A stretch of 64,000 nt of DNA from Gloeothece verrucosa PCC 7822 (GTDB lineage Bacteria > Cyanobacteriota > Cyanobacteriia > Cyanobacteriales > Microcystaceae): contig NC_014501.1 of assembly GCF_000147335.1 (NCBI RefSeq), positions 3,160,300 to 3,224,299 on the forward strand. The letters are read 5' to 3'. The notes beneath the pieces are model-generated. The model was given only the letters and a program-made list of their open reading frames with translations, was not told where the DNA came from and did not search any database. A program made the translations under genes and the position numbers. Shown here piece by piece: positions 1 through 64,000 of the stretch; position 1 is the stretch's first letter; each line of letters begins with the position of its first letter.

Positions 1-290
1 ACTGTCACGAGATTTCGTAAACTCCCAGACACTCGCCCCAAATCTCGTAACCCTAAATTAAGTCCTCCTTCAAACAAAATAATAGCGACCGAAAGGGCGA
101 CCATCACCTCTAAACCTACCCCGAGATGATGGGGATGCAAATAATTTAAGCCATCGGGACCCAGAGTTATGCCAAACACTAGCAAAAACACAATACTGGG
201 AACTTTAAGATATTCAGCGATGACTTGGGCGCTAATACCTGCAATCACGGTAATGACTATCTGCAAGGTTAATTCAAAAGATCCTTCCAT
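1..290 (-). CDS. Na+/H+ antiporter, CPA1 family, N-terminal part (runs off the window)
   Basis: Partial gene; only the first 96 or so residues are in the window and the C-terminus lies to the left of base 1. The translation begins MEGSFELTLQIVITVIAGIS and contains PSIVFLLVFGITLGPDG and ILFEGGLNL, the first helices and the E-G-G-L-N-L motif typical of cyanobacterial CPA1 sodium/proton antiporters (cation:proton exchange across the plasma or thylakoid membrane). The ATG (288-290, minus) lies 22 bases inside the 3' end of the upstream small reading frame, so the two may be translationally coupled. The family call is firm; which Nha paralogue this is cannot be told from the N-terminus. Confidence 0.85.
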   Translation of the reverse strand, partial: MEGSFELTLQIVITVIAGISAQVIAEYLKVPSIVFLLVFGITLGPDGLNYLHPHHLGVGLEVMVALSVAIILFEGGLNLGLRDLGRVSGSLRNLVT

Positions 291-523
291 AGGCTTGCTC
301 TTACTTGGCTATTCGGAGAATACCTGACCTCATCAATTTTTTTGAGTTCTGATGGGAGTTTCAGGGCACAAGGCGTAAATTTCATTATTATTCTTTTAAA
401 GAATGGCTGTGTGATCTCAGCCTCAGCCCAATAAAAAAAATGATTGGACACAAAAGGTTGCTGGTCAAACTTAGACCAGTCAGGATGATTTGTGTTAATG
501 ATATATTTGTGGACTAATTGCAT
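269..523 (-). CDS. small hypothetical protein, 84 aa, upstream of the antiporter
   Basis: Not recognised. The start is supported by a strong ribosome-binding site (AGGAGGG at 532-538 on the minus strand, 8 bases before the ATG). The protein is polar and aromatic-rich (QQPFVSNHFFYW), with no signal peptide, membrane segment or known motif. It overlaps the antiporter start by 22 bases, which suggests an operon. It could be a lineage-specific small protein or a decayed frame that keeps a good ribosome-binding site. Confidence 0.45.
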   Translation of the reverse strand: MQLVHKYIINTNHPDWSKFDQQPFVSNHFFYWAEAEITQPFFKRIIMKFTPCALKLPSELKKIDEVRYSPNSQVRASLWKDLLN

Positions 524-654
524 CTGTCGTACCCTCCTACTTCAATAAGATTTTTCCCCTATTTATCTCAATCGTCTTAAACTCCTGCCAAGAAAATTTC
601 TCGGAAAATTCCTCAGAAGACTGGATAAGTCGTTAAGATTTTTAACAATACTTA

Positions 655-660
655 TATAAT
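655..660 (+). promoter_or_regulatory. candidate -10 box upstream of a short reading frame
   Basis: A perfect TATAAT lies 32 bases before the ATG at 692. No convincing -35 is seen, which is common in cyanobacteria. It could drive the short frame at 692, the glycosyltransferase at 937, or both. Confidence 0.3.
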
Positions 661-691
661 TCATAAAGAGTGAAGTAAGAGGGACATCAGC

Positions 692-799
692 ATGAGCAAT
701 GGGATTACCGGAGGCTGTCATAGACAGGACAGTAGCATCCTATTGAGCAAAAAAGAGTTTAAGAAAATCAGTTTTACAAGGAGATTCCTGAAATCATAA
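692..799 (+). CDS. possible 35-aa peptide
   Basis: Short open frame starting MSNGITGGCHRQDSS with GAGGG (679-683) about eight bases upstream of the ATG and a TATAAT further up. The product is basic (KKEFKKISFTRRFLKS at the end) and is not recognised. It may be a real small protein, a leader for the downstream glycosyltransferase or chance. The rest of the gap 524-936 shows nothing else convincing. Confidence 0.25.
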   Translation: MSNGITGGCHRQDSSILLSKKEFKKISFTRRFLKS

Positions 800-936
800 A
801 AGTTATACTCGTGCATGCGTATTTTAGCATCTATATCCGCCAACTCGTCAGTTGGGGGTTGAGAACCAGTTTAAGAAATCTCCACAGCATGAGGGGAAAT
901 AACTAATACCATAAAGTTAAGGTTAATTCAAAAAAG

Positions 937-2652
937 ATGAATCGTCAAACGTTTACTTGGGGTCGCTCGGGAAATCAACTGCGGACTGAAGAACAATGGA
1001 CTCAATTCCTGTGCCTGGTAGGGTTGTTTTTGGCCGCAATGGTTTTATTAACTTTGAATTTAGGCAATTTGCCCCTTCGAGACTGGGATGAAGGCACAGT
1101 GGCTCAAGTGGCCAGAGAAATTTGGCAAAATTCTCTTCATGATAGTCGATGGTTATTTCCTACTCTCTGGGGAGAACCTTACCTCAATAAGCCTCCTCTG
1201 GTGCATGATTTAATGGCTTTGTCTTTTGCTGTGGGTGGTGTTAATGAATGGACGGCTCGCTTGCCTGGAGCTTTTTTAACGGCTTGTTCGGTTCCCTTAT
1301 TGTATCTTCTTGGGCGAGAAATTTTTCCCTGTCGTCTGCCGTCATTATTTGCCGCTTTGATTTATTTAACGCTTTTGCCTGTGATTCGTCACGGACGGTT
1401 AGCCATGTTGGATGGCGCTGTACTCTGTTTTGAAATTTTGATGATCGGTTGTGCTTTGCGTTCTCGTCGAGATTTGCGCTGGTCTTTAGGGGCAGGGCTA
1501 GGGTTTGCTTTAATTTGTTTAACCAAAGGGATTATGGGCTTACTTTTGGCGGGGATCACCTTAGCTTTTTTGGCTTGGGATACGCCAAGATTGTTAACCT
1601 CTGGCTATTTTTGGTCGGGTTGGTTATTAGGAAGTCTACCGGCTGTAGCCTGGTATGCGGCACAAGGGTTACATTATGGCAATCAGTTTCTTTTTTCTTT
1701 AATGGATCAACAGGTTGAGCGCATTGGCACTTCTCTAGATAATCATCAAGAGCCTTTCTGGTATTATTTAGGAGAAATTCTCAAATATTCATGGCCCTGG
1801 TTATTATTTAGTTTTTATGGACTACGTTTAGCCTGGAATGAACGCAGTTATAGTTGGGCTAAATTGGTTTTAGTCTGGAGTGGGGCTTATTTTGCCATTA
1901 TTTCCCTGATGGCGACTAAACTGCCCTGGTATATTATGCCTATTTATCCGGCTTTAGCACTTGCCGGGGGAGCAATTTTAGCTGAGGTTCGTAATTCTCC
2001 GCGTTCACGCCCTTATCCTCGCTCTTGGATGATTCTCTTAGGGTTATCTACGGTGGTAATGGCTGTTATTTTCTTAAGTCTTTACTATGGTTTAATTCAC
2101 TGGGCGCAACCTCCCCATGCTTCTTTATGGCTCATTTTAATTTCTTTAATTTTAACTTTTGCCGTCACCTCTATTTTAATGGCACGACGTTCTGAAGAAT
2201 TTATTTCGATTCTTTTTTGGGGAATGTATGTGTCAATGCTTGTTTTTTGTAGTTCTCCCTATTGGATCTGGGAGTTAAATGAGGCTTATCCAGTTAAGCC
2301 GGTTGCTCAAATGATTCAAAAATTAGACCTTCCCCCTCAACAATTTGTCTATACTTCTTTTCCTTATGAACGTCCTTCTTTAAATTTTTACAGTGAGCGT
2401 CGCATTATTCCAGTTGATGCTAACAATTTAGTGGAGCATTGGCAAAAAAATCCTTTACGGGAAGGTAAACAAGTTTATTTATTAGATAGAAAAACTTGGC
2501 AGACCTTTCAAAAGGAACTTCAGCCGCTTGCTCATCAAGTGACTCTAGCTTCTCGTCAAAAATTAGCTCCCTCTGGAGATTGGTATTTAATTACTCTGAA
2601 ATTAAATCCTTCTCATCCTCCTCACCCTAAACCCCAGGCTACTCATTCTTAA
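937..2652 (+). CDS. PMT/ArnT-like membrane glycosyltransferase (GT39/GT83 type)
   Basis: A 571-aa polytopic membrane protein that probably transfers a sugar from a polyprenyl-phosphate donor to lipid, glycan or protein on the outer face of the membrane. After a short cytoplasmic N-terminus and first helix (about residues 26-43) comes LPLRDWDEGTVAQVAREI (about 49-66), the acidic first-loop motif of the PMT/ArnT superfamily. About ten further hydrophobic helices follow, then a soluble C-terminal part from about residue 455 (PVAQMIQKLD onward) resembling ArnT-like C-terminal domains. Length is usual for the family. The Shine-Dalgarno is weak. Substrate cannot be deduced. It stands alone, with inverted repeats directly downstream. 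Confidence 0.8.
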   Translation: MNRQTFTWGRSGNQLRTEEQWTQFLCLVGLFLAAMVLLTLNLGNLPLRDWDEGTVAQVAREIWQNSLHDSRWLFPTLWGEPYLNKPPLVHDLMALSFAVGGVNEWTARLPGAFLTACSVPLLYLLGREIFPCRLPSLFAALIYLTLLPVIRHGRLAMLDGAVLCFEILMIGCALRSRRDLRWSLGAGLGFALICLTKGIMGLLLAGITLAFLAWDTPRLLTSGYFWSGWLLGSLPAVAWYAAQGLHYGNQFLFSLMDQQVERIGTSLDNHQEPFWYYLGEILKYSWPWLLFSFYGLRLAWNERSYSWAKLVLVWSGAYFAIISLMATKLPWYIMPIYPALALAGGAILAEVRNSPRSRPYPRSWMILLGLSTVVMAVIFLSLYYGLIHWAQPPHASLWLILISLILTFAVTSILMARRSEEFISILFWGMYVSMLVFCSSPYWIWELNEAYPVKPVAQMIQKLDLPPQQFVYTSFPYERPSLNFYSERRIIPVDANNLVEHWQKNPLREGKQVYLLDRKTWQTFQKELQPLAHQVTLASRQKLAPSGDWYLITLKLNPSHPPHPKPQATHS

Positions 2653-2698
2653 TCTAGGAATGGAGCAAGGCGGCTTTATGCCTGAGAAAATTTGCTCA

Positions 2699-2721
2699 GA
2701 GTCGAGCGTTAATCTCGACTC
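2699..2721 (+). terminator. stem-loop after the glycosyltransferase gene
   Basis: Perfect inverted repeat GAGTCGA/TCGACTC with a 9-base loop, preceded by a weaker GAGCAAG...TTTGCTC repeat. It lies 47 bases after the stop codon. There is no T-run, so it is a plausible but not classical terminator. Confidence 0.35.
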
Positions 2722-2907
2722 CATCAATGTCCTTTAATGACCACTTAAATAGTTATGAGAATTTGGCATTGCCTAGTTTTAAACTAAACAAAGCCTATTT
2801 CTTTCGAGGATAAACCCCAAAAACCTTAATGATAGTCAATAGAGACTCTCAAACAGAGGAGAGGACAAATTTTTTTCTAGCCAAAAGGCTTCGGGTAGGC
2901 CGATCCT

Positions 2908-3282
2908 CTAATCTTCATCATCTAAGGCACCAACTTGTTTGAGATGAATATGTTTTCTTCCTAAAGTAATTTCAAATTCATCTCCGGGTTGTAAGCCCAT
3001 CTTTTTCGTATAGGCTGATCCAATCAACAAATTTCCATTAGACTGTACACTAATGCGATAGCTGGCTGAACGTCCACCACGTCCTTGTCCATCGGAAGTG
3101 CTATCTAACTCAATTCCCTCAGCATCAATTAAAGCATTGAGGAATTTCATCATATTAACCCGTTCGATCCCGTTTTTTGTAACGGTATAGTAACCACAGG
3201 CTCTAGCTTTTTCCTCTTTGCTGAGGTTGCCTAGTTCTCTAACTTTTTCAAGTAAGTCTGTTCCAGTTAAAGCTTTACTCAT
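2908..3282 (-). CDS. cyAbrB family transcriptional regulator
   Basis: 124-aa cyanobacterial AbrB-like DNA-binding protein. The N-terminal half (LTGTDLLEKVRELGNLSKEE, about 5-24, then ACGYYTV and NMMKFLNALIDAEGIELD) is the cyAbrB-specific domain. The C-terminal half (YRISVQSNGNLLIGSAYTKK, then GDEFEITLGRKHIHL) is the swapped-hairpin AbrB fold found at the C-terminus in this family. Members act as global regulators of carbon/nitrogen balance, hydrogenase and inorganic-carbon genes in Synechocystis (established for the family). All cyanobacteria carry at least two paralogues, and I cannot say which one this is. Monocistronic, transcribed away from the Rrf2 gene. Confidence 0.9.
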   Translation of the reverse strand: MSKALTGTDLLEKVRELGNLSKEEKARACGYYTVTKNGIERVNMMKFLNALIDAEGIELDSTSDGQGRGGRSASYRISVQSNGNLLIGSAYTKKMGLQPGDEFEITLGRKHIHLKQVGALDDED

Positions 3283-3605
3283 TTACTTTTTTCGCTTACT
3301 AATGATTCAACAGTTTACAGGTTCTTGGCCGAAGCGGGATAGTGCGCTTGGCAAAAAAATTTTAGGTTGCTATTGGTCTCTATCCTTATCTTACATAAAA
3401 AAAGCAAAAAATATTCACTTTTTTATGAGATCAATCTTAACTGATTCTTGGGCATCTATACTCGAATATTCTTTAAAAAGTTTACAAAGGTTTGGGGGTT
3501 GGTGATCTTCGTTATGCTTGTAAGTGTTGTAACATCTGATGGAGAGGCACTCTAACTTAATTGAGCTACCTACAATCAAACTGTCTAAGCAAAAACATCA
3601 GTTAA
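3283..3605. other. intergenic region between divergent regulators
   Basis: This 323-bp gap separates the divergently transcribed cyAbrB and Rrf2-family genes and so must hold both promoters. I see AT-rich sequence with no clear -10/-35 pair or operator. A 95-codon open frame running through it on the plus strand has no family resemblance and overlaps cyAbrB on the opposite strand. Confidence 0.4.
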
Positions 3606-4049
3606 ATGTTGCTAACAACCCGAGGTCACTATAGCGTTAAAGCATTGTTAGATCTAAGTTTACAGCCGGGTTATGGTCCGACTTCAGTAAAAGCGATCGC
3701 AACTCGACAAGATCTACCGGCACCTTATCTAGAAAAACTGTTGATTGAAATGCGTCGAGCCGGTTTAGTTAAGTCAGTCAGAGGATGTCTTGGTGGATAT
3801 CAATTAGCCTATCAACCGAGTCAAATTTCTCTAGGACAAATTTTAGAAGCAGTGGGAGAAACTATTCAACCTTTACCGGGTTATAATCCCGTTGCACAAC
3901 AAGCCGAAGATTGGGTAACATTTAGTTTATGGAAACGGCTTCACTTTAAACTCAAAGACGCTCTCCATAGCATTACTTTAGCTGATCTTTACTATGATGC
4001 CCGTAGCTGGGAAGCCGCTCAAGGAGAACAAAGCAGTTTTGTTGTTTAA
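3606..4049 (+). CDS. Rrf2 family transcriptional regulator
   Basis: 147 aa. The N-terminal winged helix is typical of Rrf2/IscR/CymR: LTTRGHYSVKALLDLSL, then an HTH with LPAPYLEKLLIEMRRAGLVK (about 38-57) and the wing SVRGCLGGYQLA. The cluster-binding triple cysteine of IscR (around residues 90-105) is absent; the only cysteine is in the wing. It is therefore either cluster-free like CymR or senses another signal (inference). The stop codon is followed within 15 bases by the start of the GFA-family gene, so the two probably form an operon. Confidence 0.88.
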   Translation: MLLTTRGHYSVKALLDLSLQPGYGPTSVKAIATRQDLPAPYLEKLLIEMRRAGLVKSVRGCLGGYQLAYQPSQISLGQILEAVGETIQPLPGYNPVAQQAEDWVTFSLWKRLHFKLKDALHSITLADLYYDARSWEAAQGEQSSFVV

Positions 4050-4064
4050 TTGAGGAGAATTTTG

Positions 4065-4457
4065 ATGACAAACAAGAGCGAATCGGCTATTTATGAAGGG
4101 GGTTGTCACTGTGGTGCTGTCCGCTTTCGAGTTCGAGTTAATAAACCTGAAGCGATCAATTGTAATTGCTCGATTTGTCGTAAAAAAGGCTTTATACACT
4201 TGATTGTTCCTCCTGAACAATTTACTTTATTGAAAGGAGGTAATGAGTTAACGACCTATACCTTTAATACAGGTACTGCTAAACATACTTTTTGCCGCAT
4301 CTGTGGAATACACCCTTTTTATCATCCCCGTTCTCATCCTGGCTGGTTCGATGTTAACGTCCGTACTCTCGATGAAGATGTGCTAGAGCGCTTTGATATC
4401 AAGGATTTTGATGGGGCCAATTGGGAGAAAAACATCGATGAACTTAGGCAAGAGTGA
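4065..4457 (+). CDS. GFA family (glutathione-dependent formaldehyde-activating-like) zinc protein
   Basis: 130 aa. Cysteine pattern GGCHCGAVRF (about 14-23), NCNCSICRKKG (about 34-44) and FCRICGIHPFYHPRS (about 82-96) is the two-zinc site of the GFA/CENP-V fold. The family name comes from an S-hydroxymethylglutathione synthase, but most members have unproven function. Start: I choose ATG 4065 because GAGGAG (4052-4057) sits 7 bases before it; a TTG at 4050, directly after the previous stop, would add five residues. Co-transcribed with the Rrf2 gene, which suggests this regulator may control it. Confidence 0.85.
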   Translation: MTNKSESAIYEGGCHCGAVRFRVRVNKPEAINCNCSICRKKGFIHLIVPPEQFTLLKGGNELTTYTFNTGTAKHTFCRICGIHPFYHPRSHPGWFDVNVRTLDEDVLERFDIKDFDGANWEKNIDELRQE

Positions 4458-4500
4458 GCAATTTTTTAGGGTTATTGTATCTTATTTTGAGTAAAGATCA

Positions 4501-5499
4501 GTGGGGGATATTACCGGTTTTTCAAGAGAAGCGATCGCGTTACTTCTAGCCGCCACTTTAGATTATCTCATCGGTGATCCTTGGGGTTGGCTTCATCCTG
4601 TGCAAGTGATGGGTTGGTGGATTTCTCATTTAACTGAGGTGATTCTCAATTACTATCAAAAAAGTTGGCTTCGTCGTCTTGGGGGAGTCATTTTAGGTCT
4701 AGGATTAATTATCGCTAGTGGGGGGGTAGGATGGTTAATTATCTCCCTTAGCAGTCAGATTAATTTCTTGCTAAGTATGGGGCTAGAGATCATCCTCTTA
4801 GCCAGTTGTTTTGCTGGGCGAAGTTTAAGAAAAGCAGCCGAAGATGTTTTACAACCATTAGCCTCTCAAGAGATAGAACTCGCTCGCCATCAATTAAGTT
4901 TATATGTAGGACGAGATACAGACAATCTTTCTGAGCAAGAAATTCTGCGGGCAGTATTAGAAACGGTGGCCGAAAATACGACAGATGGAGTCACCGCCCC
5001 CTTATTTTATGCTATTGTTGGGGGATTATTACCAGGAATAGGAATTGTCCCGCTTACTTTAGGGTATAAAGCGGCTAGTACCTTAGATTCGATGATCGGT
5101 TATCACCGAGAACCTTACAGTGATATAGGATGGTTTAGTGCCCAATTAGAAGATCGTTTAACATGGCTTCCCTGTCGTTTAACCGTATTAACTTTAGCAT
5201 TAATTTCCGGAAAACCAAGAGAAGTTTTATCAATCTGTCGTCGAGATGCCCCTGTTGATCCTAGTCCTAATTCTGGATGGAGTGAGTGTATTTATGCGGC
5301 TATCCTAGGAGTTCAGTTGGGAGGAACCAATATATATAAAGGTATAATTAAAAAAAAGCCTTTGCTGGGTGACCCCATATCGCTGATTACTCCTGAGACT
5401 ATTGATCAAGCCCTAAAATTGACTCGTGCCTGTTTTATAATCTGGTTGAGCCTTGCGGTTTTTATTTATTTAGTGATTTGGGGGGCTTATAGGCAATAA
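4501..5499 (+). CDS. cbiB: adenosylcobinamide-phosphate synthase CbiB/CobD
   Basis: 332-aa integral membrane enzyme of cobalamin (pseudocobalamin in cyanobacteria) synthesis that attaches the aminopropanol-type arm to adenosylcobyric acid. Family motifs: LDYLIGDPWGWLHPVQVMGW (about 21-40) near the N-terminus, VAENTTDGVTAPLFYAIVGG in the middle, and GYKAASTLDSMIGYHREPY. Length is typical (310-330 aa). The start is GTG at 4501 with a poor ribosome-binding site. No other cobalamin gene is nearby. The name cobD is used for the same enzyme in aerobic-pathway organisms. Confidence 0.93.
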   Translation: MGDITGFSREAIALLLAATLDYLIGDPWGWLHPVQVMGWWISHLTEVILNYYQKSWLRRLGGVILGLGLIIASGGVGWLIISLSSQINFLLSMGLEIILLASCFAGRSLRKAAEDVLQPLASQEIELARHQLSLYVGRDTDNLSEQEILRAVLETVAENTTDGVTAPLFYAIVGGLLPGIGIVPLTLGYKAASTLDSMIGYHREPYSDIGWFSAQLEDRLTWLPCRLTVLTLALISGKPREVLSICRRDAPVDPSPNSGWSECIYAAILGVQLGGTNIYKGIIKKKPLLGDPISLITPETIDQALKLTRACFIIWLSLAVFIYLVIWGAYRQ

Positions 5500-6023
5500 A
5501 ACCTCAATCATAAAAATTTTAAAACTTTTGTACTCTAAATGATGACTGAGTTTTTCTAACCCAGCCATTTTTTTAATTGATGGATATCTAGCGGCTAGTG
5601 TTTCTCGCATTAAGACTCTCTCGATATCATGGGTAAAATTTTTGCTCTTGTTACATTTTTACCGCAACCGACATGATGGGAAAATGTCTCTACTGTAGCG
5701 CCAGGCTTGCGCTCTCTTTCGATAAGATTAACTTATATAAGTTGCCTTTAATACAAGCATACTGTCAAAAATTTTGTCTCTTTCTCTAACCGGCTCTCCT
5801 ACTATCACAAGGGCAGAAAGAACAATAGTATTACAAAATGGATTCTAAATTAAAAACAAATTCTGGAATATCGGAGGTGTCAATTGCTTCATCGGGAATA
5901 TCATTAATTTCCAGCAAGCCGCTTCGGTGAAATACTCATAATATTTTTTCCTTCTTTTTTTGATTATATAATGTAGGTTAGACCTTGGGTAATACAATCT
6001 AAGCATCAATATGACGACTTATA
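5500..6023. other. gene-poor gap with decayed coding remnants
   Basis: Besides the frameshifted antitoxin-like remnant at 5831-5939 (listed separately), the minus strand between about 5660 and 5471 is open with coding-like content: the frame contains VLMRETLAARYPSIKKMAG and ends inside the 3' end of cbiB. It has no credible start codon. I read the region as a graveyard of small genes. Confidence 0.35.
5831..5939 (-). pseudogene. antitoxin-like small gene broken by one extra base
   Basis: From the ATG at 5937-5939, with AAGAAGGA upstream, the frame reads MSISPKRLAGN and stops. If a single G is removed from the CGGCTTGCTGG stretch, the protein continues as RLLEINDIPDEAIDTSDIPE and runs to the TAA at 5831-5833. 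The D-I-P-D-E-x-I-D-T-S-D-I-P motif is common in small cyanobacterial toxin-antitoxin partners (from memory of the family, not searched). No toxin partner is seen next to it. One base could also be a sequencing error. Confidence 0.5.
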
Positions 6024-6242
6024 ATGAGGTACGCGCATCAAGTTCAATCTCTTACTCTTACAGATAAACTCAGATTGTTAGATGAGTTGAAAGCACTGGT
6101 AAGTCAACCTGTAGAAGTAGAAGGAGATGAGGAAATTATCTCACCACAAGAAATAGCTCAAAGTGATGCGGCGTGGCAAGATTATTTAACAGGTAGAGAT
6201 CTCGGAGTGTCTTCAAAAGAACTTAAACGCAACTTATTTTGA
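6024..6242 (+). CDS. small antitoxin-like protein, 72 aa, N-terminus possibly frameshifted
   Basis: Acidic helical protein with HQVQSLTLTDKLRLLDELKA (about 5-24), a pattern seen in many cyanobacterial addiction-module or TA-associated small proteins. No ribosome-binding site precedes ATG 6024. A better-looking start, ATG at 6010 (MTTYNEV...), lies in another frame and fits the usual M-T-T-x-N-E-x-x-x-Q-V-Q beginning of this family, so the gene may have suffered a small indel near 6028-6033. No toxin gene is adjacent. Function not assigned. Confidence 0.45.
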   Translation: MRYAHQVQSLTLTDKLRLLDELKALVSQPVEVEGDEEIISPQEIAQSDAAWQDYLTGRDLGVSSKELKRNLF

Positions 6243-6244
6243 GC

Positions 6245-6424
6245 CTATTCGCTAATGTTTAATAAATTTTTTGCCTTATTTAATCGATAATGATACAAAG
6301 ATGAAGTTCTAATTTGCTGATCTAATTCGGCAATTAAATCATCTAAGATTGAAATTACAGCATCAGCACGTTTACAGACTTCTTTAACTTTCAGAGAAGT
6401 TTGTTTAACTTTTTCAACAAACAC
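6245..6424 (-). CDS. possible 59-aa protein or gene remnant overlapping the VWA gene end
   Basis: Open frame from a GTG at 6422-6424 to TAG at 6245-6247, overlapping the last 34 bases of the VWA gene in another frame. The product is a charged helix (VCKRADAVISILDDLIAELD, then QQIRTSSLYHYRLNKAKNLL) with coding-like composition. It is not recognised and has no clear ribosome-binding site. It may be the tail of a lost gene. Confidence 0.25.
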   Translation of the reverse strand: MFVEKVKQTSLKVKEVCKRADAVISILDDLIAELDQQIRTSSLYHYRLNKAKNLLNISE

Positions 6425-7551
6425 AACCCATTATAAATTACTATTATTAATAATAGAATAATTAATGATATGATAGTGTGACGAAGAGGAAAAATAATAG
6501 ACAAAATTATAAAATAATAATTGCTTTCAATACATTTTGCTTTTCTCTGAGTTAAAAAATCAAAACTATCGCAAGAATTGTTTGTAGAAACTATGGTAAC
6601 ATGAGTTAAATATTCCACTAAATTACTATAATCTTTTTGAGTCTCAGGCTTTAAAATTTTTCCTTCGTCTAGTTTTTCTATTACATCCCTAAATGTATTA
6701 CCAGGTTTATTACAGTTATCATCCCCATCTGTAATTAAAATAATTTCAGGTTTTCTATCAGGATATTTTTGAGGATTGGGAAGCTCTTTAATAACATCAA
6801 TTATCGCATTTCCAAGATCGCTTGCACCATTTACATTTGCTTGTATTCTATCTATGTCTTTTTCAAACTCTTCAAGGCTTTTTGCTTGCATTTTCTTCGG
6901 ATTTACAAATCTTTTTTGACAAACTCCTGTTTTTAAAGTTGCCCCTCCAATCTCATATATTGCACCAAAATCTGGTCTTTTTCCGTTATAATAGCGATTT
7001 CTTAGATCTTTTTTGATAAAATTTTTAACCTCGTCTATTTTATATGTTGTTTTTGCACTATGTTTACACAATTTTGTCGATGGATCTATTAGTGTAGGAT
7101 TTTTAAGTCGCTCTTCATAGCATCCCATACTACCAGAATTATCAAGCATATAAACTAAATATTTTTTTTCTTCTTGATCTATGTCTTTGTAAAAATTATC
7201 TATTAAAAACAATAAAAAGATAAAAACTATTAACAAGATTAATGAAACAGATAGTATTTTTTTTCTAAAATTTCTCCATTTCCATCTCAATCTCAAATAG
7301 ATGACTAAAATTATACCTAAAATTATACTTAATAATATAATAACAGTTAAAGGAAAATAAATACTTAAAAATAAATTACAAATAAAAACAAAACTAATAA
7401 ATATAATTTCTAGTCTCAGATTAATATTACTAACATTGTTTACAGCAGTTGAACATTGTAAATCTCCTTCACTGATTTGAACATCTTGGTTAACTTCTTG
7501 TTGCAAAGGATTATTCGACTCCGGATTTTGATCGGCGGAAGGTTTTGTCAT
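6391..7551 (-). CDS. membrane-anchored von Willebrand factor A domain protein
   Basis: 386 aa. Hydrophobic segments lie at about 49-66, 68-86, 99-118 and 346-377. Between the third and fourth lies a VWA domain with an intact metal-ion-dependent adhesion site: DNSGSMG (137-143, the DxSxS motif), GASDLG (242-247) and ITDGDDNC (273-280). The VWA domain carries several cysteines, and its placement between helices suggests it faces one side of the membrane as a protein-protein interaction module. The gene is AT-rich compared with chlH and lies 256 bases downstream of two co-oriented unknown genes. No MoxR-type ATPase is nearby. Function unknown. Confidence 0.75.
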   Translation of the reverse strand: MTKPSADQNPESNNPLQQEVNQDVQISEGDLQCSTAVNNVSNINLRLEIIFISFVFICNLFLSIYFPLTVIILLSIILGIILVIYLRLRWKWRNFRKKILSVSLILLIVFIFLLFLIDNFYKDIDQEEKKYLVYMLDNSGSMGCYEERLKNPTLIDPSTKLCKHSAKTTYKIDEVKNFIKKDLRNRYYNGKRPDFGAIYEIGGATLKTGVCQKRFVNPKKMQAKSLEEFEKDIDRIQANVNGASDLGNAIIDVIKELPNPQKYPDRKPEIILITDGDDNCNKPGNTFRDVIEKLDEGKILKPETQKDYSNLVEYLTHVTIVSTNNSCDSFDFLTQRKAKCIESNYYFIILSIIFPLRHTIISLIILLLIIVIYNGLCLLKKLNKLL

Positions 7552-7807
7552 ACAAATAGAACGAACTAATTTACTTAGAATAATAGTATTACTAATAATA
7601 CTTAAGCCACAGTAATTTTACGCATATTTGATGATAGAAATATTTAAAAAATAAAAAAGATATACTTAATTATACTGAGATTGTTTCTAGATCAACGGTA
7701 TTTACACGGTGTACTCAAGAATTGAGTACAATCCTCAACCTCCTGAGACAACTCCTATAAACTCATCCATCTTACAAAAAAGCGATGGTGTTACAAAATT
7801 AACTCTA

Positions 7808-8203
7808 TTAAATAGGTTTTACTTTATCTCCAATTTGAGGATTTTCAAAAGGTAATAATTTACCTTCTAAAAGTTTTTCAATATACTTATCTAATTGCGA
7901 TGGAAAAGCTGACCAATAAGAATTAATTGGAGTTTTATCAGATTCAAGAATAGACATTTTTTCTTGAATATAAATAATTTTACCTGTTCCTCTAACGAGT
8001 TCCAGATATCCTAAAGATTCCCCGGTTTCCGGATCTTTAATATCTTCTTCACTTACCCGATAAACTAGCATTCTTTGGCCTTTCCTTATACCATCTTTTT
8101 CTCCTTTATTAATCACTAGCTTATAATCATCAATAATTTCTGCTACACTGGCGGGAAATGTTCCTTTACGAGTTCCTATAAAATCTTCTGTTGTATTTTC
8201 CAT
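7808..8203 (-). CDS. hypothetical protein with FlgT C-terminal-like fold signature
   Basis: 131 aa, soluble. The middle part reads VAEIIDDYKLVINKGEKDGI then RKGQRMLVYR, GYLELVRGTGKI and a terminal NPQIGDKVKPI. This K-G-x-x-D-G-[IV]-x-x-G-x-x-x-x-[VI]-Y pattern resembles small beta-barrel domains such as the FlgT C-terminal domain (resemblance by eye only). The ATG is 22 bases after the stop of the upstream membrane protein, with GAGGTTAAC before it, so they are probably co-transcribed and may act together. Confidence 0.6.
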   Translation of the reverse strand: MENTTEDFIGTRKGTFPASVAEIIDDYKLVINKGEKDGIRKGQRMLVYRVSEEDIKDPETGESLGYLELVRGTGKIIYIQEKMSILESDKTPINSYWSAFPSQLDKYIEKLLEGKLLPFENPQIGDKVKPI

Positions 8204-8225
8204 AAGTTAACCTCTTGAACAATAG

Positions 8226-8774
8226 TTAAATAGTTAAAATATTTCGGGTAAAACTAGGCTTGACTACAGTTTTTTCTCGAATGACAGAATTATTATTTGC
8301 TAATTTTTCTAAAATTTCTTGATAAACTAGATTAGGTTGCTCAAGTAAAGCTTGTATTTTTCCATTACTCTGTATTGTTAAAATATAACCTAGTCCTATA
8401 AATAATTCATAGCCATAATCATCTATATAATAAAATGAGACATACATATCATTAGCAAATAAATTAGAAGCATCTAATAAAAACTCTATTTGTAATCCGG
8501 TTGCAGTTGATTTTTTCTTGGTTGCTAAAATTCGAGGAATTACAAAAGTTTTAAGGTTTTGATATTCTTTAAAAGCTGTATTAACCGCCTTCACAAGAGT
8601 AGCTATTAATAATAAAGCTATAGTTCCAAAAATTAAAACCCAATATAAAGGAATGGGTGTTTTTCCTGCCAAAAACGAAAAAAGAATAGTTAATGACAAT
8701 GAGAGAAATCCTATCCAAAAGGTTTGAATTTCCCAAAAGCTTGCCCATATTAACCCCCAAAAGCTATATTTCAT
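8226..8774 (-). CDS. hypothetical two-helix membrane protein
   Basis: 182 aa. Two strong hydrophobic segments lie at about 18-35 and 42-62, followed by a soluble C-terminal domain of about 115 residues (PRILATKKKSTATGLQIEFL onward) of mixed alpha/beta character. The ribosome-binding site is AAGGGGA, 5 bases before the ATG on the minus strand. It is the first of three unknown genes behind chlH, separated from chlH by 61 bases with a perfect hairpin. Not recognised. Confidence 0.6.
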   Translation of the reverse strand: MKYSFWGLIWASFWEIQTFWIGFLSLSLTILFSFLAGKTPIPLYWVLIFGTIALLLIATLVKAVNTAFKEYQNLKTFVIPRILATKKKSTATGLQIEFLLDASNLFANDMYVSFYYIDDYGYELFIGLGYILTIQSNGKIQALLEQPNLVYQEILEKLANNNSVIREKTVVKPSFTRNILTI

Positions 8775-8793
8775 CTTTTCCCCTTAAACCTAA

Positions 8794-8816
8794 GAGACTG
8801 GCATAACACCAGTCTC
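8794..8816 (-). terminator. stem-loop between chlH and the downstream unknown genes
   Basis: Perfect 8-bp inverted repeat GAGACTGG/CCAGTCTC with a 7-base loop, 20 bases after the chlH stop. There is no T-run on the minus strand, so it may be a processing site or partial attenuator rather than a full terminator. Confidence 0.4.
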
Positions 8817-8835
8817 CCAAGCTTATCCTTCTATT

Positions 8836-11800
8836 CTACTCAATTCCTTCGATGCGATCCTCAACCTCCTGATACAACTCTTGTAACCGTTCTAAATTCT
8901 CCTCAGAAGTTTCCCAATAACCTCGGCCATTTACTTCCAACAAAGTACCCACTATCTTACGGAAAGAATTCGGGTTTAAATTCATCAAGCGCTTACACAT
9001 TTCCTCATCTTTAATAAAGGTCGTGTTCACATCTTCATAAACCCAATTATCTACCGCATCAGCAGTTGCACTCCATCCCATTGTATTGACGAGGCGCTTA
9101 GATAACTCTCGTACCCCTTCATAACCATGCCGCAACATTCCCTCATACCATTTCGGGTTAAGTAATTTTGTACGGGCATCTAAACGAACGGTTTCCGAAA
9201 GCGTCCGAACCTGTGCATTAGCGGTAGTTGTATCCGCAATATATGCCGCCGGTTTGGTTCCATCTCCTTTTAAACTCGAGATCACTTTCGTCGGATCAGA
9301 GTCAAAATAATGAGAAACATCAGTTAAACTAATTTCCGAAGAATCTAAATTTTGAAAGGTTACCTCAGCCGTTTTTAACGCCGCTTCAAACACTTCCCGA
9401 CTGTCATTCATAATACCGGGGTTATCCGAATTAAAGGCGAAAGATTTCCGTTTGAGATACATTTCCTGTAACTCTTTTTCTTCTTCCCAACTGCTATTCT
9501 CTACCGCTAAATTGACGTTAGAAGAATAGGAACCAGAAGCATTAGAAAAGATCCGAGTTGCCGCTTGACGGAGGTTAATACCCATTTCTTCCGCTTGTTG
9601 TAAAGCGTGTTTGCGGACATAATTCATCTCAACGGGTTCATCTGCTTCTGCCGCAAGTTTCACCGCTTGATCTAAGAGGTTCATTTGGTTAATAAATAAG
9701 TCGCGGAATACCCCCGAACAGTTAACCACAACATCGACGCGAGGCCGTCCTAACTCTTCTAAAGGAATCAATTCTAACTTATTTACCCGTCCTAACGCAT
9801 CGGGAACCGGTTTAACCCCCACCATCCACATAATTTGCGCGAGGGACTCCCCATAAGTCTTGATATTATCGGTTCCCCACAAGACACAGGCGATGGTTTC
9901 GGGATATTTACCGCCATTTTCCATCATTTGACGCGCCAGTAAGCGATCTACAACGATCTTAGCTGACTGTACGGCGGCAGTCGTGGGGATAGACTGGGGA
10001 TCTAAGGCATGAATATTTTTACCGGTGGGTAATACATCGGGGTTGCGGATCGGATCGCCACCTGGCCCAGGTAAGACATATTCTCCCTCTAATGCTTTTA
10101 GGAGTGCCCCTAATTCATTATCAGCACAAACTTGTTCTAAACAGAACTCGAGATATTCAAACAGGGGTTTTAAAGCATCTGGATCTACCTTGGTGTAACC
10201 TTCATTGTGTAATGCTTCGATCCAAGGCGCTTTTTTACCGATGTTAAAGAAGTTCAGTTTAGAGATCATGGAAACTCGACCATCTGCATCTACTTGTGCT
10301 TTCACTAAAGCAGATACTGCCGCGCGAGTTGCTAGGGTGATCTTTTGCAGTAACTCAACGTCTTCTAATACGCCTTTGTCACTATTTTTGTAGATCTCCT
10401 CGATATTACGTCCAATACTATTGGCGATGATCCGAGGTAACGATAAGATCTCTTCTTCTTCTCGATCTAAACCGGCTATATTAACGAGAGTTGCGATCGC
10501 TTCTTCAGCAGTGGGAGGTTGTCCGATGACATGAAGTCCACAGGGTAACAAGCGTGACTCAATTTCCATCAGCTTGCGATAGACTAACCCGACAATATTA
10601 TCTCGTTCTTCTGAGGTTAAATTAGCCGCATCTGTTTCGGGTAACTCGATATCTTTATCTAAGTTTACCAAGCGACATTTATCGACGATCGTATTCACGA
10701 TAGGAATACCCCGTCCGCTATCTTTGAGGGTTTGATAAGATCCGATCAACTCGCTTAACTCTTTCAACCCTTTATATAACCCGGCATTTTCAGCCGGAGG
10801 AGTTAAGTAAGAAATAGTTTCTGCATAACTGCGGCGTTTAGCAATAGTGGCCTCACTGGGGTTATTAGCGGCATAGTAATAGAGGTTAGGAATATTGCCA
10901 ATGAGGTTATCTGGATAACATTCCCCAGACATTCCCATCTGTTTACCGGGCATAAATTCCAACGATCCATGAGTCCCAAAATGAAGAACCGCATCTGCTT
11001 GCCAAACTTGGTTTAAATAAGTATAGTAAGCGGCGAACCCGTGATGAGGACTAGCGGACCGTGAGAAGAGTAACCGCATGGGATCACCTTCATATCCGAA
11101 AGTGGGTTGAACTCCGATAAAGACATTGCCAAACGCTTTCCCATATATCAGTAAATTTTGTCCATCGCTGTTGAGATGTCCTGGCGGCGGTCCCCAATTT
11201 TCTTCTAATCTTTCAGAATAGGGAGTAAGACGTTCATACTCTTCCACCGACATCCGATAGGCGATGTTTAACTCAGGACTATGATACTGTGCTTGGGCAT
11301 CATGAATGACTGCTTCCATCAAGTCTTTAGGAGACTCGGGTAAGTCTAGTACATCATACCCGTTACCTTTTAATGCTTTCATCACTTCGTAGATCGATCC
11401 GAAAACATCGAGGTAAGCGGCAGTTCCCACATTTCCTTTATCGGGAGGGAAACTAAAGACAGTTATGGCAACTTTTTTATCTAATTTAGGTTTTTTACGT
11501 AGGGTAGCCCATTTTAAGGCGCGTTGGGCGATCGCTTCGATCCGGTCTTGTAGGGCGATCGCTTTACCGGTGGTGCCATCGCGTCCTGATAGAATAATAG
11601 GTTCTATGGCCCCGTCTAATTCGGGAATAGCGATCTGTAATGCTACTTGGATCGGATGTAACCCTAAGTCGCTTTCTTCCCATTCCTGTGTCGTTTGGAA
11701 TACCAGGGGTAAAGCACACATATAGGGACGGTTTAACCGTTTTAAGGCCTCGATCGCTTTTGGATGGTCTTGTCTTGCGGGTCCTCCCACCAAAGCAAAC

Positions 11801-12837
11801 CCCGTTAAAGATACCGCCGTATCCACAATAGGAACCGGTTCAACCCCTTTGAGAGTGCGATCATAGAAATAAGCATCTACGGGTTTAGAAAAGTCTAACC
11901 CGCCGGCAAAAACCGGTAACACTCTTGCGCCCATAGCTTCTAATTCTTGTACCATAGCGACATAATGGGCATCATCGCCGGTGACTAAGTGAGTCCGTTG
12001 TAAAATTAAACCAACACAAGGGGCTAAAGGATCTTTTAAGTCATCTGAGATATCAGTCCTACTGTTGTACCAGTTGAGATACTCTTTGACATCTTCAAAC
12101 ATTTTTAAAGATAGAGGATGCCAAATTCCCAAGTCAGGATAGACAACCGGTTCAGCATAGTCTATTCCTTCGGACTTTTGGGTTTTGTTTTCTGACTTAA
12201 AGACATATCTATCCGCCAACATTAGCAGAAAGTTTTCCAAATTATCGGAAGATCCCCCTAGCCAATATTGGAAACTGAGCATAAAATTACGGGCATCTTG
12301 GGCTTTTTCGACCGGCAAGTATTTTAAAACTTGGGGAAGGGTTCGCAATAACTTCAGCATCGCATCTTGGAAACCTGCGCCTGAGTTTTGCTTGCGCTTT
12401 TTCATGAAAGATGCTATTACGCTTTTTGACTGACCCAGTTGCGCCATCGAAAAACTGCCCATTTTATTTAAGCGCATGACTTGGGGCATAGAGGGAAAGA
12501 CCACGATGCACCCTAGTCTATCCCGTTCCGGTTGCACTGCTGCCACCACTTTATCGGCTAAATCTTCGATAAAAATCAAAGAAGCGATAAAAATGTTGGC
12601 TTGGGCTATATCTCGTTTAAAATCTTCGTAATTTTCTGGATCGCGCAGTTCCTCTATAAGATAGCCGCTTATTTCTACCGCTATTTTCGGGTTATTTTGG
12701 TTAATGCTTTTGACGGCGGCGGACAATGCACTCTGATACTGAGGTTCTAGCACGACATAGACCACCTTTAACAATGAGCGCCCATTGAGGTCATGCGGAA
12801 CAATATGGCGGATGGTGGACTTGACGTGAGTGAACAT
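8836..12837 (-). CDS. chlH: magnesium chelatase subunit H
   Basis: 1333 aa, the usual length. ChlH binds protoporphyrin IX and, with the ChlI/ChlD ATPase, inserts Mg2+ in the first committed step of chlorophyll synthesis. The protein starts [20 protein letters not shown] and carries the CobN/Mg-chelatase signatures [20 protein letters not shown] and [20 protein letters not shown] in the centre, and [18 protein letters not shown] towards the C-terminus. The other chelatase subunits are not in the window. A 733-bp AT-rich leader/intergenic region lies upstream, which could hold the light- and haem-responsive control known for this gene in other organisms. Confidence 0.98.
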
Positions 12838-13434
12838 ATATGGTGTATCTCCTTAAATAATTGCGGTAACAGCTTAGGCACAGTCGCTAATAACTGTCTG
12901 GTGAATAATCGCTCCTTTGTGGAAGGTATCAGAAAATGACCCTACCATGAGCGTTTACTCTTGGTTTTGACACAATTTGCAAAGAATGATGAAAAATTAT
13001 GTTACAAATATTAACATTTTTTGTGAGTGTTTACTTCAAAAATTATTTATAAATATTTACAATTATTTGTTTGACAATTTATCTAAAGTGTGTATTTATT
13101 GACAGAGAAACCGAGATAGTTTAAAGCTTAGGAGCAAGACAAATTAGTGTGCCGCTTTGCTCAATGATCGATCTAAGCTAAGGATCATCCCTAAGCCATT
13201 GTCAGGAAAAAGCCTTCAGAAAAAAAATTTCTAGGTCTAAAAAAGCTCAAGGTGTAATGATATTTTTTCAATTATTTCTTAGTATTGATAGTATAAATTT
13301 TTTGTAACTCTACTCAATTTCACGGCTCCATAATCAGTTTTTTCTAAAAATTTATCAAATCTTTAAAAAAAGTGCGTAGCTTTACATAAAATTGACTAAA
13401 ATTTAAGATTTTATTTTTGATATTTTTAGTAATA
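12838..13434. other. AT-rich region upstream of chlH
   Basis: No gene seen. It must contain the chlH promoter (minus strand) and the promoter of the candidate small RNA on the plus strand. Long A/T tracts dominate between 13000 and 13440. I could not pick a reliable chlH -10 box. Confidence 0.4.
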
Positions 13435-13440
13435 TATAAT
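13435..13440 (+). promoter_or_regulatory. -10 box of the candidate small RNA
   Basis: Perfect TATAAT placed so that transcription would begin near 13447, just before three consecutive stem-loops ending in a terminator. No good -35 is visible at the usual spacing. Confidence 0.5.
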
Positions 13441-13446
13441 TAAGGT

Positions 13447-13550
13447 TATTGACCGGAGGCACTGCTTAACCTCCTAGATGCCCTGGTTGAACAGCATCTG
13501 AATGCCAAGAGTAGCAAGGGTGGCTAGTAACTAATCTAGCCGCCTCTTTT
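13447..13550 (+). ncRNA. candidate structured small RNA with intrinsic terminator
   Basis: About 105 nt in the gap between chlH and the 3' end of cofH. Seen directly: TATAAT at 13435-13440; a first hairpin GGAGG/CCTCC (13455-13459 with 13470-13474); a second hairpin AGATGC/GCATCT (13476-13481 with 13494-13499); and a third, 9-bp, GGTGGCTAG/CTAGCCGCC with one G-U pair (13519-13527 with 13536-13544), followed by TCTTTT. That is promoter, two stems and a Rho-independent terminator in order, with no open reading frame. The first stem exposes or hides a CCTCC that is complementary to Shine-Dalgarno sequences, a property of trans-acting photosynthesis sRNAs such as PsrR1. I do not claim it belongs to that family. 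Confidence 0.6.
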
Positions 13551-13570
13551 CATTTTATTATTTTTTGAAA

Positions 13571-14725
13571 TTAATTTTTTGAAGAAGATAAGCTTGAATA
13601 TAGCGTCCCTCGTTCTTGATAGGAACGACCTAGGGATAAAATCGCTTCTTGTAGGGTTTCTACTTCCATACAAGTGCCTCCTTGCGCCCCGGCCATAGTG
13701 GTAATATGTTCTTCCATTAATGTTCCTCCAATATCATTACATCCCCATGTCAAGGCAACAGTTGCGCCTTTTAATCCCAGTTTTACCCAACTCGGTTGAT
13801 GGTTAGCTATCCATTGATCTAAATAAATACGGGCCACGGCGGTTAAAAGTAAAGTATCCTCTAATACCGGTTGATCGCGTCCGACTCGTTTACGTAAAGA
13901 TGGGGGGGCCTGTTGTCCCACAAAGGGAAGGAGAATAAATTCTGTAATTTTGGCAGGGTACCCTTTTTCAATGGCAGTTTTTTGAAGTGAACGCAGTTGT
14001 TCTAAATGTCTAATCTGTTGAATAGGGGTTTCAATATGCCCACATAACAGGGTACTGGTAGTCGGTACACCCAACCGATGGGCAGTGCTAACAATGTCTA
14101 ACCAAGTCTCTGTATTAATTTTTTCAGGACAGATCACCCGTCTTACTTGATCATCTAATACTTCTGCCGCCGTTCCGGGCATAGACCCCAATCCGGCATC
14201 TCGAAGAGCGATAATAACATCTGTATAACTCCTTTGATCTTCCCTAGCGATAAACTGCACTTCTTGAGGAGAAAAAGCATGAAGATGCACTTGGGGAAAT
14301 TGATCTTTAATAGTTTTGACCAAGTTTAAATAATAAGCTAAAGAAGACCCCTTCAGTTTAGCTTTGGGGTTTAACCCTCCCTGCATACAAATTTCCGTTG
14401 CTCCTCGTTGCACTGCCTCGGCTGTTTTTGCGAAAATTTGCTCTGTATTGAGCCAAAAAGCTCCTTCTTGTCCTTCATCTCGACGAAATGCACAAAAGTT
14501 ACAATGTTGCTCACAAATGTTAGTAAAGTTAATATTTCGGTTGATGACATAGGTCACCGTGTCTCCTACCCGTTTAAAGCGAAGATGATCAGCCGTATCT
14601 CGGATCAGTGCGATCGCTTCGGGTTCATTTTGATGCAGTAAGATGACTCCTTCTGCAAGTGATAGATCAATTCCTTGTTTGGCTTGCTGTAAAATCGCTT
14701 CGACGGCTTCTATTTGGCTGCTCAC
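13571..14725 (-). CDS. cofH: 7,8-didemethyl-8-hydroxy-5-deazariboflavin (FO) synthase subunit 2
   Basis: 384-aa radical-SAM enzyme. The CX3CX2C cluster motif is present as CEQHCNFC (about 71-78) followed by [17 protein letters not shown] and [10 protein letters not shown] (about 111-160) are typical of CofH rather than CofG. CofH joins a tyrosine-derived radical to 5-amino-6-ribitylaminouracil; with CofG it makes the deazaflavin FO, used in cyanobacteria mainly as the antenna of DNA photolyase. CofG is not in the window. Monocistronic, ending convergently with the candidate small RNA. Confidence 0.93.
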
Positions 14726-15175
14726 AGGACCTTCAATTGGCTACTTTATCTCAATATTCTTTTTTATTTTAAGTGATTTGATGCTAAAGCAGTTATTAGT
14801 CATTAGTCATTAGTTAGTAGTCATTAGTCAGTAGTCATTAGTTATTAGTTATTAATTAGGTCTTTTAGATGATTTTAATATCCTTGGGCGAAGTTTAACC
14901 TATTTTAAGCTTTTTCAGCAACCTTTAATTTTTTTATTAACTTGACTTAACTCAATTTAAGGATTTCTGATAAAAAAAAATAATTTTGTATCAAGCAATT
15001 CATTTTTTCTGTCTCAGGAGAGAGAAAGCAAAAATTATTAAAGTCTAAAATTAGCTGAGTATGCCGCTTATTAAATTTTTAAATCAGGCAGTAGACAAAA
15101 GCGGCAGTTCAGACAATAACTTAAAATTTATCATGAGTTTTTAACGAAAAAATATAGCCAAAGGAGCGAATTTTA
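14726..15175. other. intergenic region with heptamer repeats
   Basis: Holds a cluster of TTAGTCA-type repeats (14793-14860, listed separately). The rest is AT-rich and shows no gene. The plus-strand gene at 15176 has AAAGGAG 8-14 bases upstream of its start. Confidence 0.5.
14793..14860 (+). repeat. TTAGTCA heptamer (STRR-like) repeat cluster
   Basis: Tandem and near-tandem copies of ATTAGTC/AGTAGTC units between cofH and the next gene, including a run of three perfect ATTAGTC-type units. Same family as the clusters at 23563, 24216, 47088, 54104, 54237, 55779 and 55926. Confidence 0.75.
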
Positions 15176-15550
15176 ATGAAGACCACTAACAAGCTACCTT
15201 CTTACTCAAGTTGGATTTTTGGTTCCCCCTACCTGTGGCTAAATTGGCAACGAAGTTTATGGGGAAATTGGTCTGATATTTGGTCACAATTTCCGATATT
15301 TGGAGGAAACTTTACTAAACAATCGCTGGCTATTCAAGAAAAATTGGTTCAGTCATTTCTAGAAGTTGAAGAAAAATCGGTTGAAAGGAGTTTAGATGCT
15401 CAAAAGAGATTTTGGGATAACTATTTTGATTTCTTGCAAGGACAGAATAACGGCATTCAAAAACCCAAGCCGAAATCCCACCCCTCACCAAAGCTAGAAG
15501 AATTTCCTTCCTTAGCTAAACTAGAGGAATTTCCGGTTTCTGCCAAATAA
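15176..15550 (+). CDS. hypothetical protein, possibly phasin-like
   Basis: 124 aa. A Trp-rich N-terminal third (about residues 13-39, tryptophans in GSPYLWLNWQRSLWGNWSDI) is followed by an amphipathic helix (SLAIQEKLVQSFLEVEEKSV, about 50-69) that continues into SLDAQKRFWDNYFDFLQ. A Pro/Lys-rich tail carries two copies of KLEEFP. A good ribosome-binding site (AAAGGAG) is present. The amphipathic-helix layout would suit a granule-associated protein such as a phasin, but no polyhydroxyalkanoate gene is nearby and I do not recognise the family. Monocistronic. Confidence 0.55.
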   Translation: MKTTNKLPSYSSWIFGSPYLWLNWQRSLWGNWSDIWSQFPIFGGNFTKQSLAIQEKLVQSFLEVEEKSVERSLDAQKRFWDNYFDFLQGQNNGIQKPKPKSHPSPKLEEFPSLAKLEEFPVSAK

Positions 15551-15790
15551 TCTAATTGATAAATTCAAGGCAGCATAGTCAAATCAAAAGTCGTCAATCT
15601 TGTTTGATTATGCTGTTTAATATTAAAAAATAGGCGATTTTAATAAAATTAATTTATGAGAAAGTTATAATTTTTAACGTATTTTAGATCACAGTAAATC
15701 ATTATTTTTGACAAGTATATCTCGGGAGAGATGCAAACAATAATGGTCATTTATTAAAGTTAAAAGCAAAGTCATTCGAGGGTTTTTGTC

Positions 15791-16615
15791 ATGCCTCTTT
15801 TAAAAATAGAAAAGTATAATTCTAATTACAAAAATGAAATATTTCGAGGAAACTCTATCGAAAGTTTTTCAGTTTATGAAAGCAAAAATCATGAAAAAGT
15901 TGGTACAATTTATGCCATTTTAGTTGATGAATCGGGACAATTACGTTATTTAGTGATTGATGCTAAATCCTGGGGATTTGATAAAAAAGTCTTGCTCCCT
16001 ATTGGTCGTTCCCGCATTGACTATAGCAATCAACGGATCTATGCTCTTGATTTAACCAAAGAGCAGGTCAAACTTCTTCCCGAATATACTGATGATCTAG
16101 TGGTAGACTACAATTATGAAGAAAGCGTCAGGTCAAATTATCGAACTGATGGCGGACAAATTACACCTTATGATCGTACTAACTACAGCTACGAAAGCGA
16201 ACCCGAACTTTATGGTATTCGAGAAGTAGATTATAGCTCAATTAACCTTTACGGAGAACGCTTATTAGCTGAAAAAAATCGTCAGAAAGTCGGAGAAGTC
16301 AAGATTGGCAAATCAGTAATCACAGAAGTAGCTCGTGTTTCTGTTCCTGTAGAAAAAGAACGAGCCATTATTGAACACAGTCGTCTGAGTGAAAGCGGAC
16401 AAACTGTGCCTGAGTATCAAGCTAACTTCGGTGAAGGTGAACTTTATATAGAAATTTTTGAAGAAACAGCCAATATACGTAAAGAAGCTTTCGTCAGTGG
16501 TCAAGTAACCGTTAAAAAAGTAGTAGAGCGCGGCTTAGTAACGGCAGAAGAGTATCTACGCCGTGAGGAAATAAAGATAGAAGGAGATGCCAATCCCCTG
16601 ATTGAGCAGAGATAA
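15791..16615 (+). CDS. PRC-barrel and DUF2382 domain stress-type protein
   Basis: 274 aa. The N-terminal PRC-barrel-like domain (about 20-100) contains GTIYAILVDESGQLRYLVID and a following KVLLPIGRSRID. A Tyr/Glu-rich linker follows. The C-terminal domain (about 160-274: GERLLAEKNRQKVGEVKIGK, PVEKERAIIEH, then a V-K-K-x-V-x-x-G-L-V-T-A-E-E-Y-L-R-R-E-E ending) matches DUF2382. Proteins with this architecture in cyanobacteria and actinobacteria are often stress-induced; the molecular role is unknown. Ends in a clear Rho-independent terminator. Confidence 0.8.
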   Translation: MPLLKIEKYNSNYKNEIFRGNSIESFSVYESKNHEKVGTIYAILVDESGQLRYLVIDAKSWGFDKKVLLPIGRSRIDYSNQRIYALDLTKEQVKLLPEYTDDLVVDYNYEESVRSNYRTDGGQITPYDRTNYSYESEPELYGIREVDYSSINLYGERLLAEKNRQKVGEVKIGKSVITEVARVSVPVEKERAIIEHSRLSESGQTVPEYQANFGEGELYIEIFEETANIRKEAFVSGQVTVKKVVERGLVTAEEYLRREEIKIEGDANPLIEQR

Positions 16616-16635
16616 TCATCTACTCTTTTGAGTCA

Positions 16636-16667
16636 CCCCACCCTAACAGGGATGGGGATTCTTTTTT
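16636..16667 (+). terminator. Rho-independent terminator
   Basis: CCCCACCCTAACAGGGATGGGG folds into a stem of 8-9 bp (one mismatch) with a very short loop, followed by ATTCTTTTTT. It lies 20 bases after the PRC/DUF2382 gene stop and may serve the convergent DUF3318 gene too. Confidence 0.85.
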
Positions 16668-16694
16668 AAGCACCGTTGTCACCCCGTGAGGGAA

Positions 16695-17306
16695 TTATTC
16701 TTGTTTAACGCTATCAGGAACCCCTACAGGGGAAATATTAGCCATCGCTCTGAGGTTTTGACAACGGATTAACTCAGTAAAATTTAAACTGGAACGTCCC
16801 TCAATTTGGGCAACAGTTTCTATACCCGATAACAAGTGTTTAGCCGCTTCTGTTTCTGTATAGCCGCGTCTGGTGGCAACTTTAATCGCTCCCTCATCGG
16901 CATCTATTTCACGTTGTACACTACGATTATTACGCCAGATTTGGCGTGCCGCTAAGGTTGTCAATCCTCCCGCTATTACAATACCAATAGCATCAGCCTG
17001 CATCAATTCTAGGGTTAATCCTAGCAAAGCGGCTAGAGTTACCCCTTGATATAAATCTGGTTTAAACCATTGAACATTGGTTAAGAGACTAACCGCTCGT
17101 AACAAAATTAAATCTCGTTGAGGTCTCGACAACCGTCGCCATAAATCAAAATTAATATATATATAGCGGCTGCCTTGCTTCCAAGGCAAAGGAAAAGGGG
17201 TATCAATCACTTTAGCCTGTTGTGGTTTGCTAACAAGCTTAGTTAACATTCGCCCAGAGGCGGGCATTAGATCAAGTAAACGGCTGATTTCAGATTCTAG
17301 ATTCAT
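16695..17306 (-). CDS. DUF3318 domain-containing protein
   Basis: 203 aa, conserved in cyanobacteria. N-terminal part with LLDLMPASGRMLTKLVSKPQ (about 11-30), FPLPWKQGSRYIYINFDLW, then RLSRPQRDLILLRAVSWL-like sequence. Two hydrophobic segments lie at about 86-100 and 104-122. An acidic stretch VQREIDADEGAIKVA (about 130-144) with conserved E/D and H (AAKHLL) vaguely recalls membrane M48-type peptidases, but no HExxH is present. Function unknown. Convergent with the PRC/DUF2382 gene. Confidence 0.8.
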   Translation of the reverse strand: MNLESEISRLLDLMPASGRMLTKLVSKPQQAKVIDTPFPLPWKQGSRYIYINFDLWRRLSRPQRDLILLRAVSLLTNVQWFKPDLYQGVTLAALLGLTLELMQADAIGIVIAGGLTTLAARQIWRNNRSVQREIDADEGAIKVATRRGYTETEAAKHLLSGIETVAQIEGRSSLNFTELIRCQNLRAMANISPVGVPDSVKQE

Positions 17307-17771
17307 CGATCAGGGTTAAATAGTCCTAATCATTGAGTATAATGGCTTTCTGAATTAATGTCTTTTTCTAAGCAAGTTTCTAAAAATTGGATTTTGTATA
17401 GATACCAAAACCGACTCATGTGCCAGACTGATTGAGATTCGCTCCCTTCTAGAGGCTGGTTTAGATAGAGCCAGAAGGCGAAGCAAAAATGTCTTATTTT
17501 CCACATCATAAGTAGACAATCTCCAGGGAAAGGTAAAGGTTAGACTAGACTATTTCATCAAGTCCCAAAATTTAGACTCGTGTGAGGAGTAGCCTCCTAC
17601 TAATAATTTGCCAAATTTAGGGGGGATTATTCTAGTCATATTTACTGAAGATTTGCTGCTTGATTCCGCCAGGTAAGTGATTACGCCGATTTGGAAATTT
17701 TGATAAAGATTACAAATTTTCGTAATCTTTGACATAACTTCAAGATTTACCAATTTTTTCGCATTAATTTT
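17307..17771. other. intergenic gap, probably no gene
   Basis: Between DUF3318 and folB. A 67-codon open frame on the minus strand at 17550-17753 lacks family resemblance and a good ribosome-binding site, so I do not call it. A small inverted repeat GAGGAGTAGCCTCC lies near 17582 and could end the folB transcript. Confidence 0.4.
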
Positions 17772-18140
17772 TTATTTTTCATGACTAAAGGGGCGAGTAA
17801 TATCGATGGTAATGTTGCCTCCAAAGTCAGGAATAGGGGCAGCCGGCTTAGAGAGTTCTACTCGCACTTGTTGGACTCTCGGAAGTTGCAAAAGTTCATC
17901 AGCGATGACGGTGGCTAATTTTTCAATGAGGGCAAATTTAGAATTTTTTATTAAGTTTTTTACAATGCTGATCGCTTGACGATAGTCTAAAGTCTTTTCG
18001 ATGTCATCACTACTCCCCGCCTCGGTTAAATCTAGCCAAAGGGTAAGGCTGACTTCGAACCATTGTCCGAGAATTTGTTCTTCGGGTAAGTAGCCGGTAT
18101 AGCCATAACATTTAATTTCTGTAATTTTAATCGCGTCCAT
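17772..18140 (-). CDS. folB: dihydroneopterin aldolase
   Basis: 122 aa, the normal size. Catalyses retro-aldol cleavage of 7,8-dihydroneopterin to 6-hydroxymethyl-dihydropterin in folate synthesis. Motifs: CYGYTGYLPEEQILGQWFEV (about 11-30, with the conserved G-x-x-x-x-E substrate loop), TLDYRQAISIV (about 50-60), FALIEKLATVIADELL (about 68-83, catalytic-site Glu/Lys region) and VELSKPAAPIP near the end. Start ATG at 18138-18140, with AAAGGAG on the minus strand just upstream. Confidence 0.93.
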   Translation of the reverse strand: MDAIKITEIKCYGYTGYLPEEQILGQWFEVSLTLWLDLTEAGSSDDIEKTLDYRQAISIVKNLIKNSKFALIEKLATVIADELLQLPRVQQVRVELSKPAAPIPDFGGNITIDITRPFSHEK

Positions 18141-18233
18141 TAATGCTCCTTTTCCAGGTTGTTGAGTTATCTTAAACGAAAAAGATAAACTGCTTTCACC
18201 TCTAAATTACCAGTTTAGAGGCGCAAACTCGAG

Positions 18234-18296
18234 AACCGGCATTAAAAAACACCGGTTAGGGAAGCATCACTTGGGAGCTTCCATTGAGAGGCTCCC
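18234..18296 (-). terminator. two stem-loops after the PEP-CTERM gene
   Basis: Inverted repeats AACCGG/CCGGTT (18234-18257) and GGGAGC/GCTCCC (18273-18296) lie 50-115 bases downstream of the minus-strand PEP-CTERM gene. Neither has a T-run, so termination is only probable. Confidence 0.4.
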
Positions 18297-18347
18297 GGAT
18301 AAAATTAGCTAATCTTCAAAACTTTAATTGGTCCTAGGAAATACCAG

Positions 18348-18953
18348 CTAAATTTTTTCTATCGATGAGCATAGGTGATTAATTGGCTTCCGTTTGCGCT
18401 TAAAGAAAGTTCCAAATCCTAAGACAGTAACTGACCCTAAAATAGTCAGGGGTTCAGGAACTGGAGTTGCAGAAAAAGTAATCAGTAACTCACTATCTTC
18501 GGGTCCCAAATTTGTAAAGCCTTCTGTCAATGGGGGCGCAGAAAAAAGTTCTAAATAACCCGGAGTTGACAAAAAATTAGCATAAAACGGACTAGCATAG
18601 CTACCACTAGCAGTAGAATAGCCAAAACCATCACCGGTTAACTGTATGGCATTAAGGCTAATTAAATTGTCAACTTCGAAAGGTTCGTTGCCGGGTATGG
18701 GAGTTCCCGCAGGTTGCAAACCTGTAATAGTTTCACCATTTCTTGTCCCAGTAATGCCAGTAATCAGGTAAAAACCCAAATCATCAGGAATGTCGTTGGT
18801 GGTCAAAGTGCCGCTTGCCACTAAGCCAGGACCCGAGTAACTCCAGTTCCAAATTAAAGCCGAGGCAGGTTTCATTGCCCCGAAAACTAATCCGGATGTA
18901 GTCACAAAGGCGGTAGCTGATAGTAGAGTTAGATTTTTCATCGAAGTCGTCAC
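18348..18953 (-). CDS. PEP-CTERM sorting domain protein, exported
   Basis: 201 aa. The N-terminal signal peptide (NLTLLSATAFVTTSGLVFGA then MKPASA, about 7-32) leads into a beta-rich secreted domain of about 135 residues. The C-terminus has the PEP-CTERM signature VPEPLTILGSVTVLGFGTFF followed by KRKRK (about 167-191), the anchor processed by an exosortase in exopolysaccharide-producing bacteria. An alternative start at the second Met (MKNLTL, four codons in) is equally possible. The mature domain is not recognised. Monocistronic. Confidence 0.85.
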   Translation of the reverse strand: MTTSMKNLTLLSATAFVTTSGLVFGAMKPASALIWNWSYSGPGLVASGTLTTNDIPDDLGFYLITGITGTRNGETITGLQPAGTPIPGNEPFEVDNLISLNAIQLTGDGFGYSTASGSYASPFYANFLSTPGYLELFSAPPLTEGFTNLGPEDSELLITFSATPVPEPLTILGSVTVLGFGTFFKRKRKPINHLCSSIEKI

Positions 18954-19103
18954 TACATTGGTTGATTAGCATAAAATAGCCTATTTTGCTCTTTTTGAAA
19001 AGGATTTTAATAAAACCTGACATGAATGTAAGCAATTAGTTGGTTTTGCCAAGGAGTCAGGAGAACAGCGAAAGGATGACCATGAGGGAATCGGGTTTTT
19101 AAG

Positions 19104-21257
19104 TTAATTTTCTCTTCTCCACCAGCCAACCACTAATTTAATTTCCTCATAACTAAAATTCTCTCCTAAATTTTCTTTCAACGTTTTTAAAGAATTAGCT
19201 CCATGTTTTTGAATAGCTTGAACAATTAAATCTTGCTTGACTGGCAAGACAAATTCATTAATATCTACCGGTTGATGAGTGGCAATTAAATTACTCAAAT
19301 GTTCATAAATGGTACTGGCTTTAAGGCTCCTTTCTTTGGCAATTTCTTCTACTGATAACCCCTGCTGATAGAGTTGTAAGGTGATCATTTGAGTGTGTTT
19401 TGGTAAAGCTATCGGCAATTCTTGCTCTTGACAAAAATCCCGAATTTCCGAAATAAACTGATCCCCGTACTGGTTGATTTTATAGTCTGTCACCCCAGAA
19501 ATCTTGGCAAAACTCTCTCGAGTTTGTGGCTTTTTTTCTGCCATTAATCTCAGAGTAGAATCCGGAAAAATGACGTAAGGAGCAACCGAATTAGCATCAG
19601 CAATATATTTTCGTAGCTGTCGCAGTCTTTCCAGAAGCAGTTCTGTTTCCGCTTTTCTCGGATTATATTTTCCTAAGACATTTTCAGCCGATTTTTGAGC
19701 AATAGCAATTTGCACTGACCGTTGTTTGCGTAAAATTTCCCAACTGCGGCTATTGAGTTTTAATACAGGTAAGCCATCGCTGGTTTCATCCACTAATCCT
19801 TGATGAATTAAAGAACGGCCTAAATTTTTCCACTCCTCTTTGGTGCGGTCTTTGCCGATGCCATAAGTGGATAATAAATGATGACCATTTTGTTCGATTC
19901 TGCGGCTATTAGAGCCTCGTAAGACATCAATAATATAGCTCATGCCAAATCTTTCTCGACAGCGAGCAACACAAGAGAGAAATTTTTGGGCTTCAATGGT
20001 CCAATCTTCAACCGGCTGAGGATGACGACAATTATCACAATTATCACAATTTCCCTGAAATCTTTCCCCAAAATATCTTAAAACAATGGTGCGCCGGCAT
20101 TCTGTTCCTTCAGCATAATTGATCACTTGTCTTAACTGTTGCTGGGCAATTTTTTTTTCTTGGGGGTTAGATTTTTGCTCGATAATATATTCAATTTTTT
20201 TTAAATCCCCGAAACCCAAAAATATAGTACATTTTGCCGGTTCTCCGTCTCTGCCGGCCCTTCCTGACTCCTGATAATAACTTTCCAGGTTACGGGGAAG
20301 ATCAAAATGCACCACAAACCGTACATCTAGTTTATTAATTCCCATACCAAAGGCGATCGTCGCTACCATTACCTGTGCATCATCCCGAATAAAACGGGTT
20401 TGATTGAGGGTTCTGGCTTCATCTGTCATGCCAGCATGGTAAGGTAAAGCTGAAATCCCATCTTTTTGGAGACGAAAAGCAATTTCATCTACATTGCGGC
20501 GACTGAGACAGTAAACGATCCCTGATCCTTTTTGGGTGCGAATATATTTTAGTAATTGGTCATAACTGCGTTGTTGTTTGGGACGGACATCATAATAAAG
20601 GTTAGGACGGTTAAAACTGGCGATGTGTACCCCAGGGTTTTTTAATCCGAGTTGTACAATAATATCTTCTTGTACCCGTTTGGTTGCTGTGGCGGTTAGA
20701 CCAAACATCGGAACGCTAGGATAACGTTGTCTTAGCTGTCGCAGTTGACGATATTCGGGCCGGAAGTCGTGACCCCATTCTGAGACACAGTGGGCTTCAT
20801 CAATAGCAAAGGCTGAAATCCCGACATCAAGAGCTATTTTATCGAGAAAAGGCGTAAATTTTTCACTCAGTAGCCGTTCTGGGGCCACATAAAGCAGTTT
20901 AATTTTATTTTTGAGAATGGCCATTTCCCGGGAACGGATTTCAGAGAGGCCGAGACTACTGTTAAGAAAAGTGGCTCCTATGCCGTTATCGAGTAGCGCG
21001 TCCACTTGATCTTGCATCAGGGAAATTAGAGGAGAGACGACTACAGTTAATCCGGGTTTGAGTAAAGCGGGGAGTTGAAAGCAGAGAGATTTTCCGCCAC
21101 CAGTGGGCATAATGACCAGTAAATCTCGATTCTGTAAGGCTTCTTCGATAATTTGCCGTTGTCCTGGACGAAAGTTATCATAGCCAAAATACTGTTTTAG
21201 GGCTGTTTCGAGGCTGTTTAACTGGTACATCATGTCTTGAGTGCCAAAGAAGCGCAT
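19104..21257 (-). CDS. recQ: ATP-dependent DNA helicase RecQ
   Basis: 717 aa, 3'-5' helicase for recombination and fork repair. Order: an aromatic-rich start FGYDNFRPGQRQIIEEALQN (about 24-43), Walker A MPTGGGKSLCFQLPALL (about 55-71), DEAH-type box AIDEAHCVSEWGHDFRPEY (about 152-170), motif III GLTATAT, motif VI YYQESGRAGRDGEPAKC (about 330-346), a zinc-binding C...C-D-N-C-D-N-C cluster (about 384-405), winged helix, an HRDC domain (about 533-610) and an extra C-terminal HTH-like region (QGLSVEEIAKERSLKASTIY). The HRDC plus HTH tail is common in long bacterial RecQ. The start could also be at MMYQLNSLE, eight residues in. Confidence 0.96.
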   Translation of the reverse strand: MRFFGTQDMMYQLNSLETALKQYFGYDNFRPGQRQIIEEALQNRDLLVIMPTGGGKSLCFQLPALLKPGLTVVVSPLISLMQDQVDALLDNGIGATFLNSSLGLSEIRSREMAILKNKIKLLYVAPERLLSEKFTPFLDKIALDVGISAFAIDEAHCVSEWGHDFRPEYRQLRQLRQRYPSVPMFGLTATATKRVQEDIIVQLGLKNPGVHIASFNRPNLYYDVRPKQQRSYDQLLKYIRTQKGSGIVYCLSRRNVDEIAFRLQKDGISALPYHAGMTDEARTLNQTRFIRDDAQVMVATIAFGMGINKLDVRFVVHFDLPRNLESYYQESGRAGRDGEPAKCTIFLGFGDLKKIEYIIEQKSNPQEKKIAQQQLRQVINYAEGTECRRTIVLRYFGERFQGNCDNCDNCRHPQPVEDWTIEAQKFLSCVARCRERFGMSYIIDVLRGSNSRRIEQNGHHLLSTYGIGKDRTKEEWKNLGRSLIHQGLVDETSDGLPVLKLNSRSWEILRKQRSVQIAIAQKSAENVLGKYNPRKAETELLLERLRQLRKYIADANSVAPYVIFPDSTLRLMAEKKPQTRESFAKISGVTDYKINQYGDQFISEIRDFCQEQELPIALPKHTQMITLQLYQQGLSVEEIAKERSLKASTIYEHLSNLIATHQPVDINEFVLPVKQDLIVQAIQKHGANSLKTLKENLGENFSYEEIKLVVGWWRREN

Positions 21258-21584
21258 TCTCCTATTTTAAGGCTTGAAGAGAAAATCGATATACGCGAAT
21301 TTGCGGTTTTTTGCTTGTGGGTTAAAAGGAGAATTAGCCGCACTTGGGACGATTGGAAAATTTGATAACAAGAAACTTCGAGTAATGGATAATCCTAATC
21401 TATATTTTGATTGCTATTTTACTCATTAAAATCTTCGGATCGTAGTAAGGGTGAGCAGGGTTTTTTAAAGTTTTCAACATAACGCTGAGAAACAATTATC
21501 TTCCTTGCTCACCTGACAAATTACCTACCGGTTTCAACAACCCATATCATCATTGTGTTCCTATCTATCGATGTGTTTGATCAT
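21258..21584. other. intergenic gap upstream of recQ
   Basis: Holds the recQ promoter (not identifiable by eye) and a long-range inverted repeat GGTGAGCA/TGCTCACC (21450-21457 with 21506-21513) downstream of the Ser/Pro-rich gene. No coding signal seen. Confidence 0.4.
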
Positions 21585-21866
21585 CTATTTCTTTTGAGTT
21601 GAACCTGAACCTGTGTGTGAGCCACTACTAGAACCTGAGTGTGGACTCATCGTTGAGCTAGGACTTGGACTTGGACTGGCGGATGGTTTTTTCTTTTTAG
21701 AATGGCTTGGGCTGCTACTAGGTGAGGGCGACGGTGAGGAAGCTTGAAGTGTTGAGCTTTGATTTTTGTGTGTTGTTGTTGTTCCTGCAAACGAAGGAAA
21801 ACTTACCAGAAGAAAGGGAACTAAAGAAAGAGTCGCAACTGTTGCTAAAGTTTTGTGAATAGCCAT
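21585..21866 (-). CDS. small Ser/Pro-rich exported protein
   Basis: 93 aa from the ATG at 21864-21866, chosen because AAGGA lies about 9 bases upstream and the sequence then starts with a normal signal peptide, MAIHKTLATVATLSLVPFLL (cleavage after PSFAG, about residue 28). An upstream ATG would add 26 unlikely residues. The mature part is low complexity: SPSPSPSSSPSHSKKKKPSA, then a run of Ser/Gly/His/Thr ending STQKK. No fold is expected. It may be a cell-surface or periplasmic spacer protein. Confidence 0.6.
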   Translation of the reverse strand: MAIHKTLATVATLSLVPFLLVSFPSFAGTTTTHKNQSSTLQASSPSPSPSSSPSHSKKKKPSASPSPSPSSTMSPHSGSSSGSHTGSGSTQKK

Positions 21867-22282
21867 AGTTAAATTATCCTTATTAAAAAAAAGGAGTAGA
21901 TTGTAATTAGCTGTAAACGAGTAGCAATGTTGATTATAAGTCAAGGCTATAATTAATACAATAAGATTTTTCTTTTATTTCAGATATTTTTTTCTTTAAC
22001 TCAACAGCCTTAAAGTGATTATATGCACAATAAAATAAGTAAATTCTTAAAGTTAATCTCACCAATTAAGGGAGTTAAACTGGCATAGTTTGCCGCTTTT
22101 CAGGTTAACTAGGAAGCACAATATTTACTTATAAGTAGGTAGAGTTTCAATAAATTTAACTGTGAGGTTATAGAGTAGAGAGCGGCTTGACCGTTTGTTT
22201 TCTACTTTCACCGTAGGCAATACGGGAGCTTGGTGTGCCCTGTGTTTTTAAACCAGGGAGGAAGCACGACTCGGCTAATAAA

Positions 22283-22423
22283 TTAGCCGTCAAGCTTTGG
22301 TAAACGTTTGATGTAATCTCGAATAATCTCTGATTTTGAATATCCTTTAGACTTTGCGTAAGCTTCTAGACGTTCCATTTCTTCTTTAGTTAGTCTAACT
22401 TTTAACTGTTCGTCTCTTGACAT
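22283..22423 (-). CDS. CopG/ribbon-helix-helix small DNA-binding protein, 46 aa
   Basis: Reads MSRDEQLKVRLTKEEMERLE then AYAKSKGYSKSEIIRDYI and KRLPKLDG. This is a complete ribbon-helix-helix: beta-strand QLKVRLT, helix EEMERLEAYAKSKG, turn YSKSEI, second helix IRDYIKRL. RHH proteins act as dimers and repress their own promoters, often as antitoxins or mobile-element regulators. No toxin or transposase is adjacent. It sits in the structured block 22180-22700. Stop TAA at 22283-22285. A GTGTACCATATTGATACAC-like palindrome just upstream (near 22427-22445) could be its operator. Confidence 0.75.
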   Translation of the reverse strand: MSRDEQLKVRLTKEEMERLEAYAKSKGYSKSEIIRDYIKRLPKLDG

Positions 22424-22426
22424 AAT

Positions 22427-22445
22427 GTGTACCATATTGATACAC
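22427..22445. promoter_or_regulatory. candidate operator of the RHH gene
   Basis: Imperfect palindrome GTGTACCATATTGATACAC immediately upstream of the RHH start. GTGTA/TACAC arms flank an AT-rich centre. The position is right for autorepression; this is inference. Confidence 0.35.
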
Positions 22446-22778
22446 TTATTATAGTCCGAAAACGCAAAGGCACATCGCGAACTCAGGAGTAAACAATTAA
22501 GCAGTAGGACAGAGAACAGCGCGAGTCTCGTAAACCTGAGTAAAGTATCTGTTGTCGAGTTCTCTACAGATACGTGGGTCGTCCGGGGTATCTCGGTGAA
22601 GAAAAAACATTGGTAGTCTAAGCCTTCGTATCGCTTAGTGGGAACACCAAATGTAAGCCGACCTAGAGGTTCATAATTGTTCTCCCCATGTCATGTTGAG
22701 CCAAAGCGAACTGCTTGCGCGTATTGTGGAGGAGATCACTTTGGCTGAGAATGGCTTTTAGTTCAGTGGAGGGACGAG

Positions 22779-23558
22779 TTAAATATATCTGGTAAGCTGA
22801 ACTCGATAGCGTTCCTTTTTAGTAACAGCGACTTCTCCCACTTCTAAACGCCCTTTTCCCCGCATAGAAATTAAATCGCCGCTAGAGACATTGTGACTCG
22901 CCTGGGTAATTTCCTTCCAATTGACCCGAACATCTCCAGAAGAAATGGCCTCAGCCATTTTCGAGCGAGACATCCCAAACCCTGCTGATGCAATGGCATC
23001 CAAACGCATCGATGCTTCTACTGTGGTCATTTCCTTTTTCTGAGGAGGACGCACTTTTAAATCAGTTAACTCAATTCGTTCTGTTTTCACCGGTACAGAG
23101 CGCACTTGTACTAAAGAGGTTTCTAAAAATTCCACCAACTCAGGCACAACGATGGCCTGCGCTCCCCGTTCCCCTAAAACAATAATATCTCCCACCTTTT
23201 CTCTAACAAGGCCCGTCCCCAACATAGCGCCTAAAAAATCTCGATGATTAGCCGCATCAAAGAGAAAATTGCCGGCAATATCCACAGCCGCCACAGCTAC
23301 ACCAGACAGATCAAAAGGAACCTCAGAACGAGATATTCCTAAGCGTTGACGTTCAGCTTGAGGATAACCCCCCCAAGGAATTAAATCGACTTCTGTCAAC
23401 CGTTGAAAAATCCGTTGAACTTCAGCGAGAACAGGGGGGGAAAGAAAATCTGTTAAAGTGACTTCCCATGTTCTCATGGCGGTTTCGGCTTTATCAATGA
23501 TTCGAGCAATTTCTTCTCGATTCTCAACTCCTTTTAATAATTCTTCTCTTGGTAACAT
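22779..23558 (-). CDS. photosystem II S4 domain protein (YlmH-like)
   Basis: 259 aa. The N-terminal two thirds resemble YlmH (LTEVDLIPWGGYPQAERQRL, about 54-73; DFLGAMLGTGLVREKVGDII). The C-terminal S4 RNA-binding domain lies at about 182-245: RLDAIASAGFGMSRSKMAEA, ISSGDVRVNWKE, SGDLISMRGKGRLEV. This is the cyanobacteria/plastid form named photosystem II S4 protein; YlmH relatives act in ribosome quality control. The role in PSII is not settled. Followed on the minus-strand side by the RHH block, and preceded by heptamer repeats. Confidence 0.9.
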   Translation of the reverse strand: MLPREELLKGVENREEIARIIDKAETAMRTWEVTLTDFLSPPVLAEVQRIFQRLTEVDLIPWGGYPQAERQRLGISRSEVPFDLSGVAVAAVDIAGNFLFDAANHRDFLGAMLGTGLVREKVGDIIVLGERGAQAIVVPELVEFLETSLVQVRSVPVKTERIELTDLKVRPPQKKEMTTVEASMRLDAIASAGFGMSRSKMAEAISSGDVRVNWKEITQASHNVSSGDLISMRGKGRLEVGEVAVTKKERYRVQLTRYI

Positions 23559-23562
23559 GGTT

Positions 23563-23607
23563 GATCATTAGTCAATAGTCATCGGTCATTAGTCAATAGT
23601 CATTAGT
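23563..23607 (+). repeat. TTAGTCA heptamer (STRR-like) repeat cluster
   Basis: ATTAGTCAATAGTCATCGGTC and similar units fill the gap between the S4 gene start and the next gene's stop. Confidence 0.7.
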
Positions 23608-23618
23608 TAGAGTCTAGG

Positions 23619-24134
23619 CTAACGGTTAATTTCTTGGACATAACCTTGGAGATTTTCGGGATTAAGCTGACTTAGGATAGCGGTTGCTCGGTTTTTGATT
23701 AACTCAGAACCTTGAACCACAATCAAATACTTACCCGCATTAAGACGGTTACGATAAGGTAAAGCGTCTCCACTACCACTCGATAACCCGACACCGCCAC
23801 CGACAAACAAACTCCCCATCGCACCAGCGATAGCACCAGCAAAACCCCCGAGAACATGATTCCAAGGAGTTCCTGCCCAATCAAAGGTATCTAGACCAGT
23901 GATAGCATTAAATACATAACCCGCACCAAAGCCAAAAGGAACTAACCAATAAGCCATCCAAATCGCTCTTTTTTTGGCTTGCTCATTGGGATCAATCAGT
24001 CCAAACTCATCAGCACTTTTATACCCTTTCCCCAGAATGGTAATTTGAGCCAGAGGAATTCCCTCTTTTTCTAGGGCGGTATAAGCTTCTTCTGCTTGTA
24101 GGCGATCAGACAGTACCGCAATCAAATAGTTCAT
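23619..24134 (-). CDS. conserved hypothetical protein with glycine-zipper membrane segment
   Basis: 171 aa. The N-terminal domain (MNYLIAVLSDRLQAEEAYTA, LEKEGIPLAQITILGKG) has the strand-helix-strand look of general-stress 17M/DUF1269-like proteins. In the middle are a hydrophobic segment MAYWLVPFGFGAGYVF (about 60-75) and a glycine-rich helix VLGGFAGAIAGAMGSLFVGG (about 94-113). The C-terminal strand LNAGKYLIVVQGSELIKNRA returns to the first fold. Probably membrane-associated. Function unknown. Monocistronic or ahead of the S4 gene. Confidence 0.75.
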   Translation of the reverse strand: MNYLIAVLSDRLQAEEAYTALEKEGIPLAQITILGKGYKSADEFGLIDPNEQAKKRAIWMAYWLVPFGFGAGYVFNAITGLDTFDWAGTPWNHVLGGFAGAIAGAMGSLFVGGGVGLSSGSGDALPYRNRLNAGKYLIVVQGSELIKNRATAILSQLNPENLQGYVQEINR

Positions 24135-24471
24135 ATTTATTATCAGCCACTTTTAACACTCATCAACCATCTTAGTACAGGAAACACCTGAACAGGTAAC
24201 AGGGGCGGGGTGGGGGAATGACTAATGACTGTTGACTACTAACTAATGACTGTTGACTACTAACTAATGACTGTTGACTACTAACTAATGACTGTTGACT
24301 ACTAACTAATGACTAATGACTAATCTTAAAATCTATAGGGAATTCCAAGCCTCGAGGTACATTATCCGTTACAATAAGCTCTGCACTAGAGACACGCCGG
24401 CAAACTGTAAAAATCTGAGCAAGACAAAACAATCAGTTTTGCCCCACTGTTGACCTTCTACGATAAAGACT
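24135..24471. other. intergenic region upstream of serA with tandem repeats
   Basis: Apart from the 21-bp tandem repeat at 24228-24311 and flanking heptamer units, it holds the serA leader. No open frame or clear promoter was seen. Confidence 0.5.
24216..24325 (+). repeat. four perfect 21-bp tandem repeats flanked by heptamer units
   Basis: The unit ACTGTTGACTACTAACTAATG occurs four times without change at 24228-24248, 24249-24269, 24270-24290 and 24291-24311, then runs into ACTAATGACTAATG. The unit is itself built from the heptamer family (TGACTAC, TAACTAA), in inverse orientation to the cluster at 14793. Confidence 0.9.
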
Positions 24472-26049
24472 ATGGCAAAAGTTCTTGTATCCGATCCAAT
24501 TGATCAAGTAGGCATTGATATTCTCTCTCAAGTTGCCCAAGTTGATGTTAAAACAAAGCTACCCCCCGAAGAACTGATCAAAATTATCCCTGAATATGAT
24601 GCTTTAATGCTTCGTTCTGAAACTAAGGTAACGAAAGAAGTGGTTGAGGCCGGTACAAACCTGAAAATTATTGGACGAGCCGGCGTAGGGGTAGATAATA
24701 TTGATGTGCCAGCCGCCACTCGCCAGGGAATTGTCGTGGTTAACTCTCCGGAAGGTAACACCATTGCTGCGGCTGAACACGCACTAGCCATGATGTTATC
24801 CCTATCTCGCCACATTCCTGATGCGAACCTGTCTATCAAAGAAAACAAATGGGACCGTAAACGGTTTATCGGCACAGAAGTTTATAAAAAGACCTTGGGA
24901 GTTGTTGGTTTAGGTAAAATTGGCTCTCATGTTGCCAGTGTCGGGAAAGCATTAGGCATGAAATTGCTGGCTTATGATCCGTTCATTTCCAAAGAACGGG
25001 CAGATCAGTTAGGCTGTACCCTAGTAGACCTCGATTTACTCTTCTCGGAAGCTGATTATATTACACTCCATATACCCAAAACCCAAGAAACGGCTCATTT
25101 AATCAACCGAGAAGCTTTAGCGAAAATGAAACCCACCGTCCGCATTATTAATTGTGCTAGAGGGGGTGTCATCGATGAAGATGCTTTGGCCGAATTTTTA
25201 GCAGCCGGTAAAATTGGCGGTGCGGCTTTAGATGTTTTTGAACAGGAACCTTTAGGAGAATCTAAACTTAGAGAACTCACCAATATCATTTTAACCCCTC
25301 ATTTGGGAGCATCTACCGCCGAAGCACAAGTGAATGTGGCCATTGATGTAGCTGAACAAATTCGCGATGTATTACTCGGACTTCCCGCGAGATCGGCCGT
25401 TAATATTCCAGGTTTAACGCCGGATGTGATGGAAAAACTGCGACCCTATCTACAATTAGCCGAAACCTTGGGGAATTTAGTCGCTCAATTGGCCGGTGGG
25501 AGAATTGAACAGTTAACCATCAGACTTCAGGGAGATTTAGCCAGTAACGAAACTCAACCGATCGTGGTGGCGGCTATTAAAGGATTATTATCCCAAGCTC
25601 TACGAGAACGAGTCAATTATGTTAATGCGGCGATTGAGGCTAAAGAACGAGGGATTCGCATTATTGAAACTAAAGATGCTTCAGTAAGAGGTTATTCAGG
25701 CTCTCTACACCTAGAAGCTAAAGGCTCAATGGGAGAACATTCCGTAACTGGTGCCCTCTTGGGTAACGGAGAAATTCGCATCACCGATCTAGATGAGTTT
25801 CCTATTAACGTTCCTCCCAGTAACTATATGCTGTTTACCTTACACCGGGATATGCCGGGGATTATTGGAAAAATTGGCTCATTACTGGGTAGTTTTAACG
25901 TCAATATTGCCAGTATGCAGGTAGGCCGAAAAATTGTTCGCGGAGATGCTGTCATGGCTCTTAGTTTAGATGATCCTTTACCAGAAGGGATACTATCGGA
26001 AATTACTAAAGTTGCTGGCATTCGGGATGCCTATACTGTCAAACTATAA
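24472..26049 (+). CDS. serA: D-3-phosphoglycerate dehydrogenase
   Basis: 525 aa, the long (type I) form. Oxidises 3-phosphoglycerate to 3-phosphohydroxypyruvate with NAD+, the first step of serine synthesis. Substrate-binding N-terminus, then GRAGVGVDNIDVPAATRQGI, Rossmann motif GVVGLGKIGSHVASVGKALG (about 143-162), catalytic Arg in INCARGGVIDEDAL (about 226-239), and His in LTPHLGASTAEAQ (about 275-287). The intervening ASB domain (about 320-450) is followed by a C-terminal ACT domain (FTLHRDMPGIIGKIGSLLGS, about 453-472), which suggests allosteric control by serine. Complete. Confidence 0.97.
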   Translation: MAKVLVSDPIDQVGIDILSQVAQVDVKTKLPPEELIKIIPEYDALMLRSETKVTKEVVEAGTNLKIIGRAGVGVDNIDVPAATRQGIVVVNSPEGNTIAAAEHALAMMLSLSRHIPDANLSIKENKWDRKRFIGTEVYKKTLGVVGLGKIGSHVASVGKALGMKLLAYDPFISKERADQLGCTLVDLDLLFSEADYITLHIPKTQETAHLINREALAKMKPTVRIINCARGGVIDEDALAEFLAAGKIGGAALDVFEQEPLGESKLRELTNIILTPHLGASTAEAQVNVAIDVAEQIRDVLLGLPARSAVNIPGLTPDVMEKLRPYLQLAETLGNLVAQLAGGRIEQLTIRLQGDLASNETQPIVVAAIKGLLSQALRERVNYVNAAIEAKERGIRIIETKDASVRGYSGSLHLEAKGSMGEHSVTGALLGNGEIRITDLDEFPINVPPSNYMLFTLHRDMPGIIGKIGSLLGSFNVNIASMQVGRKIVRGDAVMALSLDDPLPEGILSEITKVAGIRDAYTVKL

Positions 26050-26146
26050 ATATTAGGAATAGAGGACAGGGAATTAATTATAAAGTATTAGGTTTGCCTA
26101 TTATTCCCTGTTCCCCGCTCCGGTGTTTCCTTTCTCGAGGTTTTGG

Positions 26147-27043
26147 ATGGCAAATAGTTGGTGGGAAATTCGAGTGCTTTGTGATCCAGATTTGGAAGAG
26201 TCGATCTTTTGGCGGCTGGATAAGTTTGGTTGTTCGGGAACGGCAACAGAGATTAAAGGGCAATCTTCTTTAATTCGAGCCTATATTCCCCAAATTAAAG
26301 CACAATTATTAGATTTAGCGGCTCTATCCCTGTGGTTAGTTCAAGATGCCCTGCTCCTGAATTTATCCCATCCAGTTACTCGTTGGCGTTTAATTGATGA
26401 AGAAGATTGGGCTAGTAGTTGGAAACAACACTGGGAACCCACTAGCATAGGAGATCGCTTTATTATTTACCCCGCTTGGTTAACGCCTGCAAGTGATGAT
26501 GATAAAATTATTCTCCGTCTCGATCCGGGTATGGCTTTTGGCACTGGCACCCACCCTACTACCCAATTATGCCTAGAATCGTTAGAAATGCGTTTGGAAA
26601 CCGATGCTAATAGTCGGGTGATTGCTGATATTGGCTGTGGTTCGGGGATTTTATCTATTGGGGCTGTTTTACTGGGAGCGCCACAAGTTTACGCAGTTGA
26701 CAATGATCCCTTGGCCGTTAAAGCGGCTCGAAGTAATCGTCAACTCAATCAGATTGATCCAGCGAATCTAGTGATTAATCAAGGCAGTATTGAAGAGTTA
26801 TTAGAACTGGTTCCCCAAGGAGTTGATGGATTTGTCTGTAATATTTTAGCAGAAGTTATTATTGAGATGATTCCTCAATTTAGTGCTTTAGCTAAACCTC
26901 AATGTTGGGCAATTTTAAGTGGCATTCTTTTAGAGCAGGCTAAACCTATTGCTGATACCCTAGAACAACATGATTGGGTGGTGGCGGCTTTATGGAAACG
27001 TCAAGACTGGTGTTGTTTTAATATTCGTCGAAATCCTAATTAG
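26147..27043 (+). CDS. prmA: ribosomal protein L11 methyltransferase
   Basis: 298 aa. Methylates lysines and the N-terminus of ribosomal protein L11 with SAM. The start is taken at ATG 26147 ([10 protein letters not shown]), with GAGG (26137-26140) 6 bases upstream; a GTG at 26123 would add eight unlikely residues. The N-terminal recognition domain is followed by [20 protein letters not shown] (about 126-145) and the SAM motif [20 protein letters not shown] (about 160-179), with the acidic [11 protein letters not shown] and post-motif [13 protein letters not shown]. Follows serA by 97 bases; co-transcription is possible. Confidence 0.95.
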
Positions 27044-27404
27044 TTCCGTCAGATTAATATTATTAATACATCAGCCGGATTTCTAACAGATTTTAATTCA
27101 TGCTAAGGGGTTGTCTAGGCGGCTTTTTGACAAAAATTTAAACAGGTGTGACAGGAATTTGAGCAATTAAAACGACAAATCGCTCTCTTAGGTAAAGGAT
27201 AAACGGCTAAAGCATAATGGATATAAACCCTTTAACCTGTTCTCGGGACAAGCCTATTTTTAGGGCACTTGAGCGCAAAATGGTCTTAAGCTTAATAAAA
27301 CTTAATTTTAGACAGCATAAATTATTAATACAATTAGGGAAAATTAGTTAGGCTAAAAATAAATTAAAAAACTTATTAAAAATCTCTATTTTTAAAATCC
27401 CCAA
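27044..27404. other. intergenic gap between prmA and the NB-ARC gene
   Basis: AT-rich. Short coding-like scraps are present (a plus-strand stretch near 27150-27208 reads EFEQLKRQIALLGKG and stops) but no start or family. I see no terminator with a T-run. Confidence 0.35.
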
Positions 27405-29381
27405 ATGACTATGAACTTTCAAGAAGTCATCGCATTACTTGATCGAGTCGTATTAAATCAGGAAGGAAGACATCTAAGTTCTCCAGAAATAATTATTTTG
27501 CGAGGAACTTGGGAGGGTATCACATACGATCAGATGGCAGAAAGTTCTCCATACAGCCTAAACTATCTAATGCGTGATATCGGTCCGCGTTTGTGGAGAC
27601 TACTATCAGGAGTGTTAGGAGAAGAAATTGGTAAAACTAACTTTAGAGGAGTTTTAGAGAGACGAACACTCTCGGAAAAATATTATTTGTCTTCTCCTTG
27701 GGAAATGTCCCAATTAAATCTTCAAACCTCAGAAATCGAGTCACCCCTGCATCAAAACACAAGCCATAACCTGACCCTTATTCAAGAACAACCCGACACA
27801 TTAATTAGTTCCTTAAATCTCCATTTAGAGTGGGGTCGCCAACTGGTTCCCGACTGGGAAGCAATTCCTGATCTATCGGAATTTTATGGCCGTAGTGTTG
27901 AATTAACTACCTTAAAACAATGGATTTTAAACGATAATTGTCGCATCGTGGCATTACAAGGCATTTGTGGCATAGGAAAAACGGCTCTGGCCGGTAAGCT
28001 AGTTCAAGAGATTGGTCAAGAGTTTGATCAGATCATCTGGCGTTCCCTAAGATCGGCTCCTCCTATAAAGATCTTATTGGACAACTGGCTTAACACGCTT
28101 TCTCCTGGGTTAAATTGCGACAATCACTGTTCTTTGTCCAACATCATCAAACTATTACGAGAAAAACGCTGTTTGCTGGTTCTCGATGGAATAGAGACAA
28201 TTTTACAAACCGGTGAATTGGTGGGTAAATATCGAGAAAGCTATCAAGATTATGCAGATTTATTTAAAAGCATCGCCGAGCAATCTCATCAAAGTTGTTT
28301 GTTAGTTACAGGGGTAGAAATTCCCAAAGAAATTATTCTAAAAACCGGTGCTGTCTCTTCAGTTCGTTCTCTTGTTTTATGGGGATTAGAAAAACCCCAT
28401 GCTTATGCTTTATTGCAATCTGATGCGCTGAAAGATGCCGAGAGTTGGTCAATCTTAATCGAGAATTATCATGGTCATCCAGAAGCCTTAAGAATTGTTG
28501 CAAAACTGATTGGGGAAGTCTTTAACGGGAATGTTCATGAATTTTTATCCCAAGAATGTCAGGTTTTAAGTGATATCAATAAGCTCTTAGATCCTTTGAT
28601 AAACAGATTATCTGAAAGGGAAAAAGAGGTTTTATACGGGTTAGCCATTGAACCAGAAGCCCTGTCATTTTTAAATTTAATCAATCGGCTTAAATACCCA
28701 ATATGTGAAGCGGAAATACTCGAAGTAATGGTGTCTTTAAAAGAACGATCTCTAATAGAAATCAGCGAGTTTGACGGCAACTCATTATTTAAAATCAATG
28801 GTTTTATCCAAGAGTTAATGATTGAAAAACTGATCGAACAACTGAGCAGTAAAAGCCGAAAAAAATCGCGCAAAAACTACCCCATATCTGTATCAGAAGA
28901 GATTATTGATTTAAGCCCAAATCATCCCAAAGCGGTTAAATTAAGTCAATGGTTTGAGCAAAACTTTGAACAGGGCTGGCAATCTTTAGATATATTGCTG
29001 AGACCTGCTAAACATTGCTTATCTAAATTGCGGAGCTTTTATTATCTCAGGAGTGACAATATTATTAAGCGATTTAAAACCCTTAATGTAGGTACTCCTA
29101 AGCATCCTGAATTATTAGCTTTATTGGTGGCTATTACCGAAGAAACTAATGGTAAAATCGGCTGTCAAGTGCAGGTGTTGCCCATAGTCCCAGAAACCCT
29201 ATTACCAGAATCTTTGAAAATTCGCTTAATTAATGGAAATGGCGAAATTTTACGGGAATTAGCTTGTAAACAAAAGGAAACTTTGCTGGTCTTACCTTAC
29301 TTCCGAGGAGAACCCGAAGACCAATTTAGTCTTCAAATCATCAATCAAAACATCAGTCTTACTGAAAATTTTCGGATTTGA
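27405..29381 (+). CDS. NB-ARC STAND ATPase with N-terminal HTH and C-terminal DUF1822-like domain
   Basis: 658 aa. The N-terminal about 85 residues (FQEVIALLDRVVLNQEGRHL, GTWEGITYDQMAESSPYSLN) match the vWA-MoxR-associated HTH-like domain that often precedes NB-ARC in cyanobacteria. NB-ARC follows: P-loop GICGIGKTALAGKL (about 186-199), kinase-2 CLLVLDGIE (about 256-264), then ARC helices to about 480. Instead of the usual WD40/TPR sensor repeats, the C-terminus (about 500-658, ending FSLQIINQNISLTENFRI) resembles DUF1822. STAND proteins are signal-triggered oligomerising switches, some in phage defence. No effector or partner gene is adjacent. A second ATG two codons in is an alternative start. 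Confidence 0.8.
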   Translation: MTMNFQEVIALLDRVVLNQEGRHLSSPEIIILRGTWEGITYDQMAESSPYSLNYLMRDIGPRLWRLLSGVLGEEIGKTNFRGVLERRTLSEKYYLSSPWEMSQLNLQTSEIESPLHQNTSHNLTLIQEQPDTLISSLNLHLEWGRQLVPDWEAIPDLSEFYGRSVELTTLKQWILNDNCRIVALQGICGIGKTALAGKLVQEIGQEFDQIIWRSLRSAPPIKILLDNWLNTLSPGLNCDNHCSLSNIIKLLREKRCLLVLDGIETILQTGELVGKYRESYQDYADLFKSIAEQSHQSCLLVTGVEIPKEIILKTGAVSSVRSLVLWGLEKPHAYALLQSDALKDAESWSILIENYHGHPEALRIVAKLIGEVFNGNVHEFLSQECQVLSDINKLLDPLINRLSEREKEVLYGLAIEPEALSFLNLINRLKYPICEAEILEVMVSLKERSLIEISEFDGNSLFKINGFIQELMIEKLIEQLSSKSRKKSRKNYPISVSEEIIDLSPNHPKAVKLSQWFEQNFEQGWQSLDILLRPAKHCLSKLRSFYYLRSDNIIKRFKTLNVGTPKHPELLALLVAITEETNGKIGCQVQVLPIVPETLLPESLKIRLINGNGEILRELACKQKETLLVLPYFRGEPEDQFSLQIINQNISLTENFRI

Positions 29382-29463
29382 ACTTTGGATAGAGTCTAAA
29401 AGATTTATTCATGCTTAAGATGAAAATTGTATCAATAAAACAGCACAGAAGCTGCCCCCGCTT

Positions 29464-29685
29464 ATGGACTTTAAATATAAATGGAAAAATGGCAGACCGC
29501 CGAATCGAGATGTTTCCGCACGGGAGACAAATTTATTAGATGAAAGTCAGTTTGAAACAGAGCAAGACCAGCAAATCGCTGAAGAACAGGCCAGACAACA
29601 TTTAGGTTTACCTAAGCAAACCCTAGATAAAGATAGTTCAATTTTGCCAAAAGCGGCTCCCCCTCAAGATAAACCCCTTAAATGA
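29464..29685 (+). CDS. small hydrophilic hypothetical protein, 73 aa
   Basis: Very polar: MDFKYKWKNGRPPNRDVSAR at the start, an acidic Gln-rich middle (QFETEQDQQIAEEQARQHLG) and a Pro/Lys tail. Probably disordered. It follows the STAND gene by 82 bases on the same strand. No strong ribosome-binding site. Not recognised. Confidence 0.45.
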   Translation: MDFKYKWKNGRPPNRDVSARETNLLDESQFETEQDQQIAEEQARQHLGLPKQTLDKDSSILPKAAPPQDKPLK

Positions 29686-29808
29686 GACAAGCCTACCCGT
29701 CTCAAGGGCGAGGTATAATAAACTTAAAATTCGAGTGGGGATTGGTGCTCATCCCTACGACAAACTTTTTATCGAATTGCCTTGGCAGTGCCTCGTCCTT
29801 ATAGACTA

Positions 29809-30924
29809 ATGATCAACTATTTTAAAATACAATCTCAGGAAAATCTTTTAGTTCAGTCACTACATACCGCCATCAAAGGTAGAGCAAGATATAAAATCCC
29901 TAAGCTCTATCATTCAAAATCCCTCAAAACCTATTTAGAAGACCAACTCTCACAAACCGAAGGAATTAAACAGGTTCGGGCTAATCCCTGGAGCGGCAAT
30001 ATTTTAATTACTTTTTCAAAAAAGTGGAGTCATGAAAGACTAACTTTAGTTCTCAAAGAGATTGTTTTAAATTATCCTCACCCCCAAGCCGCTTCCCTCT
30101 CACAAGTCAAAGAACAAGCCCCATTAATCCCTATTTTAAACCCTAACCCGACCAACCCCACACCGGCTCACTTATCAGTAGCCAATGGACAAAATAAAGC
30201 CGCTTCATGGCTTGTAATGAAGATGCTTCTAGACAAACAAATTCAGCGAGCTAGTCAGCCGCTCATCTCGGTATGGGCAGCAGTTTCTCTTCTGGGCATA
30301 GCAAGCTCCTTATTATATGTTAGAGGACTCGATAAGACAATATTATTGCTGATTCAAAAACTACACACACCCCTTCTAGATCGCATCATGTTAGGGTTGA
30401 CATTTTTGGGTGAACCTGTAGTCATATTATTGATTTGTATGGGAATAATTATCAGTCCCAGCCGCCAATGGAAACGCTCCCAAAAAGCCACAACGTTAGG
30501 CATAGCCACTCTCGGAGGAATCGGCTTAAATTATTGGTTAAAAGTGCTATTTGGCCGCATACGTCCTGCACTATGGGAGCGACTCATTAACGTCAGTCAC
30601 CACAGTTTTCCTTCCGGTCACGCCATGATGTCCATGATCACTTACGGGTTACTAGGCTATCTTTTAGGAAGGCAATACCCTCAATGGCGGCGACAAATTT
30701 ACACAGTAAGCCTGATTTTAATCCTTGGAATCGGTTTTAGTCGGCTTTATCTAGGAGTCCATTGGCCCACAGATGTGTTAGCCGGTTATGCAGTGGGTTT
30801 AATTTGGTTGAGCATCTGTATCCTCGCTTGGGAAGGGTGGAACGAATACAAAAACCCGAGCATCAAGGAATCATTAACCTCAAATCAAATCTACTCATCA
30901 CCTCGGATAAAAATGGTAACATAG
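29809..30924 (+). CDS. PAP2 family phosphatase with N-terminal HMA-like domain
   Basis: 371 aa from ATG 29809; a TTG at 29782 would add nine residues. N-terminal domain (about 15-85: AIKGRARYKIPKLYHSKSLK, GIKQVRANPWSGNILITF) looks like the ferredoxin-like HMA fold but lacks the metal-binding C-x-x-C. A membrane domain follows with the three PAP2 motifs: KVLFGRIRP (about 245-253), FPSGHAMMS (about 267-275) and SRLYLGVHWPTDVLAG (about 307-322), with all catalytic Arg/His/Asp present. It probably removes phosphate from a lipid phosphate or polyprenyl pyrophosphate at the membrane. The fusion is less usual than the plain PAP2. Confidence 0.85.
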   Translation: MINYFKIQSQENLLVQSLHTAIKGRARYKIPKLYHSKSLKTYLEDQLSQTEGIKQVRANPWSGNILITFSKKWSHERLTLVLKEIVLNYPHPQAASLSQVKEQAPLIPILNPNPTNPTPAHLSVANGQNKAASWLVMKMLLDKQIQRASQPLISVWAAVSLLGIASSLLYVRGLDKTILLLIQKLHTPLLDRIMLGLTFLGEPVVILLICMGIIISPSRQWKRSQKATTLGIATLGGIGLNYWLKVLFGRIRPALWERLINVSHHSFPSGHAMMSMITYGLLGYLLGRQYPQWRRQIYTVSLILILGIGFSRLYLGVHWPTDVLAGYAVGLIWLSICILAWEGWNEYKNPSIKESLTSNQIYSSPRIKMVT

Positions 30925-30960
30925 TAGTCTGCAACGTAAATATAGATTAAGTAACAAGCA

Positions 30961-31230
30961 ATGACTCTAACACAAACCGAAAAACAGGAAATCATCAATC
31001 AATACCAGGCTCACGGCACCGATACCGGTTCAGCCGACTTACAAGTAGCCCTACTGACAGAACGTATTAATCAATTGACAACCCATCTACAAGCCAATCC
31101 CAAAGATCATGCCTCAAGACGGGGACTTCTACAATTAATTGGTCGCCGCCGCCGCTTATTAGCTTATATTCAAAAGAAAGACTATCCCCGTTATCAAGCA
31201 TTAATTGCACGTCTGGGTATTCGCCGTTAA
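30961..31230 (+). CDS. rpsO: 30S ribosomal protein S15
   Basis: 89 aa, standard length. Binds the central domain of 16S rRNA early in 30S assembly. Starts MTLTQTEKQEIINQYQAHGT and contains DTGSADLQVALLTERINQLT, then HLQANPKDHASRRGLLQLIG and RRRRLLAYIQKKD, all family hallmarks. Followed after 21 bases by the PAM68-like gene, probably one transcript. Confidence 0.98.
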   Translation: MTLTQTEKQEIINQYQAHGTDTGSADLQVALLTERINQLTTHLQANPKDHASRRGLLQLIGRRRRLLAYIQKKDYPRYQALIARLGIRR

Positions 31231-31251
31231 ACATAACTTTCTTCACGAACT

Positions 31252-31713
31252 ATGCCTTCATCTAAGTCTCGGGAAAACCTCCCCTTTGAACCCCGCCAAA
31301 AAAAGAAAAAACCGCTAAAACAGCCTCCTTTACCTCGTAAAACAACTGAAGCCGCCACAACAAAAGAGCGTCAATCAAGTGCTATACCCGATGTAGTCAG
31401 TAAACGAATGATCCGCCGGATGGCCCTATTTAGCGGCATTCCTACAGCCTTGGGAATGTCCTCCTTTTTTATCTTTTACTGGATAGTGAGCCATGATTGG
31501 GTGAAAATTCCCACTTATGTCGTTTTAGCGGTAAGTCTGGGATTGTTTGGACTAGGGGTTTTAGGATTAAGCTTTGGCATCTTCTCCACCTCATGGGATG
31601 AAGAAAGAACCGGGAGTTGGCTAGGTATTGAAGAGATTAAAGTCAATTTTGCCAGAACAACCGAGGCTTGGAAAGAGGCTCGCAAAGCAGCTAAAGAAGC
31701 TAAAGGAAATTAA
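31252..31713 (+). CDS. PAM68 family protein (DUF3464)
   Basis: 153 aa. A basic, Pro/Lys-rich N-terminus (about 1-45: FEPRQKKKKPLKQPPLPRKT) is followed by IPDVVSKRMIRRMALFSGIP, two transmembrane helices (about 66-84 and 94-113) and a conserved SWDEERTGSWLGIEEIKVNF (about 120-139), then a charged tail. PAM68 is a PSII assembly factor in plants; the cyanobacterial orthologue (Sll0933 in Synechocystis) acts in early PSII assembly complexes. The position after rpsO is often conserved. Confidence 0.88.
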   Translation: MPSSKSRENLPFEPRQKKKKPLKQPPLPRKTTEAATTKERQSSAIPDVVSKRMIRRMALFSGIPTALGMSSFFIFYWIVSHDWVKIPTYVVLAVSLGLFGLGVLGLSFGIFSTSWDEERTGSWLGIEEIKVNFARTTEAWKEARKAAKEAKGN

Positions 31714-31758
31714 TCTTGTTCGCTATATAGATAACTAAATCGCTCGAGGAACTTTGAC

Positions 31759-32817
31759 ATGATTATTGTAATGAGGGTTGGTTCCCCAGAGGAGGAAATT
31801 GTCCGCGTTAGTCAAGAATTCAAGGACTGGGGACTAGCACCAGAAAAAATCGTCGGGAAACATAAAGTCGTGATTGGATTAGTAGGTGATACAGCCGCTC
31901 TAGATCCGTTACAAATACAGGAAGTGAGTCCTTGGATTGAAACAGTGCTAAGGGTAGAAAAACCATTTAAACGAGCCAGTCTTGAATACCGTCATGGAGA
32001 ATACAGTGAGGTAGCTGTTTCTACCCCAGAAGGTTTCGTGACTTTTGGACGTAATCATCCCGTAGTGCTAGTGGCAGGGCCCTGTTCGGTGGAAAATGAA
32101 CAGATGATCGTGGAAACCGCTAAACGGGTTAAAGCAGCCGGTGCCCATTTTCTACGCGGCGGGGCCTATAAACCCCGTACCTCTCCCTATGCGTTTCAAG
32201 GCCACGGAGAAAGCGCTTTAGGATTACTGGCGGCGGCTAGAGAGGCAAGCGGCTTAGGCATTATTACTGAAGTGATGGATGCGGCTGACCTGGAAAAAAT
32301 CGCCGAGGTGGCTGATGTGATTCAAGTGGGTGCGAGAAATATGCAGAATTTTTCTCTGCTCAAAAAAGTCGGGGCCCAAAATAAACCCGTTCTGCTTAAG
32401 CGTGGAATGTCGGCCACTATTGATGAATGGTTGATGGCGGCAGAATATGTTTTGGCGGCGGGAAATCAGAATGTGATTCTCTGTGAACGGGGAATTCGCA
32501 CCTTTGATAGTCAATATACCCGTAATACCCTAGATTTATCGGTTTTAGCCGTGCTTCAAACCTTGACTCATCTCCCGGTCATGATTGATCCTTCTCATGG
32601 AACAGGTCGGGCGGAATATGTCCCCACAATGGCTAAAGCCGCTCTTGCCGGTGGGGCTGATTCGTTGATGATTGAAGTGCATCCCAATCCGGCTAAGGCA
32701 CTTTCTGATGGACCTCAGTCCCTCACGCCTGAACGCTTTGAGCGTCTTGTCCAAGAATTAGCCGTAGTGGGTAAAGCTGTGGGTCGTTGGTCACAAGTGG
32801 CGGCGGCTTTAGCTTGA
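31759..32817 (+). CDS. aroF: 3-deoxy-7-phosphoheptulonate (DAHP) synthase
   Basis: 352 aa. Condenses phosphoenolpyruvate with erythrose-4-phosphate, the first shikimate-pathway step. Type I-beta (AroF/KdsA-like) enzyme with an N-terminal ferredoxin-like regulatory domain (about 1-70) before the barrel. Barrel motifs: LVAGPCSVENEQMIVETAKR (about 104-123), FLRGGAYKPRTSPYAFQGHG, LKRGMSATIDEWLMAAEY and MIDPSHGTGRAEYVPTMAKA (about 275-294). The Cys, His and Glu metal ligands are in place. A stem-loop follows. Confidence 0.95.
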   Translation: MIIVMRVGSPEEEIVRVSQEFKDWGLAPEKIVGKHKVVIGLVGDTAALDPLQIQEVSPWIETVLRVEKPFKRASLEYRHGEYSEVAVSTPEGFVTFGRNHPVVLVAGPCSVENEQMIVETAKRVKAAGAHFLRGGAYKPRTSPYAFQGHGESALGLLAAAREASGLGIITEVMDAADLEKIAEVADVIQVGARNMQNFSLLKKVGAQNKPVLLKRGMSATIDEWLMAAEYVLAAGNQNVILCERGIRTFDSQYTRNTLDLSVLAVLQTLTHLPVMIDPSHGTGRAEYVPTMAKAALAGGADSLMIEVHPNPAKALSDGPQSLTPERFERLVQELAVVGKAVGRWSQVAAALA

Positions 32818-32833
32818 ATTAAGCGGAGAACTC

Positions 32834-32864
32834 CCCCAACTAAGCGCAAGCTATCCGGTTGGGG
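32834..32864 (+). terminator. stem-loop terminator candidate after aroF
   Basis: CCCCAAC/GTTGGGG arms with a 17-base loop, 17 bases after the aroF stop. The T-rich tract is weak (CTTCTC), so termination strength is uncertain. Confidence 0.5.
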
Positions 32865-33253
32865 CTTCTCAATTCATCAAAAATTGTCTCTACAAGCCAA
32901 AAAACCTGATTATTTCTTAACTAAAAGAAATTAACTAAGCTTGCTGATAACACCTCAATAAACGGGAAAAACCCTGAAAAGATCGAAAAAAATTCTATTT
33001 CTTTAGAGCAATAATTTTTAACTTTTTTGACTTGATAGTTTGAGTCAAAAATTATAATTAACATATAATATTTTAGCACAAATAATAGTGATTAATATTA
33101 AAAATAGTTTAAATTTTACTTAAATTGCTCGATTTTTCATCAACAAAAATTTAAGGTTTTTTAAGATTTTTTTCGGTTATTATTATTTGCTTAAATAGTG
33201 AAAAATAGGTTGAATACAAGATAGAATTAACCTGTTTAGGAGAAAAAGATCTT
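32865..33253. other. AT-rich region upstream of the patatin gene
   Basis: No coding signal. Contains several TAATATTA-type stretches and the leader of the patatin gene, whose ribosome-binding site AGGAGAA lies at 33238-33244. No clear promoter can be picked. Confidence 0.4.
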
Positions 33254-34351
33254 ATGAAACCGAAAATTGCCATCGCTTGTCAGGGAGGAGGCAGCCAAAC
33301 CGCTTTTACGGCTGGTGTTTTAAAAGCCCTATTTGAAAATAAGGTTCAGGACTATTTTAATATCGTCAGCCTAAGCGGCACTTCTGGGGGAGCGATCTGT
33401 GCTTTTCTCATCTGGTATTCTCTCAAAAAAGGCGATGAGATTATCTGGAAAAGAATGATAGATTTTTGGCAGGATAATAGCGCCCAAACTTATCAAGAAA
33501 GATTTTTCAACGATTTTGTCATTAAGTCCCTGGAATGGGTAAGCAAAGGACTACTGCCCCAATATGCTCTCAGCCCCTATTCTCCTGCGGCTAAAATCTG
33601 GTTTTCCTTTGCTACGCAAGGTTTACGGAGCCGATTTACCGATTTAAAGGAATTACTAGAAACTCATATTGATTTCTCAGAATTAAAAACTTGGGGACCC
33701 CAACTAGAAGCACCTATTTTAGTTTTAGGGTCTTGTAACATCATTACCGGCAAATTGCATAAATTTGTCTCCCGTCTAGAATCAATTAAAGTTGAACATC
33801 TTCTCGCTTCTGCCTGTGTGCCCAATATTTTTCCGGCCGTATCTATTGAAGAAATGGCCTATTGGGATGGATTATTTTCTGATAACCCGCCCATTCGTTC
33901 TTTGATCAGGCCCAAATTTGTCGGACTTGAGAATATCCCCCAGGAAATTTGGGTAATTAAAATTAATCCCACTGCAACTGATAAAATCCCAGAAAAACCC
34001 GATGATATTGCTGATCGTCGCAATGAAGTAGAAGGAAATGTCTCCTTATTTCAAAGTCTAGATCAAGTGGAGTTGATCAATGATCTGTTTCTCAGAAACG
34101 CTTTTAAAGACGAGTTTCTGGCAGAAACCGAACTTAGAGAACCGATCAAAATTCCCAAATCTTTTGCTGATGATCCTGACAGAGATTATTACATTCCGAT
34201 GATCGAAATGTCTAAAGAGTTGGCCGATAGCCTCAACTATGAAAGTAAACTTGATCGCTGTCCTGAAAGTCTTAAGCGGCTAATTGACGATGGAGAAAAA
34301 CAAGGGAAACTGTTTTTAGAAACCCGACTACGCCAATTAGATTTGAGGTAA
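33254..34351 (+). CDS. patatin-like phospholipase
   Basis: 365 aa. Ser-Asp dyad lipid acyl hydrolase of the patatin fold: oxyanion-hole GGGSQTAFTAGVLKALFEN (about 11-29), nucleophile elbow SLSGTSGGAICAF (about 40-52, G-x-S-x-G), and the Asp motif WDGLFSDNPPI (about 207-217). Soluble, no signal peptide, so probably cytoplasmic and acting on membrane lipids. The C-terminal about 130 residues are charged. Good ribosome-binding site AGGAGAA. Substrate not deducible. Confidence 0.88.
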   Translation: MKPKIAIACQGGGSQTAFTAGVLKALFENKVQDYFNIVSLSGTSGGAICAFLIWYSLKKGDEIIWKRMIDFWQDNSAQTYQERFFNDFVIKSLEWVSKGLLPQYALSPYSPAAKIWFSFATQGLRSRFTDLKELLETHIDFSELKTWGPQLEAPILVLGSCNIITGKLHKFVSRLESIKVEHLLASACVPNIFPAVSIEEMAYWDGLFSDNPPIRSLIRPKFVGLENIPQEIWVIKINPTATDKIPEKPDDIADRRNEVEGNVSLFQSLDQVELINDLFLRNAFKDEFLAETELREPIKIPKSFADDPDRDYYIPMIEMSKELADSLNYESKLDRCPESLKRLIDDGEKQGKLFLETRLRQLDLR

Positions 34352-34657
34352 GCGTGAAAAACTAAAAAGCCATGAAAAAGATCCTCAGAACGCTAGGGAA
34401 AATCAATGCACATTAATTACATTTTATCAATAAAATTTAGATGCGTTTGCCCTGGGGTCAGTTAGCATACTTCAACTTGGAAAACCGAGAGTTTTACAAA
34501 GTATTAATCATTTTACCGACGACAATCGCTTATATTAATAAATAATAGTTTTTCCGAATGAAGAAAATTCTACGGGTCTTTCTCCCGTGGTTTGTCGTCG
34601 CTTTTTGCCTTGTTGTCGTTCCTGCCGATCAATCGTCACCCCCTACTTCACTAGGCC
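34352..34657. other. left junction of the GC-rich patch
   Basis: Base composition changes here from AT-rich to about 50% G+C and more near 34560. A 67-codon frame at 34558-34761 begins with a signal-peptide-like sequence MKKILRVFLPWFVVAFCLVV but runs into the MscS gene in another frame, and I do not call it a gene. No insertion-sequence end or tRNA is visible. Confidence 0.4.
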
Positions 34658-36349
34658 ATGAAAAGATTCCGCGACGTTCTTATCGGTTTTTGTCTCGCTT
34701 TTTTCCTCGTACTGGGTCTTTCGATAACGGGATACGCGCGGCAAGAAACCCCGAATCCTAGCCCGTCACCAGGGGATACCCTAGAAACCCTCGGCGAAGG
34801 TTTTCCGGTAACCCTCGACGGACGCGTTCTTTTTCTCGCGCGTCACGGCATCGGTTCTTTTACGCCGGAGGTCAGAGCGCGGGCGATCACGGATCGGATC
34901 GAGAGAATCGCTAGAGATGAAAGTCTTTCCACGAAAGATCTGACGATTCGAGTCGATCCGGATGATCGCTCCCCCTCGATCGTTTTAGGAGATAAGGTGA
35001 TCCTCACCGTTACCCCCCAAGATGCCAAACTCTATCGGAGAACCCAGATCGACGAGGCGAAACTCACCTTACAGGAAATTAAAACGGCGATTGATCGCTA
35101 CCGTATCGATCGACAACCCGATAATTTATTACGGAACGCGATCTCTACGGCGATCGCCACGGTAATTTTGTTCGTCACGATCGCGGTGATCGTGTTGCTA
35201 TCCAGGCGAATTGTTCCCGCGCTCAGACGGATGATCGTCTCGCTGATTCCAGGGTGGCGGATTCAGAGTTTTGAAATACTCTCGCCGGTCAGAATCGAGA
35301 ATATTTTCCTATGGATTTTTAAATTTCTGCGTTTATTGGTAATTTTAACGCTAGTTTTTTTCTATTTAACTTTCGTTCTCCGCTTATTTCCGTGGACGCG
35401 GCAATTCGGCGATAAGTTTCTAACGACTTTTCTCGACACGATGGATCTGGTAGCTAAACAGATCGCGCTCTATCTTCCCAATCTTTTCATCGTCGCCATC
35501 ATCGCCGCGATTACTTATTATCTTCTGAAAACGATCCGACCGTTTTTTACGGCGATCGAGCGAGGAAATCTTCGGGTGCAGGGTTTTTATCCCGACTGGG
35601 CGGGGGCGACCTATAATATTTTGAAATTACTCATCATAGCGCTAGCCGCGATCCTCGCGTTTCCCTACTTGCCGGGGTTTTATTCTCCGGCGTTTCAAGG
35701 GATATCGGTTTTTCTCGGGGTTTTATTTTCCCTCGGTTCCACTTCGGCCATCGCCAATATCGTCGGGGGAGTGATTTTAATCTATACCCGCGCGTTTCAA
35801 CTGCGGGATGTTATCTCGATCGGCGATGTGACGGGAGACGTGATCGAGAAGACTTTATTAGTCACCCGAATCCGTACCCCTACGAATCGAATTATCACGA
35901 TCCCGAATTCGGCTCTTTTAAATACCAACGTGGTGAATTTGAGCGTATCGTATCGAGAGTTCGATCAACCCCTAATCCTCCAAACCACGATAACTCTAGG
36001 CTACGATGTGCCGTGGCGAAAGGTTCACGCTGTCCTCATCGACGCGGCACTAGCGACAGAACATATTCTCGCCGATCCCGCTCCTTTCGTCCTGCAATCG
36101 AGCCTTGATGATTTCTCGGTGGCTTATCAGTTAAACGCGTACACCGATCAACCGCGATTGTTTCCAATTATCTATTCGGAACTACATCAGAATATGCAGG
36201 ATAAATGTAACGAAGTGGGGATCGAGATCCTGTCTCCCAATTACTTAGCTCTACGAGATGGCAATCATTCGACAATTCCCGAAAATTATCTACCGAAGGA
36301 TTATCAAACGCCGACCTTTGGAATTAATTCGGGGAATCGGAACGGATAA
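34658..36349 (+). CDS. MscS family mechanosensitive channel
   Basis: 563 aa. Signal peptide (about 1-28, DVLIGFCLAFFLVLGLSITG), a periplasmic domain to about 160, then helices at about 166-185, 220-245 and 272-292. The MscS pore region lies at about 325-395: pore helix GISVFLGVLFSLGSTSAIAN, then IVGGVILIYTRAFQLRDVIS and the beta-domain IGDVTGDVIEKTLLVTRIRT, PNRIITIPNSALL. The C-terminal domain ends in SELHQNMQDKCNEVGIEILS. Channels of this type release solutes on hypo-osmotic shock. G+C and codon choice (many GCG, CGC, TCG) differ from the neighbours. Followed after 32 bases by a ClC gene. Confidence 0.9.
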   Translation: MKRFRDVLIGFCLAFFLVLGLSITGYARQETPNPSPSPGDTLETLGEGFPVTLDGRVLFLARHGIGSFTPEVRARAITDRIERIARDESLSTKDLTIRVDPDDRSPSIVLGDKVILTVTPQDAKLYRRTQIDEAKLTLQEIKTAIDRYRIDRQPDNLLRNAISTAIATVILFVTIAVIVLLSRRIVPALRRMIVSLIPGWRIQSFEILSPVRIENIFLWIFKFLRLLVILTLVFFYLTFVLRLFPWTRQFGDKFLTTFLDTMDLVAKQIALYLPNLFIVAIIAAITYYLLKTIRPFFTAIERGNLRVQGFYPDWAGATYNILKLLIIALAAILAFPYLPGFYSPAFQGISVFLGVLFSLGSTSAIANIVGGVILIYTRAFQLRDVISIGDVTGDVIEKTLLVTRIRTPTNRIITIPNSALLNTNVVNLSVSYREFDQPLILQTTITLGYDVPWRKVHAVLIDAALATEHILADPAPFVLQSSLDDFSVAYQLNAYTDQPRLFPIIYSELHQNMQDKCNEVGIEILSPNYLALRDGNHSTIPENYLPKDYQTPTFGINSGNRNG

Positions 36350-36381
36350 GTTTTTCAACGTTTATATAAGGATTGAACACG

Positions 36382-37743
36382 ATGGCAAATGGTAAATTAC
36401 TACCCCTGTTGACAGGAGTCGGCACGTGGGCGCTCGGTGGTTCGCTCGGAGGGTTGGTCGGCTCCCTGACTGCGGTGATGCTGACTCAGGGGATCAAGCA
36501 AGTTCTTGATTTCGTCTCCGGGCTGGGTAGCCTCTGGATGCTACTCCTGCCATTGCTCGGTGTTACGTTAGCGGTACTGGTACTGTATGTACTGGGTAAG
36601 GGCGCGCCCGTACAAACCTTAGCCCCGCTAAGGGACGAAAATCTCGATCACAGGCCTAAACTGAGTTGGTACACTTTCCCTCATGACGTTGCCCGGGCCG
36701 ATCTGACCGGTGACGTGGTGAACACGGCCGGAGCAGAGGAGCGGTTCCCCTGGAAGCGGGCACCGTTGCGCGCCCTCGCTATCCTGTCCTCGGTCGGGTT
36801 GGGAGCGGCGATGGGAACCGAATCCCCGGCGGCCCATATCGGTGTCGCGACAGGAGTCTGGCTGGGTAGCCGAAATCCAGCACTAGGCTGGCTGGTACGT
36901 CCCGCCGCGATCGGTGGTGGTGCGGCGGCGGTGTCAGCCTTAATGGGTATCCCTCTGGTAGGTAGCTTCTTCATGTTCGAGTTGAGTCGGCGTCGGAAAA
37001 TTCCCCTTACCCCGGAGCGGGCGGCCGCGATGTTAGCGGGGGGACTGATGGGTTGGGGGGTCAACTTTGTCTTCAATCTCAGTCTGATCCGCCTGGTCGT
37101 GCCTAGGGTTCCACCCGATGACTTGTGGGACGCGGTGGCGGCCGCGTTATTCATCGGAGCGCTCGCGGGTGTTATTACATCGCTATCGGGCGAGGCGATC
37201 TACTGGGCTAGAGGGTTACAGACCCGTCCGGCCGTTCGTCTGCTGTTCGGGGGTACGGCCATGCTGGTGCTGGCGAGCGTGATAGCGGGGATCGCGTCTC
37301 CGGCGGCCGCTTTCGGCCCGGGGGGAGCGGCCATCGTCTGGGCCGAAACCGTCGATCCGACCCCTTACCACCTCCTGGCCGTATCTTTGCTCCGAGCGGC
37401 ATCCACCACGGCCACCGTTGTGGCGGGGGGGTGTGGTGGTGTGTTTGTACCTTTCCTAGCGATCGGTGATTTGGGAGGCCGGGTGTTCGCAGCCCCCTTC
37501 GGGGTGCCATCGGATCTGGCGGGGGCGGCCGGGGCAGCGGCCGGTATCGCCGGTGGCTATCGCCTACCTCTGACAGCCATGGCGATGGTGCTGGGGGTCG
37601 GTGGCCCGGCTGGTGCCACGCTAACTTGCCTCGCGACGGTCGGGGTCGCTACTCTTTCGGGATTGATAGCTGCGCGGACGGCCGATCAACTCTCTAATTC
37701 CTTACGCGCTGCGATCGGCAAGAATCCATCGTCGGAAGACTAA
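36382..37743 (+). CDS. ClC family chloride channel/transporter
   Basis: 453 aa from ATG 36382, with AAGGA about 9 bases upstream; a TTG three codons earlier is less likely. Polytopic, about ten helices. The ClC selectivity motifs are partly altered: GKGAPV (for GSGIPE), GTESPAAHIG (for GREGP, gating Glu kept), and GGCGGVFVPFLAIGDLGG (for GxFxP). The usual inner Ser and Tyr of the filter are not obvious. Strikingly GC-rich (near 60% by eye against about 40% around it), with many GGC/GCG/CTG codons, so very probably acquired. With the MscS gene it may form an ion-release unit. Confidence 0.88.
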   Translation: MANGKLLPLLTGVGTWALGGSLGGLVGSLTAVMLTQGIKQVLDFVSGLGSLWMLLLPLLGVTLAVLVLYVLGKGAPVQTLAPLRDENLDHRPKLSWYTFPHDVARADLTGDVVNTAGAEERFPWKRAPLRALAILSSVGLGAAMGTESPAAHIGVATGVWLGSRNPALGWLVRPAAIGGGAAAVSALMGIPLVGSFFMFELSRRRKIPLTPERAAAMLAGGLMGWGVNFVFNLSLIRLVVPRVPPDDLWDAVAAALFIGALAGVITSLSGEAIYWARGLQTRPAVRLLFGGTAMLVLASVIAGIASPAAAFGPGGAAIVWAETVDPTPYHLLAVSLLRAASTTATVVAGGCGGVFVPFLAIGDLGGRVFAAPFGVPSDLAGAAGAAAGIAGGYRLPLTAMAMVLGVGGPAGATLTCLATVGVATLSGLIAARTADQLSNSLRAAIGKNPSSED

Positions 37744-37824
37744 TATGACTCCCTCGGCTTATCTTACTTTTCACGGGATCTGTGATTCGCGGACGATATG
37801 ACTTTGTTGGCGAAAGTAATTTAA

Positions 37825-38031
37825 AATTCCAAGAAAGAAGTTCAATTTATAAGGGAGCATCCCATTTTTGTAATTCGACAGTGTGAGCAGAATAAAAGTT
37901 TAAAAGAGTTTGAGGAAGCTCGCTCACAATTACACGAAAATATTAGAACTTGTTGCACGGAAGCAGGCATTAAGATTTTTGCACCTCGTTATGAGGCTGA
38001 TCCCACTAAATATGGTCCAGTGAAAGATTGA
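37825..38031 (+). pseudogene. C-terminal fragment of a probable second MscS-like protein
   Basis: An open stretch with no start codon reads KKEVQFIREHPIFVIRQCEQ, then EEARSQLHENIRTCCTEAGI, KIFAPRYEADPTKYGPVKD and a stop. The H-x-N-I-x-x-x-C-x-x-A-G-I-x-I-x-[SA]-P-x-Y pattern matches the end of cyanobacterial MscS-type proteins, including the intact MscS just upstream (HQNMQDKCNEVGIEILSPNY). Base composition is that of the host genome, not of the GC-rich patch. This suggests a native gene cut by the insertion or replacement that brought in MscS-ClC. Confidence 0.55.
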
Positions 38032-38059
38032 TGCTCTATTTCCTCTTGTCTGTTGCTAC

Positions 38060-39487
38060 TTACTGTTTAGTTTGAATTTTTTGAATTAATTCCTGGAAAG
38101 GCTGCCAGTTATCATCATAAGCAATCGGTTCCCAAACCGACTCAATCAAGGGTCTGAGTAATGCGGTTTTAGGATTATAAAATTCTAAACGGAGAGGCAC
38201 TTTTTCCATCTCTTCAAGCGGCAACTGATTTAAAAGTTTATGATAAAGTTGTCTAAAAGTTTCCCAATCTCCTTTAGGTAGCTCACTATTTTCTAAAATG
38301 GTTGATGGTTCTTCTCGCCATCCCCAATTAAACTCGGCGGCTAAATCCGCAAAAAATTGATGATAACCGATGCCAGTTTCTTGGAATAGTTGAAGGGTTT
38401 TATCGACTAAATCTATCCCTTGAGTCGAGGATAATTTTTCAACTTCAAAGCCCAGCTTTTTCAGCATTAAGCGATAATAGTTTGAATAATAACAATCATC
38501 AAACTGAGAGAGTGCTGTTTCTAAATCAAAAACCGAAATCAGCAAACTCAGAGGTAAGTGTAACATCTCTAAATTCAACCGACAGATAAAGGGTTGATTT
38601 CCATAACTATAGCGTCCCCCATAATCAAAATAAGCCGAGATAAAATTAGGATTATAATTGGTTATGAAAGCATAAGGACCATAATCAAAACTTTCCCCAG
38701 TGATGGACATATTATCGGTATTGAGAACGCCATGACAAAAACCGGCTGCCATCCACTGGGCCACTAAGCTTGCAACCCGCTTGACCAATTGGGCATAAAA
38801 TTGAAAATAAGCGTCTTCACCCAGTTTGATTTCAGGATAATAACAATTAATAACGTGGTCTAGCAATTTTTTTAGTAAATCTGTGCGCTTAATATAATGT
38901 AGTCTTTCCAAAGTCCCAAAGCGAATATGAGAGGAACTTAAACGTATCATCACCGATGAACGGGTAGGTGAGGGTTCATCATTGCGCCACAGAGACTCTC
39001 CGGTTTCAATTAAACTCAAACAGCGAGAGGTTTTAACCCCGAGATAATGTAAAGCTTCTGCGGCTAAAACTTCTCTGATGCCGCCTTTGAGGGTTAATCT
39101 TCCGTCAGCATTGCGAGAATAAGGGGTTCTTCCCGACCCTTTTGTGCCAAAATCATACAATTTTCCATCAATTCCCCGTACTTGCCCATAAAGAAACCCA
39201 CGGCCATCTCCTAGATAAGGGTTGTATTCTCCAAACTGATAACCATGATAGCGTAGTGCTAAAAAGGGACGAATTCCCTGAAATTTACCAAAGGCTTCGC
39301 GAAAATGGTCATCGCTGACCGAGTTGGGATTCAACCCTAATAACGGGAGCAATGAATCATTACGAAACCGTAAAATATGCTTAGGAAACTCGGCTGCGGC
39401 GACTTCATCATAATAGTCGTTTCCTAAGTCTTCTATAGCTGTTTCGTAGTCAAGATTAAGTAAAGGGTTGGGAGTGGGTTGGCTCAT
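38060..39487 (-). CDS. selO: protein adenylyltransferase SelO (YdiU/UPF0061)
   Basis: 475 aa. Pseudokinase-fold enzyme that AMPylates protein Ser/Thr/Tyr with an inverted ATP, linked to redox stress (established for the family). Motifs: [20 protein letters not shown] (about 79-98), [15 protein letters not shown] with GDGR-type loop, [16 protein letters not shown] (about 134-149), and the catalytic loop [16 protein letters not shown] then [10 protein letters not shown] (about 245-270). The C-terminal Cys seen in some SelO (C-S-S-Q) is not present. Monocistronic on the minus strand, convergent with the ion-channel patch. Confidence 0.93.
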
Positions 39488-39603
39488 ATAGGGATCTAGG
39501 ATAAAGTAACAGGGGATACATTTTAACGCTTTTTTCGTTTATTTTAATCGCTCAAACCTAATCTTCCCTTAGAATACAAGAAAAATCTCTTGAGTTACTG
39601 TAA

Positions 39604-40947
39604 TCAAAGAACACAACAACAATTGCGGCCACGCTCTTTAGCTTGATATAAAGCTTTATCGGCTGTATTGATTAAAGTTTTGGAAGAACTCTCGAGACTC
39701 GGGATCGTGGTAGAGATGCCTAAGCTGACTGTCACATATGGATTAGCGCCCGATACACCATGAGGAATTTTTCGCTTGGCTACCGCTAGACGGATATCTT
39801 CAGCCACTTTTTGCGCTCCTTCAAGATTAGTATTAGATAGTACAATCGCAAATTCTTCGCCTCCATAACGTGCCACTAAATCGGCTGAACGTTTGACGAT
39901 TGTTTCCATAACTTTTGCTACTCTTTTTAAACATTTATCTCCGGCTAAATGCCCATAGCAATCGTTATAAAGTTTAAAATGATCGACATCACATAATATT
40001 AATGATATAGGAATTTTTTCTCGAATGGAGCGTCGCCATTCATATTGTAAATATTGATCAAATTTGCGACGGTTTGCTAATTGAGTTAGTTGGTCAGTGG
40101 TGGCGAGTTTTTCTAATTTTTGTTTAGCTTTTTCTAAGTCTCGCGTTCTTTCAGCTACTTTTTGTTCTAGGGTATAAGAATATTCTTTAAGTTTATCGTA
40201 ATATTGAGCTACTTGAATAGCCGCCGCCGTTTGAGCAGTTAGAGCCGTCAAAAGTTTTAAATCTTCGGCGCTATAGTTGATGGGTTTTGAGTGAGTAATA
40301 TTAACCACTCCAATGGTTTTATTTTGTATGGTTAAAGGCAGACAAATCAAAGAACAAATCCTTTGATTTCCTTCTCCATCTGCAATATTTTCCCAAACAT
40401 CATTAAGAATTTCTGCTTTGCCTGTCTTCAGTACATGACTAATGATAAGGGAGTTAGATAATTTTTGATTTGAGGGGTAATGAGAATCGGCTACGATTTT
40501 TAATCGACCGTTTTTGTGATTGATTAACATTAACCAAATTTGCTCAGCTTCTACTAAATTTTTTACTTCATTGATTACTAAACTTCCCAGTTCTTCAATG
40601 GATAAGCAGGTAGAAATTTTAGCAGATAAATCATATAAAAAATTAATTTCTTCATATTTATCTAAGGTTTCAATGGCTAGTAATTTTTTTTCTAACTCTT
40701 GATAAGCTATATAACTTAAACTTTCTGCAATAATAGCGGCTTTTTCATCTCCTTCTACCCAACCAATAACCTCGAGTCCAGCTTGAATCGGATGTCTTTT
40801 TGAGGAGAGAAAGCCACCATCTCCCATGATTATTTTTTCTTCTTTATCTAGAATATTAATAGAAATATGCAAGCCATTTATCCAGTTTTCTAACATCAAT
40901 AATAAGTCTGGCTTTGCTAATATTTTTTTTAGGCTTAATTTCACCAT
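39604..40947 (-). CDS. GAF-GGDEF diguanylate cyclase
   Basis: 447 aa. An N-terminal domain (1-95) that is not recognised, a GAF domain at about 105-250, a coiled coil at about 255-285 and a GGDEF domain at about 288-447. The active site is GGEEF (362-366), allowed for active cyclases. The product-inhibition I-site R-x-x-D is present (R353, D356) exactly five residues before it. It should make cyclic di-GMP. It is the last gene of a three-gene minus-strand operon: its start is three bases after the response-regulator stop, so translational coupling is likely. Confidence 0.93.
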   Translation of the reverse strand: MVKLSLKKILAKPDLLLMLENWINGLHISINILDKEEKIIMGDGGFLSSKRHPIQAGLEVIGWVEGDEKAAIIAESLSYIAYQELEKKLLAIETLDKYEEINFLYDLSAKISTCLSIEELGSLVINEVKNLVEAEQIWLMLINHKNGRLKIVADSHYPSNQKLSNSLIISHVLKTGKAEILNDVWENIADGEGNQRICSLICLPLTIQNKTIGVVNITHSKPINYSAEDLKLLTALTAQTAAAIQVAQYYDKLKEYSYTLEQKVAERTRDLEKAKQKLEKLATTDQLTQLANRRKFDQYLQYEWRRSIREKIPISLILCDVDHFKLYNDCYGHLAGDKCLKRVAKVMETIVKRSADLVARYGGEEFAIVLSNTNLEGAQKVAEDIRLAVAKRKIPHGVSGANPYVTVSLGISTTIPSLESSSKTLINTADKALYQAKERGRNCCCVL

Positions 40948-40950
40948 TCT

Positions 40951-41337
40951 CTATATTTCTATTTCAAGAATTTCCATTGCTTTTATCAGAATTTCTTTCG
41001 GTTTAAAAGGTTTTGTCATATATAAGTCTGCTCCCACCGCCATGCCAGTTTTTTTCTCAAATTCCTGTCCTTTGGCTGTTAGCATAATAATATAAACATT
41101 GTTAATTTCAGGATTAGTTTTAACAAATTGACACACTTCTAAACCACTCATTTTAGGCATCATTACATCTAAAAAAACTAAATTGGGTTTTTCCTCTTGG
41201 ATAATTTCTAAAGCTTTTTTTCCGTCATTTGCCGTTAATAATTCTACTTGATAATCATCCTCCAGTTTTTCCAAAACCTGCTCCATCAAAATTAAAATAT
41301 TTGGCTCATCATCAACGATTAAAATTTTTTTATTCAT
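40951..41337 (-). CDS. single-domain response regulator
   Basis: 128 aa, receiver domain only. Acid pocket D9-D10, phospho-acceptor D57 in LVFLDVMMPKMSG, T87 in IIMLTAKG and K109 in YMTKPFKP are all in place. No output domain, so it works by protein contact, most simply by passing the signal from the upstream histidine kinase to the downstream diguanylate cyclase. It is 20 bases after the kinase gene. Confidence 0.95.
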   Translation of the reverse strand: MNKKILIVDDEPNILILMEQVLEKLEDDYQVELLTANDGKKALEIIQEEKPNLVFLDVMMPKMSGLEVCQFVKTNPEINNVYIIMLTAKGQEFEKKTGMAVGADLYMTKPFKPKEILIKAMEILEIEI

Positions 41338-41357
41338 TTATTTCTCCAAATGACTAA

Positions 41358-44300
41358 TTAACCTTCGTTACTTTTTTCAAGCGGCTCATGTTCCTGCCCA
41401 GAGAGGGGTAGACTAAAAAAGAAGGTACTCCCTTGATGAGGGGCGCTGATTACCCAAATTTTTCCGCCATGATACTCTACTATTTGTTTACAAATCGGCA
41501 AACCTAAGCCGGTTCCTGTGGGTTTATCGGTGAGAATATTTCCGCCTTGTTGAAAGCGTTCAAAAATTTTACTCTGCTCATTTTCGGCGATTCCTATTCC
41601 TGTGTCAGTAATGCTGATCACTAATTGATCATCTTCTAATTTAGCGCAACAGGTAACCGATCCTTCATCAGTAAATTTCACAGCATTGGACAAAAGATTA
41701 ATCACTACCTGGATCATCCGATTTTTATCAACCCAAATATTGGGTAAATTTAAGGGAAAGTCTTTAATTAAGTCGATTTTTTTCTTGTCAAAGAGAGGAT
41801 AGGTTGCGGCGCTCGCTGTTTCTAAAATCTCCACAACAGAAGTAGACTTAATATTCCATTCCATTCGTCCTGCTTCCATTTTAGCAATATCTAAGACATC
41901 ATTAATCAAAGCCGTAAGTCGTTCGGCTTCGGAGATAATAATCTTAATATTTTGTCCAACCTTTTTTCTCGCTTTTTTAACTCTCGTCTCATCGCTGCTA
42001 ATGGCCGGAAAAATCACTTCTTCTAACTTTTCTTGAATTAAAGAAGTAAACCCTAACACTGAAGTGAGGGGAGTCCGCAGTTCATGAGAAACTGTCGCCA
42101 AAAATTCCGTTTTCATCCGATCAACTTCTCGCTCACTGGTCACATCTCGGATTAAAATTACTGAACCGAGACATGGCTCTTCTTCATCCCCAAAATTTTC
42201 TTGAAAAATACTGCTGACTAAAGCTTGTCCTGAGCGACCACTTCCTAATTCTACCTCAGCAGTTACGATTTCTTTTTGTTGTCGTCCTATTTTTCTAACT
42301 AAGTTGGCCAAGTCTAGAGATAATACTTCAGATAGATGCTTGCCTTTGAGATTGTCTGTTAAATTAAACATAGAGAGCAAAGCGGGATTAAAACGAGTAA
42401 TAAAACCGTGAATATCGGTTACTAATAAGCCATCCGCTAAATTGTCCACAATGGCGTTCAAGTCAGCTAAGGTAGTCTGTAAAATATTCGATTGTTGCTG
42501 AGTTTGCTCGAGCAGTTGAGCTTGATAAACGCCTACTCCTAACTGATTACCGGCTTGAGTGAGTAAGTTAATTTCTCGCTGTTCCCAATGACGGGCTTGA
42601 GAATTTTGATAAGCGCCTAACAATCCCCATAATTGCTCCCCAACAAAAACGGGAACAACGACAAAAGCTTTGACTTGAAAATGTTCTAAAATTTCTACAT
42701 GGCAGTCTGTTAATCCGGCTTGGTGGATATCATCAATGGCGAAAATTTCATGATAGCGATAGCGTCCTCCTTTATTTTCTTGTAAAAAGGTATCTTCCCA
42801 AACTGTTTTTACGCCTTTTTTCCAGGTTAAAGACTTCCAACCGGGGGCTACAGATTCATACATAAACTCACCACTCCAGTCGCCATAAAAACGATAGACG
42901 ACGACGCGATCACATTTGAGAATTTCTCGGACTTCTTGAGTGGTGGTGCGAAAAATTGTTTCGAGATCGAGGGTTTGCCGAATTCGTTCTATGACTCGTG
43001 CTAAAGCCTTTTCTTGAGCCGCCACTTGAGCTAAATGTTCTTTTTGTGCCTGCACTTGAGCTAAAGCAATTTGCAGTTCGCTGGAACGTTTTTCACTTTG
43101 GGCTAATAAGTCTGCCTGTTGCAACGCCACGCCTAAATTAACAGCAATTTTGCTGACAAATTGTTTATCTAAATCATTCCACTGACGAGAAACACTACAC
43201 TGATGAATACACAATAATCCCCACAATTCTTGTCCTTTGAGCAGAGGAGCCACTAAATTAGCTTTAATCTGAAAGCGACTTAAAATTTGGCGATGACAAT
43301 CTAATATTTCCGCTTTGTCGATATCTTCAAGGGAAAATATTCGACCCTGTTGATAATAAGTGGCATATTGTTTGCCAAAACAGCTATCTTCAACTTTCGC
43401 CTCCATAGCGGAATCAAAATCGGGCAAAACGTCTTCTGAGACGAATGTCCCTTGGGTATAACTACTTTTAATATCAAACTTAAAAATAGCGACTCGATCC
43501 GCTTGCAACAGTTGACGAACTTCGGTAGCCGTAGTCTGAAAAATCGTCTTTAAATCGAGGGTAAGACGAATTTTTTCAATCACTTGAAATAGGGCTTTTT
43601 CTTGTTCGGCAATGCGAGCTTGTAACTCTTTCTGAGCGCGAACTTCGGCGAGTGCGACTTGTAGTTGTTCTGAGCGTTGGTTGGCTCGCTCTAGCAATTC
43701 TGCCTGTTGTAGGGCTACTCCTAAATGGATCGCAATTTTTCGAGAAAATTCTATCTCCGCATCTTGCCATTGACGAGCGCCGCGACATTGATGAATACAC
43801 AACAGCCCCCAGAGTTGTTCTCCTTTAAGCAAGGGAATAATTAAATTCGCTCGAATTTCAAAGCGTGCCAACAGTTCTAGATGACAAGATTGTAATTGAC
43901 TTTGATAAATATCAGCAATAGCCAGAATTTTTCCCTGCTGATATTGGTTGGCATAAACTTCTCCAAAGCAGTGATCAGAGATTTTAACAGCTAATGCGGA
44001 TTCAAATTCACTTTTAACATCTTCTGAGATAAATTTTCCCTCTATATATTCAGTCTCTCGGTTAAATTGAAAAACGGCTACCCGATCCGCTTGTAAGAGT
44101 TGCCGCACTTCTACAGCCGCCGTTTGAAAAATTGTATTAATATCTAAGGTACGACGTATTTTATCAATGACTTGAGATAAAGCTCTTTCTTGTTCGGCTA
44201 CCGTTGCCTGTTGTTCTTTTTGAAACTGAACTTGTGCTAATGCCTGTTGTAATTCACTAGAACGTTTTTCAGCTTGAACTAATAATTGAGTCTGTTGAAT

Positions 44301-46625
44301 CGCTACTCCTAAATTAGCGGCTATTTTGCTGACAAACTCGATCTCCGATTCTTTCCATTCCCGAAAATCAACACATTGATGAATACACAAAAACCCCCAC
44401 AATTGATCGCCTTTTAATAGGGGAGCAATTAAATTAGCCTTGATCTGAAATCTGGCCAACAGCGCAATATGACATTCTGAAAATCCCGCCTCATAAATAT
44501 TAGCTACGGCTCCGATTTTTCCTTGTTGATAGTCCCTAGCATAATTTTCGGCAAAACAACTATCTTTAATTTTCGCTGATAAGACTGATTCAAACGAGGA
44601 TGAAACATCTTCGCAGATGAATTTTCCGGTTGTATGATTAGAGTCTGGTTCAAATTGAAAAACGGCTACCCGATCCACTTTGAGCAGTTGACGCACTTCT
44701 GTGACTGTTGTTTGAAAAATTATTTCTAAATCTAAGGTACGCCGAATTTTATCAATGACTTGAGATAAGGCTTTCTGTTGTTCTACAGCATTGGCTTGTT
44801 GTTCCACAGATATTTGAATTTGTTTTAAATAGTCTGTCTGTTGTAACCCGACTTCGAGTTGTGTGGCTAATTTTTGCAGTAAATTGATTTCATCGGCAGT
44901 CCACTCTCTGTAAGCACTGTTTTGAAAAACAGTTAATACTCCCCAAAGGGTTTCTCGTTGCACAAGGGGAACAAACACGGCTGATTTAATGCCTATGTTA
45001 TTTAAGCTAATCAGAAAAGGTTGCTCAATTTTTTTTGGATCGATAATTTTATCCAAAATGTAGGGCTTAAATTGCTCTAAATTTGCCCCAAAAGCCGCTT
45101 TCAACTCTTCATCTTTCCATTGATATTTTAATAAAGAAGAAAAATTGAGGGGATTAGATTCACAAATAAAATGACCCGCTCCCTCAGTTCCAAATTTATA
45201 AATACAGACCTGTTCTGCTGCTAGGAGTTTTTGAATTTCTAGGGCGGCTGTTTGAAATATTGTATTAATGTCTAGGGTGCGACGAATTTTATCAATCACT
45301 AGAGATAAAGAACGTTCTCTTCGGGCTTCTTTAGTGAACTCTTGCGCCCTTTTTTCCAGTTCAAGGGTTAATGCGGTTTGCAGTTCGTCTTGACGTTGCT
45401 GTGTTTTGGCTAATAATTCTGCTTGTTGCAGTGCAACTCCCAAATGAACGCCCACTTGAGTTAAGAAATTAATTTCATTTTTTGACCATTGGCGGGGTGC
45501 TGAATTTTGGTAAGCCGCTAATAATCCCCAGAGTTTTTCTCCTTCATAAATAGCGACAATGATGTAGGCTCTAACTTGATAGTGTTCTAGAATATTGATA
45601 TAACATTGAGAAAATTTCTGTTCATAAATATCATCACAAACTTTATAGAGATTTTGTTTACTAAATATTTTTCCCTCAGTCTCTTCTAGATAAGTATCTG
45701 TGATTTGAGGATTTTTTAATTCTCTGACGCTACATCGACTGATGTTTTGCTTAATTTCAGGGATTGATAGTTGTTGTTCAATTAAACAATTCCAGGGATG
45801 GGTTACTGATTCTATAATAAACTGACCACTCCAATCAGGATTAAAACGATAGATGGCTACCCGATCAGCTTGTAATAGTTGGCGAACTTCTGCTGTACTT
45901 GTTTTGAAAATGCTATTGAGGTCTAGTGAACGCCGAATTTTATCAATAATAGCCGCTACCGCTTGTTCCCTTTTGATTATTTGTTCAATGGTGGTGGCTA
46001 GAATATCTGTTTGTTGTTCTTGTTGAACTAATAGTTGAGCTTGCTGTATGGCGATGCTTAAATGAACGGCGATCTGATCAGCAAATTCTATTTCTTGTTT
46101 ACTCCAGCGACGCGGATGACTACATTGATCAATCAGTAATAAGCCCCATAATTCTTTTCCTTGGTGCAAAGGAACAGCTAAGGAGGCTTTAATGTTTAGA
46201 GCTTCTAAGATGCAATCAGAACATTCTCGGTTCGAGGTTTTGTCAAAGTCATCTACCGTCCAAATTTTCCCTTGTTGAGAGTAAACCTTACAGTGGTGTT
46301 CAAAACATTTATTATCGATCTTTATTTCCTGCATGGATTGATAGGGAATTAGCACTGATTCGGCGACATATTTTCCCTCGCTGCCATTGGATTGCGATTC
46401 AAACCGATAAATTCCCACTCTATCACTCTCTAGAAGTTGACGAACTTCTGTCACGGTAGAGTTAAAAATACTGTCTAGGTCTAGAGATTCTCGAATTTTT
46501 GTCACAACCCCTAATAAAGCTTTTTGTTGAGCGACCTGTTTACTCAACAAATCTTTTTGAATTTTTTCTGGTCTTGGTGCTTTTTTTCCCTGGCTAGATT
46601 GAGTTTCTGGCATTGAGTTGTTCAA
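41358..46625 (-). CDS. multi-GAF histidine kinase with three DXCF-type cyanobacteriochrome domains
   Basis: 1755 aa, soluble. Seven GAF domains (about 46-200, 227-405, 446-600, 626-785, 822-982, 1018-1178, 1214-1375) joined by Gln/Glu-rich coiled coils, then PAS (about 1388-1500), HisKA with H1514 in TVSHELRTPL, and HATPase (about 1625-1742: NLLSNAVKFTDEG, TGTGLGLPICK). GAF4, 5 and 6 carry a DXCF motif and a Cys-His bilin motif: D688-C690-F691 with C718-H719; D884-C886-F887 with C914-H915; D1080-C1082-F1083 with C1110-H1111. Cys-Cys spacing is 28 each time, as in TePixJ (C494/C522). GAF7 has only C1308-H1309; GAF2 has C341-Tyr; GAF1 has N-K-C-F and C138-Ile; GAF3 has none. Likely a multi-photopigment light sensor controlling the response regulator and cyclase behind it. 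Confidence 0.92.
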   Translation of the reverse strand: MNNSMPETQSSQGKKAPRPEKIQKDLLSKQVAQQKALLGVVTKIRESLDLDSIFNSTVTEVRQLLESDRVGIYRFESQSNGSEGKYVAESVLIPYQSMQEIKIDNKCFEHHCKVYSQQGKIWTVDDFDKTSNRECSDCILEALNIKASLAVPLHQGKELWGLLLIDQCSHPRRWSKQEIEFADQIAVHLSIAIQQAQLLVQQEQQTDILATTIEQIIKREQAVAAIIDKIRRSLDLNSIFKTSTAEVRQLLQADRVAIYRFNPDWSGQFIIESVTHPWNCLIEQQLSIPEIKQNISRCSVRELKNPQITDTYLEETEGKIFSKQNLYKVCDDIYEQKFSQCYINILEHYQVRAYIIVAIYEGEKLWGLLAAYQNSAPRQWSKNEINFLTQVGVHLGVALQQAELLAKTQQRQDELQTALTLELEKRAQEFTKEARRERSLSLVIDKIRRTLDINTIFQTAALEIQKLLAAEQVCIYKFGTEGAGHFICESNPLNFSSLLKYQWKDEELKAAFGANLEQFKPYILDKIIDPKKIEQPFLISLNNIGIKSAVFVPLVQRETLWGVLTVFQNSAYREWTADEINLLQKLATQLEVGLQQTDYLKQIQISVEQQANAVEQQKALSQVIDKIRRTLDLEIIFQTTVTEVRQLLKVDRVAVFQFEPDSNHTTGKFICEDVSSSFESVLSAKIKDSCFAENYARDYQQGKIGAVANIYEAGFSECHIALLARFQIKANLIAPLLKGDQLWGFLCIHQCVDFREWKESEIEFVSKIAANLGVAIQQTQLLVQAEKRSSELQQALAQVQFQKEQQATVAEQERALSQVIDKIRRTLDINTIFQTAAVEVRQLLQADRVAVFQFNRETEYIEGKFISEDVKSEFESALAVKISDHCFGEVYANQYQQGKILAIADIYQSQLQSCHLELLARFEIRANLIIPLLKGEQLWGLLCIHQCRGARQWQDAEIEFSRKIAIHLGVALQQAELLERANQRSEQLQVALAEVRAQKELQARIAEQEKALFQVIEKIRLTLDLKTIFQTTATEVRQLLQADRVAIFKFDIKSSYTQGTFVSEDVLPDFDSAMEAKVEDSCFGKQYATYYQQGRIFSLEDIDKAEILDCHRQILSRFQIKANLVAPLLKGQELWGLLCIHQCSVSRQWNDLDKQFVSKIAVNLGVALQQADLLAQSEKRSSELQIALAQVQAQKEHLAQVAAQEKALARVIERIRQTLDLETIFRTTTQEVREILKCDRVVVYRFYGDWSGEFMYESVAPGWKSLTWKKGVKTVWEDTFLQENKGGRYRYHEIFAIDDIHQAGLTDCHVEILEHFQVKAFVVVPVFVGEQLWGLLGAYQNSQARHWEQREINLLTQAGNQLGVGVYQAQLLEQTQQQSNILQTTLADLNAIVDNLADGLLVTDIHGFITRFNPALLSMFNLTDNLKGKHLSEVLSLDLANLVRKIGRQQKEIVTAEVELGSGRSGQALVSSIFQENFGDEEEPCLGSVILIRDVTSEREVDRMKTEFLATVSHELRTPLTSVLGFTSLIQEKLEEVIFPAISSDETRVKKARKKVGQNIKIIISEAERLTALINDVLDIAKMEAGRMEWNIKSTSVVEILETASAATYPLFDKKKIDLIKDFPLNLPNIWVDKNRMIQVVINLLSNAVKFTDEGSVTCCAKLEDDQLVISITDTGIGIAENEQSKIFERFQQGGNILTDKPTGTGLGLPICKQIVEYHGGKIWVISAPHQGSTFFFSLPLSGQEHEPLEKSNEG

Positions 46626-47089
46626 TCTTCTGCTTTTCCTTCACTTTTTTCTATTTTAGTGCCTGAATTGAAAATTGATCACCCATGCCTTAAAACTTAT
46701 GCTCAAGACTATATCACCCAAGCCCTAGTCGCGTTTTAATTCCTGCTTTTCTTGAGCTTACTCAGAGTGCCAACCATCTTGTTCAAGATGTTTATTCGTT
46801 GGTTTAACTCCCGGCTAATCTACTGATAGGAATTGTTCGTTTTCGGTTCGGGTGATAGCCTTAGATAGCGAGACAGATATTAAGTTAAACAGCTAGATTT
46901 ACCTCTTCTTTTTTGACTATTGTGAACATGGCTGTTTTTTCTGCCAGGGAAGCTTATTTAGCTTCAATTATTAATTTATCATTTTTTGCTGACATAAAGA
47001 CTAATTGTTATTAAAGTTTACTTGTCGTCAAGGGCCTACTCATTTTTTATAACTTTGTGTAAAGAAACAGAAGAGAACAGGCGCTCTGA
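46626..47089. other. intergenic gap upstream of the kinase operon
   Basis: 464 bp with no coding signal. It should hold the promoter of the minus-strand signalling operon. A short heptamer-repeat copy lies at its right end (47088-47107), partly inside the deaminase gene. Confidence 0.4.
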
Positions 47090-47107
47090 CTAATGACTAT
47101 TAACTAA
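47088..47107 (-). repeat. heptamer repeat copy forming a gene's 3' end
   Basis: CTAATGACTATTAACTAATT on the plus strand, a member of the TTAGTCA family. On the minus strand it encodes the last residues (LVNSH) and the TAG stop of the adenosine deaminase-family gene. Confidence 0.65.
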
Positions 47108-48136
47108 TTGCTCATCTGGATAGGTTTCTTTGAGCAAACCCGTTAACAAAGAAGCCGGTCTTTGTTGGTATGGCCAAGCAAAAGCATGACGGAAAGCCGC
47201 ATCCTGGCAACTTTCTAGTTGAGCAAAATCAATCACATCTTGAGTCAATAAATTTTCATATTCAAAAGGTAAACGAACATTATGGAGTCCAGCGTTATCA
47301 GTACAGATAGCGATATCTACTCCCGCCTCAAAACAACGATCAAAGACGATTTTCAGTTGAGAGATCTCTTCTAACGTCCCCGTTTTAAAATAAGTCGTCG
47401 GGCAAATTTCTAGACATTGCTGAAGTTGAGCGACTTCTTTTAATAATTCGGGATATTTTAGCGGAATTTGAATCCCATGTCCAATACGCATCAAATAAGG
47501 CAAAAGTTCTGGGTAACAACCGTTAGTCGTTTCAAACAGATGTCCGGTGGTTTTAATCCCTAGAGAACGAGCATATTTATACAAACTCACAAATTCATCT
47601 AACCGTTGCGCTAGATGAGAATCTCCCCCAGCGACATCAATCGCACAAACATAATCCGGCCGACTAGCCGCTAGGTCTACGATAGCTTTATTGACTTGAT
47701 AGGGTAAACGGGTGTGCATACAGAGAATTTGTGAGGTAATCATGGGGTACTCTTTAACTTGAGATGCTTTCCCCACAATTTCTACAATTTCCGCCATTTG
47801 TTCAATGCGTTCAAATTCACTCAAATGTTCAGCCGTTCGATAATAAGGTGTGTACCGTAGTTCTAAATAGGCTAAATTTTCAAAAATATAAGCTCCGCGA
47901 ATTAAACGGTAGATAAAATAGGGTAGTGTCTTGGCTGTTTGGACACTTTCTACTAATGTGTGTAATTCTAAATATTCATCTAAACTACTTCGTTCCCGAG
48001 TATAAAATTCCTCAAATTCATTATATTTTGGAAACCGTTGAGCCAAATGGTCATCATGCCGTTGGAAATAGCGCCAGAGAATTCTTGGTACAACTGATCC
48101 TCCTAAATGACGATGCAAATCTGCGTATAAAGCCAC
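47090..48136 (-). CDS. adenosine deaminase family protein
   Basis: 348 aa amidohydrolase-fold enzyme. Metal site: DLHRHLGGSV (about 7-16, H-x-H), a middle TTGHLFETTNG (about 196-206; His ligand, with Glu as the proton shuttle), GHGIQIPL (about 219-226) and the Asp motif ICTDNAGLHN (about 277-286). It deaminates adenosine, adenine or a related compound in purine salvage; the family also holds adenine deaminases and 6-aminodeoxyfutalosine deaminases, so the substrate is open. The C-terminal LVNSH and stop codon come from a repeat element. Confidence 0.85.
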   Translation of the reverse strand: MALYADLHRHLGGSVVPRILWRYFQRHDDHLAQRFPKYNEFEEFYTRERSSLDEYLELHTLVESVQTAKTLPYFIYRLIRGAYIFENLAYLELRYTPYYRTAEHLSEFERIEQMAEIVEIVGKASQVKEYPMITSQILCMHTRLPYQVNKAIVDLAASRPDYVCAIDVAGGDSHLAQRLDEFVSLYKYARSLGIKTTGHLFETTNGCYPELLPYLMRIGHGIQIPLKYPELLKEVAQLQQCLEICPTTYFKTGTLEEISQLKIVFDRCFEAGVDIAICTDNAGLHNVRLPFEYENLLTQDVIDFAQLESCQDAAFRHAFAWPYQQRPASLLTGLLKETYPDEQLVNSH

Positions 48137-48478
48137 CTCAACCTCCTGAAAATTAGGTGTATTTAAAACTATAACGAAAATCTTTAAGAAATGTTAAGTT
48201 TTCTGGCCAGAAATTTTACCTTAAGTACAAATACTCTGTCGCCCAAAACTTCTTGATATAATGATAAACAAAATTTAACCTATTGAGCGACCGAATTTTT
48301 CTTTAAAAAAGATTAAGAAAGAATCGCAAAAAATAGACAACAATAGTGATTAAAGACAGAGAAAAATCTTAACATTCATTTTGGCTCATCAATACTGTTG
48401 AAAGGCAGATGTAGAAAAAGGGGCATTCTTGATAGCATAGTCAAGAGATACGCAAGACCATATATCAGGAAAGAACCA
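48137..48478. other. intergenic gap
   Basis: Contains the leader regions of the divergent deaminase and YeaQ-like genes. No gene or clear promoter box seen. An in-frame upstream start for the YeaQ-like gene at 48398 lacks support. Confidence 0.35.
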
Positions 48479-48745
48479 ATGATTAACATTATTGCTTGGC
48501 TTATTTTAGGATTAATTGCCGGAGCGATTGCTAAAGCTATCTATCCGGGTCGTCAAGGAGGAGGAATCTTTGCCACAACTTTGTTGGGAATTATCGGCGC
48601 TTTTATTGGAGGAACTATCGTCACTTTGCTTCAAACCGGCAGATTTTTGCTAACGGGAGCAAGTCTGAGTATTCCGGGCATATTTGTAGCAGTAATTGGA
48701 GCCATTATTGCTATCTATCTCTGGGGACTAATGAACCGTACTTAA
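48479..48745 (+). CDS. GlsB/YeaQ/YmgE family stress-response membrane protein
   Basis: 88 aa from ATG 48479 (AGGAAA just upstream), MINIIAWLILGLIAGAIAKA. Three transmembrane helices with Gly-rich packing: residues about 4-20, 30-50 and 65-83, and the conserved YPGRQGGGIFATTLLGIIGA between the first two. This is the small transglycosylase-associated family; members are often general-stress induced. No enzymatic activity is expected. A longer form starting 27 codons upstream would carry an unlikely basic tail. Confidence 0.85.
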   Translation: MINIIAWLILGLIAGAIAKAIYPGRQGGGIFATTLLGIIGAFIGGTIVTLLQTGRFLLTGASLSIPGIFVAVIGAIIAIYLWGLMNRT

Positions 48746-48894
48746 AAGCAGAGGTTAAAAGTAGAGACATGGTAGGTAGAGTCTCTACTTTAAGGCGAGG
48801 TTTTAAACAGGTCAAACGCCTTGGTTTCCACTCTTATAAATAATTTATGGTAAGCTCTGAGTAATTCTGGAATAATTGAATTTGCCCGTAGCCC

Positions 48895-49932
48895 ATGAAT
48901 TATGACGATTTATTTCAAACTATTGAAGAGTTAGTTTTACATCATTCCCCAAGTGGAATGGAACAAGAAATTGATAGCTTCCTTCTGACTCGCTTCCATG
49001 AGACAGGTTTAGAAACTTGGCAAGATGCGGCAGGAAATATTATTGCTAAAATTCCGGGCCTTGACTCCACCAGAAAAATCGCCATTACTGGACATAAAGA
49101 TGAAATTGGGGCAATTGTCAAGTCAATGGAGGATAATGGCCGTTTACAAGTGCGAAAATTAGGAGGCGCATTTCCTTGGGTTTACGGGGAGGGAGTGGTA
49201 GATATTTTAGGAGATCAAAAAACGCTAAGCGGCATCCTCTCTTTTGGTTCTCGTCATGTCTCCCACGAGTCGCCGCAAAAAGCCCAGCAAGAAAAAAAAC
49301 CTCTAGTTTGGGAAGATGTTTGGGTAGAAACTAAATTAACCCCAGAAGAATTAAAAGCGGCTGGAATACGTCCAGGAACTCGGGTAGTCGTAGGAAAACA
49401 CCGTAAACGTCCGCTCCGCCTCAAAGATTATATTGCCAGCTATACCCTAGATAACAAAGCGTCTGTAGCCATTTTACTCGCCTTAGCACAACAATTAAAA
49501 CAGCCCAAAATAGATGTCTATTTAGTCGCTTCAGCTAAAGAAGAAGTCGGGGCAGTGGGGGCACTTTATTTTACTCAAAATAATAACTTAGATGCTTTAA
49601 TTGCTTTAGAAATTTGTCCGTTATCTTCGGAGTATACTATCGAAGATGGAGAAGCGCCCGTCTTATTGTCTCAGGATGGTTACGGAATTTATGACGAGTA
49701 TTTGAATAGAGACTTATTACAAGCTGCCGAAAAGGCGGATATAACGATACAATTAGCGGTGATTAGCGGCTTTGGGAGTGATGCCTCCATCGCCATGAAG
49801 TTTGGTCATATTTCTCGAGCGGCTTGTTTAGGGTTTCCCACCCAAAATACACATGGTTATGAAATTGCTCATTTAGGGGCAATTCTTAATTGTATCACAA
49901 TTCTCAAAACCTATTGTGAGAATTTTTCTTAA
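48895..49932 (+). CDS. M42 family metallopeptidase (glutamyl aminopeptidase type)
   Basis: 345 aa. Cytoplasmic dizinc aminopeptidase, TET-like dodecamer in characterised members. Metal ligands can be placed at AITGHKDEIGAIVKS (His, about 62-76), YTLDNKASVAILLALAQQ (Asp, about 183-200), AKEEVGAVGALYF (Glu-Glu, about 217-229) and the final His of FPTQNTHGYEIAHLG (about 315-329). The family also includes proteins annotated as cellulase/endoglucanase, which is a historical error. Start ATG 48895. Monocistronic. Confidence 0.9.
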   Translation: MNYDDLFQTIEELVLHHSPSGMEQEIDSFLLTRFHETGLETWQDAAGNIIAKIPGLDSTRKIAITGHKDEIGAIVKSMEDNGRLQVRKLGGAFPWVYGEGVVDILGDQKTLSGILSFGSRHVSHESPQKAQQEKKPLVWEDVWVETKLTPEELKAAGIRPGTRVVVGKHRKRPLRLKDYIASYTLDNKASVAILLALAQQLKQPKIDVYLVASAKEEVGAVGALYFTQNNNLDALIALEICPLSSEYTIEDGEAPVLLSQDGYGIYDEYLNRDLLQAAEKADITIQLAVISGFGSDASIAMKFGHISRAACLGFPTQNTHGYEIAHLGAILNCITILKTYCENFS

Positions 49933-50023
49933 CACCTGTTGTCGGCCCCTTGTGCCTTTCCCGAGTGATTTTTAACTTTTTGATACCATTAACTCTAAAA
50001 TAATACTCATTAGCCAATTCACC

Positions 50024-50326
50024 ATGAACAGCAGATTATTCAAATTGGGAATTTATCTGGGAGTAGGATTAACGGTGAGTGGAACCCAACTCAGTCTCGC
50101 TTTACCGCCGCCAAAAGATATACCAGAAGAGGTATTAAGGACAGAAATCATTTTAGAAGGGCGCTCGCCAGTCAATGGACAACCTCTGACCGCTTCTGAG
50201 TATTTACAACTCGAGCAACAATTAGCTCAAAGCCCCTACCCACCACAATTAACACCTAAAGTACAACAGTTAATTTTTCTGTTGCGGGTGCGTAAGTTGT
50301 TAAAGACATTTATCCCGATTTTGTAA
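50024..50326 (+). CDS. small exported cyanobacterial protein of unknown function
   Basis: 100 aa. Signal peptide (about 1-26, KLGIYLGVGLTVSGTQLSLA) and a mature part beginning LPPPKDIPEEVLRTEIILEG then RSPVNGQPLTASEYLQLEQQ. The D-I-P-E-E-V-L-R-T-E-I and S-P-V-x-G-x-P-L-T-A-x-E-Y motifs are well conserved among cyanobacteria as far as I recall, but no function is known. The C-terminus is hydrophobic-basic (LIFLLRVRKLLKTF). Monocistronic, 160 bp before glgB. Confidence 0.7.
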   Translation: MNSRLFKLGIYLGVGLTVSGTQLSLALPPPKDIPEEVLRTEIILEGRSPVNGQPLTASEYLQLEQQLAQSPYPPQLTPKVQQLIFLLRVRKLLKTFIPIL

Positions 50327-50486
50327 AAATATCTCTCTTTTCTACCCATTGGTGAGTAGTCTTTATACCTAGAGACTATTCCCTATTTGATTCCTATCTG
50401 CTTAAATATGTAAGAAATCTTAAATAATGTGTATAAGTTAATAAAGGCGCTTCTGCCTTCGGTATTAATATAAAGCTGATAGCCGA

Positions 50487-52790
50487 ATGTCCACAACCAT
50501 ATCTCCAGAACAAGTCAATCAAATTGTTTATAACCTCCACCATGACCCCTTTGAAATCCTCGGGGGCCATCCAGTAGAAGATAACGGAAAAATTAAGCAA
50601 TGGGTTGTCCGCGCCTACTTACCTAAAGCACAAGAAGCCTGGGTCGTTTTCCCTACAGACCGGAAAGAATACCCCATGCAAGCGGTGCATCATCCCAACT
50701 TTTTTGAATGTCTAATTGATACACCAGAACTAGCCAATTATCAATTACGTATTCGCTCCGGAGAACATGAACAAGTTATTCATGACCCTTATGCTTTTCG
50801 TTCCGCAATCTTAACGGATTTCGATATACATTTATTCGGAGAAGGAAATCACCATCGGATTTATGAAAAACTCGGGAGCCATCCCGTAGAAATAGACGGA
50901 GTCAAAGGCGTTTATTTTGCCGTTTGGGCCCCAAATGCTCGTAATGTCTCTGTATTAGGAGATTTTAACCAGTGGGACGGCAGACTTCATCAAATGCGGA
51001 AACGCGATAATAGTGTCTGGGAACTGTTTATTCCTGACATTGGCGTTGGCAGCAGTTATAAATACGAGATCAAAAATTGGGAAGGTCATATTTATGAAAA
51101 ATCTGACCCCTATGGTTTTCAGCAAGAAGTTCGTCCTAAAACGGCCTCGATCGTCGCTGATCTCAATAGCTATCAGTGGCACGATGACGAATGGTTAGAA
51201 AAACGCCGCCATAGTAACCCTCTGAGCCAACCTATTTCTGTTTATGAGGTGCATTTGGGGTCTTGGCTTCATGCTTCCTCAGCCGAAAAGACACAATTAC
51301 TCAGTGGAGAGTCAGAACCGGTTCAAGTATCAGAATGGAATACCCAAGCCCGGTTTTTAAGCTATTACGAGTTAGCCCACAAACTCATCCCCTATGTTAA
51401 AGAACTAGGCTACACCCATATAGAATTATTACCCATTGCAGAACATCCTTTTGATGGTTCTTGGGGTTATCAAGTGACTGGGTATTATGCGCCCACCTCC
51501 CGTTATGGAACTCCCGAAGATTTCATGTATTTTGTGGATCAGTGTCATCAAAATGGCATTGGCGTTTTAGTCGACTGGGTACCCGGTCATTTTCCTAAAG
51601 ATGGTCATGGGTTAGCCTTTTTTGATGGAACTCATCTCTATGAACATGCCGATCCTCGCAAGGGAGAACATAAAGAATGGGGAACTCTAGTCTTTAATTA
51701 TGGACGCAATGAAGTCCGAAACTTTTTAGTGGCTAATGTTCTCTTCTGGTTCGATAAATATCATATTGATGGAATTCGAGTCGATGCCGTAGCCTCTATG
51801 CTCTATCTCGATTATGCTCGTAAAGAAGGAGAATGGGTAGCTAATGAGTACGGCGGACGGGAAAATTTAGACGCGGCTGATTTTTTACGTCAAGTCAATA
51901 GTGTATTGTTTGGGTATCATCCGGGAGCATTATCCATCGCTGAAGAGTCCACCGCTTGGCCGATGGTTTCTTGGCCAACTTATATGGGGGGATTAGGATT
52001 TAATCTCAAGTGGAATATGGGTTGGATGCACGATATGCTGGACTATTTCAGTATGGACCCTTGGTTCCGCCAGTTCCACCAAAATAATATTACTTTCAGT
52101 ATGTGGTATCACCACAGTGAGAACTATATGCTGGCTCTTTCCCATGATGAGGTGGTTCATGGTAAGAGTAGTATCATGGGCAAAATGCCTGGGGATGAAT
52201 GGCAAAAATATGCTAACGTCCGCACTTTATTCGCCTATATGTTTACTCACCCCGGTAAAAAGACCATGTTTATGAGCATGGAAATAGGACAATGGAGTGA
52301 GTGGAATGTTTGGGGTGATTTAGAATGGCATCTCTTGCAGTATGAACCCCACCAAAGGTTAAAACAGTTCTTTAGTGATGTTAATGCTCTTTATAAGAGT
52401 CAGCCTGCCCTTTATGAACGAGATTTTGAGCAGGAAGGGTTCCAATGGGTTGACTGTAGCGATAATCGTCATAGCGTCGTTTCTTTTATTCGTCGAGCAA
52501 AAGACCCCACTGATTTTGTCGTGGTAATTTGTAATTTTACCCCGCAACCCCACAGTCATTATCGTATAGGAGTCCCTGAATCCGGATTCTATACGGAGTT
52601 GTTTAATAGTGATGCTAAAAAATATGGCGGCAGCAATATGGGGAATTTAGGTGGTAAGTGGACTGATGAATGGTCATTTCATGGGTTACCTTATTCTCTT
52701 GATTTGTGCTTACCTCCTTTGGCGGTATTGGTGCTTAAGTTGGACCGAGATAAAACAGCCGAAGCTAAACAACAATCTCAGTCAGAATAA
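50487..52790 (+). CDS. glgB: 1,4-alpha-glucan branching enzyme
   Basis: 767 aa, long cyanobacterial form. GH13 enzyme that makes the alpha-1,6 branches of glycogen. N-terminal CBM48-like modules ([40 protein letters not shown] at about 135-154), catalytic barrel with [20 protein letters not shown] (nucleophile Asp in RVDAV), [10 protein letters not shown] (acid/base Glu) and [20 protein letters not shown] (transition-state Asp), then a C-terminal beta domain ending [15 protein letters not shown] strong terminator follows. Confidence 0.97.
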
Positions 52791-52825
52791 TCTTCGAGTT
52801 GGTGACAGTTTTCTATCAATACTAT

Positions 52826-52860
52826 TGAGGCAGAACTATTTACTGCCTCACTTTTTTTTA
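52826..52860 (+). terminator. Rho-independent terminator of glgB
   Basis: TGAGGCAG/CTGCCTCA perfect 8-bp stem with a 9-base loop, directly followed by CTTTTTTTTA. 35 bases after the glgB stop. Confidence 0.93.
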
Positions 52861-52917
52861 TTTCTATATTAATTGTTGATAAAAATCTATGTTTAAAACT
52901 CGTTTAATAAATGATTA

Positions 52918-52951
52918 ATAAAAAGGTGCGTTACGCAGACATAAACGCACC
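52918..52951 (-). terminator. Rho-independent terminator of the ndhF-ndhD-cup operon
   Basis: On the minus strand GGTGCGT/ACGCACC arms (52925-52931 with 52945-52951) are followed by TTTTTATTAAT. It lies just after the stop of the CO2 hydration protein gene. Confidence 0.85.
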
Positions 52952-52959
52952 CATAAAAA

Positions 52960-54090
52960 CTACTGATTCACCTCAACTAAACGAGATGTTGTAAAGCGAT
53001 TCATCCATTTTTCTAAATAGATTCTATTGGCTTTTTTCTGTTCAGGGTCTGTACTATCTAAAGGATAGGGGGCTAATCCTTTTATCGCCGCAGTTGTCAC
53101 ACAAAACATAGACTTTTGAAAGCTTTCACATATTTGCACTAACAAATCATCTTCTTGTCGAAAACTTTTGCGATAAATATCATGCAAATATTCAGGAAGG
53201 AAATGTCGCATATCTTGCATTAAAAGGGTTGGGGGAATACCAGCACCTCCTACCGGTAAAGGATCTGCATATAATGCCCCATAGGTAAACATCGCCTGAT
53301 CATAGGGAATTTGATAAGCTTGAGCATTATAAGAAACCGTCCCCAAAAAGGGCGTACCTCGAAAGAAAACCGCCTCAACATACGGTACAGCAGTATCCAT
53401 TAAAAAGGTTAAACCCACAGATTTAGGAATGATTTCATAAATCTGATTTTTAATTTTTACCTGATAAGTAATGGGACGATTAGCATCGGCAACCAACCCA
53501 TCTAAGATATGCTGCACAACTTGGGGAATTGTCTTAATTTCTCCTCGGTCATAACGGTCAGATAAACTGAGAAAAATATCCGCCATCACTCGCCAAAATT
53601 GCCCTAGTCCACTGTAATAAGCCGACTGTCTTACCTGTTCTGGTAAAAAGTTAGGGAAAGCTTTATGTAACCCCAACATCAAAATATTGCCTTTTAACTT
53701 AGCTTGAATCGCCTTTTCTACTAAGTGGTCAAATTCAGGAGAATCCAAATAATTATCTAACCCTCCTCCCCCATGCCAAAACATCGTTTTCATGCAATAT
53801 TCCGCATACTCAAAATTAATGCGGTCATGCCACCAATGTTTCAGCAATTGTTGAAAGGAAATTTTGCCATTAAAATATTTAAAAAAGGGAAACAAAACTA
53901 AAAATTGATTGTCTGCAATGTAAATTAAATTCCGAGAGTAGGCATCTAAAACCACACCGTAACTTTTGAGAATACCCACCACCTCGGTGACATTCTCAGG
54001 AGAATCTTTCAAGAGTGCCTCTCCTTTTTCTAAGCGGTAAATGAACGCCGCTAAAGAATGTTTAGATTGATCGATTTTTGTGCTTACCAT
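52960..54090 (-). CDS. cupB: CO2 hydration protein (ChpX/CupB type)
   Basis: 376 aa. Subunit of the specialised thylakoid NDH-1 complexes that hydrate CO2 to bicarbonate, acting as the carbonic-anhydrase-like part with a zinc site. Conserved stretches: VLFPFFKYFNGKISFQQLLK (about 69-88), HWWHDRINFEYAEYCMKTMF, FWHGGGGLDNYLDSPEF, and ADPLPVGGAGIPPTLLMQDM (about 283-302). Length near 376 fits CupB/ChpX (constitutive, NDH-1MS'); CupA/ChpY is longer, about 440 aa. The choice of paralogue rests on length and is not certain. Operon: ndhF, ndhD, then this gene. Confidence 0.85.
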   Translation of the reverse strand: MVSTKIDQSKHSLAAFIYRLEKGEALLKDSPENVTEVVGILKSYGVVLDAYSRNLIYIADNQFLVLFPFFKYFNGKISFQQLLKHWWHDRINFEYAEYCMKTMFWHGGGGLDNYLDSPEFDHLVEKAIQAKLKGNILMLGLHKAFPNFLPEQVRQSAYYSGLGQFWRVMADIFLSLSDRYDRGEIKTIPQVVQHILDGLVADANRPITYQVKIKNQIYEIIPKSVGLTFLMDTAVPYVEAVFFRGTPFLGTVSYNAQAYQIPYDQAMFTYGALYADPLPVGGAGIPPTLLMQDMRHFLPEYLHDIYRKSFRQEDDLLVQICESFQKSMFCVTTAAIKGLAPYPLDSTDPEQKKANRIYLEKWMNRFTTSRLVEVNQ

Positions 54091-54103
54091 AATTTTAATT
54101 GCT

Positions 54104-54270
54104 ATTGGTCATTAGTTATTAGTCATTGGTGATTGGTTATTGGTCATTAGTCACCGAGTTATTAGCGAATAGTTTTATGTTATTTATTATCAGTTTTCGA
54201 TGGTTTGTTATTTGAGTAAAGTTTACTACTCACTAAGAACTAAGGACTAAAGACCAATAACTAATGACTC
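54104..54270. repeat. heptamer (STRR-like) repeat clusters between ndhD and cupB
   Basis: Two clusters, 54104-54165 (TTAGTTATTAGTCATTGGTG and similar) and 54237-54270 (ACTAAAGACCAATAACTAAT). The second overlaps the ndhD 3' end: the final SH codons and TAG stop of NdhD lie inside it. Confidence 0.75.
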
Positions 54271-55745
54271 ACTAAAGCTATCTCATCATTGCCGGTGAGT
54301 AACATCGCCGCACTCGGTTCACTCCAACGAACCATCCAATTGGGTTGTATTCCTAAAAGGATAATTAATATTGCCAAAACCATAGCCGGAGTTCGTTCAG
54401 ACCACAAAACCCGAGGTAATTTCGATAATTCAGCCGTCAGACGACCAAAAAAGACGCGGTTAACCATTAACAAGAAATAAACAGCCGTTAATCCACTCCC
54501 AATTAAACAGAATAAAGTTTGTAGGGGAAATATAGGAAAGCTTCCTCGGAAAACCAGAAATTCAGCAATAAATCCGATCATTCCCGGAATTCCGGCACTA
54601 GCCATCACCCCTAAAATCATTAAAGTACCTGTAACGGGTAACCCTCTTTCTGGGTTTAACAAACCCTGTAAATAATTGACATCGCGGCTACCTGTTTTCT
54701 TGTACACTACCCCCACCAACAAAAACAACATCGCAGAAATTAAGCCATGACTAATCATTTGATAAATTGCTGCCAGAATACTCAAGCGGGTAGATGCGGC
54801 AGCCGCCAATAAAATATAGGCCATGTGAGCAATGGAAGAATAGGCCACCACCTTCTTCATATCCTTTTGAGCAATAGCACAGGAAGCCCCATACAAAGCA
54901 CTAATGGCGGCTAATGTGGCCATCCAGGGAGCAATCGCTACCCAACCTTCTAAGAATAAGCCTATTCCAAAGCGTAATAAGCCATAAGTTCCCAATTTCA
55001 ACAAAACACCCGCTAATAAGACCGAAATTGGAGTAGAAGCCTCTACGTGAGCATCCGGCAACCAAGTATGAAAAGGAAAGATAGGAATTTTAATTCCCAA
55101 CCCAATCAACAGAGGAATTAACAGTATAATTTGAGTTTCAACCGGTAAAGTATGAGAACGCAAAGGTTCATAATCAAAACTTGAAGCGCCGCTCAACCAC
55201 ACCAAGCCTAAAAAAGATACTAAAACGAGAATGCCTGAAAGGGCAGTATACAGCAAAAATTTCATTGCCGCATAACCGCGTCGTTGTCCTCCCCAAATAG
55301 CGATTAAAAAATATAAAGGAATAATTTCCAGTTCATAAAACAGGAAAAACAGTAACAAATCCTGAGCTAAAAATGCCCCTGATACCCCACCATTGAGGAT
55401 CAACAATAAAGCATAATAAAAACGAGGTCGCTCAAGGGATTGACTGCTGCTATAAATAGCGATCAAGGTCAACAGACTATTAATAAACAGCAGAGGAAAA
55501 GATAGACCATCAATTCCTAGATGATAGTTCAAGCCTAAACTACTAATCCAGGGGATATTTTCTGAAAATTGCGATTGTAGGTTGGTTGGGTCAAATTGAA
55601 ATCCCAAGATGATATTTAGCAATAAAATCCCACCAGCAATCACTAAAGTGATTAAACGAGTTTGACTTCCATCGACTTTCATCGGTAAAAAGGCAATGGC
55701 AATCGCTGCTAAGAAAGGAACCCAGACAAAAGCACTGAGCATCAT
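54261..55745 (-). CDS. ndhD4: NDH-1 subunit NdhD, CO2-uptake type
   Basis: 494 aa, about 14 helices, the antiporter-like (NuoM/Mrp) proton-pumping subunit. Motifs: LGIDGLSFPLLFINSLLTLI (about 76-95), the Glu helix LFFLFYELEIIPLYFLIAIW (about 131-150), GIKIPIFPFHTWLPDAHVEA (about 217-236, with the lysine helix), and KKVVAYSSIAHMAYILLAAA. The D3/D4 forms serve CO2 uptake, not respiration; context with a cupB-type gene suggests D4. Its last codons and stop lie in a repeat. Preceded by ndhF with 222 bases of repeat-bearing spacer. Confidence 0.9.
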   Translation of the reverse strand: MMLSAFVWVPFLAAIAIAFLPMKVDGSQTRLITLVIAGGILLLNIILGFQFDPTNLQSQFSENIPWISSLGLNYHLGIDGLSFPLLFINSLLTLIAIYSSSQSLERPRFYYALLLILNGGVSGAFLAQDLLLFFLFYELEIIPLYFLIAIWGGQRRGYAAMKFLLYTALSGILVLVSFLGLVWLSGASSFDYEPLRSHTLPVETQIILLIPLLIGLGIKIPIFPFHTWLPDAHVEASTPISVLLAGVLLKLGTYGLLRFGIGLFLEGWVAIAPWMATLAAISALYGASCAIAQKDMKKVVAYSSIAHMAYILLAAAASTRLSILAAIYQMISHGLISAMLFLLVGVVYKKTGSRDVNYLQGLLNPERGLPVTGTLMILGVMASAGIPGMIGFIAEFLVFRGSFPIFPLQTLFCLIGSGLTAVYFLLMVNRVFFGRLTAELSKLPRVLWSERTPAMVLAILIILLGIQPNWMVRWSEPSAAMLLTGNDEIALVSH

Positions 55746-55778
55746 TAAATTTTTAGCTCCTTACATAAATTAAATGAA

Positions 55779-55960
55779 TTATTAGTCATTAGTCATTAGT
55801 TATTAGTCATTAGTCATTAGTCAGAGCTTGAAAAACCGTTATTATTTCTCCTTGATAACTCATGATTGATAATAGTTAATGGGGATATTTTTTGGCATTA
55901 ACTCCCTTGACAGACCCTCGAATTGCTAAAGACTATTGACTAACGACTAATGACTAATGA
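55779..55960. repeat. heptamer (STRR-like) repeat clusters between ndhF and ndhD
   Basis: Clusters at 55779-55826 (perfect runs of TTAGTCA) and 55926-55960 (ACTAATGACTAATGACG, opposite orientation). The two opposed copies could pair in RNA or DNA to form a long hairpin in the operon spacer. Confidence 0.75.
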
Positions 55961-55967
55961 CGATAAA

Positions 55968-57866
55968 TTATTGACCGATTAATGATGACCAATAATTAGT
56001 TACAATTGACCACTGACCATTAAGGGCAAACCAAATTAGAAAACCCACACCAAAAATAATGGTGAGAAGATAAAACTGGGATTGACCAGAAACATTATAT
56101 TTAAGAGCATTGCCACTAAAAATGGTGGCTAAACTGATCAAATTTACCAGCCCATCAATAATATAGCGATCAAACCAAGAAGCCAATTTAGATAGACTGG
56201 CCACTACCGCAACCACCGTGTATTGATAGATTTTGTCTAGATAAAAATCGTAGGCAAATAAGTCCTGTAAAAATCTTAAAGAAAGTAAGGTTGGTCTTGC
56301 CCAGGCCCGTCGTAATCCTACCGTTGCCCCTATAATACAACCCAATAACCCAGAAACGATTAAAAGGGGAACTGCCCATTGAATCACCAGACTATTATTA
56401 TCCAATAAAGGAGCAGTGGGACTCAGCCACAAGGGCCATTTAATCGGTGCGATGGGAATAATTAAAGTCACAATGATCAAACTGACCATCGGAAAAGCCA
56501 TCGGCCAAGGAACTTCCGGCGTTCTACGGGTTTTACTTTGATGTTGTCCCAGAAATACTAAACGGAACACCCGAGTTAAATTTAAGGCACTGAGGAAATT
56601 AACAAAGATCACAATAGCCAGTAACCACCAGTCTACTGCCCAAGAACCATTAAACCAACGCTGAAAAGTCCAAAACATACCCATCGGCATTAAAGCAATT
56701 AATCCAGCAGAACCCACCACAAAGGAGGTGGTAGTCGCTGGCATTCTTGACCATAATCCGCCCATTTCGGTAATATTTTGGTTACTGGTGGTGGTAATAA
56801 TTGCGCCCGCACTCATGAATAAGAGAGCTTTAGCGATAGCATGACTAAACAGTAATAGAAAAGCGATATCAACGTGTCCTAATCCAACCGCAATAAAGAC
56901 TAATCCTAAATAGGCACTGGTGGAATGAGATAAAGTCCGTTTAATATCAATTTGAGCCAAGGCCATCAGAGAAGTGCCAATCACCGTTACACTCCCCAGA
57001 ATAATTAACGCATCAGAAGAGACCGGAGAGAGGCTAAAAACTGGCTGTAATTTAATCAGAACATAAGCCCCGGCAGAAACCACAATGGAGTTTCGCATAA
57101 TCCCCGCAGGGTTGGGGCCTTCCATCGCCTCATCCAACCACAGATTAAGAGGGAATTGGGCACATTTACCCGTCGGACCTGCAATCAGGGATAATCCTAA
57201 TAAGGCTGAGGTCAAAGGAGGCAAAGGAAAGGTTCCTGCCCAAGATTCTAACTGAGAAAAAGTTAATCCGGCTCCATAACTCGATAAAGCCACTAACCCC
57301 ATCAGGAGAATAATATCTCCAACCCGCTTAGTTAAGAAAGCATCTCTAGCCGCCGTTACCACTAAAGGTTGAGCATACCAGAATCCAACTAACAAATAAG
57401 TTGATAGGGTTAGAATTTCTAGGAGTCCATAACTCAGTAATAAAGAATCACTCAGCGCAATTCCCCCTAGTGCCGCTTCAAAGACTCCCATTAGTCCGTA
57501 GAATCTAGCTAAAGACCAGTCTTTTTCCATGTATCCTAGGGCATAAAGTTGGGCCAGTAAACTAATCCCCGTGATTAAAGCGAGTCCCCCTAGTGAGACC
57601 GGCGAAAGTTCGATGGATAAATATAAGTCTAGATCAGCCACTGTGACCCAATGAAACACCTGTTGTTGAGTTTGTCGTTGCCAAATCGCACTAAAAGCAA
57701 TCGAACCATGAATCAGACTGATGACAGTCATCAACAAATTAATGTAAGCGGCTGGTCTAGGTCCTGTTCGTCGAATAATCCCTAAAGCCCAAGGAAGACT
57801 CAATAATGAGCCAAATAAGCCGTAGAATGGAATAATCCAACAGCTTTGTAGAAAAAAAGCACTCAT
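55968..57866 (-). CDS. ndhF4: NDH-1 subunit NdhF, CO2-uptake type
   Basis: 632 aa, 15-16 helices, NuoL-like proton-pumping subunit and probable partner of the CO2 hydration protein. Motifs: GLMGVFEAALGGIALSDSLL (about 124-143), TAARDAFLTKRVGDIILLMG, PLNLWLDEAMEGPNPAGIMR (about 238-257; here the usual H-x-W-L-P-D-A is changed to L-x-L-W-L-D-E-A), and IDIKRTLSHSTSAYLGLVFI (about 308-327). The altered WLDEA motif is typical of the F3/F4 branch. Shorter than the respiratory NdhF. First gene of the operon, 803 bp from the divergent ccm operon. Confidence 0.9.
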   Translation of the reverse strand: MSAFFLQSCWIIPFYGLFGSLLSLPWALGIIRRTGPRPAAYINLLMTVISLIHGSIAFSAIWQRQTQQQVFHWVTVADLDLYLSIELSPVSLGGLALITGISLLAQLYALGYMEKDWSLARFYGLMGVFEAALGGIALSDSLLLSYGLLEILTLSTYLLVGFWYAQPLVVTAARDAFLTKRVGDIILLMGLVALSSYGAGLTFSQLESWAGTFPLPPLTSALLGLSLIAGPTGKCAQFPLNLWLDEAMEGPNPAGIMRNSIVVSAGAYVLIKLQPVFSLSPVSSDALIILGSVTVIGTSLMALAQIDIKRTLSHSTSAYLGLVFIAVGLGHVDIAFLLLFSHAIAKALLFMSAGAIITTTSNQNITEMGGLWSRMPATTTSFVVGSAGLIALMPMGMFWTFQRWFNGSWAVDWWLLAIVIFVNFLSALNLTRVFRLVFLGQHQSKTRRTPEVPWPMAFPMVSLIIVTLIIPIAPIKWPLWLSPTAPLLDNNSLVIQWAVPLLIVSGLLGCIIGATVGLRRAWARPTLLSLRFLQDLFAYDFYLDKIYQYTVVAVVASLSKLASWFDRYIIDGLVNLISLATIFSGNALKYNVSGQSQFYLLTIIFGVGFLIWFALNGQWSIVTNYWSSLIGQ

Positions 57867-58669
57867 TTATAGTTGACCTTTAATTTACAGTTATCTTAAA
57901 CCAAGTCCCCCCATCACTAGCAACTGCTAATAGGAGACTGAAAAATTTCCCTTAAGAGTTGAGTTGATTTTTTGAGACTCCAACGGAGGCTCTCGCCCTC
58001 GGGTTCTGCTTTTGTAAGTTTTAATTGAGCCAGTCAAGCTCCTAATATTTAACGGGGAATTTGAGCAACACAGAGATGACCTTTTAGCCCAAAGAGAGCT
58101 TTTGCAGTCGATTGACTGATTGACTTTTAGCCAACAAGAGCATTGATCCGTCAAATTCTTTTTTAGTCCATGAAACCAAAGTAGAATCTGACTTTTAGCG
58201 AAAGTTGACGGCTCATCAGTAAAGCTTCTGCTCAGAAGTTCCCATCGGTTTAGCTTCGTCATCAAACAATAGTATGAAAAGATTATAAAACAGTGTGAAC
58301 CTCTCTCGCTAAGAACTCCCAGACAGATTTTAGTTAGCCGTTCGCTTAACGCATTAATTTTCGTTAACTCTAAGATAAAAAATCATCATCATGTTTTATA
58401 TTGTCAAAGGGGCCAAGGTTTCCTATGCTATTTTTTAGGGTGAGTTAAATTAGCCACTCTCGTCAAAAAAAGAAACCCATCTTGCTAATGTTCAAAATTG
58501 AGTGAATGAGAGGGGACACTCTCGAGGTAAAATACGGAATGGTCTACCGCGATCCTGAGAGCCAACAGTTCACTTAAATTAAAAGCGAGAGGACTTTCGC
58601 AGAAAGGAATTGGACTAAATCTTTCAAAACACACTAAATCAAAGGCCTTGACAAGCGAGGAAATCAAAT
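57867..58669. other. 803-bp divergent region between ndhF and the ccm operon
   Basis: Should hold promoters for both inorganic-carbon operons. Three copies of TGAC(C)TTTTAGC lie at 58077-58088, 58121-58131 and 58189-58199. An open frame of 112 codons on the minus strand (57927-58265) has no family resemblance and spans these repeats, so I do not call it. I could not find a confident NdhR/CcmR or CmpR site. Confidence 0.5.
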
Positions 58670-58981
58670 ATGCCAATTGCAGTAGGAATGATAGAAACCC
58701 TGGGTTTTCCGGCTGTTGTAGAAGCGGCGGATGCTATGGTAAAAGCCGCACGAGTAACCCTAGTGGGCTATGAAAAAATCGGCAGTGGACGAGTTACCGT
58801 AATTGTCCGGGGCGATGTTTCTGAAGTACAAGCTTCAGTATCTGCGGGCATAGAAGCAGCCAACCGAGTTAATGGAGGTCAAGTGCTGTCAACTCATATT
58901 ATTGCTCGCCCTCACGAAAACCTAGAATATGTACTGCCCATTCGCTACACCGAAGAAGTAGAACAATTCCGAGCTTACTAG
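58670..58981 (+). CDS. ccmK: carboxysome shell hexamer protein CcmK (copy 1, K2-like)
   Basis: 103 aa, one BMC domain. Forms hexagonal tiles of the beta-carboxysome facets with a central pore. Begins [20 protein letters not shown], pore loop KIGSGR (about 36-41), ends [12 protein letters not shown] as in CcmK2. AGCGAGGAAATCAAAT before the ATG contains the ribosome-binding site. First gene of the ccm operon. It differs from copies 2 and 3 in its start (MPIAVGMIE rather than MSIAVGMVE) and in [13 protein letters not shown] near residue 62. Confidence 0.96.
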
Positions 58982-59022
58982 AAAAAAAGTCATTTAAGTA
59001 AAACTGCTTAGGAGTCTATTAT

Positions 59023-59334
59023 ATGTCAATTGCAGTAGGAATGGTAGAAACATTAGGGTTCCCTGCCGTAGTAGAAGCGGCAGATGCGATGGTAAAAGCC
59101 GCACGAGTAACCCTAGTGGGCTATGAAAAAATCGGCAGTGGACGAGTTACCGTAATTGTGCGAGGAGATGTATCAGAAGTACAGGCATCCGTAGCCGCCG
59201 GTGTAGAAAACGTGGCAAGAGTGAACGGAGGTCAAGTGCTGTCAACTCATATTATTGCTCGCCCTCATGAAAATCTAGAATATGTACTACCCATTCGCTA
59301 CACCGAAGAAGTAGAACAATTCCGAGCTTACTAA
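59023..59334 (+). CDS. ccmK: carboxysome shell hexamer protein CcmK (copy 2, K2-like)
   Basis: 103 aa BMC protein, [20 protein letters not shown] start and EEVEQFRAY end. Identical at DNA level to copy 3 over most of the first 110 bases and to copy 1 in its last third, a mosaic that suggests gene conversion. The upstream stretch (AGTAAAACTGC, AGGAGT, TATTATATG) is also shared with copy 3. It is 41 bases after copy 1. The sequence [14 protein letters not shown] differs from both neighbours and lies on the hexamer rim. Confidence 0.96.
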
Positions 59335-59442
59335 AACAAAAAGCCCTTAGTGATTAGTGATAGCTGTTGACACAACAACATCCCTAAAAACTAAGAACTA
59401 AAACAAGAGTAAATTGAGTAAAACTGCCTAGGAGTTTATTAT

Positions 59443-59781
59443 ATGTCAATTGCAGTAGGAATGGTAGAAACATTAGGGTTCCCTGCCGTAGTAGAAGCGG
59501 CAGATGCGATGGTAAAAGCCGCACGAGTAACCCTAGTGGGCTATGAAAAAATCGGTACCGGACGTGTTACCGTAATTGTGCGAGGAGATGTATCAGAAGT
59601 ACAGGCATCCGTAGCCGCCGGTATCGCTAACGCCGGACGAGTCAACGGAGGAAAAGTTCTGTCAACCCATATCATTGCCCGTCCCCACGAAAACCTAGAA
59701 TATGTACTGCCCATTCGATATACAGAAGCGGTTGAACAATTTCGGGAAAGCGTAAACCCCCAACCCCTAAGAAGAATCTAA
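59443..59781 (+). CDS. ccmK: carboxysome shell hexamer protein CcmK (copy 3, K1-like with C-terminal extension)
   Basis: 112 aa. The same BMC fold, but pore loop KIGTGR, variable segment [11 protein letters not shown] and a longer basic tail [18 protein letters not shown], which is the CcmK1 character. The gene order K2-K1-L-M-N of Synechocystis is thus extended here by one extra K2-like copy. It is 108 bases after copy 2, with a spacer that contains degenerate heptamer repeats and may uncouple expression. ccmL follows after 19 bases. Confidence 0.95.
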
Positions 59782-59800
59782 GGATTAAATAAACCAGTCC

Positions 59801-60109
59801 ATGCAAATTGCCAAAGTTCGAGGCACAGTTGTTAGCACCCACAAATCCCGCAGTCTCACAGGGGTAAAATTTTTACTCGTTCAGTATATTAATGCTGAAG
59901 GAGAATTAATGCCCAAATATGAGGTAGCCGGCGATACAGTCGGAGCGGGGGTCAATGAATGGGTGCTAGTTTCTAGAGGTGGAGCCGCCCGTGTAGAAAG
60001 CGGCCAAGGCGAAAAACCCCTAGATGCTATGGTCGTGGGGATTATAGATACTATCAACGTTGATAATCGTTTGCTATATAGCAAAAAAGACGAATATCGA
60101 CCTAATTAG
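59801..60109 (+). CDS. ccmL: carboxysome shell pentamer protein CcmL
   Basis: 102 aa. EutN/CcmL-type pentamer that closes the icosahedral vertices. Begins [20 protein letters not shown], contains [10 protein letters not shown], then [20 protein letters not shown] and [20 protein letters not shown], all diagnostic. Second-last part [19 protein letters not shown] is standard. No separate promoter seen. ccmM starts 28 bases later. Confidence 0.97.
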
Positions 60110-60137
60110 CCAGAAAAATACAGGAGGGTTAAAGAAA

Positions 60138-62150
60138 ATGGCAGTCCGCACCATAGCGGCTCCTCCGACTCCCTGGTCAAAAAACTTAGCCGAACCGCAA
60201 ATTGATGAGAGTGCTTATGTACATTCTTTTTCAAACCTCATTGGCGACGTTAAAGTTGGCCCAAATGTCCTGATCGCCCCAGGAACTTCGATCCGTGCAG
60301 ATGAAGGAACACCCTTCTACATCGGAGAAAGTACCAATATTCAAGATGGGGTGGTCATTCATGGGTTAGAAAAAGGTCGGGTAGTCGGGGATGATAGCAA
60401 AGAATATTCGGTCTGGATCGGGAAACAGAGTTGTATTACCCATCTGGCCCTGATTCATGGACCAGCTTATATCGGGGATGAATGCTTCATCGGCTTTCGC
60501 TCAACCGTATTTAACGCTCGAGTCGGACGAGGCTGCATTATTATGATGCACGCCTTAATTCAAGATGTAGAAATCCCGCCCGGAAAATATGTTCCTTCAG
60601 GAGCAATTATTACCAACCAACAACAGGCAGACCGTCTTCCCGATGTGAACGAGAGCGATCGCGCTTTTGCCAATCATGTCGTAGAAATCAATGAAGCTTT
60701 AAGGGCCGGCTATCGATGTGCCGAGGATTTAGCCTGTATTAATCCCATTCGAGAAAATCTCAACGAAGTTACAGAAGGCATTAAAGAGACTAACTATAAA
60801 AATTCGGTGGAAACTATGAGTGTAAATCCAGACATTAGATCTCAAGTCCGTTCTCTGCTGTCTCAAGGCTGTATCATTGGAGCCGAACACGCAGATCAGC
60901 GTCGTTTTAAAACCAAATCTTGGCTCAGTTGCGGACAAATTAACTCAAATCGAGAAGACCAAGTGCTACGAGAAATCGACGCTTGGTTACAAGAATATCA
61001 AGGGGAATACGTCCGTTTAATTGGAGTTGATGCTCATGCTAAACGGCGGGTTAGTGAAACCATTATTCAACGCCCCAGCGACACCCCCGTTCAAGCTGCC
61101 CCCAGTGCGGCTCGAGCAACGGTGAGCTACAGTAAACCCGCTTCTAACAGTCAGAGTGATATTGGCACAGAGCTAGTCGGTCAAATACGCTCAATCCTCA
61201 AACAAGGCTATAAAATCGGCACAGAATTTGCCAATGAGCGCCGTTTTCGCACTAAATCTTGGATCACGGGTCCCGCGATTGAAACCCAAAAAGACACTGT
61301 AGCACTACAAGAAATCGAATCCGTTCTCGCTGATCACAGAGGAGAATATGTTCGTCTGATCGCCGTTGATCCGACAGGAAAACGCCGCATTATGGAAACC
61401 ATTATCCAACGCCCAGACGGAGATACAACAGTTCACACCAATGGCAATGGAAACGGTAATGGAAAAGCGAAAACCGCTCCTTCAAGCAACGGAAGACAAG
61501 CGAGTGCAACCGTTAGCAGTGGCGGCTTAACGCCTGAAGTCATTGCCCAAGTGCGCTCCCTGCTCGCCCAAGGCTTAACCATCGGCACAGAACACGCTGA
61601 TCAACGTCGCTTTAAAACTAAATCTTGGCACACCTGTAGCCCCATTGATAGCCGCAACGAATCACAAGTTTTAGCGGCTCTCCAAGATTGTTTGAATGAA
61701 CATGAAGGAGAATATGTCCGTTTATTAGGAATTGATGCCCAGGCTAAACGGCGGGTAGTAGAAACCATCATTCAACGTCCGGGGGATAAAACCCAAAATG
61801 CGACAAAACCCGCCGCCACTCAAAGCACTTACTCTCCCTATTCTTCCACAGCCAGTCAGCCCAGTAGTGCGGCTAAATCGAGCAATAGCAGCCTAAGTTC
61901 TGACATTATTAGCCAAGTGCGCTCGATTATCTCCCAAGGTTTAACCATTGGCACAGAACACGCTGATAAGCGTCGCTTTAAGACCAAATCTTGGCAATCT
62001 TGCAGCCCCATTGACAGCAACCGAGAATCAGAAGTCTTAGCTGCCTTAGAAGCTTGTTTACAAGAACATGAAGGAGAATATGTCCGTTTATTAGGGATTG
62101 ATGCCCAAGCCAAACGGCGAGTCATAGAAACTATTATTCAACGCCCCTAG
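60138..62150 (+). CDS. ccmM: carboxysome scaffold protein CcmM (gamma-CA domain plus four SSU-like modules)
   Basis: 670 aa from ATG 60138 (AGGAGG at 60122-60127). The N-terminal gamma-carbonic-anhydrase beta-helix (1-200) keeps all three zinc His (H75 in VVIHGL, H102 and H107 in THLALIHG) and the redox pair C194/C200 ([11 protein letters not shown]), so it is probably an active, oxidation-switched enzyme. Four Rubisco small-subunit-like modules follow (about 230-310, 352-432, 470-550, 588-670), each with IGxExAxxRRFxTKSW and ending ETIIQRP, which pack Rubisco. Linkers are Ser/Asn/Gly-rich. Module 2 is the most divergent and lacks the Cys of the others. An internal ATG at 60816 (Met227) would yield the short CcmM35-type form. 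Confidence 0.97.
60816..62150 (+). CDS. ccmM: internal start: short CcmM (M35-type) product
   Basis: Beta-cyanobacteria make a short CcmM from an internal start between the carbonic-anhydrase domain and the first SSU-like module. Here Met227 ([11 protein letters not shown]) is exactly at that place, with GGTGGA 5-10 bases upstream. The product would be 444 residues with four modules. Internal initiation is known for the family; this site is inferred. Confidence 0.6.
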
Positions 62151-62160
62151 GCATAGGAAA

Positions 62161-62242
62161 CAGTGAACAGTTAACAACTGATAACGGGCGCAAGTGCGGA
62201 ACTCGTTCCGCACCCCAGCAAAAGCACCCGAACTGTTCACTG
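62161..62242. repeat. nested palindrome between ccmM and ccmN
   Basis: Outer arms CAGTGAACAGTT (62161-62172) and AACTGTTCACTG (62231-62242) are perfect 12-bp inverse complements. Within them is a second palindrome, GTGCGGAAC/GTTCCGCAC (62194-62213). The RNA would form a long two-level hairpin 10 bases after the ccmM stop and 25 before the ccmN start. Confidence 0.85.
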
Positions 62243-62267
62243 ATAATTTTTAACGGTTAACTAAATT

Positions 62268-63056
62268 ATGCACTTACCGCCTGTTCAACCTGTTAGCGTT
62301 TCCGAAATTTATGTGAGTGGTGATGTGATCATTCATGACAGTGCGGTAGTAGCTCCAGGAACCATTTTACAAGCCGCCCCCAATAGCCGTATTGTCATAG
62401 GAGCAGGTGCTTGTATCGGTATGGGAGTCGTCTTAAATGCTTACCGAGGGGAGATCGAAATCGAAAGTGGTGCTGTTTTAGGGTCAGGCGTTTTAATCCT
62501 TGGAACCGGAAAAATCGGTAAAAATGCCTGTGTGGGTTCTTTGACCACCCTTTTAAATAGTTCAATTGAACCAATGGCGGTCATTACTGCTGGTTCACTG
62601 ATAGGAGACACAACTCGATCCTTTACTCCTGAACCCGAAACAACTAATGGTAATGGAGCAAAACAACCCGACTTTTCTAAGCTCAACCGACCAGAAAAGA
62701 TACAGGAAGAATTACCCCCAATAGTGGCATCACCACCCAAAGAACATCCATCAGTTGTAGAACTTGAATCTGATCCTTGGACTATAGATCCTATAGATGA
62801 TGATCAATCGTCGTCAAAATCTGATAGTGTATTGAGTAATACTCAAGTCCATGAACCTGAACCGGCAACCGAAACACGAGTTGAGGTCACACCCCAACCG
62901 CCAGATCTCGAACCTACTGAACAGTCAAAACAAGCGCCGGTCGTCGGTCAAATCTATATCAATCAACTTTTGTTGACCTTGTTTCCAGAACGTCGGTTTT
63001 TTCAAAATCTTGACCAAAAAAATCAATCTTTACATTCCGAGGAAAACTCACAGTAA
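62268..63056 (+). CDS. ccmN: carboxysome assembly protein CcmN
   Basis: 262 aa. The N-terminal left-handed beta-helix (about 1-120, hexapeptide repeats such as VVAPGTILQAAPNSRIVIGA and ACIGMGVVLNAYRGEIEIES) binds CcmM. A long acidic Pro/Ser/Glu linker (about 125-225) follows. The C-terminal amphipathic encapsulation peptide VVGQIYINQLLLTLFPERRF (about 226-245) binds CcmK and draws the shell around the core. The last 15 residues after the peptide are an extra polar tail. Last gene of the ccm operon. Confidence 0.96.
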   Translation: MHLPPVQPVSVSEIYVSGDVIIHDSAVVAPGTILQAAPNSRIVIGAGACIGMGVVLNAYRGEIEIESGAVLGSGVLILGTGKIGKNACVGSLTTLLNSSIEPMAVITAGSLIGDTTRSFTPEPETTNGNGAKQPDFSKLNRPEKIQEELPPIVASPPKEHPSVVELESDPWTIDPIDDDQSSSKSDSVLSNTQVHEPEPATETRVEVTPQPPDLEPTEQSKQAPVVGQIYINQLLLTLFPERRFFQNLDQKNQSLHSEENSQ

Positions 63057-63635
63057 TTTCGTGAGGGGTGAAAAATTTTTACTCAATTCAGTTTAAGTCG
63101 GCTCAACTCGAAAGCCAATGGCCAAAATTAATAGGTCATTGATTCATGAAAAAATCCCAAAATTAGGAGGAAAAATTTTGAATTGAATTGAGTAATTAGA
63201 CTTATTTAACTAACCCATGAAACTAGCTTTAGTCGGAATAATTTTAGAGCCATAAAAGCCATCAGACTCAAGCTATATAAGGGTTTTACTCAAAATTAAC
63301 TACTAAAATTGAGCAAGATTTAAAAGAGTCTTGTTCAAATTTTGCTTTCAATTTTTTAAAGAAAATACAGATTAGAAAAATTAATATAGTAGAATAAAAA
63401 AATAAATCTTTCGATAGAGAAAAAAAACGAAAAAAATGTAACGGGATAATATAAGATTTAGGTTAAGATGAAAACTCGAAAAAACAGATAGTCACATAAG
63501 ACGATCAGCTTCTGAACTATCTAGAGGCAGATGAAATTATAAATAAGCTTCTAGCACAAACAGAATTCGAGGGTTAAAACTCTCTAGCTTACCGATGTGA
63601 GCAAATAATCAAACAGTTAATGGAGGAATGACCAG
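63057..63635. other. rbcL upstream region
   Basis: 579 bp, very AT-rich, no coding signal. It must hold the rbcL promoter. TATAGT near 63388 and GATAAT near 63446 are possible -10 boxes, but I cannot decide between them. rbcL has GGAGGAA at 63622-63628. A nearer ATG at 63628 is out of frame. Confidence 0.4.
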
Positions 63636-64000
63636 ATGGTGCAATCTAAAGCTAAAGGAGGGTTTCAGGCTGGAGTTAAGGACTACCGCCTAACCTACTA
63701 CACCCCCGACTATACCCCCAAAGATACCGACCTTCTCGCTTGCTTCCGCGTAACACCTCAGCCCGGTGTTCCTCCTGAAGAAGCTGGCGCAGCAGTAGCG
63801 GCTGAATCTTCTACAGGAACCTGGACCACCGTTTGGACAGACGGGTTAACCGACTTAGATCGTTACAAAGGACGTTGCTACGACATCGAACCAGTTCCCA
63901 ACGAAGATAATCAATATTTCTGTTTTGTTGCTTATCCTCTAGATCTATTTGAAGAAGGATCTGTTACCAACATTCTCACCTCTATTGTGGGTAACGTTTT
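63636..64000 (+). CDS. rbcL: Rubisco large subunit, N-terminal part (runs off the window)
   Basis: The first 121 codons: [20 protein letters not shown], then [40 protein letters not shown] and [17 protein letters not shown]. Form IB Rubisco, which fixes CO2 on ribulose-1,5-bisphosphate inside the carboxysome. The [11 protein letters not shown] active-site segment (including E60, T65 and W66 by spinach numbering) is intact. rbcX and rbcS should follow outside the window. Confidence 0.98.

Follow-up and report, generated by a model that had tools for sequence, protein, structure and literature searches.

What kind of receptor is encoded by a gene of Gloeothece verrucosa PCC 7822 that sets three DXCF-type cyanobacteriochrome domains side by side ahead of a histidine kinase, and does such an array amount to a new way of sensing light? 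Here we analysed a 64,000-nucleotide stretch of DNA (the window) from this strain, the genome of which comprises 7.84 Mb in seven contigs with a chromosome of 6,091,620 bp. The gene is a minus-strand open reading frame (41358..46625) of 1,755 codons, with TTG as the listed start codon and an ATG four codons further in. Pfam assigns to its 1,755-residue product seven GAF domains, a PAS domain (aa 1388-1491; 42153..42464), a HisKA dimerisation/phosphoacceptor domain (41868..42116, with SHELRTPL from aa 1513) and a HATPase_c catalytic domain (41400..41729), all on the minus strand, and the H, N, G1 and G2 boxes of the kinase are all intact. Our answer is that the protein, though large, is an ordinary representative of an established receptor family and not a new kind of sensor, and that a kinase with three adjacent DXCF domains, though rare, introduces no new principle. 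We consider it quite probable that this is an enlarged, multi-input Slr1393-type cyanobacteriochrome sensor histidine kinase, likely feeding c-di-GMP. An NCBIfam identification as the phosphodiesterase Tlr1612 (358 bits against a cut-off of 1600) was rejected, as only GAF sequence is held in common. The main text of a paper on the diurnal transcriptome of PCC 7822 mentions neither GAF, phytochrome nor kinase; a far-red form from the strain, Cyan7822_4053g2, is tabulated in PMC5578081.

Homologs were gathered by protein searches of related genomes and a scan of named genomes, and the extended loci were cut into domains. In relatives of the same family, the same PAS-kinase is preceded by three to five GAFs, and four of these relatives (L026, L027, L029 and L030) keep the same domain order with 60-68% identity from the last GAFs to the histidine kinase. 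The last GAF of L064 (genus g12) is almost identical to slr1393g3 and is its sister at 100/100, which identifies the kinase group as Slr1393 orthologs, and here too the red/green GAF is the last sensor ahead of the PAS-histidine kinase. A red/green photocycle and a light-regulated kinase, as expected of the Slr1393 group, are predicted. A maximum-likelihood tree of 64 domains yielded four classes, each on one side of a branch: DXCF (GAF1 and GAF4-6; 28 rows) with support of 98/99, insert-Cys with 99/89, red/green, including GAF7 and slr1393g3, with 82/94, and an XRG group, including GAF3 and the far-red JSC1_58120g3, with 100/99. The fullest common order in the relatives is DXCF, insert-Cys, XRG, DXCF, red/green, of which the second DXCF is tripled here. 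A recent triplication of GAF4-6 was considered and set aside; the three join their counterparts from the orthologs in an unresolved polytomy, and grouping them as a clade of their own is weakly rejected (p-AU 0.04), making an older duplication or retention likelier. A second, hybrid version of the kinase in the same genome (L054) has four GAFs, namely a DXCF domain with C-Y, an insert-Cys, a DXCF and a red/green domain; a receiver also lies inside the kinase in this paralog and in the orthologs L033/L065 (G024) and L063 (G029). Domain classes and orthology are established by sequence, as are the neighbour conservation and linker lengths described below.

The three DXCF domains are GAF4 (aa 618-792; 44250..44774, minus strand), with D-S-C690-F and C718-H, GAF5 (aa 814-988; 43662..44186, minus strand), with D-H-C886-F and C914-H, and GAF6 (aa 1010-1184; 43074..43598, minus strand), with D-S-C1082-F and C1110-H. 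A preliminary description of this DNA had placed them at 43092-44750, which covers GAF4-6 (43074-44774 as domains), and had given the distance from DxCF to Cys-His as exactly 28 residues, as is true of all three pairs (690/718, 886/914 and 1082/1110); the assignment as DXCF cyanobacteriochrome domains is upheld by sequence, tree and predicted fold. Chance is excluded, with a DNA pattern for DxCF, 26 residues and CH matching 11 times in the genome versus twice for a reversed-pattern control, and the domains show whole-length homology to cyanobacteriochromes in the PDB (E 1e-26 to 1e-63). The alignment to TePixJ that had been proposed as a check on the pocket came out in favour of this assignment, with D492, C494, F495, Y503, C522, H523 and N535 identical in GAF4-6; Q526 differs, its equivalents in GAF4, GAF5 and GAF6 being Leu, Leu and Ile, while those of position 533 are Lys, Arg and Lys and those of position 515 Tyr, Tyr and Asp. 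A model of GAF5 from a 15-row alignment reached a pLDDT of 90.2 and matched the bilin-binding GAF structures of JSC1_58120g3 (Z 25.9), AnPixJ (24.3) and Slr1393g3 (23.6), as well as TePixJ 4fof (Z 23.9, 2.7 A, 162 residues aligned). GAF5 thus has the GAF fold of the phytochrome superfamily by its model, and GAF4 and GAF6 by their identity to it; in the alignment of the seven GAFs, GAF4-6 are mutually 57-63% identical. A covalent bilin with a reversible second linkage is predicted for each. Bilin supply is to be expected, since the genome encodes three ferredoxin-dependent bilin reductases and two heme oxygenases. Two of the reductase genes, probably pebA/pebB, lie next to each other (G000:C1:4453678-4455204) and the third lies elsewhere, so that the strain may produce phycoerythrobilin besides phycocyanobilin.

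The blue/green colours first suggested for GAF4-6, by analogy with TePixJ, are not supported. TePixJ groups with the PixJ of this genome (100/99), and GAF4-6 lie not in that clade but in the one of 28 rows (98/99); beta2 and helix 4 each contribute one position for trapping the D-ring in the red/green and the teal-DXCF photocycle (PMC5240096, PMC5578081), and this pair is Phe/Phe in GAF4-6 and Val/Leu in TePixJ. We prefer blue/teal to blue/green as a guess because both trapping Phe are present and the clade lies apart from TePixJ, although the teal rule comes second-hand via PMC5240096 and PMC5578081 and concerns two residues only, and it counts against teal that characterised teal-DXCF domains are described near the red/green lineage, unlike the clade of GAF4-6 (PMC5240096). 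The separate clade and the Phe/Phe pair also weigh against a rival reading, in which GAF4-6 would be TePixJ-like blue/green sensors that differ in colour or dark reversion; their response would then be spectrally graded or, as the preliminary description had suggested, stepped or logic-like. This reading draws on the TePixJ spacing of DXCF and Cys-His, on the degree of divergence among the three domains and on the 36 positions, including Tyr/Tyr/Asp at 515, at which they differ mutually within the TePixJ 480-540 block. We nevertheless regard it as unlikely: GAF4-6 are nearly alike at the listed chromophore-contact positions, so that their sequences give no call for three different colours. GAF6, with Asp at the DIY position, may be tuned differently from GAF4 and GAF5.

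GAF7 (aa 1206-1382; 42480..43010, minus strand) is a red/green (XRG) domain by tree, residues and PDB match: it has W-E-D-T-F-L in agreement with WxDxxL, C1308-H and the Phe/Phe trapping pair, falls in a clade with slr1393g3 and scores 216 bits against NpR6012g4. The preliminary description had correctly read it as keeping only the Cys-His, Cys1308 being present and a second Cys absent (D-T-F-L), and had allowed for perhaps a fourth, different pigment in the protein. A further pigment domain is indeed likely in GAF7, but the statement fell short, having overlooked the dual-Cys GAF2 (Cys298 and Cys341). By alignment, tree and the class definition of PMC5240096, GAF2 (aa 221-415; 45381..45965, minus strand) belongs to the insert-Cys cyanobacteriochromes, which hold CXXR/K within an insertion loop, with DTYL in UG1 (PMC5240096). 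Its 22-residue insert stands directly ahead of the Asp motif and holds C298-S-V-R, followed by a red/green-like Asp motif without Cys (D-T-Y-L) and the canonical Cys (C341-Y). The insert Cys is found in all seven domains of the GAF2 lineage and CXXR/K in six of the seven (GAF2 and five of its six relatives). A near-UV/green photocycle is our best guess for GAF2 because its tuning positions, beta2 Phe and helix-4 Tyr, match those of UG1 (F684, Y777). A model of GAF2 shows this GAF fold as well, but its insert is unreliable (residues 69-105 under 50), so that it is silent on the location of Cys298. A third cysteine of GAF2, Cys330 (45636-45638), lies in a C-D/N-D/N-I-Y motif that is invariant in the 7/7 insert-Cys domains of the family.

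Two further domains have lost parts of the pocket. GAF3 (aa 438-614; 44784..45314, minus strand), assigned to the XRG lineage by alignment and tree, has lost the chromophore Cys and is presumably a blind structural module. GAF1 (aa 35-209; 45999..46523, minus strand) belongs by alignment and tree to the DXCF lineage in degraded form; its N-K-C107-F had been recognised at the outset, whereas its second site, present as C135-S, had been missed. Equivalents of TePixJ Asp492, Tyr503, His523 and Asn535 are missing from GAF1, and bilin binding is doubtful there. Both of its bilin cysteines, Cys107 and Cys135, persist 28 residues apart though the pocket Asp, Tyr, His and Asn are gone. Overall, bilin is probably bound by five of the seven GAFs (the insert-Cys GAF2, the DXCF domains GAF4-6 and the red/green GAF7), and the light-sensing domains probably represent three pigment classes.

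Such decay opens the way to a second rival, in which GAF7 alone would drive the kinase by red and green light and GAF4-6 would be residual, or would bind bilin without signalling, as expected from slr1393-like proteins in which only g3 is intact. The GAF next to the PAS-histidine kinase is intact in every same-family ortholog and is the one nearest to Slr1393g3, and upstream domains often decay (GAF3 here, G008_g1, G011_g2-3 and G019_g1-2). However, GAF4-6 have all three kept their pockets despite the decay of GAF1 and GAF3 beside them, most orthologs retain DXCF domains and the linkers are in register, and we think it rather improbable that the three DXCF domains have no part in signalling. 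That GAF4-6 are mere spacers without bilin, a notion prompted by the degraded pockets of two of the seven domains (GAF1 and GAF3), is very improbable, given that all defining residues are kept in them, with the equivalents of Tyr503, His523 and both Cys invariant, and that the fold is modelled at high confidence.

How such domains might act together is suggested by the linkers, the length of which was counted between two landmarks, the Trp ahead of the final helix and the Asp opening the first strand of the next domain. Among the GAF-GAF pairs of these kinases and of PixJ arrays, 110 of 130 have linkers of 69, 76, 83 or 90 residues; after dereplication 31 of 37 do so, all of them 6 modulo 7, where about 5 would be expected, although the independent events are fewer than counted because related linkers inherit their length by descent. 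Heptad linkers between tandem sensor modules, GAF arrays included, have already been described (PMC6798134). The exceptions 80, 87 and 91 equal 69 plus 11, 18 and 22 and fit 11-residue steps, a regularity noticed post hoc, while linkers of 82 and 70 fit neither series. The linkers flanking GAF2-type domains (80 and 91) are off the heptad rule, so not all domains need couple alike. Those between GAF4 and GAF5, GAF5 and GAF6, and GAF6 and GAF7 are each 90 residues long, and this identity, in heptad register, favours in-phase coupling of GAF4-6 that would be additive or OR-like, with redundant blue sensors and not three colours. For comparison, the passage of PMC8584932 that cites Shin et al. 2019 has the PPHK kinase integrating two inputs as a logic OR.

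We infer bilin binding, colours, coupling sign and output of the array, and propose a scheme as follows. In GAF4-6, ring A of the bilin would be attached to the canonical Cys and the DXCF Cys added to C10 in the dark state, giving blue absorption, and light would isomerise C15=C16 and free the bond between the DXCF Cys and C10. GAF7 would switch between red and green, and GAF2 from near-UV or violet to green or orange, with C10 linked to the insert Cys in the dark. Each GAF would push on a common parallel helical spine and then, via the PAS domain, on the kinase; the pushes of GAF4-6 would add or act as an OR, and the blue channel would thereby be sensitive or graded. The kinase would phosphorylate the adjoining receiver, and the output would probably reach the adjoining GAF-GGDEF enzyme and set c-di-GMP. 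As a tentative extension that we hold to be unlikely, the three in-register DXCF modules, distinct outside the pocket and switching independently on one spine, might count photon dose and give a graded blue kinase output, which, together with near-UV insert-Cys and red/green channels, would act on one c-di-GMP enzyme via the receiver.

The genes downstream are consistent with this output. A receiver-only response regulator of 128 residues with the phospho-acceptor Asp57 (40951..41337, minus strand) lies 20 bp downstream of the kinase, and 3 bp after it lies a 447-residue GAF-GGDEF diguanylate cyclase with a GGEEF active site and an RxxD I-site (39604..40947, minus strand). Nine relatives have the regulator beside the kinase and eight have the cyclase next in line, while L064, the relative nearest to Slr1393, has no recognisable response regulator or GGDEF neighbour in the stretch examined. 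Kinase, regulator and cyclase form a conserved trio (window 39604-41358; L056-L065) and a candidate light-to-c-di-GMP pathway. The kinase most likely serves to control c-di-GMP by light of several colours, and gene order alone suggests the step from receiver to cyclase. Elsewhere in the window, a gene for a CcmM-like protein with four stretches matching the RuBisCO small subunit (60060-62150) makes up a carbon-concentration region with ChpXY and NDH-1 genes (52960-57866), and an NB-ARC/NACHT ATPase fused to DUF1822 is encoded at 27405-29381.

The array had also been called unusual, and this stands for a kinase but not for tandem domains in general, as PixJ-type chemoreceptors hold two to six tandem DXCF domains and PtxD has seven GAFs (PMC5812497). 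The DNA pattern for DxCF, 26 residues and CH occurs in 244 of 291 cyanobacterial genomes. Using tandem patterns of fixed spacing (172 or 196 residues), which miss other pitches, we found two DXCF in tandem at a 172-residue pitch in 34 of 390 genomes (~9%), mostly in PixJ-type chemoreceptors, and runs at this pitch reach six domains in G049, five in G068 and three in each of G311, G362, G400 and G272. At the 196-residue pitch of the present kinase, three consecutive DXCF domains, seen as two adjacent pairs, occur only here among the 390 genomes. The run in G049 (C1:1139176-1141767), with six tandem TePixJ-like DXCF domains at a 172-residue pitch in a 2.8-Mb genome, outruns the GAF4-6 array.

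If the proposed scheme is correct, the family would offer a natural modular test bed for the summing of several light sensors within one protein, and same-family relatives whose DXCF modules number one, two or three, with matched linkers and a closely related kinase, already exist. It would also provide a multicolour kinase tied to c-di-GMP through a small receiver, in contrast to SesA/B/C, where synthesis or breakdown of c-di-GMP is the work of the photoreceptors themselves (PMC5871770).

Among known systems the closest is Slr1393 of Synechocystis PCC 6803 (slr1393; PDB 5DFX, 5M82 and 5M85), likewise a histidine kinase with a C-terminal red/green GAF, in the clade of which GAF7 falls. L062 and L064 (genus g12) are orthologs of the present kinase by domain order and alignment; L064, close to Slr1393, has three GAFs, of which g3 alone is intact, whereas the present kinase has seven, including DXCF and insert-Cys domains, with response regulator and GAF-GGDEF neighbours. 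PtxD of Nostoc punctiforme (NpF2164) is a single receptor that likewise joins seven GAFs from several classes of cyanobacteriochrome, of which at least six bind bilin and two have a second Cys (PMC5812497), but it is a phototaxis chemoreceptor with MCP output, whereas the kinase has three consecutive DXCF domains and ends in HisKA and HATPase_c without the C-terminal MCP signalling domain of PtxD and PixJ. The MCP arrays of TePixJ and PixJ type share with it the DXCF motif, the Cys-His at 28 residues and tandem DXCF domains within one protein, and differ in output, in their 172-residue pitch, in their separate clade and, for TePixJ, in the Val/Leu trapping positions. GAF2 resembles the insert-Cys types (UG1 Mbr3854g4, UG2, VO1 and UB1) in its CXXR loop and D-T-Y-L, and UG1 in its beta2 Phe and helix-4 Tyr (PMC5240096), but it differs from them in sitting in a multi-class kinase and in having Tyr after the canonical Cys. 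Finally, the dual-sensor histidine kinase PPHK (PDB 6OAP), the best phmmer match for GAF5, also combines a cyanobacteriochrome GAF with a kinase, yet it differs in domain count and has D-Q-Y-F in place of a motif with the DXCF Cys.
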